From Rhodotorula mucilaginosa (Eukaryota > Basidiomycota > Microbotryomycetes > Sporidiobolales > Sporidiobolaceae), in the NCBI GenBank assembly GCA_034406715.1, contig CP137869.1, forward strand, positions 1,116,001-1,180,000: 64,000 bases of DNA, written 5' to 3'. Both the position numbers and the translations under genes were made by a program. Below the pieces are notes generated by a model that was not told where the DNA came from, did not search any database, and saw only the letters and a program-made list of their open reading frames with translations. This document shows positions 1 through 64,000 of this stretch, in pieces (the stretch's first letter is position 1; each line of letters starts with the position of its first letter).

Positions 1-2102
1 GGCGCCTTCCTGGGCGGCCCTCCTTCCTTCGTCGTCGACGTTGGGGTTCATCTCGCTGTGCTGCCTCTGGTACCTCTCCTCGGCCTTCTCGTCCAACACC
101 GGCAAATCCATCCTCACGCGCTTCCGGTACCCGGTCACCCTCACGTTTGTCCAGTTCGCCTTTGTCGCAGGCTACTGCGTCCTGATCCTCGCGCTCCGGG
201 AACGGATCGGCAACGCCGCGAGCCACCATCAGCAACACCATCCGATCAATCCGAACGGCACCGGGAACGGAGGACTGTCGAACCGCCGGCGGAGGTCGAG
301 CATCTCGACTCTCGGAGGGTGGGGGATCCGGAAACCGTCGAAACACATGTTTCACGGCACCTTCATGATGAGCCTCTTCCAGATCGCCGGACACGTCTTT
401 TCCAGCATGGCCATCGCTCGCGTACCAGTCAGTACAGTGCACACAATCAAGGTGAGCCCCGTCTCTGTCGATTGTGCCCGGACGACAACGCCCGCTGATC
501 CGAATTCTCGCAAACAATGCAAAGGCTCTCTCGCCCCTCTTTACCGTCCTTTCGTATGCCGCCCTGTTCGGCGTCCGATACAGCTCGGCCACCTACGTCG
601 CACTCCTTCCGCTCACCATCGGAGTCATGCTGGCTTGTTCGTTCGACCTCCGGGCCAACGCCATGGGCTTCCTCTGCGCCCTCGGGTCGACCTTCATCTT
701 TGTCGCGCAAAACATCTTCTCGAAGAAGCTGTTGCCGAAAGAGAACTCGTCCATCGCCCGAGGCGAGCTCAAAGCTAGCACGGGTCCGGGCGCCGGTTCT
801 GGCGGAGGCGGGGCCGCCAAGCTCGACAAGCTCAACCTCCTGTTCTACTCGTCCGGCATGGCCTTCTTCCTTATGATCCCGATCTGGCTCTACTCCGACG
901 CGTCGGCCCTCTTCTTCTCGGCCCCGATTCCGACTCAACAAGCAGCAGCAGCAGCCGGTTCGACATCGTCGCTCCTGTTCTACTTCTTCGCCAACGGTTC
1001 AGTCCACTTTGCGCAGAACCTCCTTGCCTTCTCTATTCTCGCGAGGACGTCCCCCGTCACCTACTCGATCGCCTCGCTGATCAAGCGAATCGCCGTGATC
1101 TGCATCGCCATCGTCTGGTCACGGCAGCACGTTTCGCTGATTCAGGCGGTCGGGATGACGAGCACCTTCGGTGGACTGTGGATGTACAATCGGGCCAAGA
1201 GCGACGTCGACAAGGGGGAAAAGAAACGCGTGCAGGTCGAGAAGCGGCACGACCTCGAACTGCCGAGCACGGTGGGAGACGCGAGAGCGCTCGACGGGAC
1301 CGACACGCCGCCATTGCAGCAGCCGCAACAGTCGATGATGGGGCAGCAGTACTACGGCCGGAGGGAAGCGAACGGCTCGGCGTATGCTCAAGGAGCTGCC
1401 AGCGTCTCGGGGGCGGACGGGCTCGCAAGTTCGAACGCGTTCACGTCCTCGGCTGCGCACCATCCAGCGGCTGCACCGCCACCGCCACGAACGCATCACG
1501 CAGCTCCGGTTCACCCTTCGCCGACTGTCTACTCGCCGTTGGACCCCTTCGACAAGGCAGACCCGTATTCGCGCACCGGACAACTCCCTGCACACTCGAT
1601 CAGCCCACTCGGAGTCGCCCCCTCCTCTTCGCCTTCCCTGAACTCCTCGCCGTATCCATCGAACGCCCGCTCCGAGTCTCTCGCTCCCGAAGGACAGTCC
1701 GCCTCGTTCGCCACCGCCGGAGAGCCCATGTCTCCGAGACCAAACGCCTCTCCACAGGCGACGGATGGGGCTGTGGCCATCCGAGCGGGGTATCGCGGCG
1801 ATGCGGCGCGGAACGACCGCGGGAGCTCAAGTCGAAGCAGGTCGAGACCGGGAACAAACTCACCGGGGACCAAGTCGGTCGGACCGGCTGCAGCGGACTA
1901 TCGCCCTCACGCCGGCCCCGGCCAACACCCGCCAGCGTCGGCGCGAGGTGGTGCCGCCTCGGTTCCAACCTCGTCTCCTGCGCATCTCTATTCGAGCGCG
2001 AACGGAAATCCGTACGGACCGGGACGGATCATGCCGCCAGAGTCGCTGTTTGCACCGATCGCCGCGGGCGGCGCATCCGCGACTTCCGGAGGCTATCGAT
2101 AG
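1..2102 (+). CDS. SLY41: SLY41-like triose-phosphate-type membrane transporter (5' end cut by window)
   Basis: Probable multi-pass transporter of the nucleotide-sugar/triose-phosphate (TPT/DUF250) family. Yeast Sly41 acts in the ER/Golgi; the substrate here is unknown. The reading frame is open from base 2 with no ATG, so the N-terminus lies upstream of the window. Visible family signatures are TGKSILTRFRYPVTLT, a VSTVHTIKALSPLF join, SYAALFGVRYSSATYVAL and AQNIFSKKLL, followed by several hydrophobic helices up to about base 1190. One intron (452-524, phase 0, GTGAGC...AAAG) is needed to join VHTIK to ALSPLF. After the last helix comes a long Ser/Pro/Ala/Gly-rich tail of about 300 residues ending at TAG 2100-2102; Saccharomyces Sly41 has no comparable tail. 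The family call is firm; the choice of SLY41 over other TPT-family members rests on the motif pattern only. Confidence 0.85.
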
Positions 2103-2254
2103 AGCGACCGGATGCGTTTGTGTGTTTGTACAGTTCTTTCCGCCTCTCGCGCATCATTTAGACGTATAGGTCATCATTGTCATCCTTTCTTGAACTTGCT
2201 CATTGCGATGTTGCTGAGAAAAGGAGAGTCTTCGGGGAAGAGATGCTTTGCGAA

Positions 2255-4150
2255 TCAGACTGCAACGTTCTTGGAGAGTGCCCGCATAAAGAGCCGAGGG
2301 TTTCCATCTGTGGCGACCAGCCGCTCCAGAAAAGAGGCGTCGTCGACGGCTGCGAGCGGAAGCACAAAACTGGTAAGCGGGTGCGTGCTAAGGGTTGGCT
2401 GGTGCAAGGGGGCCTCGGACTCGCCTTCGCGTGCGCCTCGCCATCCCTTCACAAGATCGACGATGCCCATCGCTTCCTTGCGATTCAGTCGGTCCGGGAG
2501 GAGGAAAGGCTTGACGCCGCTGTTGAGGATGGACGCATAGGTCGAATATTCGGGGACGTCCCCCCGTTCGTAAACGGAAGTAAGCGGATCGGATCCAGAT
2601 TTTGGCGAGTTTGCGCTCAGGAAGTCGGACAGAGGGGGACTAGATGCAAGATATCTGGAGGACGGGGCGAGGACAACGGCGCCCTGGGCCTGGTAGTGGC
2701 CAAGTAGACATGGGGATCAATTCATCTGCTCCACACTCCGCATAGAGTCGGGGCAAGTACGCACGAAGTTCAGCTGGCCAGCGGTGAAGTCGAGCAGCAT
2801 GCGCGGGATGACCAGATGGTACGGGTGCAGCCGCTCGTACGACGGGTCCGTGTAGGCCGACAGGGAGAAGAGCGACTGTGCGTGGTCGATCGCTAGCAAA
2901 ACAGGGCGCCTGCGGGTCGACGCGTAGGAACGTGAGCGATTGGAACGGGAGGAGCACGAGTCGGCCTGTTGACATACTCTTTCTGCTCGGCAAGCTCCTC
3001 CATGACGGCTTCGAACACGGCAGTCGTGAGCTTGTCGTCGCTCATGCCCGCCTTGGCCAGCTCTTCGAGACTCTTGCCAGATGCAATCTCCTTCTCGCCG
3101 AAGACACGGGCACGCGAGGTCTTGAGAGATTTGAACGCCGCCTTGTTGGCGGAGGAGAAGCGCTGGAGGAGATCGGCAGCAAGTCCCGGCTGCTCAAACA
3201 GAGCGCGGTCGCTCGAGTACGAGAATGCCGACGAAGAATCGACAGTGGCGGTAGCTGACGGCAGGTAGAGGACGACCCAGCCGTTCGAGTGGGCATACGA
3301 CGCGGCTTGGACGAGCAACATAGTCTTTCCGCTTCCTTCTGGTCCAGCTGCAGTAGTAGATCCGGTTTAGAGACGGTGTGCGGACAGTGGGAGTCTCAGA
3401 GGAGCTTACCGAGGATGAATCGGGAGGATTCGCTTGATTCGGTGCGAGCCTGGTCGAGCACTCGAGCCAATTCGACGGTGGTCTCGCGCACAACGCTTGC
3501 AGGCTTCGAGGTCATGGCGTGCTGACAGAGCGAATGCAGATCGAGTTAGCTCGGGGTCGAAGCAGGGTGGGTTGAAAAGCAGATCCTCACGAGTTTCTGC
3601 AGCGATTGGGGCAGGGACAACGTCTTCAGAGCCTGCAGAGCTTCGTCCGGGTACGCCCTCGGTGTGCCGATTGCGCTCTTGGACACGGTCTCCTGCAAGG
3701 CGAGTGTCAGGGGTAGGCAGCGATGACCGAGATGTCCTCGCCGAGACGCACAGGGTGCAGAGTCGCAAGGTCTCGCAAATCCGGTCGCGGCAAGGTCACT
3801 TCTGCGAGCGCATTCGCGCTGCCGGTCGCAGCGTTCTCCTGTGAGACGAGCACACGCGGAACATGATCAGCTGTGCCGAGTGCATCCGGAGACAACATCG
3901 CACGTACGTCGCTGTTGCCGGCAGCCATCTGCTTTCGGCTGGCAAACATGGCTGCTAAGCTATTCGCTGTGGGCATCGCACCATCCACGGGTCAGCCTGG
4001 CGGAGTCGTCGCAGCGTTCTCCCCTTTTTCGTTTTCATCGAGCGTGAAAGATGGCTCACGCTTAGGCGGGAGTCGGACAGCGCTCGTAGAGGCGAAGCCC
4101 CGGGATGACACCGTCTTGGCAACTTGCGTAGCCATATTCAGTGAAGACAT
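2255..4150 (-). CDS. DAP3: Mitochondrial small-ribosomal-subunit protein mS29 (DAP3/RSM23)
   Basis: GTP-binding protein of the mitochondrial small ribosomal subunit. The start ATG (4148-4150) gives a basic, Ser/Arg-rich presequence (MSSLNMATQVAKTVSSRGFA) suited to mitochondrial import. The Walker A loop GPEGSGKTMLLVQAAS is formed across an intron near 3350, and the Walker-B-like LLAIDHAQSLFS lies near 2880. The C-terminus (FLERLVATDGNPRLFMRAL) matches the end of DAP3 proteins. At least five introns are needed. The first (3967-4059, GTGAGC...CCCACAG) is 93 bases, a multiple of three, and holds an in-frame TGA; others start at GTGAGGATC near 3590, GTAAGCTCC near 3410 and GTGCGTACT near 2770. 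The join near 3700 is the least certain. The downstream gene is PMP24 on the same strand. Confidence 0.88.
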
Positions 4151-4463
4151 GATCTCGTCGATGTGAGCGGCAAGCGGGCGCGCTGGTTGAAGTTCGCCTT
4201 GAGTTCGCACTGCGCGCAGGCCGGCGCCGACTTTTCCGCTCGCGAAGGAATCTGCTTCGCATTGATCAAACACGTGTAGAAGGACGGAACCGCTAGGATT
4301 CGGCGTTTCATGCAATGTATACTACAACAAAATCATGTACGGTATCGATGATAGACCCGAGACCCGATTGAAACTTATCCTCCTGCCCAGACTCGAGACG
4401 GTATAGACTGAAGTCGTCGCTGCGGATGCACACCATGGTACGCGACGCCAACGTCTCGTTCAA
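4151..4463. other. Intergenic stretch between PMP24 3' end and DAP3 start
   Basis: About 310 bases holding the DAP3 upstream region and the PMP24 3' flank. Open frames here are shadows with no family signature. No RNA gene or repeat seen. Confidence 0.6.
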
Positions 4464-5523
4464 TCACTTGTTGTCTGTGCACAAGGTCCAGCACGAGCTC
4501 CAAATCAGCTCGAGTCGGGGTATTGTCAGGTCCGAGAAAACTTACGCCACAGCAAAGTCTTGAACGAGTTCCAGACCTCCGAGTCGAGGTAGAGATACTG
4601 TCATGGCGAGTAGAGGACGTCAGTGTCGATGAAATAGCTGAGAGAGACCGGCATCTGGGTGATTCCAAGGCACGAAGGCTTTCTTTCTCCTCGACAGCTT
4701 TGCGAGGCCAAACTCACCTGCATGCTGCTGACCATGCCGCCATGGAGCCTGTCTCGTTTCTCCCTGAAGAGGTACATGACCATGCCCCAGGCGAGTGCCG
4801 AGTACAGCTCGAACACCTTGGGGTGCGGTGCTCGCGGTTTCGGATACGGGTAGCCTGGCGGTCGAGGGAGTCCATCCGGCGCCGAAACAGCCGCTGGGGC
4901 GCTGGCACTGCTTGCACTGGAGGGTACGGGAGGTGTTGCGCGGGGTAGGAAAGAGGTGATGACCCGCGAGACGACGTAAAGTACAATCTGCCAAATGGGT
5001 TAACCCCCCGCTAGATGTCAGCCGGCGGAACACGATTCGGCGATTCGTGAGAGCTCTCACCTGCTCGTTCACAGCGTTCCTCTCGCCAAAGACGGCCCAG
5101 CCGCCGACGAGACCCGCGAAAAAGGTATCAAACTTTCGCTGTTTCCCGCCGGCGAGCGATTTCTGGACGAGCAGTGCGGTCTTGTAGATCGCGACGAAGC
5201 GCGCCAGGTTCAAAGAGTGCTGCTTGGTCGCCCGATAGACGTACGCCAACCGCTGGCGGAGACTGTGCGACACTTGGCGTCGATCAACGGGTCACGGCGT
5301 CCAGGGGGGCTCGAAAGCGCTTCTGTCCCCTGACGAGCACAGCGAGGACGTGAGCTTACCTGCCAGACTGAAAGATCAAAGACATGACCAAGGCATGGGG
5401 ACCTCGGACCCGCGCTCCATAGACGAAGCCGTTGCGGGCGCCCTTCAGGATGGCGAGAACGTCATGATACGCCGGCGTGGTGACGAGCTTGTCGAGGTAC
5501 GCTACGACGGCTTGTCGGTTCAT
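4464..5523 (-). CDS. PXMP4: Peroxisomal membrane protein 4 (PMP24/PXMP4 family, Tim17/22/23 superfamily)
   Basis: Small integral peroxisomal membrane protein; no enzymatic role is known for the family. Five exons can be joined in frame. Exon 1 (5360-5523) gives LKGARNGFVYGARVRGPHAL, the family N-terminal signature. Exon 2 (5061-5262) gives LARFVAIYKTALLVQKSLAG and the conserved FFAGLVGGWAVFGERNAVN. Exon 3 (4718-4987) holds a Pro/Ala-rich insert and ELYSALAWGMVMYLFRE. Exon 4 (starting 4597) gives YLYLDSEVWNSF. The short last exon ends in HNK-stop (stop 4464-4466), echoing the NK end of animal PXMP4. Introns start GTAAGC, GTGAGA, GTGAGT and GTAAGT. The start at 5523 is the Met right before the conserved region; an open stretch continues upstream without a convincing start. 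The insert before the last membrane segment is longer than in animal homologues. Confidence 0.9.
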
Positions 5524-5865
5524 CTTCGCTCTTGCAGCACGGGTGCCTTTCGTTGGTCCTGGTCGAGGGTGTTGAGACCTCGCAGCGAGGCCGTGATGCT
5601 GAAAGTGTGGGCGGGTCAGTGAACCGTCGGGGAAAGTGATCCGGCCACTCGGCAAAAACGAAGTCCGGTGAAGCCCAAGTGAATATAGAATGCCTTAATT
5701 CGAATTGGAACGTGTATGCTACGGTTGTAGAAATAGAGGTATGGACTCGTGATTAGATGCTAGTGAAGAGGCAGGTATCGACGATGCCAGTCGTCAAGTC
5801 AGTCGGCGCAGCCGGAGGCCGGGTACAATGAGTGAAATATGGTACAGATAGGCGTGGGAGGGGAA
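5524..5865. other. Intergenic stretch upstream of PMP24
   Basis: About 340 bases containing the PMP24 promoter and the 3' flank of the next minus-strand gene. AT content rises around 5680-5780, as expected for a 3'UTR. Nothing else supported. Confidence 0.55.
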
Positions 5866-7381
5866 TCATCTCCTAGATGAAGCTGCGTCGCTCCCTTCCT
5901 CCATACGGCCCCACGTAGCTCCGTTGCTACTGCAGGTAGGCGCACGCGAGCGACGGCTGTGCAGCGAGCTTCGACCGTCGTCGGCGGAGAGGGAATGCGC
6001 GACGCTGCTCGGCGTGAGGGAGAAGGACGAGTACGAACGGTCAAATACCGGCACGCGATGTATGTTGTCTCGCGTCGCCAGCAAGGACGGGGCCGGTCGA
6101 TTCAGATCGGAGAATGGAGAGATGGAATCTTCCTCGTCGTTGAAGAGGCTGGAGTCGTCTTCGGACGCCACGGAAGTCGCTCGCGTCGACAGTTCCGTCT
6201 CCGATGACACGCTGCGAGGTCTCGAGCGGCTCCGGTGAACCATGACCGGGACACCGGTCGAGATCGAGTTTGTAGCGATGCTGCGCCCCGAGCCGTGGAC
6301 CTCCCGAGGTTCGTCTGCCCCGACAGCGGCGGCGGAGAGCACGCGTCCGCCGGGCCGCTCCAACATCGAGCCAGGTTTGCCATCCGTGCGTCTGATGCGC
6401 CCGCTGGGACTGCCAGCAGGGAGATCCCAGTCGGCAAGATCTGAGGCGCCATCCGCGCACTGCGTTGCTTTGATCCGTCGCCGCCGCCGTCGAAAGTATA
6501 TGATTGAGGCGGCGAAGAGGATGCCGACGAAGACGACGGCCACGACTGAGTGCAAAGTGCAGCACGAGTAGGATGGTCAGAATCGCCACCGGGTGGTGAA
6601 ATCTGCGCGAGCACACACAGACGTACCTGCACCAGCTATAGCATCCCTGCGCCGGTCCGAGTCGCCAGACGGGTCACTATCGCTTGTCGGGAGGGGAATT
6701 GTGACCTCTGTATACGTTTGCGCCGACGGCGTGCCGGTGGTGCTAGCTGCAGCGACCGCCGAAACCAGCAGCGTCGAGTTGCCGGTACTCGTCCGTTGGT
6801 ACCTGAGGCAACGGAGTATGCCCTTGAGCACTGTTGTCTCCCGAGCACGAGACGAAGACGCGTGGTACGTACACACTTCCGACCGAGAGACTGCCACTTG
6901 CCGAATCGACCGTCGCCCACGCAGGGATTTCGGTATCGGATGGCGATGATGTCGGAAAAATCCGCCCGCTATTGATCATGCTGTACGTGCAGTTCGATAC
7001 CCAGTCGCTCCACTGGAGGGGAGCAAAATGACGCAGCGATGAGAAGGGGCGAGAGCGTTTTCGCAAACGCTCTGGGAAAGACGTGCGCACCAAGGTCGAA
7101 TTGTACGGTCCTGGCTGTTGGCATGCCGCACAGGCCTGTACAAGGTTGTAGACGCCCATGCTGCACAGGCATACCGTCGCTTGATCCGTGTCGGGAACCG
7201 GATAGTTTTGTCGGCCTTTTCGGAGGTCGAGGGCGGGCAAGGGGTAGTACTCGTAAAAGTCGCACTGATCGATCAGGTAGCGGGCGACTCGGCACGGGTT
7301 GTGCCCCAAAGAGTTGTCGAGCGCGCTATACTGCGGCAGGCAGCGATCGTCGAGTTCATCAGGCCGGTTCTGGTAGGTCAT
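5866..7381 (-). CDS. Single-pass membrane protein with Cys-rich outer domain (uncharacterised)
   Basis: I do not recognise a named gene. The N-terminal part has a Cys-rich pattern (SLGHNPCRVARYLIDQC, TVCLCSMGVYNLVQACAAC, then WSDWVSNCTY) of a kind I recall in basidiomycete surface/secreted proteins of unknown function. A Ser/Thr-rich stalk follows (TPSAQTYTEVTIPLPTSDSD), then one membrane helix (VVAVVFVGILFAASIIYF) and a basic stop-transfer run RRRRRR, then a roughly 200-residue Ser-rich cytosolic tail ending at 5866. At least three introns are implied: one starting GTGCGCACG near 7105, one near 6880-6800 starting GTGTACGTA, and one near 6630-6550 starting GTACGTCTG. The first in-frame ATG is 7379-7381. 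A hydrophobic Ala-rich stretch lies just upstream in frame without an ATG, so a signal-peptide exon may be missing from this model. Divergent from DAD3. Confidence 0.7.
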
Positions 7382-7577
7382 GGCGGCGATGGCGGCGGTC
7401 GCGGCGACAGCGGATAGAGGCGGCGGACTGAGGGCCACCGGTGCCGCTTGGTGCCGATGTAGCAAACAAAATCACTCTCAGCGATTCCGGTAGCCTTTGT
7501 TGGTGTCGAGCGGTGTCGGACTGAGTCTGACCGAGATGGGGCCGCGTGAGTTGCCCCTAGCTTCTCACGGACCACAC

Positions 7578-7993
7578 ATGGAATCGGCAGAACCTTCGGC
7601 AGGCGTGCTCCTGAGCCGTCTGGAGCAGCAAGTACTGGATCAGTACCGTCTTACGGCGCGCAACCTGGATGAGGTTCGTCGCACCCTCCCTCGCTCAACT
7701 CTCCAGACAGCCGCGCAGCGACGCGAGACTGACGGCCGTCGCCTGTCGGTACAGATCGCCGCTGTGGTCCAGCGAGTCTCGGCAGTACAGCCGCAGCTGC
7801 TCGCGGAGCTTCGACCGCTCGAGCACAAGCTGGGGCTGATCCTCACCCTGTTCAAGGGTAAACAAACAAAGTTTCTTTGTTGTCGCGATGTCTGTACCCG
7901 CGGCTGACAATGCTTCTCGCGCTTGCAGCGTCCGTGTGGGCCCTGCTCCGGCAGAGAGATCAGCAGATGCTCTCGCTCGATGAAGATTCATAG
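7578..7993 (+). CDS. DAD3: DASH complex subunit DAD3
   Basis: Subunit of the DASH/Dam1 ring that couples kinetochores to spindle microtubules. The protein is small and helical, with the Dad3 layout: LSRLEQQVLDQYRLTARNL near the start, a variable middle, then LRPLEHKLGLILTLFK followed by ASVWALLRQRDQQ. A single intron (7858-7928, GTAAAC...TTGCAG, phase 1) joins TLFK to ASVW, which is exactly where the conserved block runs on. Stop at 7991-7993. The start at 7578 is chosen because Dad3 proteins begin close to the LxxLEQEVLD motif; an ATG at 7536 in the same frame would add 14 residues. It shares a divergent upstream region of about 200 bases with the membrane-protein gene on the other strand. 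Confidence 0.88.
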
Positions 7994-8095
7994 CCCCTGT
8001 TCCTGTCGCCTTCGGATCGTTCTTGGACGACCGTAGACAAGCTTTTGACTCCTTTTGTACATATTGTTGGCATAACTACAACTATGACACACAGC

Positions 8096-9628
8096 TTATA
8101 CGCGCATCTGGCCTACCTTGCTAGTGAGCGACCCGACTCCGTTCACCGGCCAGATCACCAAACGGCCGTCGACACCGGTCGTGCTGACTTTGGTGACCAT
8201 CTCGCGCGATCCTTCGTATGGACGGACACTGGTGATGGTGTTTTGGTGCACAGTCGTGAGCTCGGTGCCGTGGGCAGTGAGCGTTTGGCCCGCTCCAAGG
8301 ACGGCCGCACTCGCCGACGAGTTCGAAGAGACTCCGCGCGAGTCGGCTGCGCGGAACATGTTGAAAGCCTCCGACCGGTTCAAGCGACCGATACCGCCGC
8401 TCGAAGCACCGGCGCCAGCGTGGGCACTCGAGCCTCCGGCTCCGGTGCGCTGATCGAGAGATTGCGTTTGCGACCAGCCCGATTCTTGGGAGCCTTCGAA
8501 GAGGAGGGGCTGGCAGTCGTGGCCTGCAGCGACGATGGCGTGCTCGCTGGTGAATGTGAGCGTGACGCAGGGAAGAGACGGCAAGTCGACGGCATAGTAG
8601 GCCGCAGGCGGTTGTTCGGGTGCCGACGGGTAGACAACCGTCAAAGTCGAGTCATGAGCTGAGTGTGTGTGCAACGCTTGTTAGTCGAGTCGTACCGATC
8701 TGGCAGCTCAGGTAGGACTCACAGACGAAAGCCAGCGCGTTGCCGGAGGGCGAAAACGCGACTCCGTGCACCCAGCCGCCGGACAAGGTCATGAACTCGC
8801 CGCAGACCGTGTTGAACGGCAGTCGCTCTCCCCAGGGAGTCGGCTCTGGTCTGGAGGTGGCGCCATGTCTCAGCGGGTTTCTCGCTCAAAAAGGACGGGG
8901 ATGGGTTCGGTAGGCAAACCCCCTCGAGTGTGACACTCACTTCTCGTCAACTCCCTTGATGAACGCCGAGAAGACGCGCGCTGTCCCGTCGGCGCTCCCA
9001 GCGGCCAAGAGGACCGAGTTCGGATGCCAGTCGAGGCTGAGGACAGTCGAGCGCAGCGGTTTCTTGAGGTGTTTCGCAACCCACCAGTTCGATTCGGCGT
9101 CGTACTGGCAGACAGAGATCGTGCGGGCACCGGATGCAACCGCGAACTTTTCCTCATTCGGGGACCAGCGGACGAACGTTGCGGAGCGGTTGATACGCAA
9201 CAGCACGAGCGTCGGCTGCCAAACGGCTGCGCCGGTGTCTGCGTCGCTCTCGAGCGTCCAAACGTAGGCATTGCGATCGTGCGAGCAGGTGACGATCCTG
9301 TTCGTTTGCGGAGCCCAGTCGATCGATGTGACGAGCTTGTCGTGCTGCACGGCGAACCCCGTTAGTCTCGGGTGAATGACGTGGGCGGAAGTGGAGAGAG
9401 ATGCTACGAACCTCGGTCAACGTGTGCTGCAGCGTCCACTTGTTGCCGCTACTCAGCGAGTAGATGTGTACTTCGTGCGAGTTGGGCGACACCGCGACCT
9501 CTGTAGGTCCGAGTATCAGTTCGGGGTGTTCAGTCAGGTCGGAGCGGGGGGACCGACACACGAGTCCGGTCGGTGTTGAAAGCGTGAGCCGTGAGGGGTG
9601 CATTGATGAGCTGGTAGATCTCGGCCAT
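8096..9628 (-). CDS. ARC40: Arp2/3 complex subunit 1 (ARPC1/Arc40), WD40 protein
   Basis: WD40 propeller subunit of the Arp2/3 complex, which nucleates branched actin at cortical patches. The start ATG (9626-9628) gives [18 protein letters not shown], close to the family N-terminus. WD blades read [66 protein letters not shown] and [20 protein letters not shown], then [19 protein letters not shown] and, at the end, [14 protein letters not shown]. Introns are needed near 9560-9515, 9410-9350, 8937-8870 and 8720-8665. The region before the last blade carries a Ser/Ala-rich insert ([18 protein letters not shown]), where fungal homologues also vary. Ends at 8096. Confidence 0.92.
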
Positions 9629-9840
9629 GTCGAAGAGGGACTCTGGGCAGTCAACCTCGGGATGAGTATGAGTCGAGGAACGGACACTGTCAAGCCGCGC
9701 CGAGGCGCCGCCAAACTGAGCCACCCAAAATCGGGCAGTCTCGCTTATCAAATCTACGAGAGTTCGAGTCTAAGGATGTATGATGACAACAACGCTGCAT
9801 AGTCTACATGTGCCGTGCCTCCGAGACCCAAGAAGAAGAG

Positions 9841-11699
9841 CTACTGGATTTCGACCTCCATCGTCATGTTCACAGACAGCTCGTCCTCGCCCCGGGTGAC
9901 GCTATGCTGGAGTTCTCGTCGGATCTCCGGGGTGATCTGATGGTGTGACTGGAAGCGAAGGACCTCGAGGAGAGCATCCTTCTGCTCCGGCGTAAGATCG
10001 GCTTTGTACCTGCCGAGCGCCGGGGGAAGAGGTCCGTCAGATGCCGCTCAGGTAGATTCTCTTCCACGAAAAGATGCGGGCCGTACCTCTGTGCAAACAC
10101 GAGGAAAGCCTGATGCCAAAGGACGGGCATTTGGCGTTGGTCCCGCTTGAATCGGAGGAAGTGGAAGACGAGGGCGTCGACGACCTTGTACGGGAGGGCG
10201 TACTTCTTGTCGAGAAGGACGCGGATGAAGAGACTGTTGGGACCTGCTCGTGTCGTCGTCCATGGTCAATGCTTTGGGCGCATGGGGGACTCTGGAAGGG
10301 AACTCTTGACGAACCGGTGTACTCCATTTCGGCAAGCTTGAGAAGGGCTGCACCCGAGTGCAGCACCGGCACCGACACTTTCGTCAACACCGAGCCGAGA
10401 ATGGCAGCTTCTCGCAAGGTGCACGTCCCGCTCTGCACGTCGAAAGTCAGCGGGAGAGCAAGGTGCGAAGAGAACGTTTGGGACTTGCCTCGCAGAGCGG
10501 AAACAGGAGGCCCTTGAAAAAGGCAGCGGGCTTGTACATGGCCTTTTTGAGCGCCATGTAGGTATGGACCGAGAGTTTGCCGGTCTCGCCGATTTCTTCG
10601 CGGACCTTTTCGAGGAGAATCTCCTTGTAGTACTTCTGACTCTGCTTCGGGTCCAGATTGGATGCAAAGATCCGAGTGGCGGCGTAGGTCGCATGGGGTG
10701 TCCACGTCTCCGGGTTGGTCAACATGATGAGTTGCGGCCACATAGGCAGCGTCGGCAAGATCTTGAAGGCCTTGGGGAGAGGTCCCGACTTGTATCGACT
10801 CAGGAGCTGTCCGACCCTGGTTAATGCAGACCATCAGCCGAGTCAGTACTTGCCCGATCGAGCGAGAACAGCGGTCGACGACACGCACTTGGAATAGACG
10901 TCGACGACTTTGGGGTTGAAACCGGAGTCCTCCGGAGGAGCGGCGACAGCTTGAGAGCGAGATTCGTGAAAGACGGTCAGCGCAGCATTTAGAGGCACGG
11001 ATATGCGTCTACAGACTAGACTTGTACTCACGGGCCGGCGCAGACGCTGGCTGTTCGCCCGCTCGTTCAATCTTTTCCATGATGAGGTCGGCCAGACTCC
11101 GTCCTGGTTCGAGATGGCCGGCTGGAACGTAGCTGTCGAGAAGTGCGTCGTCCGTCTCGTCGATTTCCTATGCCGCGCGGAGACGTAAGCTGCTTCTGTC
11201 CGTCTCTGTATATCGCATACGAACGGAACATACCAGTTCCTCGTACTCCTCATACGCATCTTCGTCAGAAAAAGCACCGTCGTCCTCATCGCCTTCATCG
11301 TCGGCCGTAGCGCGCAAACCTGCAGGCAGCCTGTCGGAGGTGTCAGACAACAGAGCGAGTACAATCTGAGCCCACTGCTACTCACTCTGGGTCCTCTACG
11401 TCCCCCAGACCGAGTGCTGCCAGTTCATCCTGTTGCTCCCTCGCCATGGCCAGGACCTTCTGCGTCACTTTGGCATCCAGTGCGGTCTGCAGTGCGCTTC
11501 GCAGTCAGTCACAGGCGCGACAGCATCCTTCACGTTGATGCCTGCTACTTGCCTCTTCCTGTTGATGCCGTTTCTCCTTCTGCCGCTTGCCCGGAGCCGA
11601 AAGCACGCCGGCGTCGTCTAGCTCGCCACTGCGCAGTTGGACCGCGAGCGGGTCATGCTTGAGGGAAGATCCTTTCCGCTGCGTCGTAGCTTTGGGCAT
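9841..11699 (-). CDS. ENP1: Bystin/ENP1, 40S ribosome assembly factor
   Basis: Bystin family protein that binds pre-40S particles in the nucleolus and helps process and export them. The start (11697-11699) gives [20 protein letters not shown], the usual basic N-terminus; an acidic region follows ([20 protein letters not shown]). The conserved C-terminal bystin domain shows [40 protein letters not shown] and [20 protein letters not shown], and the protein ends TMEVEIQ with stop at 9841-9843. Several introns of 60-80 bases separate these blocks, for example just before KLAEMEYTG near 10460 and another near 10270. The upstream neighbour BPL1 runs in the same direction, so the ENP1 promoter lies in the roughly 200-base gap after BPL1. 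Confidence 0.92.
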
Positions 11700-11900
11700 G
11701 GCTGTCGACTCGAGGCAGAAGAGTGCGAGCGATGAAGCTGAAGCGCAGCACCGCCTCCTTTCACAAGTCCAAGCAGCCGGAAGCGAAAAAATATCCCGCC
11801 CCTTTCAAAAAAAGAGCTATGTATGAAGCTCATGAAGTACGGTTCTGTCCCTTGTTGCAACTGACTATTTGCATGGCATTGCTGCGGGAAGAAGGGAGCG

Positions 11901-14158
11901 CTAGCTACTTCGAGACGATATGAGTCCCTTCAGAATGTCGAATCGATTGCCGTCTGGCTGAAGATCGATGTACGACGGCCCTGACGAAAGGCTGTCGCGT
12001 CCGTATTCGGATGGATAGGAGTCGACCGGCACAGTACGCAAGAGGCCATGGTCTGGAGTGATTCCGACAATCCGAACCCTCTGCCCCGTCTCGTCAAGCG
12101 TCACGATCTGGTCTCTGCGCGAGGGTCACGTCTGCGTCAGACTCGGAGCCGGTAGGCGCACAGACTAGAAAGGCACGCACTGGTGAATCCAGTGTTTCAG
12201 GTAGTCGTCGATGAAAGGCGCGAACCCGTGTTGCCGGAACTTCGGCCACATTTCGTTCAATCGGTTCATGATGAGCGCCAGCACTTCTTCGCAGCGGAAG
12301 GGCTGCTGCCTTTCGCATACGCCGGCTCTTCGCAGTCCGTGCAGCAGTTCGTTCACGGACGTCGTTGGCCTCGGGTTGCTGACGTTGACGCCGCACCCTG
12401 AGAGGAACTTGACGGTCAACGACAACTGCGAAAACGGGGAAAGGCACGCGAGCTGCAACGCACCGGCGACGAGGGAGAAAACGCCATCTCTGAAGCTCGA
12501 ATTGATGAGTATCCCGCCAATCTTTCGATACCGCTGACCGGGTGCTTGATCCCCGAAATCGGCATAGACGTCGTTTGGCCATTTGAGACGGATGCCGAGC
12601 TTGTCCAGACCCGGTTGCGCCGTGATTGCTTCGACCACCGCGAGGCCAACGAGATACTGTACAAAAACGATACGAGCGGCTTCGGCTTGCGGCAGGCGCA
12701 ACACAAGCGAAAATTGAAGGCAGCCGGCCGACGAGATCCATGCGTTCCCTCCGCGACCGCGACCCGCAACTTGGTGGGAAGCGGCGCAGACCGTCCCGTC
12801 GGGGAGGCACGCGAGAAAGCCGTCGTTCCTGTTGGCAAGTGCAGAAGGTGAGTACTGCTGCGGGGAACTGTGAGAGAGGGACGATTCGCTCACCGATCCA
12901 GCAACGTCTGCGTACTCGTCACGCTCTCTCCGTAGACGAGCACCCGGCCCATGTCCGCTTGCGGATCTAGCAGGTCGAAGAACTCGGGGATGTCGAAGAG
13001 GGGCGTCTCGACGCTTGTCGGCAACCGTTCCGACGCCACGTAGATCGACTTTCGGAGAGCGTGAAGCTGGGCGATCGGATCCTGAGCACCGTCTTGTACG
13101 AAGTGCATCTCGGCGTCGTGAGAGTCGCGAGCTTCCATAGGACGGAGAACGAAGGTATCATGGCGGTCTGCCAAGGTGACCTCGTTCGGTCCCGATGCTT
13201 GACCGCGCGAGGCGAGAGCGGTTGCGATTTGGCGGGGCCCGTCAAGTCGATCGGAGGTGAGGAAGAGGGGAGTGAGGTGCGGTAGCGCTGCTGCGGGGTC
13301 TCCCACCTCAAGCTCTAGGGCGGTCAAGGTCGCGTGCAGGAGAAGGGATCGTGTTCGCTCGGCGGCAGCGGTGCGACCGGGGTCGTCCTCATACCGAACA
13401 GGGTGCTCCGGGTGTACGCCCCAGAGAACCGCACGCCCGGATCCGAACTGACATAGTACGCCGGCCGAGGGCGCGTCAGGCAAATCGCTGTACGAAGCCA
13501 GGCTTGTCCAGGCGGAGGCGCTGGCGTCCCGACTCGGCAAGAAGGCTCCGCCACCGTTGTACGACGTTACGCAGGTCGCCGGCGTCTGTGGCCAGAAGTT
13601 GCGCCATGCCGTACGGTTCAGCGACAAGTCGACCAATCGCGCACCGGCGTCCGAATCGTACTCGAAGCCGGGATAGACGGTGCCTCGGCACAACCCGGGG
13701 AAGAAGCAGAGCGCACGCTCGCCCGTCACCTCTAGCGGCCGTCCAACCTCGAATTCGATTTTGGAGGATGCAAAGTATGCGCCCGCGCATATGCCGAGAT
13801 ACCGGCCTCCGCCGTGCACCCACTCGCGGATTCGTCGACTTCCGGTCTGTCCGAGGTCGTGGCAGTATGGCAAGTCGCGGCCGCCGGGGAAGACCAGGAG
13901 AGCGCAGGTGTCGGTCCAGGGTTCCTCCTTGATACTGCGGGGCGACACAGTCTGCACGTCATAGCGGTGACTGAGGAGAGCCTTCAGGAACCGGAGGGTG
14001 TTGTCACGTGAGGCGGCGGCGACGCCTGAACCGTCGTAGACGAGGACCTGCGGGGGCCGGTGTGAGTCGCTGCGTATAAAGGTGGTAGTCAGAGCTGACA
14101 GCCTACGTTCATACCACTTTGGAAGGAAGAGAGTCGCGCAAACGAGACATCGACTCAT
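11901..14158 (-). CDS. BPL1: Biotin-protein ligase (holocarboxylase synthetase)
   Basis: Attaches biotin to acetyl-CoA carboxylase, pyruvate carboxylase and similar enzymes via biotinyl-AMP. The N-terminal half has the amidotransferase-like fold of fungal/animal ligases: VLVYDGSG, LLVFPGGRDLPYCHDLG, GGGRYLGICAGAYFAS. The catalytic half has QVAGRGRGGNAWISSAG (nucleotide loop), LKWPNDVYAD and KIGGILINSSF, and a C-terminal cap domain (RVRIVGITPDHGLL). An intron starting GTGAGCGAATC near 12893 joins STQTLLDR to NDGFLACLPDG; another near 12165-12105 precedes the cap domain. The N-terminus is uncertain: yeast Bpl1 starts almost at the VLVY motif, and a good acceptor (CCCCCGCAG) sits right before VLVYDGSG, so the extra 37 residues from the ATG at 14158 may instead be a short first exon plus intron. 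The divergent BTB gene starts only about 55 bases away. Confidence 0.88.
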
Positions 14159-14212
14159 CTCCCCACCCCAGTCCAAGTGACTCTGGCACAGCTCCCGCTT
14201 CGCGGACGGTCC

Positions 14213-17200
14213 ATGGTCGATGAGCTCAGCATAGAGACGGAGGAACCGCTCGCGTCCGGTCACGCTACGCCCGACTCGCTTCGGCAATGGCTCGCCGATC
14301 TGGCTTCCCTTCGCCAACTCGCGCAGGCTCTGTTTGGCGATGTTGCCTGGCTGAGCTTCAAGCATGGCGAGACTATTCACGCCCACAAGTTTATACTATA
14401 CGCGCGCGCACCAGGTCAGTCACATTACGGCCGAATCTGCTCAGAAAAACAAGCCCAGCTGATCCTCCCAACCGCTTCAGGCGCGTTTCTGCACCGCTAC
14501 ATCGAGGATGCGCCACGAGCTGCTGAGCCAGTGCGCGCTCACCAGGGATTCGAAGTCCGCGATCTCGAGAGCGTGGATTTCGACGAGCTCGCGGAGGACG
14601 AACGCATCGATGTTGGGATCCTCGAGGCGGCCCTCGACTGGTTCTATACTGCCGAGCGCGAAGCGGAGGCCTTCGCAGTCCTCCTCGCTGGCTTCAAAGA
14701 TGGAGGCGACGATGCAACCTCGGTCAAGGCCGCACTGGCTGGCTGGCGGCGTCTGCAGCGCGTAAGGAACCGCTCTTTCCTTTCGCTCTGCGCCACCTTC
14801 TGACGTCCTCGATCTCGCAGGACCTGATGTACTGCTGGAGAAGCCAGCTATACGCAGATGCGACCATCGTTGTCGAATGTGCGCCAGGGACACCCTTCGC
14901 CGTGCACCGCGCTGTCCTTGCTGCACGGACCCCGTATTTCGGGGCGCTTCTCACCGGAGAGTACAGCGATTCGAACTGTACGACTTTCGCACTGCCCTCT
15001 CCGCCTTTTACTCCGGCGGCGACGACGTTCGTGCTCGGGTGGATGTACGGCGGGTCTTTACAATCGATCGAGAGACGGTTCGACCTCGACACGGCGTGCG
15101 GTATTTGGCGTTGCGCAGCCTTTCTGGCCGCCGACAGCCTACAAAAGGAGGTCGAAGAGCAGCTGCTCGCCATGATGTCGAGCACGCGCGCTGCCCGGAT
15201 CCTCGCCTTCGCCCGGGCGGTCGACGTCAGGTCAGAAGAACTCGCCGCCAAAGCGATGGAGTTTCTCGTCGAACGCTTCGATTCGTCGTGGACTGCCTCC
15301 CCGCATGTCGGCCAGCTGAGCTACGCCGATCAATCCGCCCTCGTCCAACGTGTCGGTGACCGCGTCACTGCTGGCAACCTGATAGCCACGTCGCTTCGCC
15401 TCGCTGCCTGCCGCCGCGCCCTCCCGCATCACTCGACTCCTTGGGTCGAGCACGTTCGTGCTATGCTCGAAGCAGTCGAAGACTCCTTCGTGGCTGTTCT
15501 TAAAGCCGATCTAGCGCATGTGGTGCGCACCTCTGCGTTTCTTCACCTGATCGACGGCGTCGGGTTCAACAACGACGTTCTCGAATGGCTCTTGAGTCTC
15601 GTCATCAAAAGCTTGGATGAAGAGGGAGCGCCTCGAGCGTATCAGGTCTTGCTCACCGACGTGCTGTATAGGGAGGTGCGTCCGAGGCCGCTTCTCACCT
15701 GATTCCTTTCGGCCGTGTGTGGTAACAGCTGTATCGCTGTACAGGGCGGCATCCTGGCAAGCGTACGTCGTGATGTCCCTCACTGCCCTGGCCTTTGATA
15801 CTGACGCGCTGAGGAAAGGGAGACTGACCGCCAGCAATGATAGGCACGCCTGCTCGTTCTAGATGCACTCGGAGGGGTGGCCAGCTACATCAAGCGTCGT
15901 CTGCACGCTATTCACTCCGCGGGAGGATTTGTCGGGCTGAACTCCGAATGCATGGAGGAGCTTGCATCAGGTGAATCAATTCTTGTTGCGGAAGACGGGT
16001 TCTCGCGCAGTCTCGCTCACCCTTGCCACAGCCCTCTCCGTAGGGGTCGAAGTGTTGCGGAACAGACCGCCTCATGACGTGGGTCAGGTCACGGCGCGTA
16101 CCAGGTCTGCGCCTCGACATCTCCTGGAGGGCAAGCCGAACCCGATCCGGGCAAAGCGTCCGACCGAGACCAGAGCCGAGCCGAGCCGCCCACCGTTCAA
16201 AAACGCCACGACATCTCCTCCTGCTTCGCGCGCTGCAGAGCCGCCGAGTAGAAGGGCGGCTCCAGTCGACAGCGCGTTTCGACGGCTGCCCTCAAGGACG
16301 TCAATCGTTGTTCCTGGAAGCGGCTCCACCCCTCACGCCCGTTCCCGAACCTCAAGCTCGCCTACGACCTCGTCCGCCCGGGAAAATCTACGCCGACGCC
16401 GCGTGTCAGATCAGAATGTTGCCGAATCTGCCGCTTCCACCTTGTCGGCGGGGAGTCGCCGCGCCAACAGGACAGCCTTCAGCTCCAGCTCGAAGCCCCC
16501 TCTCGCCAACTTAACTCGCACGGAGAACGGAGGCCGGCGCAATCTCGCCGTTCCGGGGTCGACCTTGCATGAGGGTGACTCCTCGCAGACCGGGGTATGC
16601 CGACCCCTCGGCGCGCGGACTCCTCGATCTCCTCCTGCGCAGACCGACGCTTCTCCGGGGAATCTTGCTGGCTCAGTGATCGGTTCCGGCTCCGAGTTCA
16701 CCGTCCTTCGCTCGGGTGTGCCCTGTGTGGTGCGTGTGGGCGATGGGAATATCCCATGCAACGTCCGCGCAGAGGTGCGCTTCATCGGTCCTTTGCCGGG
16801 CGCCGCGGGCGACTGGATTGGCGTCGAGGCGTACGAGAGCGATATACCTCGGGACGCGGCCAATCTGCCCTGGAGCGATGGCTCGAGGAATGGCGGTGAG
16901 TCAACAACCGGTCGCTTGCCTTCCTCGAACTGTGACACTGACTGCTTGTTGTCTCGGCAGTCTCCTGTTTCAAGCTTCGATCAGTGGGACCCGCGCACTC
17001 TCGTCTTGCGTGCGCTTCCGTCGCAGGACAGGTCTGCCTCGGCCGGCGAGAGGAGTCCCGACATCCAAAGCCGTCTGATCGCTCTGATTCTCGGAGTGCA
17101 CGTACTCGTGCTCTCTTCATCCGTCCCGAGCAGGTCCGTCGTTCGCGTCCTGCCTGCGGTGCTCTAGACCTCGGCACTGACATATTCGCGCTGCTGCAGG

Positions 17201-17220
17201 TCGAGGTTATTTCCGCCTGA
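14213..17220 (+). CDS. Protein with two BTB/POZ regions and a CAP-Gly-like region
   Basis: Probable adaptor/scaffold; partner unknown. The first BTB-like region includes WLSFKHGETIHAHKFILYAR, joined by an intron (14415-14483, GTCAGT...TTCAG) to GAFLHRYIE and an acidic segment. A second intron (GTAAGG...CTCGCAG, ending 14820) leads to the second, better BTB: YADATIVVECAPGTPFAVHR, AVLAARTPYFGALLTGEY. A helical BACK-like region follows, then an intron at about 15676-15860, then a basic Ser/Arg/Pro-rich linker. Near 16720-16880 the segment RAEVRFIGPLPGAAGDWIGV resembles a CAP-Gly domain (GxWxGVE). A last intron near 16895-16960 leads to the C-terminus, stop 17218-17220. I cannot name an orthologue. 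The join near 15970-16080 is uncertain. ATG 14213 is the first in frame. Confidence 0.7.
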
Positions 17221-17534
17221 GCTTCTCTCTCCCTGTACCCATGTTGATTGTGCGACAGTATGCAATATCCCTCTGATCTGATTCTCAAAACGGGTTGTGA
17301 AAGTGCTCCGTAGCGCATTCATTGCGAGTCTGTGTCGACTCGGTATGCGCAAGGTCTTCGACCGTCCCAATTGACATGAGAAATTGAAGGCGAGACAAGG
17401 CGAGAGGCTAGAGTTGAGAGGCGCCCACTACTTCGACTTCGCACTTTCATCGCGAGCCGGTTGTCTCCGCTTGCCAGGTTTCGACGGCAGAGCGACGCTA
17501 GCTGTTCCTGCAGCCCAATCTCGTCGCACGAAGC
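17221..17534. other. Intergenic stretch upstream of the PDK-family gene
   Basis: About 310 bases: 3' flank of the BTB gene and promoter/5'UTR of the kinase gene. No other supported feature. Confidence 0.55.
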
Positions 17535-19839
17535 ATGGTCTTCAGCTTCACCGATGCGTACGTGACCACCCTGCTGGCCTCCGTCGCCTCGACTTGCCCC
17601 CACATCCCCGCGGCTTCTCGGAGAATCCCTCCGCGCAGGGATACAAGGCGCGTTCGGCAGCGTTGACGCAGTTGCTTGTGCAGGCTGAGACGTCAAATCG
17701 CGCACTATGCGACGTTCCCGCAGACGGGCGTGTCCTTGCGGCAGATGGTCCAGTTCGGTACGTCGAGGCGTCGGTCGGAGTCGGAGCAAGACTGACACTC
17801 CGACTTCCCGCAGGCCAGAACCCTTCCCAGGTGCGTGGAGCTTGTTCTTCGTCTCACCCTTTCAGGGACGCTGTGCTGACCGGTCCTGTCCCTAGGGAAC
17901 GCTCCTGCGTGCCTCGCAATTCCTCGCCGCCGAGTTGCCGATACGGTTGGCACATCGGGTGAAAGAACTGGACGAGCTACCGCAGGGCCTGCATAAGATG
18001 CCGAGTATCGAAAAGGTCAAGCGCTGGTATGCGCAAAGCTTCGAGGTGAGTTGTGGACTGAGCTGCGCCCAATCAATCGCACGGCGAAGACGGCTTCCCT
18101 CGCTCACATGACCGCTCCTCGTGCAGGAACTCGTCAATTTCCCGCGACCAGAGCTTCCCGAGGATCTCCAGGACGCCCTCCTTCGCGCGTCGCAAGAAAG
18201 TGAGAGCATTCCGGATCCCGTCCCGAATCCCTCTCTGCCGGAACACATGAAACCTCGTGCGAATCAGCTCAAATCGAAGCAAGGCCGGCAAAAGATCCCG
18301 CTGCATCGGTAAGCATTGCGGAACTGCGTCATTGCGTCGTCTCCTGCTGACAAGTGTGCGGCGATGTATCCCCTCTCGCAGTTACTATTCGCAACCGGAC
18401 GAGACGATTTCGTGGCCGCCCGAAGTGCACGACTACAATGACCGTTTCACGCGCTTGCTCTCCAACATCAAGCGAAGGCATGACCCCGTCGTCACGACCG
18501 TCGCACAAGGCATACTCGAGTTCAAGCGTGACCGAAGGTCGACGCATATCGATCGATCGATCCAGACCTTTCTCGACCGCTTCTACATGTCTCGCATCGG
18601 TAGGCGGCCGGTTATCCATCTTGGAAGTGATCTGGCTTGCTTACACGTCTTTGGTCGCAGGCATTCGCGTTCTCATTGGCCAACATATCGCCCTCAATCG
18701 GTTAGAGCCTCACGAGGTACGTGCCTTTCTCTGCCGAGGTTGCGTCAGGTATGACAAATGCTGACATGGCGAGACTGGCTTGACGCACTCAGGACTACGG
18801 TATGTCCACTGTGTCGTCCGATCGTGTACTCCCGCGGCGACAGGATTCGACTGCTCGGACCTGAGCTGACGTCGAAAAATTCCGCAGTCGGCATCATTTG
18901 CACTCGAACCAACGTCCATCAGATCGCTCGGGAGGCTATCGACAACGCCACATATGTCTGCGAAGAACACTACGGCCTCTTCAAGGGTCCGCCTGTACAG
19001 CTCATTTGTCCGAAAGACCTGAACTTCATGTATGTGCCGAGCCACCTCGTGCGTCCTTCAGCCCTTTTCTTGGTCATCCGCTTTTCTTCACACCGACTGA
19101 CTCTCCTCGCGAATGCTATACAGAACCATGTGCTCTTCGAAGTCCTGAAGAATTCGCTCCGAGCCGTCGTCGAGACGCACGGCGTCGACTGCGAGAACTA
19201 CCCACCTGTCAAAGTCATCGTGGCCGAGGGTTCGGAGGTGCGCCACTTCCGTGTGATCTGCTTCCGAGTAAGAGGGACTGATTGACCCGCGACCCTTGAT
19301 AGGACATCACGATCAAGATCTCGGATGAGGGGGGTGGCATCCCGCGAAGTGCACTGCCGCTTGTTTGGACTTGGATGTATGTACCGAGGCGAACTTGCTG
19401 TCTCTCTTGCGCCCGCTGACGATCTCGGACACCAGGTACACCACCGCCAATCCGGAGAACCTTGAGCAAGATTTCGAAGGAACCGACTTCAAGGCTCCGA
19501 TGGCCGGGTTCGGTATGCGCTGTTTCTGATCTTCTCACCGGTGCATACTCTCTCTCTCTGACGTGCGCCACATCTTCTCCACCTTGCAGGCTACGGTTTG
19601 CCGATCGCGCGCCTTTACGCGCAGTATTTCGGTGGAAACCTCAAGCTGATCTCGATGGAAGGGTGCGGCTTTTCTGACCTACTCGCCCTTACACCGTGCC
19701 CGGTCCTGGACTCACCCGCTTCCTGTCCAGCAGGTACGGGACCGATTGCTACATCCATCTTAGCCGACTGAGTCAGAGCTCGGAACCTCTTCAGGTGCGT
19801 GAACAACAGTCCCTCGATGGCTTCCGCAGGCACCCCTGA
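17535..19839 (+). CDS. Mitochondrial pyruvate-dehydrogenase-kinase family protein (PDK/BCKDK)
   Basis: Histidine-kinase-like mitochondrial kinase that phosphorylates, and so inhibits, the pyruvate or branched-chain 2-oxoacid dehydrogenase complex. Exon 1 is 23 bases (17535-17557), exon 2 is 17684-17757, exon 3 is only 17 bases (17814-17830) and exon 4 starts at 17896; together they read [40 protein letters not shown], the family N-terminal signature. Later blocks are [45 protein letters not shown] (N box) and [17 protein letters not shown] (G1 box, DEGGGI), then [14 protein letters not shown] (G2 box) and [17 protein letters not shown]-binding residues look complete. The tail after SRLS is read to TGA 19837-19839, but could be shorter if a further intron exists. 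Whether it acts on PDH or BCKDH cannot be told. Confidence 0.88.
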
Positions 19840-20157
19840 CGGGTTCTCTGCCACGACAGTGACGTGCAAGATTTCGATGCCAGTTTGTTGTAGCATTCTC
19901 ATGTACAGCCCTTCCTTCTCCTGCCCGCGTCTGCTTACATTGCGCTACGCTGTGGGTCCGCCCTCTGTGTCCTTTCTCTGTGTCTAGCGGGAAGGTCTTG
20001 ACAACTCATGGACATGCTAGCATCTTTCTTGCCGAGGAAGTGTGCTGGGGGTGTGCGCCCGAGCAAAAACACCCGTTAGTTTGAGGTGGGCGCTGTCCTG
20101 ATCAAGGTCCCTCATCCCCTCTTCCTCTTGTCATTCTCAATTTTCCCTGTGCTGTTT

Positions 20158-20332
<175 letters not shown>

Positions 20333-20599
20333 TGTTGCTGCAATGTGTTGGGCTGGTACCCTTGTAGTCCGTTGTGGCAGTCTGGACGCATGATCTCTCA
20401 TGCGCGACTAAATCTGTGAGACCAGGAAAAATGATTCGGCCCGTCTTGTGAACGCTTGCAGGCACCCAGCTGTATGGTCCAGAAACCTACATGCAGCAGG
20501 CTAAAAGTGGCTAGAGAAGACGAAACGTGTTTCAGCAATTGGTCATTGCCACCATTCAGCATCAATTGCGCCGCCAAGCTTGAAACACCGCCTGGCACT

Positions 20600-20745
20600 G
20601 CTAGTCCTGCTCCTGCGGATCCTTCCGCTCTCGCTCACTCCAAGTCCTCTTCCGATTCTAAACCCTTTTCCTCTCGCTCGTTTTCTTTCGAACCTTTGCT
20701 GACTTGATCCTTCCCAGATTATACTGCCATATACTCGTACTCAAG
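20600..20745 (+). repeat. Dispersed repeat segment, copy 1 (related copy near 38.7 kb)
   Basis: Reads TTCTAAACCCTTTTCCTCTC, then CCTTTGCTGACTTGATCC and a TATACTGCCATATACTC end. The stretch at about 38735-38822 has the same order of blocks (TTCTAAGCCCTTTTCCTCTC, CCTTTGCTGACCTGTTC, TACTCTATACTCTTC). Clearly related but diverged. The family is unknown; a LINE 3'UTR is possible. Confidence 0.55.
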
Positions 20746-22526
20746 ATCAAGATGTCAGCGGGGTTTTGGATGGTCACGGCGACGAACAGACGGAAGTTGG
20801 ATGATTGATCTTGGCTTTCAACCCATGTCTTGTTCTCGCTTGAGACGAGTGGCCTCTGCACCGCCAACGTGTGTGAACGCTCTTGTCAGTCTTGTCTGCT
20901 GACTTTTGATGCCACACCTGGACGCTGGACAATAGGAGGGGTAGTTCCGGCACGTTACACCTGGTACACCCAGTCCGCCACCGGCACTTCAAGCTGCCTT
21001 TCGGAGTTGTCAGAGCGTTCAAGTTTTGGAATTGGTTGGAAGAGAGTTGCCAGCCGGTGGCAAATTGTGCGCAGGTGGGTAGATTGAAATACACTTAGAA
21101 TCCCTGGTTGCCCCTGGTTACTAGTGATTTTTTTTTGGCCAGCATCACCCTTTGCGCAATGAACCTTACCTGTTTATCGTTGTTCCATTGAGATGGATTG
21201 GTCCCTGCATCACAGATTCTCTGTAGGCTAGCCAGGTTGCCAAAGAGCAATGCTTTTCAGGAGCAAGTTAAGACTTTCCGAGGTCCAATGTCTCTGATCC
21301 ATTTCTCCAACAATTCCTGCCAAAAGTACCATATCTATGGTTGCAAGGTGGAGGCTTCTGCACCCTGCAAATCTGTCTACATTGCAGTGGGCTAGTCCCT
21401 GCTGTGAGAGAATCCGTTCTTCAACTGCTCTCCTGCCTCTTGCAGTGGTGTGCTGGTAAACTGACAGGAGCTTTTATGTCTGTGGTCACAGTGACCTAGG
21501 TGTGAGTTTGCTTCCACACGGAAAGGGCAGAGCTAACTCCACCTCGGGCAAGAACGTTCATCAATGTGTTTTGACAGGTTGCTGGCTTCTTGAGGCAGGT
21601 AGTGCTCTTGCAAGGGGCAACAACTCAAGTCATTAGAAGGAGTGCCAGTGACACCCAAAAGTAGAGAGACAAAGTGAGAGAGAAAGCCAGAGAGAGGTAC
21701 TTGCGATGGAACACCAAGCTCAAGTAAAACGCACATGGAGACCACCTGGAGGCCAGCCCAGCAACTCCTGTCTGACTATAGACCTCTGAGCATGTACTAT
21801 GTTCTTGACAGGTGCCCACACCTCTGTTGATGACTCACTGTTGCCTGTGACCATAAGCTTGCCTACAGTGTTTCCGCCAAAGCGAGAGGATGAGGAGGCC
21901 CAAAGAAAAACCTGCTCTTTGACTCCTATATCTTGGGTTTGCAGGAACAAGGAGGGTCTATGGTATGTAGAAAGAAGCAGTGGAGCTAAGGTCAATGGTC
22001 AAACAGAAGGGGGCTAGGAGGGAGAGAGAGGGTCTGTTGCTGGTGAGTAAAGCAAGGCAAAACGCCCTGAACTGACAAGGATGCGGAGGACTGGCATGTT
22101 ATAGTGTGAGAGTCTTGTGTGGATGACTCTTATACGGTATGCACTCTTGGCCACAGCCGGTGCAAGTGATCCAGCTCCAGCGGAGGATCCAAGAGTTGGC
22201 AATGCAGCACAGAAGTATGGCCAAGGGCTGCAGCTTGCTCAGAGTCCTGAGCAGCTGGGTGTTTCCCGTCATTTGAGATCCATGAATGCACTGTCAGGCA
22301 TCCCCAAGAGCTTCTGGAGCTCCCATGGTAGCACTGCTCCTCCTGCTGGCACTGGGAACACGAGGTGAAGCACTATCAGTGAGGAGAGAGGGCAAGAGAG
22401 GAGGTGATCCTTGCTCCAGACAATTCTTGCCGTTCAGTCTGCTTGGCAAAAGACGTCCTCAGTGGACATGTGCCCTTCGGGGCACATGACATGGTAGAGT
22501 GCTCTAACCCATCCCTCACAAAGTCA

Positions 22527-22590
22527 AAGGTAGATAGATAGATCCTGTTTCAAGTCATATTGAGCTGTAAGAGCCCATGTAGTCAATAAA
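22527..22590 (-). repeat. LINE 3'-end fragment, inverted (TATC-tailed family)
   Basis: Starts with TAGATAGATAGAT (the tail, read on the other strand) followed by TTTCAAGTCATATTGAGCTG and AGCCCATGTAG. On the minus strand this is the ATGGGCT...ATGACTTGAAA...ATCTATCTA 3' end shared by many copies at 28-37 kb. Confidence 0.7.
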
Positions 22591-22732
22591 GTCAAAGGTC
22601 CTGGAACAGAGGAAAGGCATATAGAGAGGTGCTATTCGAGTCAGGAAAAGGCCCCACTTGACCTGCTGGCATACATTGCTCTTGCCTGCAACAATCAACT
22701 CCAAGTTTGTATTTGTTTGAACTCAGAAAATA

Positions 22733-22778
22733 CAGTGAACGCAAAAAAGGTTGCAGGTCGGCCGGAGTTTTGCCGCTT
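22733..22778 (+). repeat. Left terminal inverted repeat of the DD34E transposon
   Basis: 46 bases. The outer block CAGTGAACGC is identical to the right end, and TTGCAGGTCGGCCGGA inside is also identical; about three mismatches in total. Preceded by TA. Confidence 0.9.
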
Positions 22779-23024
22779 TCCGCCTCTACACCAGATCTTT
22801 TTAGGCTGTATGTTTACCTTGAGGGGGTCGTGTAACATCTACTAAGGCCCACGGTAGGCTTCTAGGGATTCCGCCGGCCGTGTGAGAGTAGAGAGCGACC
22901 GCTGTTCTCGTTGTGGGCGATCCCCCGCTGAAGTCGCCTCGGGACTTGAATTTCTCCTCTTCTACACATCTTTGCACAACACACGAGCCATACGGATCTC
23001 CAAGTGTAGCTGCTGAACAGCTAG

Positions 23025-24854
23025 CGTCGCCATGTCTGGGAGGACGACGACCCGCTGCTGGACGAGGACGAGGATCAACAAGACGCGTCCGATGTCAGCG
23101 CGGACAACCGTACGCTCAGAACATCTCCTTGACCTGGCAGCGGCCCCCGAGCTGACAATGGCTTGCATCTTGCTTGGCGACAGCTCTTTGCCCGTTCTGC
23201 GATCGCCCGCTCCCTTCGAATCTCCTCCCTCAACTGCAGCACGATCATGACCACCTCATGAACCTCCCCGAGGCGATCTTCAAGCCGTCGTTGTACAACC
23301 AGCAGCACGTCAACTTGCCGGTACAACAGACGGCCCTTTTTTGCCGGCGCCACGAGCTCCAGCGGACTGTCTACGACCAGGGCGTCGCTGCCGGCTACCC
23401 CACCACGTACGACTTTGACGAGCTTGACAAGTGAGTTCTTGCTTCTACGGGATTTGTCTTGATGGGTAATGCAAGGAATTGACATACCCTGCTGCGTACT
23501 CAGGCGTGTCCGACTCCTGCTGCCCAAGATCAACCGCTTCGGGACGAGCCGGCGAGATCGTCGTTTTGGCGAGAATGGAAGGACGAGGCGCCTCCGCAGC
23601 CATTCGGGAAAGACGTCGCGTCGCTGAGCGCAGCTGGACATGCGCGATTGTAATTGCTCTCGCGTCGACTTGGCTAGTGAGTCTCGACCTCTTCCAGTTG
23701 TCATCCGGATCGAATCTTGTGAGCTGATTGACTTTTCGCGCAATGACAGCCTCGGGAGTCTCAGTGCCGACATCATTCACCCACTTGCTCACGAGCGCTA
23801 CTGCGGTAGCCTCTACAAGGACCCAATTCATGAAGTCACCGACGCGGTCCCCCACCACCGAGTAGAGGACTTTACCTCAACCGTCATCGCCGGCGAAATC
23901 GCCTGCGAGTTTGTCATGGAAGACCTCGGACTGTCGAGTAGGACCGAGGCTAAGGGCGTCCTGGTCCGCTCGGCCGACTACGGACAGCTCGTCTTTTCTG
24001 AAGCAGTCGACGACGACCCGCCTCCCGCGACCGACTCGGATCAGCTGCAGCGCACCGATGGCAGCAGCAGCAGCAGTGACGGCGAAGACGGCGACGAGGA
24101 TCGCGAACTTACCCCGTTGTCGGGTTTCGAAACTCCGGCGAGCTGCTACGAATCGGAAACTGTCGAGCCGGAGCCGTCTACGTCGAAGGCGGATCGCCGT
24201 CGCAGTGGGCCGGTGGACTACCGCGCTCTGAACAGCGGGTCCGACTACCGCAAGACCAGCACTGCCACCGCCATGTCGGGGAAAAGAGGGACGAAGCGGT
24301 CTGCTGCCCCTCAACCGACCATGAGCAAGCCTCAGAAGCGCGAGAAGCTTTCGAACCCGTCTTCGGAACCCGGCAACACCACCAGCAGGAGCAAAGTTTC
24401 GACCCTTTCCAACGACAAGCCCAGCACGTCCAAAGCCGGAAAGTCCGCCGCTCCGCAGCCGATGCAGCTGCGTCTGCCGAGGGCGGTAGCCCGGCCCTCG
24501 ACAAGCGCCAAGGCTCAAGAGACCGTCGAGAGCGAAGCGCACAGCAGCAGCAGCGACGATGACGACGAAGCAGCAGCAGCGGGTCGCGCAACGAAGGTCG
24601 CAAAGCAGCAAGCGCGAGGGCGCAAGAAGAAGAAGGAGAAGAAGCCGAGGAAGAAGACGCTGAGATTGAAAGGTTGGTCTTCCCTCTCGACCATGACGCC
24701 TGGTGCACTGAGCTGACAGCTCTCCATGACAACAGCCGACGTACAAGCCCTTTTCGACACGGATCCCGCCGACACCGACAGTTCTGGCGAGGCTTCTCCA
24801 GATCCCAAACGCTGTCCACGAAAGAAGGCCGACGTGCTCCCGACCTCGATCTAG
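23025..24854 (+). CDS. RTC4-domain-like protein carried by the transposon (start unresolved, possible frameshift)
   Basis: Resembles the RTC4-like domain (yeast restriction of telomere capping 4) found in many basidiomycete proteins; molecular role unknown. The N-terminal exon is acidic (WEDDDPLLDEDEDQQDAS) and joins by intron 23110-23183 to a Cys pair and the domain: LCPFCDRPLPSNLLPQLQ, ALFCRRHELQRTVYDQG and AAGYPTTYDFDELDK. An intron from 23431 leads to RVRLLLPKINRF. A later exon gives FWREWKDEAPPQPF and, over intron 23650-23749, HERYCGSLYKDPIHE and VEDFTSTVIAGEIACEFVME, the domain end. A basic, Ser/Asp-rich tail with Lys-rich KKKKEKKPRKK follows to TAG 24852-24854. RINRF and FWREW are in different frames: either a one-base shift within 23504-23649, or a later acceptor at 23556. 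No in-frame ATG was found for the first exon. It may therefore be decaying. Confidence 0.6.
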
Positions 24855-24911
24855 ATTCAGGCGGCATACTCGGGAGGCGGCGCACTCGACCGCCAAGCAA
24901 ATACGGCCAAG

Positions 24912-26255
24912 ATGTCCACAAGCGCGACCTTGCCGCAGATTCACGAGGCCATCTCGACCCTGACAGGCATCTTGCAGGACGAACTCGACTTCCACTCGCT
25001 CAAGTTCCTGATCCTGCCGAGCTCGAGTAGCGCAATCGGATCAAGGGCGTTCTCGTCGCTCGTGACATCCGTCGAGCTTGACCACTTTCGCGACTCGCTG
25101 CGGGGCATTGCGGCGAAGGGCACCGTTCTCTTCCAGCTCCCCCGCCCGTCTCTCCTTCCTCCGCCGGTAAGCTGGCCCCCTTTGAACTCTTCTCCTGCCT
25201 CGCAAGATGCCGCCTTCCTTCTCGTGTCCGTACACTGACGGTGAGCTGTTTTGCGCTGCCAGGTCTCGAACGGAAAGAAAGCGCCCGGCGCTGCGAAAGC
25301 TGGTGCGAACGGCTCGACGAGTCTCGCTCAGTCGAGTGATTTGACCGAAAAGGCGCGCATAAGGTCTCTTATTTCGATGCTCTAGCAGATTGCTGATGTG
25401 TTGCGGTTTTTATGCTTTGTGATTCCTTACTCTCGTTTCTGGCGGGTTTTCCCTACGGGGTTTTTCCTCCCGCGTGTATACTCCCCTTCCCTCGCTTCTG
25501 TTACCCCTCCCCCAGTTAGCTGGTTTGGCGGCTCACTCTAGTTAGTGGCCCCAGTCGACATGAGTCTCTTCTAGGCTCGAACGACTTTAAACTTGGAATT
25601 TATCCTATCCTATCCTATCCATGTGTTGCGGTTTGCTGCAGATCACCGCTTGGAAGGAGAAGATCAAGGAGCTTTACCAGGTCGGGTCCTGCCCGGAGCA
25701 CCCTACGGCGGCTTGCATGATCCAGGGCCAGCATCACTACGACATGCTCGACGAAGCTCGTCTTGACGTGCTTGCCAAAGCTCTCGTATGCTCGTCTTCC
25801 TCCCCTGGGACTCGCCCACGCTGACTTTGCCTTCTCTATTTTCTCAGGCCGAGGAACGTCACGGCGCGAATCTGGAGTCTGGCCTGATACATCCCTTCTT
25901 CGGACCAAAGCGTGCCATCGGAGCGACACCCGACACCGACGCCGGCTCAGGCTCCACCTTGTACAGCATGCCGGGCAAGGCCAAGACGCCGGACATGATG
26001 CAAGCGCTTCTGGCCTTGCAGTCGACAACGATGATGCTGCAGCAACAGCAGCAACAGCAGCACCAACAGCAGCCGACCCAGCAGCAACAGCAGCAACAGC
26101 ACCCGCAGCCATCTCTCGGTGGCGCTCCTCCGTCCGAGCCGGTCTCGGAGGAACTCGTCCAGTTCGCCGCGCAGCATCACCTCGAGCCCGCTACCGCCAT
26201 GACAATTTCGGAATACGGCATATCCTTGCATGAACTCACGCCTACTTGGAACTGA
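24912..26255 (+). CDS. Uncharacterised transposon-borne protein (CPEH-motif, Gln-rich tail)
   Basis: No named family recognised. ATG 24912 opens exon 1 (24912-25166; ILQDELDFHSLKFLILPSSS), then exon 2 from 25263 (SDLTEKARIR), exon 3 (25642-25785; WKEKIKELYQVGSCPEHPTA, ACMIQGQHHYDML) and exon 4 (25848-26255). The Trp...Cys-Pro-x-His...His layout recalls hypothetical proteins that I remember as multiplied in mushroom-forming fungi. The last exon has a CAG/CAA-coded Gln run and ends at TGA. The intron between exons 2 and 3 holds a LINE fragment, and with GT-AG borders the two exons are out of phase by one base, so this join is unresolved. Another open frame directly downstream (YLELNEDMEDTKKMWADLEG, to about 26370) looks like a lost C-terminal helix region. 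It lies only 57 bases after the RTC4-like stop, so a joint transcript is possible. Confidence 0.5.
25410..25620 (+). mobile_element. 5'-truncated LINE copy (TATCC-tailed family) in an intron
   Basis: 211 bases ending in GACTTTAAACTTGGAATT plus (TATCC)n. It is flanked by the direct repeat ATGTGTTGCGGTTT (25396-25409 and 25621-25634), a 14-base target-site duplication left by target-primed reverse transcription. No coding part is left. The same 3'UTR occurs inverted at 29385-29540 and 34195-34340. Confidence 0.88.
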
Positions 26256-26607
26256 ACGAGGATATGGAGGACACGAAGAAGATGTGGGCGGACTTGGAGG
26301 GGACACCAGGTCAACTGAAACCCTTCCTTCGCGCTCTGAAGTCTCATTGCGCGGGACTGGAGCAAATGTAAGAGTCCCGCTGCCGCTTCCTCCCCTCCTC
26401 AATCCTTCCTCCCTTCCTTCCCCTTCCGCCCTGCGCCTTGATCAGCTTTCCTCGCTTTTCCTTTTCCGTGTTGTCATGAAGATGTGCGTGATGTACAGTC
26501 TGTCCTTATCCGCATTTGCTGTTGCTTGCAAAAGATATGTTACGCTTGTTATACAGAACAGTCTACAAGGTGGGCTTCCCACGAAGCCATTGAGCGTCCT
26601 GCGCAGT

Positions 26608-27785
26608 TTAGATAATCCAACCCGCATAGCGAAACAGCGCCCGCGCCAGCTTTGGTCCAATCTGCATCGCTACATACTCAATGGCCTCGCCGGGTTCAAA
26701 CTCTGCAAAGAGGTCGGCCTCGGCAGCGAGCATGCGTTTGGCTGCTCGAGTAATCCGACAAGAACCATGTCAGTTTTGGGACGCGTCGCTGGAAGCAAAT
26801 TCGGCGCACTCACTCCAGCCAAACGCGCCCTCGATTGCGTTGAATTCTGGGCATCGAGCGGGAATAAAGACGAGCAGGACGCCTGCGATCCGCGTCCGGA
26901 AGACATCAGCCCTCAGCCGCACGCGAAAAGGGAATTGAGAGCGCATCAAACTCACCGAGAGCCTGCAGAGTCAATGAGAGGAGCGCACTTTTATGTATTG
27001 AACAATTGTCCATGACGATGACCGAGTTCTTTCCGGGGTAGGGCTCGAGAAACGGGGACTGAGGGTGGGAGCGAGTCAGCAAGAAAGAGGGCACGGGATC
27101 AAAGGGAGGAGCCGAGACGACCTACCAAATCGTCAGGGACAAAGTCGTAGAACGACGAAGAATTGAACGCGCCCTCGACGGTCCGCGTGACCAGCATGCC
27201 GTCGATGCCGAGCGCGGCGACCATCAAGAATTTCTTGCCCCGGTTCCCGCTCCTTGCCGCAGCGGCCTGTGTGCCCTTCAAGCTCCATCCGTAGCCGCGA
27301 GAGAAGTCGGTTCGGTCGTGCGCCGTTTCGTCAACGTAGACGAGTTGGTCGGGGGTGAAGCCGCCGTCGGAAATGTAGTCGACGAAATCTTGGCGAGCCG
27401 CCTCGTCTCGCTCGTCCGAGACCCATTGCATCCGCTTGTGTGTAAAGCCCAGTCGCTTCATTTCTGTGTACACGGTGCGGAGGCTGAGTTGCGGGTCATT
27501 GGGTTCGGTGTCGAGGCGAAGGGAATCTGCGATCTCGCGGCTGAAGACGTCGGGGCATGCCTCAAGCGCCTCCTGAATCTGCGCCTGCTGCGTAGATGTA
27601 CCTTTCCTGGGTCTGCTGCGGATGGGTTTGGGCTTGAGTGAGCCGGTCGACTCAAAGCAATCGAGCCAGCAAGCGACCGTTGTCGGGTGAACTCCCATCG
27701 CTGTAGCGGCGTCGGTAACGGAGCTTCCACTATGTACAAGCTCCAGAGTCCGCCAGCGGAGATCTTGAGACTTCGCACGGGGCAT
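26608..27785 (-). CDS. Tc1/mariner/IS630 DD34E transposase, four exons, intact
   Basis: Cut-and-paste transposase expected to bind the terminal repeats and move the element between TA sites. Exons 27126-27785, 26956-27058, 26814-26882 and 26608-26741 join in frame (966 bases) to a 321-residue protein; introns are 55-75 bases (GTAGGT, GTGAGT, GTGAGT donors). The N-terminus has a helix-turn-helix (HSGSSVTDAATAMGVHPTTV) and a second DNA-binding helical segment with basic linker KPIRSRPRKGTS. The catalytic core has YVDETAHDRTD (D152), VIVMDNCSIH (D237) and PEFNAIEGAFGW (E272), with 34 residues between the second D and the E. The C-terminus ALFRYAGWII is typical of DDE_3 proteins. ATG 27783-27785, stop 26608-26610. 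No break is seen, so the element may still be able to move. Confidence 0.93.
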
Positions 27786-27991
27786 TTAAGGTAGCTATAT
27801 GGGTATACGAGGCGGGAAGCGAAGAGAGGAGTTGTGCTTCCGCGGCAGCTCCGACTCGACGTTCGAGCTGCCGATCTCTATCACTACATTGCTGCAGGAG
27901 GGCCAGAGGTGGCTCGTTACCAGAGAATAGATGCTACTGTCCACGATGCTACCACTTTTAGACTTCTACAAGCAGAGTTGCGAAACGGAAA

Positions 27992-28037
27992 AGGCGGCAA
28001 AAATCCGGCCGACCTGCAACCTTTTTCGCGTTCACTG
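27992..28037 (-). repeat. Right terminal inverted repeat of the DD34E transposon
   Basis: Inverted match to 22733-22778; ends CGCGTTCACTG followed by TA. Confidence 0.9.
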
Positions 28038-28641
28038 TATGCAGAGCAAGAGCAACCCACACAAAACTGGTCTAGCCAAAATGGTAAACTTTGCGAAGTC
28101 CAACACACCCACAGCCATGTGGGGAGGGCTGACTGGCAGCGCAATAGTAAATCAAGTCTTTAAGCAGGTGAAGGAGGAACCGGGAGGGCAGGGAGCGACA
28201 GCACAAAATTGGCCACCCACTCACTAGTGCACAGGCAAAGAAAGGACCATCCAGCGTAGCTCTTTATATCTGACAACAATCACCAGACGAGGAGGTCAAT
28301 AATGTGCAGCACTCACAGATGGCCAGATCAATAGATGAATCAAGTTTGAAGTCATATCGGGCTGAAGGAATCTCACACAGACTGCAGGCACTCCACAAAG
28401 CGGGGGAAGCGAGGAGAGGCCCGAAGGAGAAACTGCTCATTGAGACAAGTTGGAGAGGATGGAGGGAATAGGTGAGAGGGAGTGCCTAGGCATCTGTGAT
28501 GGAGGCAGAACTCAACTAGACGCATCATCCAAGGGTGGGCAGTGGAGGGTGTTGAAGTGGCCTGAGTTGGCAAGGTATTGGAGTGTTGCCTACATTACAT
28601 TGCACACAACTTGCTAAGTGTAGCCTTGATTGTTGGAAGTG
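28038..28641. other. Gene-free spacer between the transposon and the LINE array
   Basis: About 600 bases without a supported gene. Includes an inverted LINE 3'-end trace near 28327-28370 (GATGAATCAAGTTTGAAGTC). The rest is not recognised. Confidence 0.55.
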
Positions 28642-31600
28642 CTGAGACCCGCAAACACCTCTTCCTTCACTGCCTGCTCTACACCAACCCGCGTGCGACA
28701 ACATGTTAATTAGATGGATAGATAAATCCGTTAAGTTTGGTCAGTTTCAAGTCATGTCAAGCGAACAAGCCCATGTTTGGATACTCTACAATGTGCGGAA
28801 GCGAGGAAAGGCCCGAGGCGCAGGCAACATCTGCGCTCATCAATCCGGCTGCTTCATCCGTAGCACTTCCGGGCGCAGAGGACAGTGTAGAGGTCTGACC
28901 ATGAGCATCTGTCCCAGACTGTCCAGTTGCTGACAATACAGACAGCCTGATTGTCACCAGCTTCGGCTCTCTCCTACTCAAAGTTGACATTAAGTACGTC
29001 AATCTCTGCACTACAAAAGGGTGATCTGGTCTGCAGCAGCCCAGTCCAAATCAGCAGCAGAGGGAGAGAGATAATTGTTGAAAAGGTGCCGGTTGCTAAT
29101 GCAGTCTATTGCGCAGTGCTGGTCATGGCAAGCGGATTATTCAGGTCAGCAGCAGCTAATGCGGTGGGTTCAGAAGGAAACATACCTTCGACCTGCTTTC
29201 CTGGCTGAGTTGCTATTGTCTGCGTGCTGCGTCCGGCCTGCAATCCTCCCACTGTCCTACCAAACACAATCTAGCCTATCAGAATTTCTGCTTCACTCTC
29301 TCCTCGCTAGGGTATGTTGATCTTGGATGCTGAGCACAGACCCAGTTTTTCTTTGGGCCCTTCCCCACTTCCTCACTTGGTGTAGTAGGATAGGATAGGA
29401 TAAATTCCAAGTTTAAAGTCATTCGAGCCTAGACAAGACTCATGTCGACTGGGGACACTAACTAGAGTGAGCCACCAAACCAGCTACCTGGGGGAGGGGG
29501 TAGCAGAAGCGAGGGAAGGGGGGTATAGTATCCTTGGTCTACATGGGCTTAATAGCTTGATATGACTTGAAACTTGATTCATCCATCCATCCATGCCCTG
29601 CCATCCCAAGGATAGGATAAATTCCAAGTTTAAAGTCGTTCGAGCCTAGAAGAGACTCGTGCCATCCCAATGTCACTGCCATCCCAATGTCACCCACCCT
29701 CCTCACAACCTCCTCGCGGCCTGGGCTTGATTGAACACAGATGTCTGCTGCCAGAAGCCTTGGCGCTTCCTGCAGGCTGGTCTGCCTCAAGGCAGCAGAA
29801 AAGGTGTGGGTACCCCTCCTCCTTTGTTCAATAACTCATGGCACCCGACTCCATGCCATCTTCACCTCTCTTGATGCTTTCCTTCTCTCGCCTCCACTCC
29901 TCGCTCTCGCGCCGCCAGTCGACCTTGCTCACTCGACTACGCACAGGCGCTTGCGATCTCGGCGCCTACAGGGCGCACTTCGAACCGGAACGGCTCCTCT
30001 GCGCGTGCGGTGGCGAGCCGGAGACCCGCAAACACCTCTTCCTTCACTGCCTGCTCTACACCAACCCGCGTGCGACAACATGTTAATTAGATGGATAGAT
30101 AAATCCGTTAAGTTTGGTCAGTTTCAAGTCATATCAAGCGAACAAGCCCATGTTTGGATACTCTACAATGTGCGGAAGCGAGGAAAGGCCCGAGGCGCAG
30201 GCAACATCTGCGCTCATCAATCCGGCTGCTTCATCCGTAGCACTTCCGGGCGCAGAGGACAGTGTAGAGGTCTGACCATGAGCATCTGTCCCAGACTGTC
30301 CAGTTGCTGACAATACAGACAGCCCGATTGTCACCAGCTTCGGCTCTCTCCTACTCAAAGTTGACATTAAGTACGTCAATCTCTGCACTACAAAAGGGTG
30401 ATCTGGTCTGCAGCAGCCCAGTCCAAATCAGCAGCAGAGGGAGAGAGATAATTGTTGAAAAGGTGCCGGTTGCTAATGCAGTCTATTGCGCAGTGCTGGT
30501 CATGGCAAGCGGATTATTCAGGTCAGCAGCAGCTAATGCGGTGGGTTCAGAAGGAAACATACCTTCGACCTGCTTTCCTGGCTGAGTTGCTATTGTCTGC
30601 GTGCTGCGTCCGGCCTGCAATCCTCCCACTGTCCTACCAAACACAATCTAGCCTATCAGAATTTCTGCTTCACTCTCTCCTCGCTAGGGTATGTTGATCT
30701 TGGATGCTGAGCACAGACCCAGTTTTTCTTTGGGCCCTTCCCCACTTCCTCACTTGGTGTAGTAGGATAGGATAGGATACATTCCAAGTTTAAAGTCGTT
30801 CGAGCCTAGAAGAGACTCGTGCCATCCCAATGTCACTGCCATCCCAATGTCACCCACCCTCCTCACAACCTCCTCGCGGCCTGGGCTTGATTGAACACAG
30901 ATGTCTGCTGCCAGAAGCCTTGGCGCTTCCTGCAGGCTGGTCTGCCTCAAGGCAGCAGAAAAGGTGTGGGTACCCCTCCTCCTTTGTTCAATAACTCATG
31001 GCACCCGACTCCATGCCATCTTCACCTCTCTTGATGCTTTCCTTCTCTCGCCTCCACTCCTCGCTCTCGCGCCGCCAGTCGACCTTGCTCACTCGACTAC
31101 GCACAGGCGCTTGCGATCTCGGCGCCTACAGGGCGCACTTCGAACCGGAACGGCTCCTCTGCGCGTGCGGTGGCGAGCCGGAGACCCGCAAACACCTCTT
31201 CCTTCACTGCCTGCTCTACACCAACCCGCGTGCGACAACATGTTAATTAGATGGATAGATAAATCCGTTAAGTTTGGTCAGTTTCAAGTCATGTCAAGCG
31301 AACAAGCCCATGTTTGGATACTCTACAATGTGCGGAAGCGAGGAAAGGCCCGAGGCGCAGGCAACATCTGCGCTCATCAATCCGGCTGCTTCATCCGTAG
31401 CACTTCCGGGCGCAGAGGACAGTGTAGAGGTCTGACCATGAGCATCTGTCCCAGACTGTCCAGTTGCTGACAATACAGACAGCCCGATTGTCACCAGCTT
31501 CGGCTCTCTCCTACTCAAAGTTGACATTAAGTACGTCAATCTCTGCACTACAAAAGGGTGATCTGGTCTGCAGCAGCCCAGTCCAAATCAGCAGCAGAGG

Positions 31601-34600
31601 GAGAGAGATAATTGTTGAAAAGGTGCCGGTTGCTAATGCAGTCTATTGCGCAGTGCTGGTCATGGCAAGCGGATTATTCAGGTCAGCAGCAGCTAATGCG
31701 GTGGGTTCAGAAGGAAACATACCTTCGACCTGCTTTCCTGGCTGAGTTGCTATTGTCTGCGTGCTGCGTCCGGCCTGCAATCCTCCCACTGTCCTACCAA
31801 ACACAATCTAGCCTATCAGAATTTCTGCTTCACTCTCTCCTCGCTAGGGTATGTTGATCTTGGATGCTGAGCACAGACCCAGTTTTTCTTTGGGCCCTTC
31901 CCCACTTCCTCACTTGGTGTAGTAGGATAGGATAGGATAAATTCCAAGTTTAAAGTCGTTCGAGCCTAGAAGAGCCATCCCAATGTCACCCACCCTCCTC
32001 ACAACCTCCTCGCGGCCTGGGCTTGATTGAACACAGATGTCTGCTGCCAGAAGCCTTGGCGCTTCCTGCAGGCTGGTCTGCCTCAAGGCAGCAGAAAAGG
32101 TGTGGGTACCCCTCCTCCTTTGTTCAATAACTCATGGCACCCGACTCCATGCCATCTTCACCTCTCTTGATGCTTTCCTTCTCTCGCCTCCACTCCTCGC
32201 TCTCGCGCCGCCAGTCGACCTTGCTCACTCGACTACGCACAGGCGCTTGCGATCTCGGCGCCTACAGGGCGCACTTCGAACCGGAACGGCTCCTCTGCGC
32301 GTGCGGTGGCGAGCCGGAGACCCGCAAACACCTCTTCCTTCACTGCCTGCTCTACACCAACCCGCGTGCGACAACATGTTAATTAGATGGATAGATAAAT
32401 CCGTTAAGTTTGGTCAGTTTCAAGTCATGTCAAGCGAACAAGCCCATGTTTGGATACTCTACAATGTGCGGAAGCGAGGAAAGGCCCGAGGCGCAGGCAA
32501 CATCTGCGCTCATCAATCCGGCTGCTTCATCCGTAGCACTTCCGGGCGCAGAGGACAGTGTAGAGGTCTGACCATGAGCATCTGTCCCAGACTGTCCAGT
32601 TGCTGACAATACAGACAGCCCGATTGTCACCAGCTTCGGCTCTCTCCTACTCAAAGTTGACATTAAGTACGTCAATCTCTGCACTACAAAAGGGTGATCT
32701 GGTCTGCAGCAGCCCAGTCCAAATCAGCAGCAGAGGGAGAGAGATAATTGTTGAAAAGGTGCCGGTTGCTAATGCAGTCTATTGCGCAGTGCTGGTCATG
32801 GCAAGCGGATTATTCAGGTCAGCAGCAGCTAATGCGGTGGGTTCAGAAGGAAACATACCTTCGACCTGCTTTCCTGGCTGAGTTGCTATTGTCTGCGTGC
32901 TGCGTCCGGCCTGCAATCCTCCCACTGTCCTACCAAACACAATCTAGCCTATCAGAATTTCTGCTTCACTCTCTCCTCGCTAGGGTATGTTGATCTTGGA
33001 TGCTGAGCACAGACCCAGTTTTTCTTTGGGCCCTTCCCCACTTCCTCACTTGGTGTAGTAGGATAGGATAGGATAAATTCCAAGTTTAAAGTCGTTCGAG
33101 CCTAGAAGAGCCATCCCAATGTCACCCACCCTCCTCACAACCTCCTCGCGGCCTGGGCTTGATTGAACACAGATGTCTGCTGCCAGAAGCCTTGGCGCTT
33201 CCTGCAGGCTGGTCTGCCTCAAGGCAGCAGAAAAGGTGTGGGTACCCCTCCTCCTTTGTTCAATAACTCATGGCACCCGACTCCATGCCATCTTCACCTC
33301 TCTTGATGCTTTCCTTCTCTCGCCTCCACTCCTCGCTCTCGCGCCGCCAGTCGACCTTGCTCACTCGACTACGCACAGGCGCTTGCGATCTCGGCGCCTA
33401 CAGGGCGCACTTCGAACCGGAACGGCTCCTCTGCGCGTGCGGTGGCGAGCCGGAGACCCGCAAACACCTCTTCCTTCACTGCCTGCTCTACACCAACCCG
33501 CGTGCGACAACATGTTAATTAGATGGATAGATAAATCCGTTAAGTTTGGTCAGTTTCAAGTCATGTCAAGCGAACAAGCCCATGTTTGGATACTCTACAA
33601 TGTGCGGAAGCGAGGAAAGGCCCGAGGCGCAGGCAACATCTGCGCTCATCAATCCGGCTGCTTCATCCGTAGCACTTCCGGGCGCAGAGGACAGTGTAGA
33701 GGTCTGACCATGAGCATCTGTCCCAGACTGTCCAGTTGCTGACAATACAGACAGCCCGATTGTCACCAGCTTCGGCTCTCTCCTACTCAAAGTTGACATT
33801 AAGTACGTCAATCTCTGCACTACAAAAGGGTGATCTGGTCTGCAGCAGCCCAGTCCAAATCAGCAGCAGAGGGAGAGAGATAATTGTTGAAAAGGTGCCG
33901 GTTGCTAATGCAGTCTATTGCGCAGTGCTGGTCATGGCAAGCGGATTATTCAGGTCAGCAGCAGCTAATGCGGTGGGTTCAGAAGGAAACATACCTTCGA
34001 CCTGCTTTCCTGGCTGAGTTGCTATTGTCTGCGTGCTGCGTCCGGCCTGCAATCCTCCCACTGTCCTACCAAACACAATCTAGCCTATCAGAATTTCTGC
34101 TTCACTCTCTCCTCGCTAGGGTATGTTGATCTTGGATGCTGAGCACAGACCCAGTTTTTCTTTGGGCCCTTCCCCACTTCCTCACTTGGTGTAGTAGGAT
34201 AGGATAGGATGAATTCCAAGTTTAAAGTCATTCGAGCCTAGACAAGACTCATGTCGACTGGGGACACTAACTAGAGTGAGCCACCAAACCAGCTACCTGG
34301 GGGAGGGGGTAGCAGAAGCGAGGGAAGGGGGGTATAGTATCCTTGGTCTACATGGGCTTAATAGCTTGATATGACTTGAAACTTGATTCATCCATCCATC
34401 CATGCCCTGCCATCCCAAGGATAGGATAAATTCCAAGTTTAAAGTCGTTCGAGCCTAGAAGAGACTCGTGCCATCCCAATGTCACTGCCATCCCAATGTC
34501 ACCCACCCTCCTCACAACCTCCTCGCGGCCTGGGCTTGATTGAACACAGATGTCTGCTGCCAGAAGCCTTGGCGCTTCCTGCAGGCTGGTCTGCCTCAAG

Positions 34601-35250
34601 GCAGCAGAAAAGGTGTGGGTACCCCTCCTCCTCTGTTCAATAACTCATGGCACCCGACTCCATGCCATCTTCACCTCTCTTGATGCTTTCCTTCTCTCGC
34701 CTCCACTCCTCGCTCTCGCGCCGCCAGTCGACCTTGCTCACTCGACTACGCACAGGCGCTTGCGATCTCGGCGCCTACAGGGCGCACTTCGAACCGGAAC
34801 GGCTCCTCTGCGCGTGCGGTGGCGAGCCGGAGACCCGCGAACACTTCTTCCTTCACTGCCCGCTCTACGCCACCCCGCGTGCGACCCTCTTCTCCTCCCT
34901 CCGTCTCAAAGCCCCATCGATTGCCTACTTGCTCAGCGACCCGCGCGCGACAAGGGCGACGCTCCGGTTCCTCGCCGACTCGGGCCGCTTTGACTCGCTT
35001 TATTGCCCGCCCTCGGAGAACCCACCTGTTTAGTTTCTCTTTTCTGCTCTGCCCTCCCCCTTTCCCTGGTTCACTCCTGACCCACACCACACTATACCCG
35101 TCATCCTCTTCCAACCTTTTTTCCTGACTCAAAGAGTAGGCCTTTTCTTCGGGCCTTTCCTCGCTTACCCCACTTTGAGTAGTATTTTTGGTCTACATGG
35201 GCTCCTAGCTTGATATGACTTGAAACAAGACTTATCTATCTATCTATCTT
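28642..35250 (+). repeat. Tandem array of composite LINE 3'-end units
   Basis: Five units start with ATGTCTGCTGCCAGAAGCC at 29741, 30901, 32037, 33173 and 34550 (spacings 1160, 1136, 1136, 1377), preceded by a partial unit from 28642. Each repeated unit has, in order: a LINE C-terminal fragment (STLLTRLRTGACDLGAYRAH, then the CACGGEPETRKH knuckle); an abrupt join to an inverted LINE 3' end with GATGGATAGATAAATC; about 500 bases of unknown sequence; and GGATAGGATAGGATA plus the inverted end of the TATCC-tailed LINE. Units are almost identical (single-base differences by eye). Unit length differs through a 24-base microduplication and a 241-base longer linker, the latter in the first and fourth linkers only. 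The array is young, or partly an assembly product. Confidence 0.85.
34550..35250 (+). mobile_element. LINE 3' end with tail, last array unit (TATC-tailed family)
   Basis: The only array unit where the LINE reading frame continues to its natural end. It reads LLCACGGEPETREHFFLHCP, then SSLRLKAPSIAYLLSD, TLRFLADSGRFDSLYCPPSE and a stop near 35033, followed by a 3'UTR (GGCCTTTCCTCGCTTACC, ATGGGCTCCTAGCTTGATATG, ACTTGAAACAAGACTT) and (ATCT)n at 35233-35250. The Cys-x-Cys...His...Cys knuckle is usual at the C-terminus of non-LTR reverse transcriptases. 5'-truncated; no reverse transcriptase core present. Confidence 0.85.
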
Positions 35251-35279
35251 GAATGGCTGGCTGGGAGCGAAGGAAGCAA

Positions 35280-35720
35280 GCAACGATCCCACTTTCACCA
35301 ATTCAACTCGACGCTCTCGCGCCGCCAGTCAGCTCTCACATGCCGATGCACCAGCGCCTGCAACCTCGGCGCGTACAAGGCGCATTTCGAACTGGAACGA
35401 CTCGTCTGCGCATGCGGCAACGAGCCTGAAACACGTGAGTACTTCCTCCCCCACTGCCCTCTTTACGCCTCCCAGCGCGCGTCCCTCCTCTCCTCCCTCC
35501 GACTCGAAAGCTCCGCCCTTGCCTACCTCCTTGGCGACCCTCGTGCAACAAAGGCAACTCTACGCTTCCTTGCCGACTCCGGCCGGTTTGACTTGCTCTA
35601 TTGCCCGCCCTCGGAGGATCCCCTTCTTGAGTCCGTTCTGGCTTGATTCTCCCCACCCCTTTTTGCCTAAGATCCCTCTATGATACCCTCCCAATTCCTT
35701 CCAACTCAGGTTTCCTGACT
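35280..35720 (+). mobile_element. LINE C-terminal fragment, diverged copy
   Basis: Same protein segment as the array (TSACNLGAYKAHFELERLVC, ACGNEPETREYFLPHCPLY, DPRATKATLRFLADSGRFD) but clearly diverged in sequence. 5'-truncated, with a 3'UTR to about 35720. An older insertion of the TATC-tailed family or a sister family. Confidence 0.8.
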
Positions 35721-35734
35721 CAGGAGCGCAGATT

Positions 35735-36335
35735 CTTTCTTCGGGGCTGAGGGAAATTTGTCCTTGACGGAACGGAAGAGACAGCAGGCGGCCGTGTCGC
35801 CGTCGTAGGCAATAAAGATCAGAGGCACTGCTTTGTCATTGAGCTTTGCACAACGGTTGGTGACATTGTGGTAAGCACGACAACTCCAGACCCATGTTAA
35901 CCCGTACAGATTTGCCACACCAGACAGCGGGACATCTCCAGCGAGTGCAGCATGCGGCGACCAGTTCCTGACAAAGACACAGGCGAGAAGCGCCTCTGCC
36001 CAGAGAACTTTGGGTGCTTGAGCCTGATTGAGCAGTGAAATCAGGCGCTCGACGAGGGTCCGGTTGATCCGCTCCGCAACGTCGTTAGCCTGCGGAGAGT
36101 ATGGCGGTGGCATCTCGTGGTGAATCCCGTGTTCGGTCAGGATGTCGGCGCTGGGACCTGCCCGACTCGTTCTCGGCAGATAGATAGATAGATAGCCGCC
36201 TTGAAGCGCTGGCAGGCTCCGTGGATGTCGTTCTTGGGGGCGAGAGCCTGGACCGAGAGCATGCGAGCGTGGTTGTCAACCAATGTGACGACGTAGCGGC
36301 GACCTCCATACGACCTCAAGTTGATCAAGTTCACG
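35735..36335 (-). mobile_element. Ty1/copia LTR-retrotransposon fossil (integrase-region fragment)
   Basis: Minus-strand coding similarity to the integrase part of copia-type pol (PPPYSPQANDVAERINRTLV near 36100). Only this part of pol is present. It is broken, no LTRs are seen, and a short TAGA microsatellite of the kind found at LINE tails interrupts it. Flanked by LINE fragments on both sides. Confidence 0.8.
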
Positions 36336-36340
36336 TCAAG

Positions 36341-36390
36341 TAGATAGATAAATCTTGTTTCAAGCCATCTCGAGCTAATGAGCCCGTGTC
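36341..36390 (-). repeat. LINE 3'-end fragment, inverted
   Basis: TAGATAGATAAATCTTGTTT followed by CAAGCCATCTCGAGC and AGCCCGTG: the TATC-family 3' end read from the other strand, abutting the copia fossil. Confidence 0.7.
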
Positions 36391-36449
36391 AATAGCACAT
36401 GTCAACCTCACCCATTGGCGGCCAACTCCGCGCCATCACGACCTCCCCT

Positions 36450-37018
36450 CCCGGTCCCGATATGACATGAAACAAGACTTATCTATCTATCCTTCACCCG
36501 CTATCACTCGTCGCTCTCACGCCGCCATTCAACTCTCCTCACTCGATTACGCACTGGCGCTTGCAACCTTGACGCCTACAAGGCGCACTTCAAACCCGAA
36601 CAACTCCTCTGCGCTTGCGGCGGCGAGCCGGAAACCCGTGAACACCTCTTCCTCCACTACCCGCTCTACGCCATCCCGCACGCTACCCTCCTTTCCTCCC
36701 TCCGGCTCAAATCCCTCTCCCTGCCTACCTGCTCAGCGACCCGCGCGCGACAAAGGTGACGCTCCGGTTTCTCGCGGACTCTTGGTCGATTTGACTCGCT
36801 TAACTGCCCGCCATCGGAGGATCCGCTGCCTTGAGCTTTGATTTGATTTGAGTCTGTCCATTCCCTTTCACTATACCCACTCTTTTTGTCCTCTCCGCTT
36901 TCTCTGCCCTCCCCATCCTCCCCTTCTATCCGTTCCATCCGTCTGTGCTTCTAGCATTTTTGTCTACCTGGGCTCTTATAGCTCGACATGACTTGAAACA
37001 AGAATCATCTATCTACCC
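36450..37018 (+). mobile_element. Two further LINE 3' ends in direct orientation
   Basis: A short tail copy (CCCGATATGACATGAAACAA then ATCTATCTATCC, to about 36493) is followed at once by a C-terminal fragment (STLLTRLRTGACNLDAYKAH, LLCACGGEPETREHLFLHY) with 3'UTR ending GACATGACTTGAAACAAGAA and ATCTATCTACCC near 37018. The coding part of the second copy has lost frame near 36720 and changed the last knuckle Cys to Tyr, so it is old. Confidence 0.78.
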
Positions 37019-38135
37019 ACCCGTGTGCACGAGCTTGAGAAGCTCTGTCGTCTGACAATCCAACCGCGGAAAGGGATAGATGAATCGCGTTTCAAGTCAT
37101 ATTGAGCTATAGAAGCCCATGTAGACACGTGAGGAGAGGCAATTGGCAGCGCAAGAGAGACGAGTGGAAACGGGTGAAAGCGAGACCGGGTGGAGAGGGA
37201 CAAGTTTGACGAGCAGCGAGCCGGTGACCACAAGCCTGTTCTTGGTGCCGGAGACGCCGCCGACGGGTCATAGAAATTGGCAGAGAGCTTGGCACCTATC
37301 TTTGAGTAGGCGGTAGGGCTGGAAGGCCATTAAAATGATGCCAATTGACCCAGGCCTGCAGTGTATCTTTTCCAGTTCCAGTGCCATTGTAGACTTTGCG
37401 CGCGAACATCCAACAAACCTGGTCAAGGTTGGTGCTGCTCAAGGCAGCATCAGAGTTGCTGCTGGAGGCAGATGCTGGTCTGGTGTTGCTTCGCTTGCCA
37501 GCTTCGGCTTGCTTGGACTCGACTTCATCTTCTAAGTCTCCTCCTTGTTCCTTTCTTTCAAACAGCGCAGACACTCATTTTGGTTGCAGACATACTCCTT
37601 ATATTGTGCCAGCTTGAAGTGACGGTCACACCTTGAGACTTGGCGCACCTTTGGCGGATGTTGCTGGATTCAGTTGGTCAAATTGTAGTAGCTCCCTTGC
37701 CTGAGTCGCCTCTCTTCTTCTTCTTCTTCTTCTTCTTCTTCTTCTTCTGTAGCAATTCACCCGCCTCACTCATACTCTCTTCAAAATCCATGCTTGAGTT
37801 GCTGTTAACCGGCTCTAGCTTGTTCTACAGCTCACTACATGCAACCTGATTTTCCTGACTTGTGGAGCTGCACCAAAGTGTAGCAGTCTGCACATAGAAC
37901 TGCAGTCTGTACTGTCCAAGAAGACAGCACACTTAGCATGAGAAAGGCCGTTCAAATGGTTTTTTTTTTGGCCTGGATTCCATATCCTCACTGTAGAGAC
38001 CAGGGCAGAATCAGCACTTCATGACCTCGGAACCAGGGCGGCCTCAGTTCAGCTGCATGCGAAAAGGAGACACACTAGACGCCGACAAACGCGTTACCGG
38101 AATGTATACGCAATACCTGAACGAGACAACCACAG
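37019..38135. other. Gene-free stretch with LINE tail trace and TTC microsatellite
   Basis: Holds an inverted LINE 3' end near 37073-37130 (GATAGATGAATCGCGTTTCA, AGCCCATGTAGAC) and (TTC)12 at 37713-37748. Open frames have no family signature. The remaining sequence up to the tRNA-Pro gene is not recognised. Confidence 0.55.
37713..37748. repeat. (TTC)12 microsatellite
   Basis: 36 bases of pure TTC triplets, gene-free surroundings. Confidence 0.9.
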
Positions 38136-38238
38136 GCCTACTTGGTCTAGTAGTATGATACCTCATTCGGGTTTAACAACCAGTTCGCCTTGCGAATGTG
38201 CATTGAGGTGGTCGGCGGTTCAATTCCGCCAGTGGGCC
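38136..38238 (+). tRNA. tRNA-Pro (anticodon CGG) with 31-base intron
   Basis: Acceptor GCCTACT pairs with AGTGGGC, and D arm TGGTCTAGTAGTATGAT is nearly that of yeast tRNA-Pro. Anticodon stem CCTCA/TGAGG has loop TTCGGG-T, anticodon CGG at 38168-38170; T arm GGCGG-TTCAATT-CCGCC; discriminator base C as in yeast tRNA-Pro. The intron, 38172-38202, sits one base 3' of the anticodon, the standard place. A T-rich run right after (TTTCTTTTT) should stop RNA polymerase III. Reads CCG codons, which a GC-rich genome should use often. Confidence 0.92.
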
Positions 38239-39908
38239 TTTCTTTTTACTTTTTCACCTGTCATGCTTTTCTCAAGCATCTGTCTCTGCAAGCCTGATTC
38301 AGCACTAAGCAGGCTGTGCTGGACAGTGCCATACTTTTGCAGTTCCCATCCATCAAGACTAAGGTGAGGAATGCATACTCTCTGGCCGTCGTGATGCACC
38401 GCCGCTGGGTCAAAGCCTAGAAATGCACTGTGCGGTCGACAGTTGCAACTTGCAGCTGTGGCCAATACCTTGCTACACAGCCGACCATGGAGCTGCTTTC
38501 AGATATCAAGCATCATGTGTGCAGGGACTGCCACATTCCAGATGCCGCCTGCAGTTGTTCATGTGTTCACATCTTTTCCCGTTTGGCTGCGCAGTGAAGG
38601 GCTGGGGCAGAAGCTGTGACTTTACAGTGTGAAATTTACAGGGTTGAGCATCTGACTCACTCCAGGCAATGGCTCTGGAACTCTTGATAGACTCCTTTGG
38701 ATCTGTCTGCTTTCGCTTGACCTCAGTCCCTTTTTCATTCTAAGCCCTTTTCCTCTCACTCTTGTTCTTGGGAGCCTTTGCTGACCTGTTCTTTCCACAG
38801 CTTGTACTACTCTATACTCTTCTCCATTGAGCAGCACTGCCGCTTCTTCTTTGAAGTGTGGGCAGATCATCCAAGATTATCTGCAAACCTTGGGTGACTG
38901 CACAGTGTAAGCGCCAGATGAGCCGACTCGAGGGGAGGAGTTCAAAGCGACGCTGACAAAAGTTCGGGTTGGCGTGCGCAGAAGTGACGGTGTATAGCGG
39001 CAGTTGCAATACAATGTCACGAGTAGATAAAGGATCTACGGGGGAAGGGATCTTCAGGAGTAGACGAAGAAAGAGAAAAGAGGAAAGGAGAGAGAGCGAG
39101 GCCGACAAGAGGAGCGAGGGAAAAGAGAGGGATCGGATATAGAAGGGGGAGGAAACACTGAGGGAAATGGTGGTGCTGAGAGTAGAGGGGAACGGGGTAC
39201 AGTGTGGAGTGTCGGAGTGACGCCGCACCTTTCATCATACGGACCACTACACCAAAAAGCACAGAACGAATCAATCAGCAGGATTGGTTCGTCAGAAAGA
39301 CATATATGAAGGGTACAGGTGTGTTAAGGAGTTCATTCCTTACAGCATCGCGCAATTTGCACGTCACGCAAGCTTGAAGACAGCCCACACTAATGAGTGG
39401 TATGGCCACTGCCTGGTTGTTGTTGGTTTTCAGCCCATCTGTGCTCAGGTGGTCTTTGTTGCCAAGGCTGGTGAGATCCAGATCAAAATACACTCAGATG
39501 CATTCAGGCCAGGCCTCCCAAATTGGGTGAGCGGCGCATCAAGCTCACACACACAAGCTTGCAGCTGCAGACCTTACATCTCGACTGTTCACAGGGTTTT
39601 TGCACGGGATAGTACTCACGTCTTGAGAAGCCCACCCGAGCAGTCCTGAGGGCAGCTGAGTTTTTGCACACTTCTGAAGTGGCTTCTATGTACAGGCATA
39701 CATTTATGGATGCCTGCAATGTGACGAATGCAGACCTGGCCTCTGCCCACATCATCCCTCCTCTAGTGCATTTACCGCAAGGGAGGGTGCTAGGATCAAG
39801 CACTCATGCTGGTCTGCGCAGCAGGCCATGGGACACGAATAGAGGCTCAGACACAGGGTTAGCCGTACTCGCTACATATACGGTAAAGAACGGCAGATCA
39901 ACATCGAA
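38239..39908. other. Gene-free stretch between two tRNA genes
   Basis: No supported protein gene. Contains the second copy of the dispersed repeat (about 38735-38822) and a purine-rich stretch at 39040-39160. Open frames here lack recognisable motifs. Confidence 0.55.
38735..38822 (+). repeat. Dispersed repeat segment, copy 2
   Basis: Related to 20600-20745 by the shared block order described there; diverged. Confidence 0.55.
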
Positions 39909-39992
39909 GGGGATGTGGCGCAGTGGCAGCGCGTTCCGTTTGCACTTTGCAAAGTTTCGGAAAGGGCCCGGGTTCAAACCCCGGCGTCTCCA
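39909..39992 (+). tRNA. tRNA-Ala (anticodon UGC) with 12-base intron
   Basis: Acceptor GGGGATG pairs with CGTCTCC (two G-T pairs); D stem GCGC/GCGC with AGTGGCA loop; anticodon stem TTCCG/CGGAA with loop TTTGCA-T, anticodon TGC at 39941-39943. Intron 39945-39956 (CTTTGCAAAGTT) lies one base 3' of the anticodon; T arm CCGGG-TTCAAAC-CCCGG; discriminator A. A T5 run near 40021 can serve as terminator. The D arm GTGGCGCAGT matches fungal tRNA-Ala closely. Confidence 0.92.
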
Positions 39993-40378
39993 AAGCACCC
40001 GCTCCTGCTCGGAGCAACTCCTTTTTGCGCCCGGGACAACGAGCGTGCATCCTTTTGCTCATAGCACCATGCGCTGATCCTTGCTCGGTGGCCACCGAGA
40101 ACGATGGACTGGACCGGTGGTCACCGCATTCAGCGTGTACGAGGCAAACATTGTCTTTGCGGGCGGATCCTCCGATGGGTTCCGTAGCACGCCCACATCA
40201 CGCACAAATGCCAGGATCGAGACAAGACAGAATATGCATCTACGCATTTCAGACTACCGGGGGTGACACAAGAAAAGTCGGATACAGCCGAGCGGAATAG
40301 TCGAGTCGGGGGAAAACAAAACGAGAAACAACACGGAAGACTCGTACCCGTTCGCAAAGAAGCCGGAGACACAGGCCG
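39993..40378. other. Intergenic stretch, tRNA-Ala to PEP12 3' end
   Basis: About 385 bases; tRNA trailer and terminator, then the PEP12 3' flank. Nothing else supported. Confidence 0.5.
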
Positions 40379-41775
40379 TCACGAGAGTACCTGTACGGGC
40401 ATCCGTCAGTCGAGGAAACATCTGGCCTGATCCGCACGAGAACTCACGGCGAGCAAGACAACTGCAAGAACCACCAGGAAGACGAGCAACAAGCAGAACA
40501 TCCGACGACCGGCCTTCCGCTGATACGCGTGCGCCTGAGTCAGCTGATCGGAGGCACCATGGGTATCGCGCGCCACCGAGATGACGTTGGTTTCGATGTT
40601 GTCTGTGAAAGATCAAAAGTCAGCCGTTATCAGGCGAGATCCCTCCCCGCTGCGTGACGCACCGATCATGCTCTGCTGCTCCCCAACAATCTGACCGAGG
40701 TCTTTGAAAATTTGATTGAGCTCGGTGATGCCTTGCTCGATCTGTTCGATCTCCCCTTCGCGCTCCTGGATAAGCTGTTCCTGAAAGTCCACCTCGGCGT
40801 CGGAGACCTGTGGCCGAGTTTGCTGTCTACTCCGGCTCTTCAACATGTCAGCATCACTTCCGATCCCACTTTGCTCGGTAAGAGTAGGCGGCGCACAACT
40901 CGACAAGCTGCTCGGCGGATGAGGCGACATTCGGCTCCCTTGAAACGCGTATACGAAAAGGTCAGGACATGTAAAAGGGCGCGGCGAAAAGAACCGGATA
41001 CGCACAAACGGTCCTGTTCTTGCTCCACTCTTGCTCTCGCCTCCTGGACATATAGTCGCTGACGTTCAGCGCTGCGCCGCGAGGTGATTTGGAAGAGTTC
41101 CAGGGCGCGCTGAAAATCTGCGGTGACTTTTTGCTGTTCCTGTCGCAATTGGACCTGTGACAATACATACGGGTCAAACTGTGTCTGTAGGGACGCCGCC
41201 AGAGCTGCTTCCGGTCTCGCGGGAGCACAGTAGAGACGCGCAGCCACCAAGTTGGCGTACCTTGTCCGGCCCGAGCCGCCAATCGCCCAGGTGTTTTACG
41301 TCCGAGGTCGAGCTCTTGAGCACTTCGCGAGTGGAATCTTGCAAGTCGTGCCTGCAAAACCACAACATCAGCCCTCGAACGCGTTTCTGCAAGATCAGCC
41401 GCCGCGGAAAACCGACAGGCGCGTCCTCAAGGTCGGGTTGTCCCGAGGTGTGCCCAAGAGCTCGACGAGTTTCGAAATGGCTGCTGTGTTGGCGGAAATC
41501 TTTTGAACCTGCACCGAAACCCGCCTCGCCAGTGCCCGGAATCCGGCGTCGTCGCCTATTCGAGAGGGGACTCGAGTCAAGCGGATGTCTGAAGAGACAC
41601 ACGGAAAGGGAGTGGCTTGCTAGTGTCTGTAGAACCCATCACAGGTGCCCGGTCTCGCGCGCCTCGCTCTAGGTCTTGAAAACTCTGTTGTCACGGACGA
41701 TAGACCGGCAATCGTCAGGAGGGGCATGCCGCGGAGTCGGGCCGCGCTGGTGGGCCGCGCAGGCTGACATACCAT
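40379..41775 (-). CDS. PEP12: Endosomal Qa-SNARE, syntaxin PEP12 family
   Basis: Syntaxin of the late-endosome/prevacuolar pathway. Exon 1 appears to be the bare ATG (41773-41775), followed by GTATGT...ACAACAG and exon 2 from 41684, giving M-SFQDLERGARD, the family N-terminus. Habc-domain blocks are FRALARRVSVQVQKISANTA, LVELLGTPRDNPTLRTRL, STREVLKSSTSDVKHLGDW and KVTADFQRALELFQ. The SNARE motif runs EREGEIEQIEQGITELNQIF, KDLGQIVGEQQSMIDNIETN, with the central Gln in GEQQSM. A basic end GRRMF leads into the tail anchor CLLLVFLVVLAVVLLAV; a last intron (GTGAGT...CGTACAG) adds LS and TGA 40379-40381. Several other introns of 60-90 bases are needed. Divergent from SEC24 over about 265 bases. Confidence 0.88.
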
Positions 41776-42039
41776 GACGGTCGCTTCCGATGCCGTGCTG
41801 CTCTTGCCGCGATTCGAGAGTGCGTGTGCAGCGGAGGGGTCGACCCCTGGCCGCGAGTGGGGCGACGCCGAGTCGCCGTGAATCGCAAAGTCACCTTCAG
41901 CGCGTCGAGCGAATCGGATCGCCTTCGTGTGCTCACGTCCACCCGTGGAACCGAGTCGACTTGCGAAGGGACCAAGTCTCACACGAGTGCCGCACCGTTT
42001 CACCGGTAGCCTCGCCCGTGCCCAGCCGCGGTGGTCGCC

Positions 42040-45000
42040 ATGGACCCTCGCTTTCAGCAACACGTACCGCCGACAGGCCCGGCGTGGCCAAGCCCTCACG
42101 ATCCGACGTACGGAGGGCCTGGAGCAGACGCGCGTAGGCTGTCCCCCCTCCCGCAACAAGGTGCACCGATGCCTTCGCCGTCAGACTCGCAACCCGGATA
42201 TCCCTCCCTCGCTCCCGGAGGGCATCCGCTTCACGGCACTTCACCAGCATCGGCGCCCCCGAGTGCGTACCCGCACCTGCAGGGACTGCCAAACATGCCG
42301 CCGCCGATATCGGAACCGGACCACCTCGCCGCGGGGATGGCTCACATGGGGCTGCAGTCGTCTCCGAACCGCGAAGTTTCCGTAGGTCTTCTACCTGACC
42401 CTCGAGGGGACACACGACGTGCTGACCGTTTGCCTGGCGTCTGCCTACAGACTCCAGATTCACTCGCCCCACAAGCCGTCGTACCTGCGCGCGGCAAACG
42501 GGCCGCCCGCGCGTATCATGACCAAGGCGTCAGCCCGGCCCCACAGCCAACCCCGTCCGGCTCGCACCTGCCCCCAGGTCAACCCTCGTACTTCCCGCCC
42601 CAGCAGTTCTCCGAGTCGTCTCAGCCGCCGCCGTCGAACGGCATGATGCAGAACCCGCATTACCAGAGCGCGCCGCCTTCGTCCGCCCCTCTCGACCCTC
42701 GATCGGCACCTCCTGCCTCGTACCAGAACGACGGCCCGGGCATCCCTCAACCCCCGCATACGGCCGGACAGCGCATTCCAGGAAAGCAGCGCATCCGCAT
42801 CGATCCGGACCACATCCCGAGCCCCGTCAACGTGCAGGAAGCCGATCAGCAACTCTACCGGACCGAGCCCTACTTGACTTGCTCCCGCACGCCTGCTCCT
42901 CTTGCCAGCACAGACTTTGTGGCTGTCGATCAAGGTACGCCCCAGCTCGTACGAGGCCAGGCTCCATAGAATTCGGGACTGACCTCGATGTCGCGGTCCG
43001 AACCACAGGCAACTGCAACCCGCGCTTCCTCCGCATGACCACCTACAGCCTGCCGGCAACGGACGACCTAGCAGTCGCGTCGCAGCTGCCTCTCGGCATG
43101 GTCGTTCAACCATTCGCTGCGTTGCGACCCGAAGAAGAACCGATACCTGTCGTCGACTTTGGCGAGACGGGACCGCCGCGGTGCGAGCGATGCCGGGGGT
43201 ACGTCAACCCGTGGTGTGTATTCGTCGAGGGCGGCCAAAAGTTCATCTGCAACCTGTGCGGTCACGCGAGTGAAGGTGCGTTCCAGTTTCCCACGGGACG
43301 GTCAGGCGCTCTCCGCTGACGGTGCTCTTTTCGCAGTCGCACCGGAATACTTTAGCCACCTCGACATGTCCCAACGACGCATCGACCTGGACCAACGGCC
43401 CGAACTCCGGTCTGGCTCCGTCGACTTTGTCGTCAATCGGGATTACTGGGTGCAGGACGACCCGAACGTGCCCGGCTCGCTTCCGCGCGCGCCAACGCCG
43501 CTGCATTACGTCTTTGCGATCGATGTCAGCTGGACGAGCATACAATGTGGCGTGGTCGCCGAGGTCACCAAGCATCTCAAGGAGTTGCTCTTTCACGACG
43601 AGGGGGAGCATGCGACGAGCGGCCCGCACCTCGGTCGACCTGGACTACCCGCCGGCGCAAAGGTGGCGATCGTGACGTTCGACCGGACTGTACAGTTCTA
43701 CAATCTCAAGGTGTGTATTTCCCGCGAGGCGAGGTCAAGATGTAGCCACAGGTTGACGCCACCGCTTTGATCTCTCAGGCTGGCCTCGACCAGGCGCAGA
43801 TGCTCGTCGTTCCCGACATCACCGACATGTTCCTGCCGTTGAACGAGGGCTTCTTGGTCGATCCCATGTCCTCCCGAGGCATCATCGAAGGTTTGCTCGA
43901 CAGCTTGCCGGGTCTCTATGCGGCTTCGAGCATCGTCGAATCAGCCATGACTGGGCCGCTCAAGGCGACCATGATGGCACTGGTAAATACCCCTTTCTCC
44001 GTCGCAATCCTGTCAAGGCGCACGAGCTGATGCCTTGATGAGCCACCCCTACAGAAAAACCTCGGCGGACAGCTCAACATCTTCCAGACCTCGCTGCCTA
44101 CCGTCGGCCTCGGCGCGCTCAAGCACCGTGAAGACAGCAAGCTGTACGGCACCGAGAAAGAGAAGACTTTGTTCATCCCTCAAGATCCGTTCTATCGTAT
44201 TGCGGCAGAGGAGTGTGTCGAAGCCGGCATCGGGATCAATCTGTTCCTCTTCCCGTCGCAGTACATCGACGCCGCCACGTTGGGTGAGTCGTGCTCTTCC
44301 GTGCTCTACAGCAGAAACCGCCGCCTCTGATCACTTGCTTCCGTAGGCGCCTTGCCCGGACTGACGGGAGGAGATCTCTTCTTCCACCCGCGGTTCGACC
44401 CGATTCGCGATGGCCTCGTGCTCCGCGCCGAGATTGCTCGCGTGCTCCAGCGCGAGACAGCTTGCAGCGTCACAATGCGCATTCGTTGCTCGAACGGTCA
44501 GTCAACATCGTGCGCTCTTTGCTTGAGCAGCTTCTCATTGATCCGGAACATCCTCCCTCGCAGGGCTCCGCATCGCCGACCACTACGGGAACTTCTTCCA
44601 ACGCAACATCACTGATCTCGAGTTCGGCACCATCGATGCCGACAAAGCCATCGCAGCGCGCATCAAGCACGAAGGCAAGCTCGACGAAAAGGTCGACGCG
44701 TACTTCCAGTGCGCCGCCCTTTACACGTCGGCCGCTGGCGAGAGGCGCGTTCGAGTGCACAATCTCGCGGTTCCCGTCTCCAACCTGATCAGCAGCGTGT
44801 TCCGAGCCGCCGATATGGACACGACGATCGCTTTCGTGACGAAGGACGGTGCGTTTCTCTTCTTTGAAAGTTTTGAGTATCTCCTCGGAGCCACGGATGT
44901 TTCTCGAGTCGGGTAATTACCGTCCACTCCTTGCTTACGCGCTGCGCCACATTTGCCACAGCCATCACCCTCGCTGCTTCGAAGACCTTGCGGCAAGTTC

Positions 45001-45993
45001 GCGAGCAGCTCACGGACGCATGCGTCAAGTCGTTGCTCGCGTACCGCAAGCACTGCGCGTCGTCCACATCTCCGGCCCAACTCATCCTGCCCGAATCCTT
45101 CAAGCTCTTCCCGCTGTACGCGTTGGCGCTGATCAAGACAAAGGCACTGAAAGGTAGATTCAGCGCTTTCCGGTCCAGCGTTCTGTTGTGCTCTTGCTGA
45201 TCAGTCTTATTCGACTTTTTCTCTTAGGTGGCGTCGTCGCTTCGGACGTTCGAGCATGGGCGATGCGCCAGCTCAAGAGCAGCGGTGTTAGCGCGACGCT
45301 CCGGCACCTCTACCCGCGCATGCTCGCCGTGCACACACTGCCGGACGAGGTCGGATTCCCGGATGAGCGCGGGCAACTCGTTTTGCCTCGTCTCATGCGC
45401 ACGAGCTACTCTCGCATGGAGCCGCACGGTGCATACTTGGTCGAGAACGGCGAGCGCGCGATCCTCTGGCTTGGACAAGCCGTGTCGCCGCAGTTGCTGC
45501 GCGACCTGTACGATGTCGACAGTCTCGACGAGTTGGATCCGCGCAAGGTACTTCCATTCTCTCCGACCATAGGCTGCAAAAAGGGGTCTTGGAAACTGAC
45601 TTTGTTTTCCTTTGCCGCCCTCCGTAGTCTACGCTCCCGGTACTGTCGACGCGGCTATCGGCTCAACTGCGGAACATCCTGGCCTACTTCGAAAGCCGTG
45701 CCGGCTCCGGCTGCATTCCAGTCTTGCTCGCCCGGCAGAACATCGACGGGACCGAATTCGAGTTCAGCAACATGCTTGTGGAAGACTCGAATAACGAACA
45801 GGTAAAGCTAGACCGAGAAATGCTCGCGCCCTCCTGTCGCCCGAAAGAAGAGGAGCTAACGCTTGTTCGATCGTCTCTGCAGCTGTCTTACGTCGATTAC
45901 TTGTGCACGATTCACCAGCAGATCCAGAGCACGTTGCTGGGGGAGAGCAAAAAGCAGGATGCGACTGACAGCAGCTCCTGGACCACTTGGTAG
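42040..45993 (+). CDS. SEC24: COPII coat cargo adaptor SEC24
   Basis: Inner-coat subunit of COPII vesicles; with Sec23 it selects cargo at ER exit sites. ATG 42040 begins MDPRFQQHVPPTGPAWP and a Pro/Gln/Ser-rich disordered N-terminus. Core signatures are GKQRIRIDPDHIPSPVNVQE, a zinc finger (PPRCERCRGYVNPW, then FICNLCGH), the trunk (DMSQRRIDLDQRPELRSGSV, YVFAIDVSWTSIQCGVVAEV), the beta-sandwich (GGDLFFHPRFDPIRDG), a helical region and a gelsolin-like C-terminus (ERAILWLGQAVSPQLLRDLY). It ends SYVDYLCTIHQQIQSTLL with stop 45991-45993. Many introns of about 60-70 bases interrupt it, for example near 42390, 42935, 43275, 43710, 43985, 44285 and 45550. Confidence 0.93.
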
Positions 45994-46112
45994 ACGCGTC
46001 AAAGGTGTTTTCTTTTCTGCATGATGCGAAGATTCTACACGAGCATCCGTAACCACGCCGGGCGAGTTTGTACAACAAGTGAGGACAGCGGGACTCTGGA
46101 GTTTACGGCTCC

Positions 46113-46773
46113 CTAGCGACCTCCCGCATTCTGCAAACGCCTTGGCGGCGAAGCCGAGCGACGCGCGTGGCGACTACGGTAGAAGGCAGCGTCAGAAGCC
46201 GGGCACGTCTACAATGGGATTTCGAGGGGTTCTCGCTGTAACTCACGTGTATTCGGGCGACCTGCTTCGCGGTGGGAGGTCTCTCCCGCGTGGACCGGAG
46301 TCGGGACTTCTGCTGCGACTCATGCTGCGACTCATGCTCCGATCCCTGCTTGTCGGACGCCCGCGAGGTTCTGGACTCCGCGACCGACTGCGTCGGATCG
46401 GGCCCGCTCCAGGCGCCAACGGTGGACTGGCGCCTCGCGCACCGCGCGGTGGCGTCGGGGGCTCAATCACGACCGTCACGGTCGAGCCGTCGATCTGTGC
46501 CGCATCCATGTAGTCGGCAGCTTTCGCGGCCGCAGCCGGGGAGGCGAACGTGATCCACGCCGTGCCTTTGTGCGTCCCGAGCCGTTTGTTTATCGGCAGG
46601 TCAATGTCGACGATCTTGCCATAGACGTCAAAGATCTCTTCGAGATGCACCGTCGTGACGTTCTTGGTCAGCTTGGTGATCCTGATGGTGTCTGCAGTGC
46701 TCGGAGTCGGCGAGCGAGACCTCGAGGGCGAGCGAGTGTAGCTCCGCGCGGGGGACGACGGCGAGCGAGGCAT
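46113..46773 (-). CDS. RNPS1-like RRM/Arg-Ser protein
   Basis: RNA-binding protein of the splicing/exon-junction type (RNPS1-like). Starts MPRSPSSPARSYTRSPSRSR, an RS-rich head. A single RRM follows (IRITKLTKNVTTVHLEEIFD, THKGTAWITFASPAAAAKAA) with RNP2 as IRITKLTKNV and RNP1 as HKGTAWITF; then a Pro/Gly linker and an RS-rich tail (RSRSRSPEPRGRPTSRDRSM). An intron (GTGAGTTAC from 46249, acceptor CTACCGTAG near 46170) joins SPEYT to RHARRSASPPRRLQ, with TAG at 46113-46115. RNPS1 in animals is about 300 residues; this is shorter, about 190. Other single-RRM SR proteins are possible. Confidence 0.8.
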
Positions 46774-47102
46774 GCGAGCGACCGGGCTGGAGTGCGATGT
46801 ACTGTGTCTATATCGAAGGCAGATGCGCGAACAGAGCGTCAGAACGATCGTCTCGTTGCCTCATCTCGCCTTGCACTTGAGAGGAGGGAGGTGGGGAGGC
46901 GGTCACCGCGTTCTGGCTCCAGATCCGGGCAGACTCCTGAAAGCGGATGCCCGTAGCAAGTAGAACTCGATCGCTCGACGTACCGACTGGCGGACCGACT
47001 TGACGCGGTAAGAGGAGGAGAGACCCGTCGTCGCTCGCGTCGCTCGTTGACATCGAACCTCTCGCCTCACCTTGCAACAGCAGGCGTCTGCTGAGCGGCA
47101 AG
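46774..47102. other. Divergent promoter region of the RNPS1-like and G3BP-like genes
   Basis: About 330 bases between two outward-facing starts. No other feature supported. Confidence 0.5.
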
Positions 47103-49176
47103 ATGGCTGCTTCTGACGCTACGGACAAGCAGTAGGTCTGCGCTTCTGCCCAGCGGCTCGCGCGCTGCTTTTGGTCGATGCGGTACTCACCGTCGTTCGC
47201 CCCTCCCCATTTCTTCAGGAATCACGATGGCATCGACAGTGCGCGCATCGGCTGGGCCTTCTTGTCGCAGGTGGGCCAGCTCTCTCGACGCCGCTGTGTG
47301 GCCTGATGATTACCAAGCGGCGTCGCTAACTCCTTTGCCCCGACCGATAGTACTATTCCTTCCTGAACAAGGACCCGGCTCGCCTGCACTGCTTCTACAC
47401 CAAGCGCTCGACTCTGCTCCACAGCACCGAAGGAGAAGATGCGACGGCTTGCTACGGCCAACAGGTACGCACGAGTGACCCCTTCGAGTCACCCTGTCCC
47501 GTACTGCTGCTGATCCCTGACTCTGGAACATGAACCGTCCCTGTAGGAGATCCACGCGAAAATCATGTCTCTCCAGTTTGAAGACTGCAAGGTCTACATC
47601 AGCAATGTCGACAGCCAGTCGTCTGCCGAAGGGGGTATCCTCGTCCAGGTCATCGGAGAAATGTCGAACGCGAACGGTCCGTGGCGCAAGTTTGCCCAGA
47701 CCTTCTTCCTCGCCGGACAACACAATGGCTATTTCGTTCTCAACGATATCTGCCGGTACATCAAAGAGGAAGGCGACGAGGGTACCGAGGCTTTCGTGCC
47801 CCCGCGTGTCGAGTCGTCGGCGGCTGAAGTTCCCGCGAGCGCCCTGCCGCCAGCCGCCAGCGTCGAGAGCGTCCTGTTTGACGAGTCGCACTCATCGAAA
47901 CGCGCGAGTCATGCGCAGCCTCCGCAGCCGGCCCAATCTACCGAGCCCGCCGAGTCGGAAACGCGCCCCGAGGACTCTTTCACGTTCCACTCCGACGTCC
48001 TCGCACCCGCGGCGGCGCTCAACGGCACGGCGTTCGCCGCAAGTGAGACTCGTCCTGACCTGGAGGCGGAGGTTCCTGCTCCCTCTGAAACGACGCACGG
48101 TGCGGAGCAAGAAAACGCATCGCACGCCGCCGTCGCTACGCCTGCCGAAAACGCTGCCCCGGAGACTGAAACTCCGGTGCCCGTAGCGGAGGAGGAGGCG
48201 GCACAACCCGCGCCGGCTGCGGCTGCGACTGCGCCTCCAGCCGAAGCTGCGCCTGCGCCTGTCGAGTCCGCGCCCGCCGAAACCGTTCCGGAGTCTACCG
48301 GTCAGCAGTCTACCGGCAGCGCTGCTACGCCCTCGAGCGCAACCGGTGCGCCCTCTGCCGCTGCGCCTCCCTCTGCCCCCGCGGCGCCGAAATCCTGGGC
48401 TAGCCTCGCGGCGGCGGGTTCGAACAAGTGGGGCAAGGTCACGAGTGAAACCAAGGGGGTCTCGGCTGCAGTACCGCAGGTGGGTTTCCAGTGACGAAAC
48501 TTGCCATTCGTCCGCTCAAACTCACATCACTTCGAAATTCCGTAGGCTTCGCCGAGCACTGAGCGTGCTACACCCAACACCGCCGGACAGGCCGCCGCGT
48601 CCCCGGCGCCGTTCACCGAAGCTGTCATGGCGGTCAAGACGCCGTCTTGTTTCGTCAAGGGAGTCGTGGAAGCGGTGACCGATCAGTTGCTCAAGGACAC
48701 CCTCACGTCCCGCTTCGGACCGCTCAAAGAACTCGACATCGTTCGCAGCGTGCGTAAAGACGTTTCCTTCTCGCAGTTATGGCAATGACTAACAAGAGAT
48801 CTTTCCACGACTGCAGAAAGCATGCGCGTTCATCGAGTTTGAAAAGCTGGACCATGCGCGCAAAGCGATCCAGGTGTCGATGCGCCCGTCCGAAGGCGGC
48901 GAAGGCGCGATCTTCATCACCGCCGAGGGCGGCATGCAGCACCGCATCAACGTAGTCGAGCGCAAACCTCACGACCAGAGGCCGGTCTCGAAGCGCGGCG
49001 GAGGCGCTATGGGTGGTGCGGATCGTGGAGGCTTCCGCACCGCTGGCTCGACTCGTGACGGCGCCGAGAACGCCAGTCGCACCGGACGGAACGGCGGCAG
49101 CGCAGGAGGTGCGCGCGGTGGCCGCGGTGGTGGAAGAGGAGGCGCGCGCGGGACCGGCGCTGCCCCCGGCAAGTGA
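47103..49176 (+). CDS. G3BP/Bre5-like protein with NTF2-like and RRM domains
   Basis: Homologue of stress-granule protein G3BP and of yeast Bre5, partner of the ubiquitin protease Ubp3. Exon 1 gives MAASDATDKQ; an intron (GTAGGT...TCTTCAG) leads to NHDGIDSARIGWAFLSQ and a second (ending 47349) to YYSFLNKDPARLHCFYTKRS, the NTF2 fold entry. It continues with IMSLQFEDCKVYISNVDSQS, GGILVQVIGEMSNANGPWRK and FAQTFFLAGQHNGYFVLNDI. A long Ala/Pro/Glu-rich linker follows, then SWASLAAAGSNKW. The RRM (TPSCFVKGVVEAVTDQLLKD, KACAFIEFEKLDHARKAI) spans an intron near 48748-48817. A Gly/Arg-rich RGG tail ends at TGA 49174-49176. The domain order is the full G3BP order. Which yeast name fits (Bre5 or S. pombe Nxt3) is not decided. 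Confidence 0.9.
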
Positions 49177-49501
49177 AGTTCCACTACGCAAGTTTCCGTC
49201 GCTTGACCTCCCCCCAAAACCACGCGTGCACCGCGCATTCGCACCCTCTTCTGTGTAGACCCGTTGTTGACATCCTCCCCCGCGTTCCGCTCACATGCTT
49301 TTGTCGTTCCGCCATCACTTTTTTGGCCTCTCTTTGCCTGGAAGCCGCATTCTTCCCCTTTCCGCCTCGAGACTCCCGCGCCAGATTCGATTTCTGTACG
49401 GAAACATTTGTACATGAACCTCTACGTGCGAGAGAGGAGGAGACAGCGAGCTCGCAGGTGTCCAGAGCCGGGGGTATCGGTGCTTTGGGGCGAAATATCG
49501 A
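49177..49501. other. Convergent 3' region of the G3BP-like and VMA10 genes
   Basis: About 325 bases holding the two 3'UTRs facing each other. No gene seen. Confidence 0.5.
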
Positions 49502-50219
49502 TTACGATCGTGCCTCGAGGTTGCGGTGGAGCTGCGGCTGCACCTGAACCACCCGTTCGAGCAGCTTCTTGACAACATCGGCACTGTTCGCTTCGAAGGA
49601 GGCCTCGATCTGCTCGAGAGAAGCCTTTGTTGCCTTGTCGACTTCTACCTGAGACGACGACGAGTCTCCCGAGTGCTGCATGCACCAGCCCGAATGGGTC
49701 AGCGCCACCGAGCGCACATGATTGCTCAAGGAATGAGCATAAAGCGCTTCTTCCGCGTCGGGAAGCGCAGGGATCCGCCTTCACGGAAAAAAAAGGTTCA
49801 CGCTGGACACGCACCTGCTCCTCGAATTCGCGGAAGAGGGCGTCCTTCTTGGCCCGCAGCTGTTCGATCTCCTTGCTAGCCTCCCCGCGAGCGTCCTTCA
49901 ACCGCTGATTGCGATCTGCAGTCGAGGAGCCGTGTCAGTTCTCGGGCATCCCCGTCTTGTGGGGGTAAGTGCGGCGGCAGCAGTGGTGGTCGCAGCGACC
50001 AGGGCTCACATTCACGCGCCTTGGCGACGATCTGCGACGCCTCCTTCTCAGCGTCCAGCAGCGTAGCGATCCCTTGTGCTGTTCGAGGCGGTGTCGATCG
50101 TCAGCCGGAACGTCAGCGAGCAGATGAGGCGGGCGACTCGTACAGTTGGCAGACTGCGAGGTCAGGGCGGGTCAGCGCTGGTCTTCCAGGCTGAGGAAGG
50201 AAGGGTCTGGCTGTACCAT
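49502..50219 (-). CDS. VMA10: V-type proton ATPase subunit G
   Basis: Peripheral-stalk subunit of the vacuolar proton pump. The best model uses two tiny exons: the bare ATG at 50217-50219, intron 50154-50216 (GTACAG...CTCGCAG), then the 10-base exon 50144-50153 (TCTGCCAACT), an intron starting GTACGA, and the third exon near 50080. This gives MSANSQGIATLLDAEKEASQ, an almost ideal subunit G start. It continues IVAKARE-YRNQRLKDARGE, ASKEIEQLRAKKDALFREF, then over an intron ending CTCTCCCGAG-like bases to HSGDSSSSQVEVDKATKASL, and ends VQVQPQLHRNLEARS with stop at 49502-49504. Length about 115-120 residues, as usual. Divergent from symplekin with only about 140 bases between starts. Confidence 0.88.
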
Positions 50220-50361
50220 CTTCAGAGACGGGGGTGAACGCTGCGAGGAAAAGGCTGGAGTCTCGTCTCTCTCGCCGCTCGTCGACGCCGCAGTGTTCAA
50301 TTTGCCGAGAACTCGCGATCCAAAGCGCAGACAGCGAAAGCTATTCGGGGTTGCCGCAGGC

Positions 50362-53300
50362 ATGTCATACTACCCAGCCGCCGGTACGGCAGCGAGCGCC
50401 GCACCGGGTCCGACTGCTGTTCCCTCCTCCGCCTTGTCGTCCGCGCCGTCGCCGTCGCCGTCGTCCGACCTCGACCTCGTTGCAGCTCTCTCGGCGCCGA
50501 GTACTCAGCCAGCTCTCAAGGCCAATGGTCAGTCTCATTTGCCACCAGCTCGGAGCGCGGCTGACCGGTTCATCCCGCGCACAGCTGCAGCGCAGGCCGT
50601 CGACCCGCTTTCACGGCTCCTCCTCGGATCAGCGGAAGCCTCGGTCAAGAAAGTGGCATTGGCCGGATTCGCCAGCGCATATCCTTTCCTTTTCCGCTAC
50701 GCGTGAGTATCCCCCCGGTCAACGGCACATTTCGCTGGGATGCGACTGATTGATCACCTTGCTCTCAGATGTCAATCCGGCGATGCAGCGCACTGGACCC
50801 GGGTCATTGCCTTGAAAGCTGCCGTGCTCAACTCGTGGCGGAATGGAGCTATCGGCGAGAAGATTGGCGCCGTCAAGGTTCTCCAGCGGATCATACAGAC
50901 GCAGAGCGCTCCCGCATCCTCCGACCCACGCGTGAGTCTCGGACCGTGGAACACTCTCTCTCACGACAGTGCGGTAGCAGCAACTGATAGGATGCACGAA
51001 TGTAGCTCGCACGATCCGCAGAACCCAACATCTCCCTATGCCGCCCGAATCATCCTTTCCTCAAAGTGTCGATCCTCGAAGAGGAAGCCAACAAACTCCT
51101 GGAAGAATGCGTCACGACGCTCTTCACCTCTTCGGAACCTGACCTCGTCGCCGCCATCGTATCTTCACTGGTCGCACTCGTCAAATCCCGGCAACAGTTC
51201 GCGCAACTCATCGTCACGAGTTTGACCAACTGGTCCCCGGCCGCCATGGCTTCTCGCAGCGCAGCGCAAGTCAAGAGCGTCGAGAAAGTCGTGAGATTGT
51301 CTCTGCAGCACTTGGTCAAGTCAGTGATAGCTTCGCCATTGAAACCGCCTCGCGTGCTTTGCTGATCAGCAAGGTCGCCTTGACAGGACGCCTCAAGGAT
51401 CACCGTTTGCGACGCAGATCTCGGCGTTCCTGGCTCAGCAAGCCACGCGCATGGAGAAGGCGGCGGAAGAGTCGAAGCGCAAGGCCGAGGCCGAGGCCAC
51501 GCGGAAACGACAAGCCTTGGCAGACCAGCTCCAGTCACAGCAGCAGAACAAACGACGCCGACTGAACCCTACCAACGAAGTCGCCAGACTGTTTGCCGCG
51601 AGCAACCCCGAGGGAATTGCACGTGTACAGTCCGTTGCGGCGCTTCCACACGCCGCGGTGGTCGACCTGCTTGTGTCGGCGCTTCAAGGAGTGGCTCCGT
51701 CCACCTTGACGGAAGCGATCTCCGTGAGTTCTGAAGCTGCCGCGATTCAGAGCTCAGGACGCTCACCCTTCGGCAATATAGGTCGTCAAGCGCGAGCTCG
51801 AGAGCAGCCGCTCTGCAACACCCTCGCGCGAGGGCACGCCGATGCTTTCAGGACCCGTCGTCGTTGATCCTTTGAAGCTCGATCTCGGCGCCGACGAGCT
51901 GGACATCAAGGCAGAAGTTCCGGTAGAGGCCACGGTAGGCTGTTTTCCACGCTCGAGGCCGATCAAACTCACCCGCCGCCACGAGGACTGATCGCGTTTC
52001 CCCTGCAGCCCGCGGAAGACGACGAGGCCCCGGCCCAGGTTCACGAGGTTGCCTTTGACGGCGATGGTCAGGACGCAGCTGTCTCGTTGGTCTCTGCCAC
52101 CTACGAGCTTACGCTGCAAGCCCGCCAGGCGCTCGTCCTATCCGCGCTGAAAAGGGTGTGCGCCGCCGGAGCCGACGGGGCGAATGCGGCACTGTGGGCA
52201 CCGCTCCTTTCCCGATTGATCTCCCGTGGCTTGGAGGACCCCGATGCTCCCGCCGAGAAGCGCGACGAGACAAGCGAGGACCTGCGCCGGCACCTTTTCT
52301 CCTTCATCACAGCTAATCTGCAAACACGGTGCGCTCGAGTCGCAAAACCTACCTGGTAGACCGAAGGCTCACCTATTCGCGCCTGTCCAGGACGGAGCTG
52401 GCCCGACTGTGGTTGAACGAGGAGTGGTTCGCTTCACGCTGCGCCGGTGTCGAGACTGTGAGTTATTTCCCCGGTAGTCTCGTCACGCGTCAGGTCCTTG
52501 ACAACGATCGCATCTCAGGACCGACCATACGACCGTCTATTGCGCGACTTCCTCGAGCACATCAGCCACGTCTCCTCTGACAAGGACAAGCAGTTACTCC
52601 AATTCCTCATGGACCTGCCGGAGATCCCTCGGGACGAAATCTATCGCCTCGAAGCCATGGCGACGAATACTGCACAGTGAGCTCATATTCCGACTGAGCG
52701 AGTGGAAGGAGGCTGATGAGACTCCTTGTTCCTGGACAGGATGCACCTCGGGTTCTCGACTCTCCGCGAGCTCGTCGTCATGAGGCCGTCTGTTCGTTAC
52801 GCCGCATTAGACGTGCTTTTGGGTCTCTGCACCCATGCCGGTACGACAAGTCCGCATTCAGACGACGATGCTGTTGATACTCACTCCCTCCCTCTTGCAG
52901 ACAAGCGGTTCCGCAATGCGGCCATCACGACCGTGAAGAAGTGGGTGCCGGACGTCCCGGATCTCAGCCACGTCATTCGGGACTTTGCGCTGTCGCTTCT
53001 TGCTCGACTCACGGCTCACACCGAGACGGCGACCGCGGCGCCCGACCCTGATGGCAATGATCCGACCATCGGGGCAGTCAACGGAGACGGCGAGGCGGAT
53101 ATGGCAACCGACGCCTCGCCGCCTGCATCTGAGCCACCGGCCCTCTGCGCGCAAGTCCGAGACGGCGCTGTCGCCGGCAACTTCGATCCCCCGGCAACCT
53201 TGGAGGGCGTTACGCAGAACGTCGAGCTGCTCCTGGCCCTCTGCGTCAAAGACACCACGCTACTGCGACCGTAAGTCGTCATTCGTGCCATAAGCCGGAA

Positions 53301-54576
53301 GTCCCCACAAGCTGACAGCCGCTCTCTCTCTCTTGCAGACTCTTCGAGCAGTATGGCAAAATGGCACCTTCCGTTCGTGGCGCGATCGAGGAGCTCTACG
53401 TGCCTCTCATCCGCTCGCTCGGCCTCAAGCATCCCGGCGTCCTCGATCTCTTGGGCGACTTCCCCGAGGGCAGCGATAAGCTTGTGCTCAAGATGCTCGA
53501 GGTGCTTGCAGCTAAAGCGAAGCTGCCGTCCGACATCCTCGCTTTGATCAAGCAGGTCGCAGCAAAACGGGATCTCGACTCGCAGTTCTACTTGCTCATC
53601 CTGCCCGAATGCCACAAGGTTTGTTCCGCGGCACATCAAGAGTGTGACCGTTTCACTGAGACTTTCTCTTCCCATAGGACGAGATCGTGCGATATCTCCC
53701 GCGGGTCGTGGCCTTGCTCGACGGGACACCGCAGAAGAAGGCGGCGATTCGGTCCATCTTCCTATCCGTCATCGCGCCGCCAGCCCACTTCAGCTCGATC
53801 AACTCGCTGAGGACCCGCAGCGATTCGCTTTCTCCTGTCGAGCTCATGCTCTTCCTGCATCAGCATGACAAGGAGATCGGGCTCAAGCACACGATCGAGG
53901 GTGAGATTGCTCTCGTCGAGTGTTCGTCTCCCTGTGCACGCTTTTCTGACAAGAGGCGTGTGCCTTCGCAACAGCCATCTCGATCTGCTTCTCAATGTCC
54001 GACGGCTTCCGTCCCGAGGTACTGGCGGCTTTCATGCAGCAGGTGGTCGATGCACCAAAAATTCCTAATCTATTCATGCGTACGGTGAGCCTGCAGACTC
54101 TCTTGTCGAAGGAAGAGCTGCAGAGCCATACTGATCGTTCAACTACAGGTTATCCAAGCCGTCACGACGTACAAGTCGCTGCAGCCGTTCGTGTCGACGA
54201 CCCTTTTGTCGTGCCTCATCGGCAAGAAGATCTGGGAGGTCGGCCCTCTCTGGGAAGGCTTCATCCGCCTGGTGAAAGCGATCGCACCGAATTCGTTCGC
54301 TGCACTCCTGCAATTGCCGCGGGAGCAGCTTCGTGAAGTCGTGCAGAAACAGCCGAGTTTGCGCGAACCGCTTCGGGAATACGTCACCAAAAGTTAGCAC
54401 GCCGGTTCCCTCGTGAACGCCGTGCGGTCGAGCTGACCACTTAAAAAATTGCTGCAGAGGGCGGCACCAACAATGCTCGGACTGCCGCAGTTCTCGAGGC
54501 ACTCAGCGATGAGACGGCGCCGACGCAGAGCGGCAGTGCAGGTCGCAGTCTGTCAGGCACACCGACCCCCGCGTAG
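50362..54576 (+). CDS. PTA1: Symplekin/PTA1, pre-mRNA 3'-end processing scaffold
   Basis: HEAT-repeat scaffold of the cleavage and polyadenylation factor. ATG 50362 starts MSYYPAAGTAASAAP and a Ser/Pro-rich head. HEAT repeats follow: SVKKVALAGFASAYPFLFRY, WTRVIALKAAVLNSWRNGAI, VSILEEEANKLLEECVTTLF, LVAAIVSSLVALVKSRQQFA. A basic patch (NKRRRLNPTNEVARLFAAS) follows near 51550. The middle holds YDRLLRDFLEHISHVSSDKD and LRELVVMRPSVRYAALDVLL. The symplekin C-terminal domain reads MAPSVRGAIEELYVPLIRSL, RYLPRVVALLDGTPQKKAAI, SPVELMLFLHQHDKEIGLKH, FRPEVLAAFMQQVVDAPKIP, LIGKKIWEVGPLWEGFIRLV. TAG 54574-54576. At least a dozen introns of 50-90 bases. Confidence 0.92.
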
Positions 54577-54705
54577 ACCGTTTACTTGGATAGCGTCGGT
54601 CTTGAAAACTTCTCATGACCATGACCTTGCCGCGAGGAGAAGCCTTAGGTGCTACATTCTTGGACAAGGAGAGGTCCCGAAAGAAACCATGCAAGCAAGG
54701 GTACT

Positions 54706-57700
54706 CTACAGGTTCAGACGACGACCAGTCGCTTTCTGCACGACCCTCTCCAGACGTTCACACACCTGCCTGTAGCCCAGGCGCCAGAGATCTGCCGTCG
54801 GATCCGCCTGGGTGTCCGCGGGGAAAGTCTGCCGGAGCAGACAATCCCACCAGCGCAGGATGTCCGCCGCCTGCGCGAGGTCATGGCCGCGCTCACGAGA
54901 AGCGCACTTCTCGATATAGCGTCCGAGCGCGTCGATGTCTTCGCGATCGGGCGGTTGCTCGGCTGCCGTTTCCATCCACATCTCGACCCTGTTTAGGATT
55001 TCGAGTCGATCGGTTTGGCCTTGAAATCGCGGTGCTGGCCGCACAGAGACTGCCTTCACCGGGGGCCGATTGCGACTTGATGCTTTGCCGAGATGCGCGT
55101 CTTTCTTGCCTCGACTGCTCAGCGTGCGGTCGCCCGCGACGGTCCGCGCCTGACGAGCGTGGTGAAGAGCGATCTGTTCGAGTTGCGTCGCCTTTCCGAG
55201 CTCGCGGAATATCACGGGATCGTACTCCATCGCGACGATCTGCGAGTCTGTAGCCTCTGCAGGAGATGGCGGAAGTACGATGACTTCGGGCGCGTTGGTC
55301 TTTGGCCGGGCGGGCGGAGCGGTTTCGACCATCCGGGCGGTCTTGAGCTTGCGGGGCGGGGGCTTGCGACGACGAGCTTCGTTGAGGATCTCGACTTGTA
55401 AAGCGCGGTCGAAAGTGCGATACGCTTCGGGGTCGATGTCGTAGTATCGCAGCTCCTCCGTCGTAACTTGCGACGGCGATTTGGTGGGCACCTTCGCAGA
55501 CCTTTTCGTCGGTCGGAACATGGAAGGGATATACGGCTCCGCCGCCCGAGCGTTCGATTGGACTGAACGAGAACGTAAGCGAGTGCGAACCTCGGCTCGT
55601 GCGGGTGCGACGACAGCTTCGTCCTCACTCGAGTCACTCGTCAAAACGAGTGTTAACGGGGACTTCGAGCTCGTGGATTTCCCGTCGTGCCCCGACACGG
55701 CCGACTGCTGGGCGTCGCTGGCTGCCTTCCGCTGATTTTCGCTGGTTGATGGTCGCGCGACCGACGGTTGGGGACCGGAAAGGTCACTCGCATTGCCGAT
55801 CCCGCGCGGACGGAAAGACAGCTTCGACTGGCCTCTCTCGTGCACGGTCTCGACAGAGAGACCGTCTTTTTCGAGTTTCGTGAGTTGGATGCCGATGCCA
55901 CGGAGTTCGTGCGGTGGCGCGTTCATGGAAGCCATCAATCGCCAAGCGACTTCGCCGACAGTGCCGCCGTCGTCAGTCGCCCCGCCGTTCGCGCCGGACA
56001 AGGTCGATGTACGATTCTCCTGATTGACGTGTCCATGTCCCAGAAACTTGGGCGTGTCGATGGGAGCGTCCGGGTGTCGTGTCATAACATGTAGGACGAG
56101 CTGCCGAGCTTTGAGTCCCGCCGTGCGCAGACGCTTTGCTGTCTCGTCGCCCAACTCACGCACGAAACGCTGACGAGGGTCACAGGAGATCATGAGCAGT
56201 CTGTCCTAGGCCACACCAGAGGACTTGTCTGCAGGCTTACCTCGACTTGATCGATCCTTCCCGGACCAAAGCGGATTCCATAGTTGACCTCCGTCGAGAC
56301 GGATTGGCGCAGCTTTTGGGATTCCAGCTCGGAGTCATCGATGCCGTACGCGAAAGCCGTGAACTTCTTGCTGTTGCCGCGGCCGATCGTTTCGGCGAGT
56401 TTGGCGGGCGGCGCCTGACGGAGGTCTCGAATCGTCTTGATGTCGAGTTCGTTCAGGAGTTTCGAACGGAGACTCCAGCCAATGCCAGGCAACGCGTCGA
56501 CTTCGAGCGGGAGTAGGAATTCGTCGACGTCCTCGGGAAAGAGGTGAAAGATGGATGCAGGCTTAGCCTTCCGCATCGCGAGCCGCGCCAAGAGAATGTT
56601 GTGCGAGATACCGATCGAGACCGGGCATCCAGTAGCGTCAAAGATCTCTTGCTTCACGCGTTTCGCGAGGTCGTACGCCGGATCCTGCTCGCGAAAAATG
56701 GTCGGAGGGACGACGACTTCGGCCAAGCACTCATCCATCGAGACGACTTGAATGTAAGCGGCGTGGGAGAACAAGATGTCGTAAAACTTGAGCGTTATAC
56801 TGCTACCCCAGGCCGAGTCAGCGATGGAGAGCGACCGGGTTTCAGCTGGAGACACTGACCTCCGGTAGAGTTCAAATTCGAAGGGCATGGTCTGAATGTC
56901 GGGGCAAAGCTCACGAGCTCGGCCGAGACTGCATCGCAAGGAAGTAGAGGTCCGGATCAGCCGGTCTTGGCGTTCTCCGTCGTCTTCCTGAATGGCTCAC
57001 CTCATGCCGTTGCGCACGCCACTGGCACGCGCTTCGTAGGAACAAGAAGCAATCTCGCTCGTACTGCTGGCCGCTTCGCCCTTCCCTCGCGCATGGCAGA
57101 CCGCGACCGGTTTGCCTCTGAGCTCGGGGCGGGTAGTGAGACCCGCGCTGACGAAGAAGCAATCGAAATCGACGTGGATGATGGTACGACCGTCGGAAGC
57201 GCCGCCGGTGAGTTTTTTGCTCCGGAGAGGAGGCGTCGTGCCGTGTTGCTTCGCCGCGATGATGTCCTTGAGCTCCTCCTTGAAGCTCGAGATCCAGTGA
57301 AGGCGAGACTGAGCGAAATAGCCGGCGAGGAAGTCGGGGGACGCCGACGTATGCTTGGCCAACCAGTCTTCGTCTTTGAGCAACGCCGCGGTGCGCTCGT
57401 TACGCTCGGCCGACGGCAGCCACGATCGCGTTACACTCGTCGGCTTCGTAGGCGAATCGGTCGTCGCCGGCAATTTCGAAAGAGAGGGCTGCGCTTGCTC
57501 GGTGGATCGAACGAGCGCCTTCGGTGTCGACGAAGATGAATGCTGCGGCGCTGAAGGCGCATTGTTGGTCCGCGCGAAGAAGGACTGCAGCGGGCCGGAG
57601 TTTTGGGCTCTCAAGGCGTCTCGAGCCAGTCTGGCGCCTCGCTCCGCTAGCGATTCGTGAGTTTCGACATTCTTGGAGGGTGCCACTGCGGATTTCTCTG

Positions 57701-58644
57701 CTGGTCGGGTAAAGTCCGGTCTTCTGTGGTGGTCCTCGCGAGGGATAGCCGATTCGCGTTTGCCGACGCCCATGGTGAAGAGACTGCGTTGTCCCGTCTG
57801 CGTCCCGAGTCGTGCCGCATCCTCGGCCGCGAGGGTACCTTCAACTGTACTGCTCGTGTTCGCATCGGGCTTTGACGGAGCGAGCAGCGAGAATTCCCGC
57901 CAATCGAGCAGGCGGCCGTGTTCGGCCGACTTGACGAGCCAGTCTGGCGTCGCCACTTTGTACTTGGCGAACTCGCGTCGCTTCGTCGGCGTCAGGTTGG
58001 TCGCGATGATGTGCGTGACGAGGCTCTTCTTGTCGAGGTACGGAACGTATTCGCCGCCGTGCCGAACGAGAAGTTCGGTGAGTTCGGGGAGGGTGATCGA
58101 CTCGGTGAACCCGTTGACCTGGAGGGGCAGCAGGACAAAGCTATAAGAGCTGTTCCGGTCAGGTGGCCCAACGGGAACGTCAGACTCACGTAGATGCGCA
58201 GATTTTTGAAGATCTGCGGCCTCCCTTGGCCGTCCTCGAGCAGAGCTGCGTTCTGTACCTTGAGCTTGAGGCGCTTGTTGTGCATGTACTTGCCCTGCCA
58301 TACCGAGTGAATTTCAGCATAGCTAGCAACTCATCGCTGAGCCTGGATGCCTCTGCTTCCGTTCGAAGTTGAGCGATCCGCAAGTTGACCGAGAGAAGGG
58401 TCGCCGGACTCACAAACTCGCCGAACTTGACAGGCTCGTAGAAGGCCTGGTCGCGGTAGTCCGATGCTGCCTCGCCAGTCGCATGTTCGTCCACAGTCTC
58501 GCCCGGGTCGCCGCGGGTCGATGGCAGCGGTGACGACTGTCGCATCGGCCGTCCGTTGTCATCGCTGTCGAGGCCGTCAAGTGGGCCGCTGGCCGTGATG
58601 GCCGCGCATGGCCTAGCGCGTTTGCGCGGTCGCTCTGACGCCAT
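54706..58644 (-). CDS. REV1: REV1 translesion DNA polymerase (deoxycytidyl transferase)
   Basis: Y-family polymerase that inserts dCMP opposite abasic sites and damaged G, and acts as scaffold for polymerase zeta. ATG 58642-58644 (MASERPRKRARPCAAI). Order: basic head; KLKVQNAALLEDGQGRPQIF entering the BRCT domain (GFTESITLPELTELLVRHGG, TPDWLVKSAEHGRLLDWREF); Ser/Pro linker; N-digit helix YFAQSRLHWISSFKEELKD; catalytic core with IIHVDFDCFFVSAGL and SMDECLAEVVV (metal-binding D and E present), GISHNILLARLAMRKAKPAS and LPGIGWSLRSKLL. A little-finger region, a ubiquitin-binding-like motif (DIDPEAYRTFDRALQVEILN) and the Rev1 C-terminal four-helix domain (LAQAADILRWWDCLLRQTFP) follow, stop at 54706. 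Introns near 58190-58110, 57000-56940 and 56220-56130. Convergent with symplekin, 130 bases apart. Confidence 0.93.
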
Positions 58645-58974
58645 CAGGTCCTAGCCAGCCTGGGCGCGGGCTCAACTTCGTGAGTCCAAGAGATGTCAAG
58701 CACGTCAAGGAGATGTCAACTCGAAGTCTCAATCAATTCTCTCGACTCCAGTCTCAAAGTATAGTCACTAAAGCGAGCCAAGAGCCAAGGGAGGAGAAGG
58801 TGGTATACAATACATGCAGCAAGAAGCGAATCCATCTAACGATAACCTAAAGAGCTGCACAAAACCGAAACCCCTTCTATTTCCCCGAGCCGACGAGACG
58901 CTGCCCCGACCCCCCTTGATACCTTCGTACTCCGACCCCACTGTATACTAGCACTCCACCGTCCCGTCCCCCCA
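58645..58974. other. Intergenic stretch between REV1 start and the two-RRM gene 3' end
   Basis: About 330 bases: 3'UTR of the RRM gene, then the REV1 upstream region. The direct repeat GAGATGTCAA occurs twice near 58688-58715; not a known motif. Confidence 0.5.
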
Positions 58975-61900
58975 TCATCCCCAGATCGATGTACCGAACG
59001 CAGCGGGCTTGGCTGAACCGCCCGCCGCTGACCCGTCGTGACTCGCCCTCCTCGCTCGCACGTCAGCACGTCGCCCGTTTGCCTCCGGCGCTCTCACGTC
59101 AGCCGACGAATTCTCTGGAAGCGCCGCGGGCGAGGCGGCTCCCTCCGCCCATCCGAGTTCGCCGGTAGGCTCGGCGCCGCCCGATAATCGTAACGCATCG
59201 AGCGCCTCGCCAACCTCGCGGACCTCGTCGACACCTTCACTCGCTGCTTGCGAGTTTTGCTTCGGCCGCACGGCGTCATCCGACTTGGAGTGGCCACCGA
59301 CTCGAGGTCGAGCAGTCAACTGCGGCGATAGTGGCGGTGCTGACGCTGACGCTGCCGTGGATGGCATGCCTGCACCGTCCGGCGCCAATCCCTGCCGCCG
59401 AGGAGGCCTCTCTCCGGCAGGAGATGTAGCAGGTCGAGCTCCGACAGGATCGACGATCGGCGACGACGAACCGTTGGCCTCCACCCGCGGGAAATAGCTC
59501 GGCTGGTCCGTCTCCGCTGCGAGAGGCTGGCCCGTAGACGACGCCTGTCCCGAGCCGTCCTCACCCTGCTGCTGCGCGGCCGCTCCATGCGCATTCGGCG
59601 GCGCCATCGGTTCGTAGCCATACGTGGGCGGGAACATCGGATTGAATGCCTCGAAGCCGTGTCCGGGCGTGACTGCACCGCCAGGCGTCAAGCTGGACCA
59701 CACGAGTGGCGGAGTGCCAGGGAAGTACGGCGCTCCGGGCGAGAAGGGTGCGACTCCGACTCCGGGTGAGAACATGCCGTGCGGAACGAGCGGCGGCGTG
59801 GCTTGCGCGGCGAACGGTCCCGCGCCTCCGAACGTGAACGCCGGCATGGAAGGCGTCATGCCTCCCGTGCCCAGAGGTGAAAACGGTCCCGGTCCTCCCG
59901 AGGTCGGCGTCCCGTTCAGCCCGAGGGCGGCAAAGGGTAGAGGCGGAGGCATCGCGATCCGAGACGGCGCAGTCGAATGATGATGCGTCCGCGAGAACGA
60001 CGAAGTGCCGCCGAGGTCTTGCAAAAAGGGCGGCCTCCGTCGAGGCGTCGGGTGTGAGCGCTCTTCGGTTCCGCCGTTCGCCTGTGCGGCTTCGTTGCGA
60101 GTCGATCCGTCACCAGCAGGTTGTCCCGCGCTGCCGTGGGCGTTGTCGGCCGAATCTCCAGAAGCGGTACCCGGACGAGAGGATTCGTCGTGTCGCGACG
60201 GAGGCCGCGCGTGCATCACGTTTGAAAGCGGACTCGGTCCCGAAAAGTTGCCGGCGGCCGAGCCATTGCTGCCGAAGGAGGAGAAGTGCTCGTGCAAGGC
60301 GGGGCGATGCGGGAAAGGTGCCGGCATCGACATGTTCGGATAAGATGACTGGCCGTTAGCCGTCGCGTACACCGGAGGTGGTGGCGGTCCTTGCGAAGGA
60401 GGCTGGTTGTTGACGCCGGCGCCGGCAAACTTGTCAAAGTGTACCTGTACGTCGATGCGTGTCAGTATTTGGCGGCTTTGAGCAAGACGAGAGGCGAGAG
60501 ACCGCCGACTCACCTTGAGCATCCTGCCGTTAAATTCGTAGCCATTGAAGAGAGCGACTGCCCGTTCGGCGTCCTGCGGCGTCGCGAACAAGACGCTGCC
60601 GAAGCCTCGACTTCGTCCGTCTGGGCCTTGAGCGATATCGGCACGGAGGACGTTGCCCGCTCCACGCATGAGATCTTTGAGCTCTTGCCACTGGCAATTG
60701 AACGGCAGATTGCCGATGAACAGATGCCGGTTCTGGTACTGCAGTCCGCCCGCTCCCGGTGGCCCACCAGCGCCGGCGCCTGCTCCTCCCATGAGGTTGA
60801 CGTAGCCGTTCGGGGCGATCAGAGGCGCCGACCCTGGCCGCGGGAGCCCGTTCGTGGCCGCCGCGAGCGAACTGTAATACGAGAGCATCCCTCCCGGGAC
60901 GGCGTAACCCATCGGGTGCACACTCAGCATCGGCATGTAGACAGGCTGCTGCTGCTGCTGCTGAGGCTGTTGCTGCTGCATCGCGAGCACTTGTTGCAGC
61001 TGTGGCGGCAAATCGTTCGTTGGAGGCGGTGGTGGCGGCGGGATCCGCCCTTGCTGCTCGTAAGGCAAAGGCTGGAGACGAGATGGGAGAATCGAGTCGG
61101 AGGCATAGCGATCGAGCCCTGCAGGACGGAACGAAGGCTGCTGATTGATGGGAGGGTGCTGACCCGACGACGGGGTCGGCGTCGCAGAGTGGTCGACGGG
61201 CGACGAGCGGTTCCTCGAATCCTGACTCGACGTTCGTGCGAGCAAGGTGGAAGTCGGACCGGAACCCTCTTCGCTGCCGGTACGCTGCAGAGGCTGATTC
61301 CGCGCCGACAGCGCCGGACTCGCTTGCGCGGGCAGCTGCGGGGATGATCCGGCAGCGTACCCGTTCTGGGGTTGGTTGAGCGGAGATGGGCTCGAGATAG
61401 ATGGGGGAACGAGCGCCGGAGACCCGTTCGGCGGCGGGAACGCCGTGCCAGGCTGAATGTAAGGAGGTGGCGGTGGCGGCATCGAGGGCGACTGACGCGC
61501 CATAGCCGCTGCCGCAACGGCGCGCTGCTGCTGCTGGACATGCTCGATCTGCTTCTGATGTTGCTGCAGTGCTTGCTGCCGATTTGCCTCGGCAAGCGCG
61601 AGCGCACCGGTCGGATCTTGGGCGTCGATCCGGACATCGAGGACGCGAGTCTGCCAGGTGTAGCCGTGGTAGGTCGCGATCGCCTTGGCGGCGTCTTCGG
61701 CTTTTGCAAAGAGGACGACTCCGAACCCTCTGCTCCGCCCGTCTGCTGGGTTCAGGGCGACGTCGGCGCGGAGGACGGTGCCGCACTTGCGCATGAGATC
61801 CTTCTGTTGTCCAGTCCGGCGCAGGAGCAGCAGTGTCAGCGACTACTCTGAACAAGATAGCTCCAGCCGAGAGTCCTGAGCGCCACGAGAGTATAACGAA

Positions 61901-62179
61901 AATTCGACGTACGAGGTCTTGCCAACGGACTCGGAACGGCAAATTGCTAACAAAGAGTTGGGTCCGTGTGTCGGCCGACTGGTTGTTTGGGAACGGGGGC
62001 CCGTTTGCGCCGTTGATCGTGTTGAACGGCACATAGCCGGGACCTGCTCGGTGCGGGAGGGTCGAGCTCGTCGAGTACGACGGCATCATCGGCGGGCGGT
62101 GATTTGGCGGCGCGAACCCGGCTCCTGGTCCTGCGTGCATACCATTCGGCGGTGGCAGAGGCGGATACGGTCCATTCAT
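58975..62179 (-). CDS. Two-RRM RNA-binding protein (Gbp2/Hrb1-like RRMs) with long disordered regions
   Basis: Probable mRNA-binding protein. The first ATG in frame is 62177-62179 (MNGPYPPLPPPNGMHAGPGA). RRM1 reads TQLFVSNLPFRVRWQDL and, across an intron near 61915-61810, DLMRKCGTVLRADVALNPAD and GRSRGFGVVLFAKAEDAAKA. RRM2 reads HLFIGNLPFNCQWQELKDLM and GRSRGFGSVLFATPQDAERA. RNP2 and RNP1 are intact in both. Between them lies a roughly 230-residue Pro/Gln/Ser-rich segment with a poly-Gln run near 60940-60990; an intron sits near 60510-60440; the long C-terminal tail is Pro/Gly/Ser-rich and ends GTSIWG at 58975. The RLFV/GRSRGFG style of the RRMs resembles yeast Gbp2/Hrb1, which have three RRMs; no third one is seen, so orthology is not claimed. 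Confidence 0.8.
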
Positions 62180-62600
62180 CTCTGACACTCCTTGACTCCG
62201 TGACTCGGCCCGCGCGCCTCGGCCACTGCTCGAGATGTTTTAATAGTGGGGAGGCGGTGCCGTGCGAACTTGGCGAAGCAGGCCTCGGAGTCGGCGGCGA
62301 CGGCTCCTTTTCGGGCGCCGACTTGTTGCGATTGCGCGGATCAGATCTGAGCAAGCTAGTGAGAGCCAGCAGCAGACTGCACGAGGTGCGAGCGAATGCC
62401 GAGCATCGACAGGTGATCGACGTTCAAACTCGCAACCCGCGCGAGTCGCAAGTTCGGCTGCGCGCCCCACCCTAAAGCCTCCCCTCAGCCTTTTGCTTCC
62501 GCGTGAGGCGCCGTTTGCAAAATTTTCTCTCTGCCTGGAACCGCTGCCCTGGTCCTGCTGTGCAGTCGACCGACTCAGCGAGCGCGAATCGAAGGCGAGT
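62180..62600. other. Divergent promoter region of the two-RRM and uS5m genes
   Basis: About 420 bases between outward-facing starts. No gene supported; possible 5'UTRs on both sides. Confidence 0.5.
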
Positions 62601-63823
62601 ATGTCGCTCCGGACACTGGCATCGCAGCTGTGGGCTCGCACTTCCCTCACCGCCGTCCCGACCCGCGCGTTTGCGTCGTCGGCCTGCTCGTGTGCCGCTT
62701 CGCCGCCTTCCGCCAACAACTCGTCGCCGCCGTCCGACTCGGTCACCGCACCGAGAGCGACCAAGGCTGCCCCGCCCGCTCGGCCACGGCAAGACCTCGC
62801 TCGGAATGATGCCCGCTACCTCGCTTCGCTCGTTGGCTCGGACCTGTCGGCGTTCGATCCCGTGCTCGACGTCCACCCGGACAAGGCGAACCAGCATCTC
62901 CCGCGGACCAAGCATGCCCACGCAGACGCGAGCGTGACCTGGTTCAACGACACTCCCGCCAACCGAGGGTACCAGCAACCGCGACCGCCGCCCGAGATGC
63001 TCGAGGGCCTCCCCGGCGAGGACGACGCCGTCGGTCACCTCGCCCAGTTGACCGACCTCTCGGCGGGAGAGATCCGCAACCTCTACCGGTTCCCGCTCGT
63101 CGTCAAGCGCGTCGTCACGATGAAGTCCAAGGGCAAGCAGCCGAGCCTGTACGCCCTCGTCGTCGTCGGGAACGGTCGCGGCCTCGTCGGCGTCGGCGAG
63201 GGCAAGGACGACGCCGCGCCCAAGGCGGTCCAGAAGGCGTTCAACCAGGCAGTCCGGTCGATGGACTATGTCGACCGGTACGAGGACCGGACCGTCTGGG
63301 GAACCATGCGATCGAACTTTGGTACTTGCAAGGTCGAGATGCGCTCCCGTCCTCCCGGTCCGTTGTCCCAGTTACCCCAGGACGTCGCAGGTCTACGAGT
63401 CCAGTGTTCAAGAGCTTACATGATAACGATTCTCCACAGGCTTCGGTCTCCGAGTGAACCCGCACATTCACCAGGTCGCCAAGGCGGCCGGCATCACCGA
63501 CCTCTCGGCCAAGGTGTACGGCTCGCGGAATCCCGTCCGAGTCATCAAACTCGCGGTCGCAATGCTCCATGGCGGCTCAAACCCAGTCGGTGCGTCCCCT
63601 CAGAGCAGCTTTCATTGCGTTCACCTGCCTTCCGTTCCTGCGTATGGTGGCTGTTCTGGAATCACCACTGACGCCACGCCACCCTCCTTTGCCGCGCGTC
63701 ACAGACATGGGTGGATTTGGCAAGGAAAAGGGACAGCGAAGGAACAAGAAGACGACTGGAATGGAGACGGCCGAGGCGATCGGTCGGGCACGAGGACGTC
63801 GCGCCGTCGATGTTTCGGCGTGA
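62601..63823 (+). CDS. MRPS5: Mitochondrial ribosomal protein uS5m (MRPS5)
   Basis: Small-subunit mitoribosomal protein of the S5 family. ATG 62601 gives a presequence-like start (MSLRTLASQLWARTSLTAVP, then TRAFASSACS). The S5 N-terminal domain shows LYRFPLVVKRVVTMKSKGKQ, LYALVVVGNGRGLVGVGEGK and KAVQKAFNQAVRSMDYVDRY; the C-terminal domain FGLRVNPHIHQVAKAAGITD, LSAKVYGSRNPVRVIKLAVA, MLHGGSNP. Introns near 63350-63438 and 63590-63704 are needed; the last exon (GGFGKEKGQRRNKKTTGMET) ends with TGA 63821-63823. Both S5 domains are present with the Gly-rich loop intact. Confidence 0.92.
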
Positions 63824-64000
63824 AACATCCGAGCAAGTCTCAGCAAAGACGGTGTTTCCGGAGTGCAGTTGGGCGCAAACTCGCATATATCCTGTATTGC
63901 ATACTTTCTTTTCGTTGCTTCCAGGCCTGCGTCAGGAGCGTGCTGCGGTAGCGGCGATTGCGTCCGAGTCAGTCCGCCGAGTCTCTTTCCCTTCGCTCAA
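63824..64000. other. 3' flank of uS5m to window end
   Basis: 177 bases of 3'UTR-like sequence; no gene supported. Confidence 0.4.

Follow-up and report, generated by a model that had tools for sequence, protein, structure and literature searches.

To our knowledge, Tc1/mariner elements with several genes are known only from ciliates, and elements of the Tc1 family are usually short and carry a single gene. The accessible parts of two reports describe three-gene DD34E Tc1/mariner elements, TBE in Oxytricha and Tec in Euplotes, and report purifying selection on the genes of TBE (PMC7325037, PMC4724952); the first also gives mariner as an element of 1.2-1.3 kb with one ORF and impala as DD37E (PMC7325037). 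As far as these sources go, TBE and Tec come closest in design to the element that we describe here: both are multi-gene and DD34E, and in Tec one gene lies on the opposite strand. The accessory genes differ, however: TBE encodes a zinc-finger/kinase protein along with one of 22 kD, and Tec a site-specific recombinase, whereas our element has an RTC4-domain gene (gene A) and a gene whose protein has no Pfam match (gene B). In the same accounts the ends measure about 80 bp in TBE and 700 bp in Tec and the hosts are ciliates; the likeness that we see is one of design. The Tc1 family, with the fungal impala and Fot1, shares with the element the TA site, the CAGTG-type end and a DDE transposase with a paired-type helix-turn-helix. 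Pack-type elements, which capture genes between terminal inverted repeats, likewise hold non-transposase genes inside their ends. They typically carry a fragment that closely resembles a host locus, whereas genes A and B are multi-exon, no source was found for B, and A is only 31% identical to the genome's other RTC4 gene.

The RTC4 domain of gene A is shared with yeast RTC4, a cellular gene; the part of the source available to us calls the function of Rtc4 unclear, places the protein in the cytosol and the nucleus and mentions a genetic link to telomere maintenance (PMC6162548). In rusts, 45 RTC4 proteins are listed for Puccinia novopanici and 15 for P. sorghi in the accessible sections of a paper that relates them to the DNA-damage response (PMC9370660). 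Our searches of open-licence papers returned no account of an RTC4-bearing transposon. A search of IMG/VR confirmed 1 locus of 87 stretches, at 28% identity.

The element occupies 5,305 bp (22733-28037) of the window, by which we mean the whole 64-kb stretch of DNA that was analysed (contig C6:1116001-1180000), in a genome of 20.35 Mb and 19 contigs; its features are collected in Table 1. An earlier note on this DNA had proposed inverted ends of 46 bp with about three mismatches and TA on both outer sides, and both proposals hold. The ends match at 43 of 46 bases, whereas the best of 200,000 random 46-mer pairs from the window reached 27, which rules out a chance origin, and the 50-nt arms are 94% complementary. 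As TA makes up 2.25% of the window, TA outside both ends would occur by chance in about 5 of 10,000 cases. TA abuts all three ends found in the genome, the pair being seen once, with the second copy lacking a right end. A search for sub-terminal repeats of the IR/DR type gave nothing significant beyond the ends themselves. The element thus has the terminal inverted repeats of Tc1/mariner but, with its length and three genes, not the usual short, single-gene form.

Table 1. Features of the element and its target site (window positions).
Feature	Position	Strand	Remarks
TA target duplication, left	22731..22732	.	
Left terminal inverted repeat	22733..22782	+	Same end opens the C14 copy after another TA
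Gene A, RTC4-domain protein	23032..24854	+	PF14474 match; broken in the window copy
Gene A, proposed exons (five)	23032-23109, 23184-23430, 23504 to 23649 or 23676, 23750-24672, 24736-24854	+	
Gene B, protein with polyQ stretch	24912..26372	+	No Pfam match; probable frameshift near 26235
Gene B, proposed exons (four)	24912-25166, 25263-25352, 25642-25785, 25848-26372	+	
Dispersed repeat, later insertion in gene B intron (SINE- or LINE-end-like)	25409..25620	+	Missing from the C14 copy
Transposase	26608..27785	-	Exons 27785-27126, 27058-26956, 26882-26814, 26741-26608; paired-type HTH N terminus
Right terminal inverted repeat	27986..28037	-	
TA target duplication, right	28038..28039	.	

Genes A and B lie head to tail, the first of them beginning about 300 bp from the left end. 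The transposase, which the earlier note had also placed on the opposite strand, begins about 250 bp from the right end and is read in their direction; therefore, all three genes point inward. The 3 kb of additional sequence that had been noticed inside the ends does hold two genes, but about 0.2 kb of it is a later insertion, the 212-bp dispersed repeat. This repeat ends in a short ATCCT-type run, has a 12-14 bp duplication and looks like a SINE or the end of a LINE; it has many partial copies elsewhere, and those listed, with 40 of 48 candidates scored, sit in repeat clusters.

The transposase is complete, with an open frame of 321 aa in four exons, and carries D152, D237 and E272 with the 34 residues between the last two that define DD34E, exactly as first read. 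A Pfam search with residues 1-277 returned DDE_3 (E 4.3e-21) together with several helix-turn-helix and paired-box models, and the one match in a PDB sequence search was the Pax-6 paired domain (E 2.1e-7). Its nearest homologue is P0001 from Rhodotorula sp. CCFEE 5036, with 85% identity over 84% of the query and 92% in the aligned columns of the multiple comparison; this is the one fungal sequence of six homologues, the other five being about 30% identical and lying on contigs of 1.3-1.9 kb. The closeness of P0001 makes a red yeast the likely host of the element. From the same Rhodotorula, no gene A homologue was found among the 8000 candidates sharing most words, and the homologue search returned none for gene B. 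Within the genome under study, the only DDE_3 match among those listed (E <= 0.01, also exon by exon) is that of the element itself, and no transposase remains were found elsewhere.

Gene A had been taken for an RTC4-domain-like gene, and its match to PF14474 (E 4.1e-11, 43.5 bits) lies well above the curated cut-off of 23.7; with the other end of exon 3 the score falls to 33.8 bits, still above it. The choice of this exon end concerns an in-frame stop. Protein P0007 (source 'ena'), which matches the gene A allele of the second element copy, on contig C14, has the same six bases at this stop, and these could serve as an intron start; the stop is a lesion or not depending on that intron start, with the intron reading scoring lower (33.8 versus 43.5 bits). 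Of the three RTC4 matches found in the genome, two are the element copies and the third is a separate gene on contig C8. Aligned over 245 columns, the RTC4 domains of gene A and the C8 gene share 30.6% identity, two introns lie at corresponding positions and in the same phase in the two genes (the second only with exon 3 ending at 23676), and both proteins run on into serine/aspartate-rich, lysine-rich tails. In the C8 gene (C8:804500-808500) this tail is long, disordered-looking and rich in serine, aspartate and lysine. Judged by these comparisons, gene A appears to be an old relative of a cellular RTC4 gene, carried as DNA with its introns; because the two are only 31% identical, any capture must be old. 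A PDB search with the RTC4 part of gene A gave two matches only (E 0.53 and 0.88).

Gene B, described at first as uncharacterised, has remained so, with no Pfam match up to E 1. All eight of its matches in the genome fall in the two element copies, and none of 7895 candidates qualified as a homologue at E <= 0.01, in a search that is weakened by the glutamine runs of the protein. Recent capture of host genes from this genome, which the earlier note had offered as one origin of the extra genes, is therefore not borne out for A, given its distance from the C8 gene, or for B, found only in the two copies.

The second copy starts at C14:239767 and covers positions 1 to 3405 of the element, in four blocks that are 90, 98, 95 and 97% identical to it. 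The match begins at the exact base after TA, its flanks differ from those of the window copy, and it carries gene A and most of gene B before ending inside gene B, where another dispersed repeat begins. Since the left end recurs here together with the two extra genes, A and B belong to the mobile unit. The right 1.9 kb of the element, with the transposase, has no second occurrence in the genome, and the transposase, A and B are thus seen within one unit in one copy only. The proposal of a large DD34E element, flanked by TA and holding two extra genes, is accordingly reinforced for the left end and the two genes, while their association with the transposase is seen in a single copy. The C14 end is 98% identical to the right end of the window copy over 49 bases and 92% identical to its left end, as expected if all three descend from one ancestral end. 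A search of the 20.35 Mb for the terminal inverted repeat with up to three mismatches gave three matches (the left end of the C14 copy and the two ends in the window, which lie 5.3 kb apart in facing orientation), compared with none for a control pattern. No short, transposase-only copies emerged from the search with the ends, every match belonging to this element or to its C14 copy, and there was no sign that the two ends in the window belong to separate insertions, the outcomes that the earlier note had named as fatal to its reading.

Gene A of the C14 copy is interrupted by a 9.4-kb insert (C14:241521-250923), which holds two large stop-to-stop frames of 868 and 1989 codons and is probably a retroelement, since the start of the 868-codon frame matches an integrase core (rve, E 3.8e-10). 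P0007, encoded on a contig of 1,725 bases, passes from gene A into this insert at the same point as in C14 and differs from C14 in places; for this reason, the insertion is probably shared by another isolate. As the 212-bp repeat is missing from the C14 copy and the 9.4-kb insert from the window copy, each copy represents an empty site for the insertion in the other, though not for the element as a whole.

Both element copies are decayed fossils, and gene A is broken in each. In the window, gene A differs in length from its C14 counterpart by 7 bp just past the start codon and by 1 bp within exon 3; both changes shift the frame and thus break the gene. In C14, the gene has lost an intron acceptor in addition to holding the 9.4-kb insert. 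Gene B of the window has a splice donor unlike that of C14, if the proposed end of exon 2 is right, and its probable frameshift lies beyond the stretch covered by C14; in the C14 gene B a splice donor is missing and one in-frame stop occurs. Between the copies, A and B together (689 codons) differ by 30 silent changes at 489.7 sites and 36 replacement changes at 1577.3 sites, giving a dN/dS of 0.36, in a calculation that left out one codon with a stop, gapped codons, exon 1 of gene A, the part of its exon 3 that precedes the frame change, and gene B past 26137. By part, dN/dS was 0.47 for gene A, 0.35 for its domain exons and 0.24 for gene B. When the 66 changes were placed randomly, 18.8 silent codons were expected compared with 28 observed, and 13 of 2000 runs reached a value as high; this test is based on 66 substitutions in one copy pair, and one edge codon of exon 2 of gene B may be intronic. 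Replacement divergence (0.023) equals that of the introns (0.023, 10 of 435 bases) and comes close to that of the 5' non-coding sequence (0.035, 8 of 231), and silent divergence (0.064) exceeds both non-coding values. As replacement sites have changed as often as the introns, constraint is visible only against silent sites. After insertion both copies decayed freely, and the codon comparison gives a weak sign that suggests past selection on A and B while the element moved.

On balance, we consider it fairly probable that the locus is a single three-gene, cut-and-paste Tc1/mariner transposon in which A and B were accessory genes, kept by selection while the element was active. The structure of the element has good support; the accessory role itself is probable, with weak support from the data. 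A Tc1-like element might instead have acquired two adjacent genes in a single accident, without ever benefiting from them, and have moved with them at least once before both copies decayed. This course of events, which we regard as unlikely, would suit the decay of both copies, the finding of just two of them in the search for the ends and the equality of replacement and intron divergence, as well as the short, single-gene form in which mariner is described in the accessible part of the source (PMC7325037), but it sits poorly with the excess of silent changes in A and B over random placement. Nor was a close source gene found in the genome, with A distant from the C8 gene and B at no other locus, so that A and B have either been with the element for a long time or come from elsewhere.

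The remaining alternatives would divide the locus into separate units. Two insertions, or a rearrangement within the cluster, could have set a left end with A and B beside an unrelated right end with the transposase, in a region that is rich in repeats and where further insertions are nested in both copies. This is very unlikely: the search of the genome found only three ends, two of which are oriented towards each other and flanked by TA, no extra end lies between gene B and the transposase, the open frame of gene B continues past window position 26137, where the C14 match stops, and the G+C content is alike in A and B (59.2%) and the transposase (58.5%). That A and B are a mobile unit of their own, nested in a short Tc1 element, is the least probable reading of all. 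No copy of A and B with different ends turned up in the genome, and the presumed edges (22783-23040 and 26365-26620) share no direct 8-mer and one inverted 8-mer, with about 1.1 direct matches in shuffled sequence; with no direct repeat of at least 8 bp between its edges, we rejected such a unit, even though A and B occur in both copies, as if nesting preceded the last move, and a rust genome holds many RTC4 genes according to the available part of the report (PMC9370660), such that the family may spread alone. The three-gene element is best read as a new multi-gene variant, belonging to a Tc1/mariner lineage of which we found no description.

Both copies of the element lie in repeat clusters. 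Among the matches listed, which we tabulated by hand, 17 of the 19 contigs have one cluster of about 1-44 kb each, and none was seen on C17 and C19; the searches scored 40 of 48, 40 of 49, 35 of 35 and 40 of 87 first-look candidates. Added together, the clusters come to about 0.22 Mb (1.1% of the genome). The window cluster (22500-37300) is low in G+C and repeat-rich and shares repeats of at least 55 bp with a single site on each of 16 further contigs; in 4-kb bins, G+C is 52-55% at 20-24 and 28-40 kb, 58% in the bin of the element and 59-64% in the 11 other bins. Within this cluster, units at 29883, 31043, 32179 and 33315 (spacing 1160, 1136 and 1136) look like a tandem array (29883-33508), and the C15 cluster contains eight repeat units in a row, 3326 bp apart (C15:171103-194469). 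In Microbotryum, the accessible portion of a report takes a single gene-poor, repeat-rich region per contig as the putative centromere (PMC5962589), and the clusters here, one per contig, are probably centromeres as well. Because they were found with the repeats of this window, only the second copy is independent evidence on location, and better survival of old copies in clusters would explain this location as well as targeting does.

If the three-gene transposon is the right reading, the transposase would use its paired-like helix-turn-helix to bind the ends (46-50 bp), cut there and insert the element at TA, and A and B would have been accessory genes that selection kept during its active life. 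Gene A may go back to a cellular RTC4 gene that was acquired long ago, introns included. As a guess, the likeliest task of A, possibly with B as its partner, would lie in chromatin or in the DNA-damage response where ends are broken or newly joined, or in helping the element to settle in centromere-like repeats; both ideas derive from the telomere link of the RTC4 family and from the locations of the two copies. More speculatively still, and quite improbably as we see it, Pucciniomycotina may harbour a lineage of Tc1 transposons with several genes, this element among them, for which an RTC4 gene and its partner are standard equipment, used to settle in centromeric chromatin or to calm the break response. 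A fungal Tc1/mariner element with several genes would suggest that this plan arose more than once, and the present element would tie the telomere-associated RTC4 family to mobile DNA in centromere-like repeats. It also offers a testable reason for the numbers of RTC4 genes in rusts: should the Pucciniomycotina lineage prove real, their multiplication would reflect transposon cargo, not an expansion of host repair genes.
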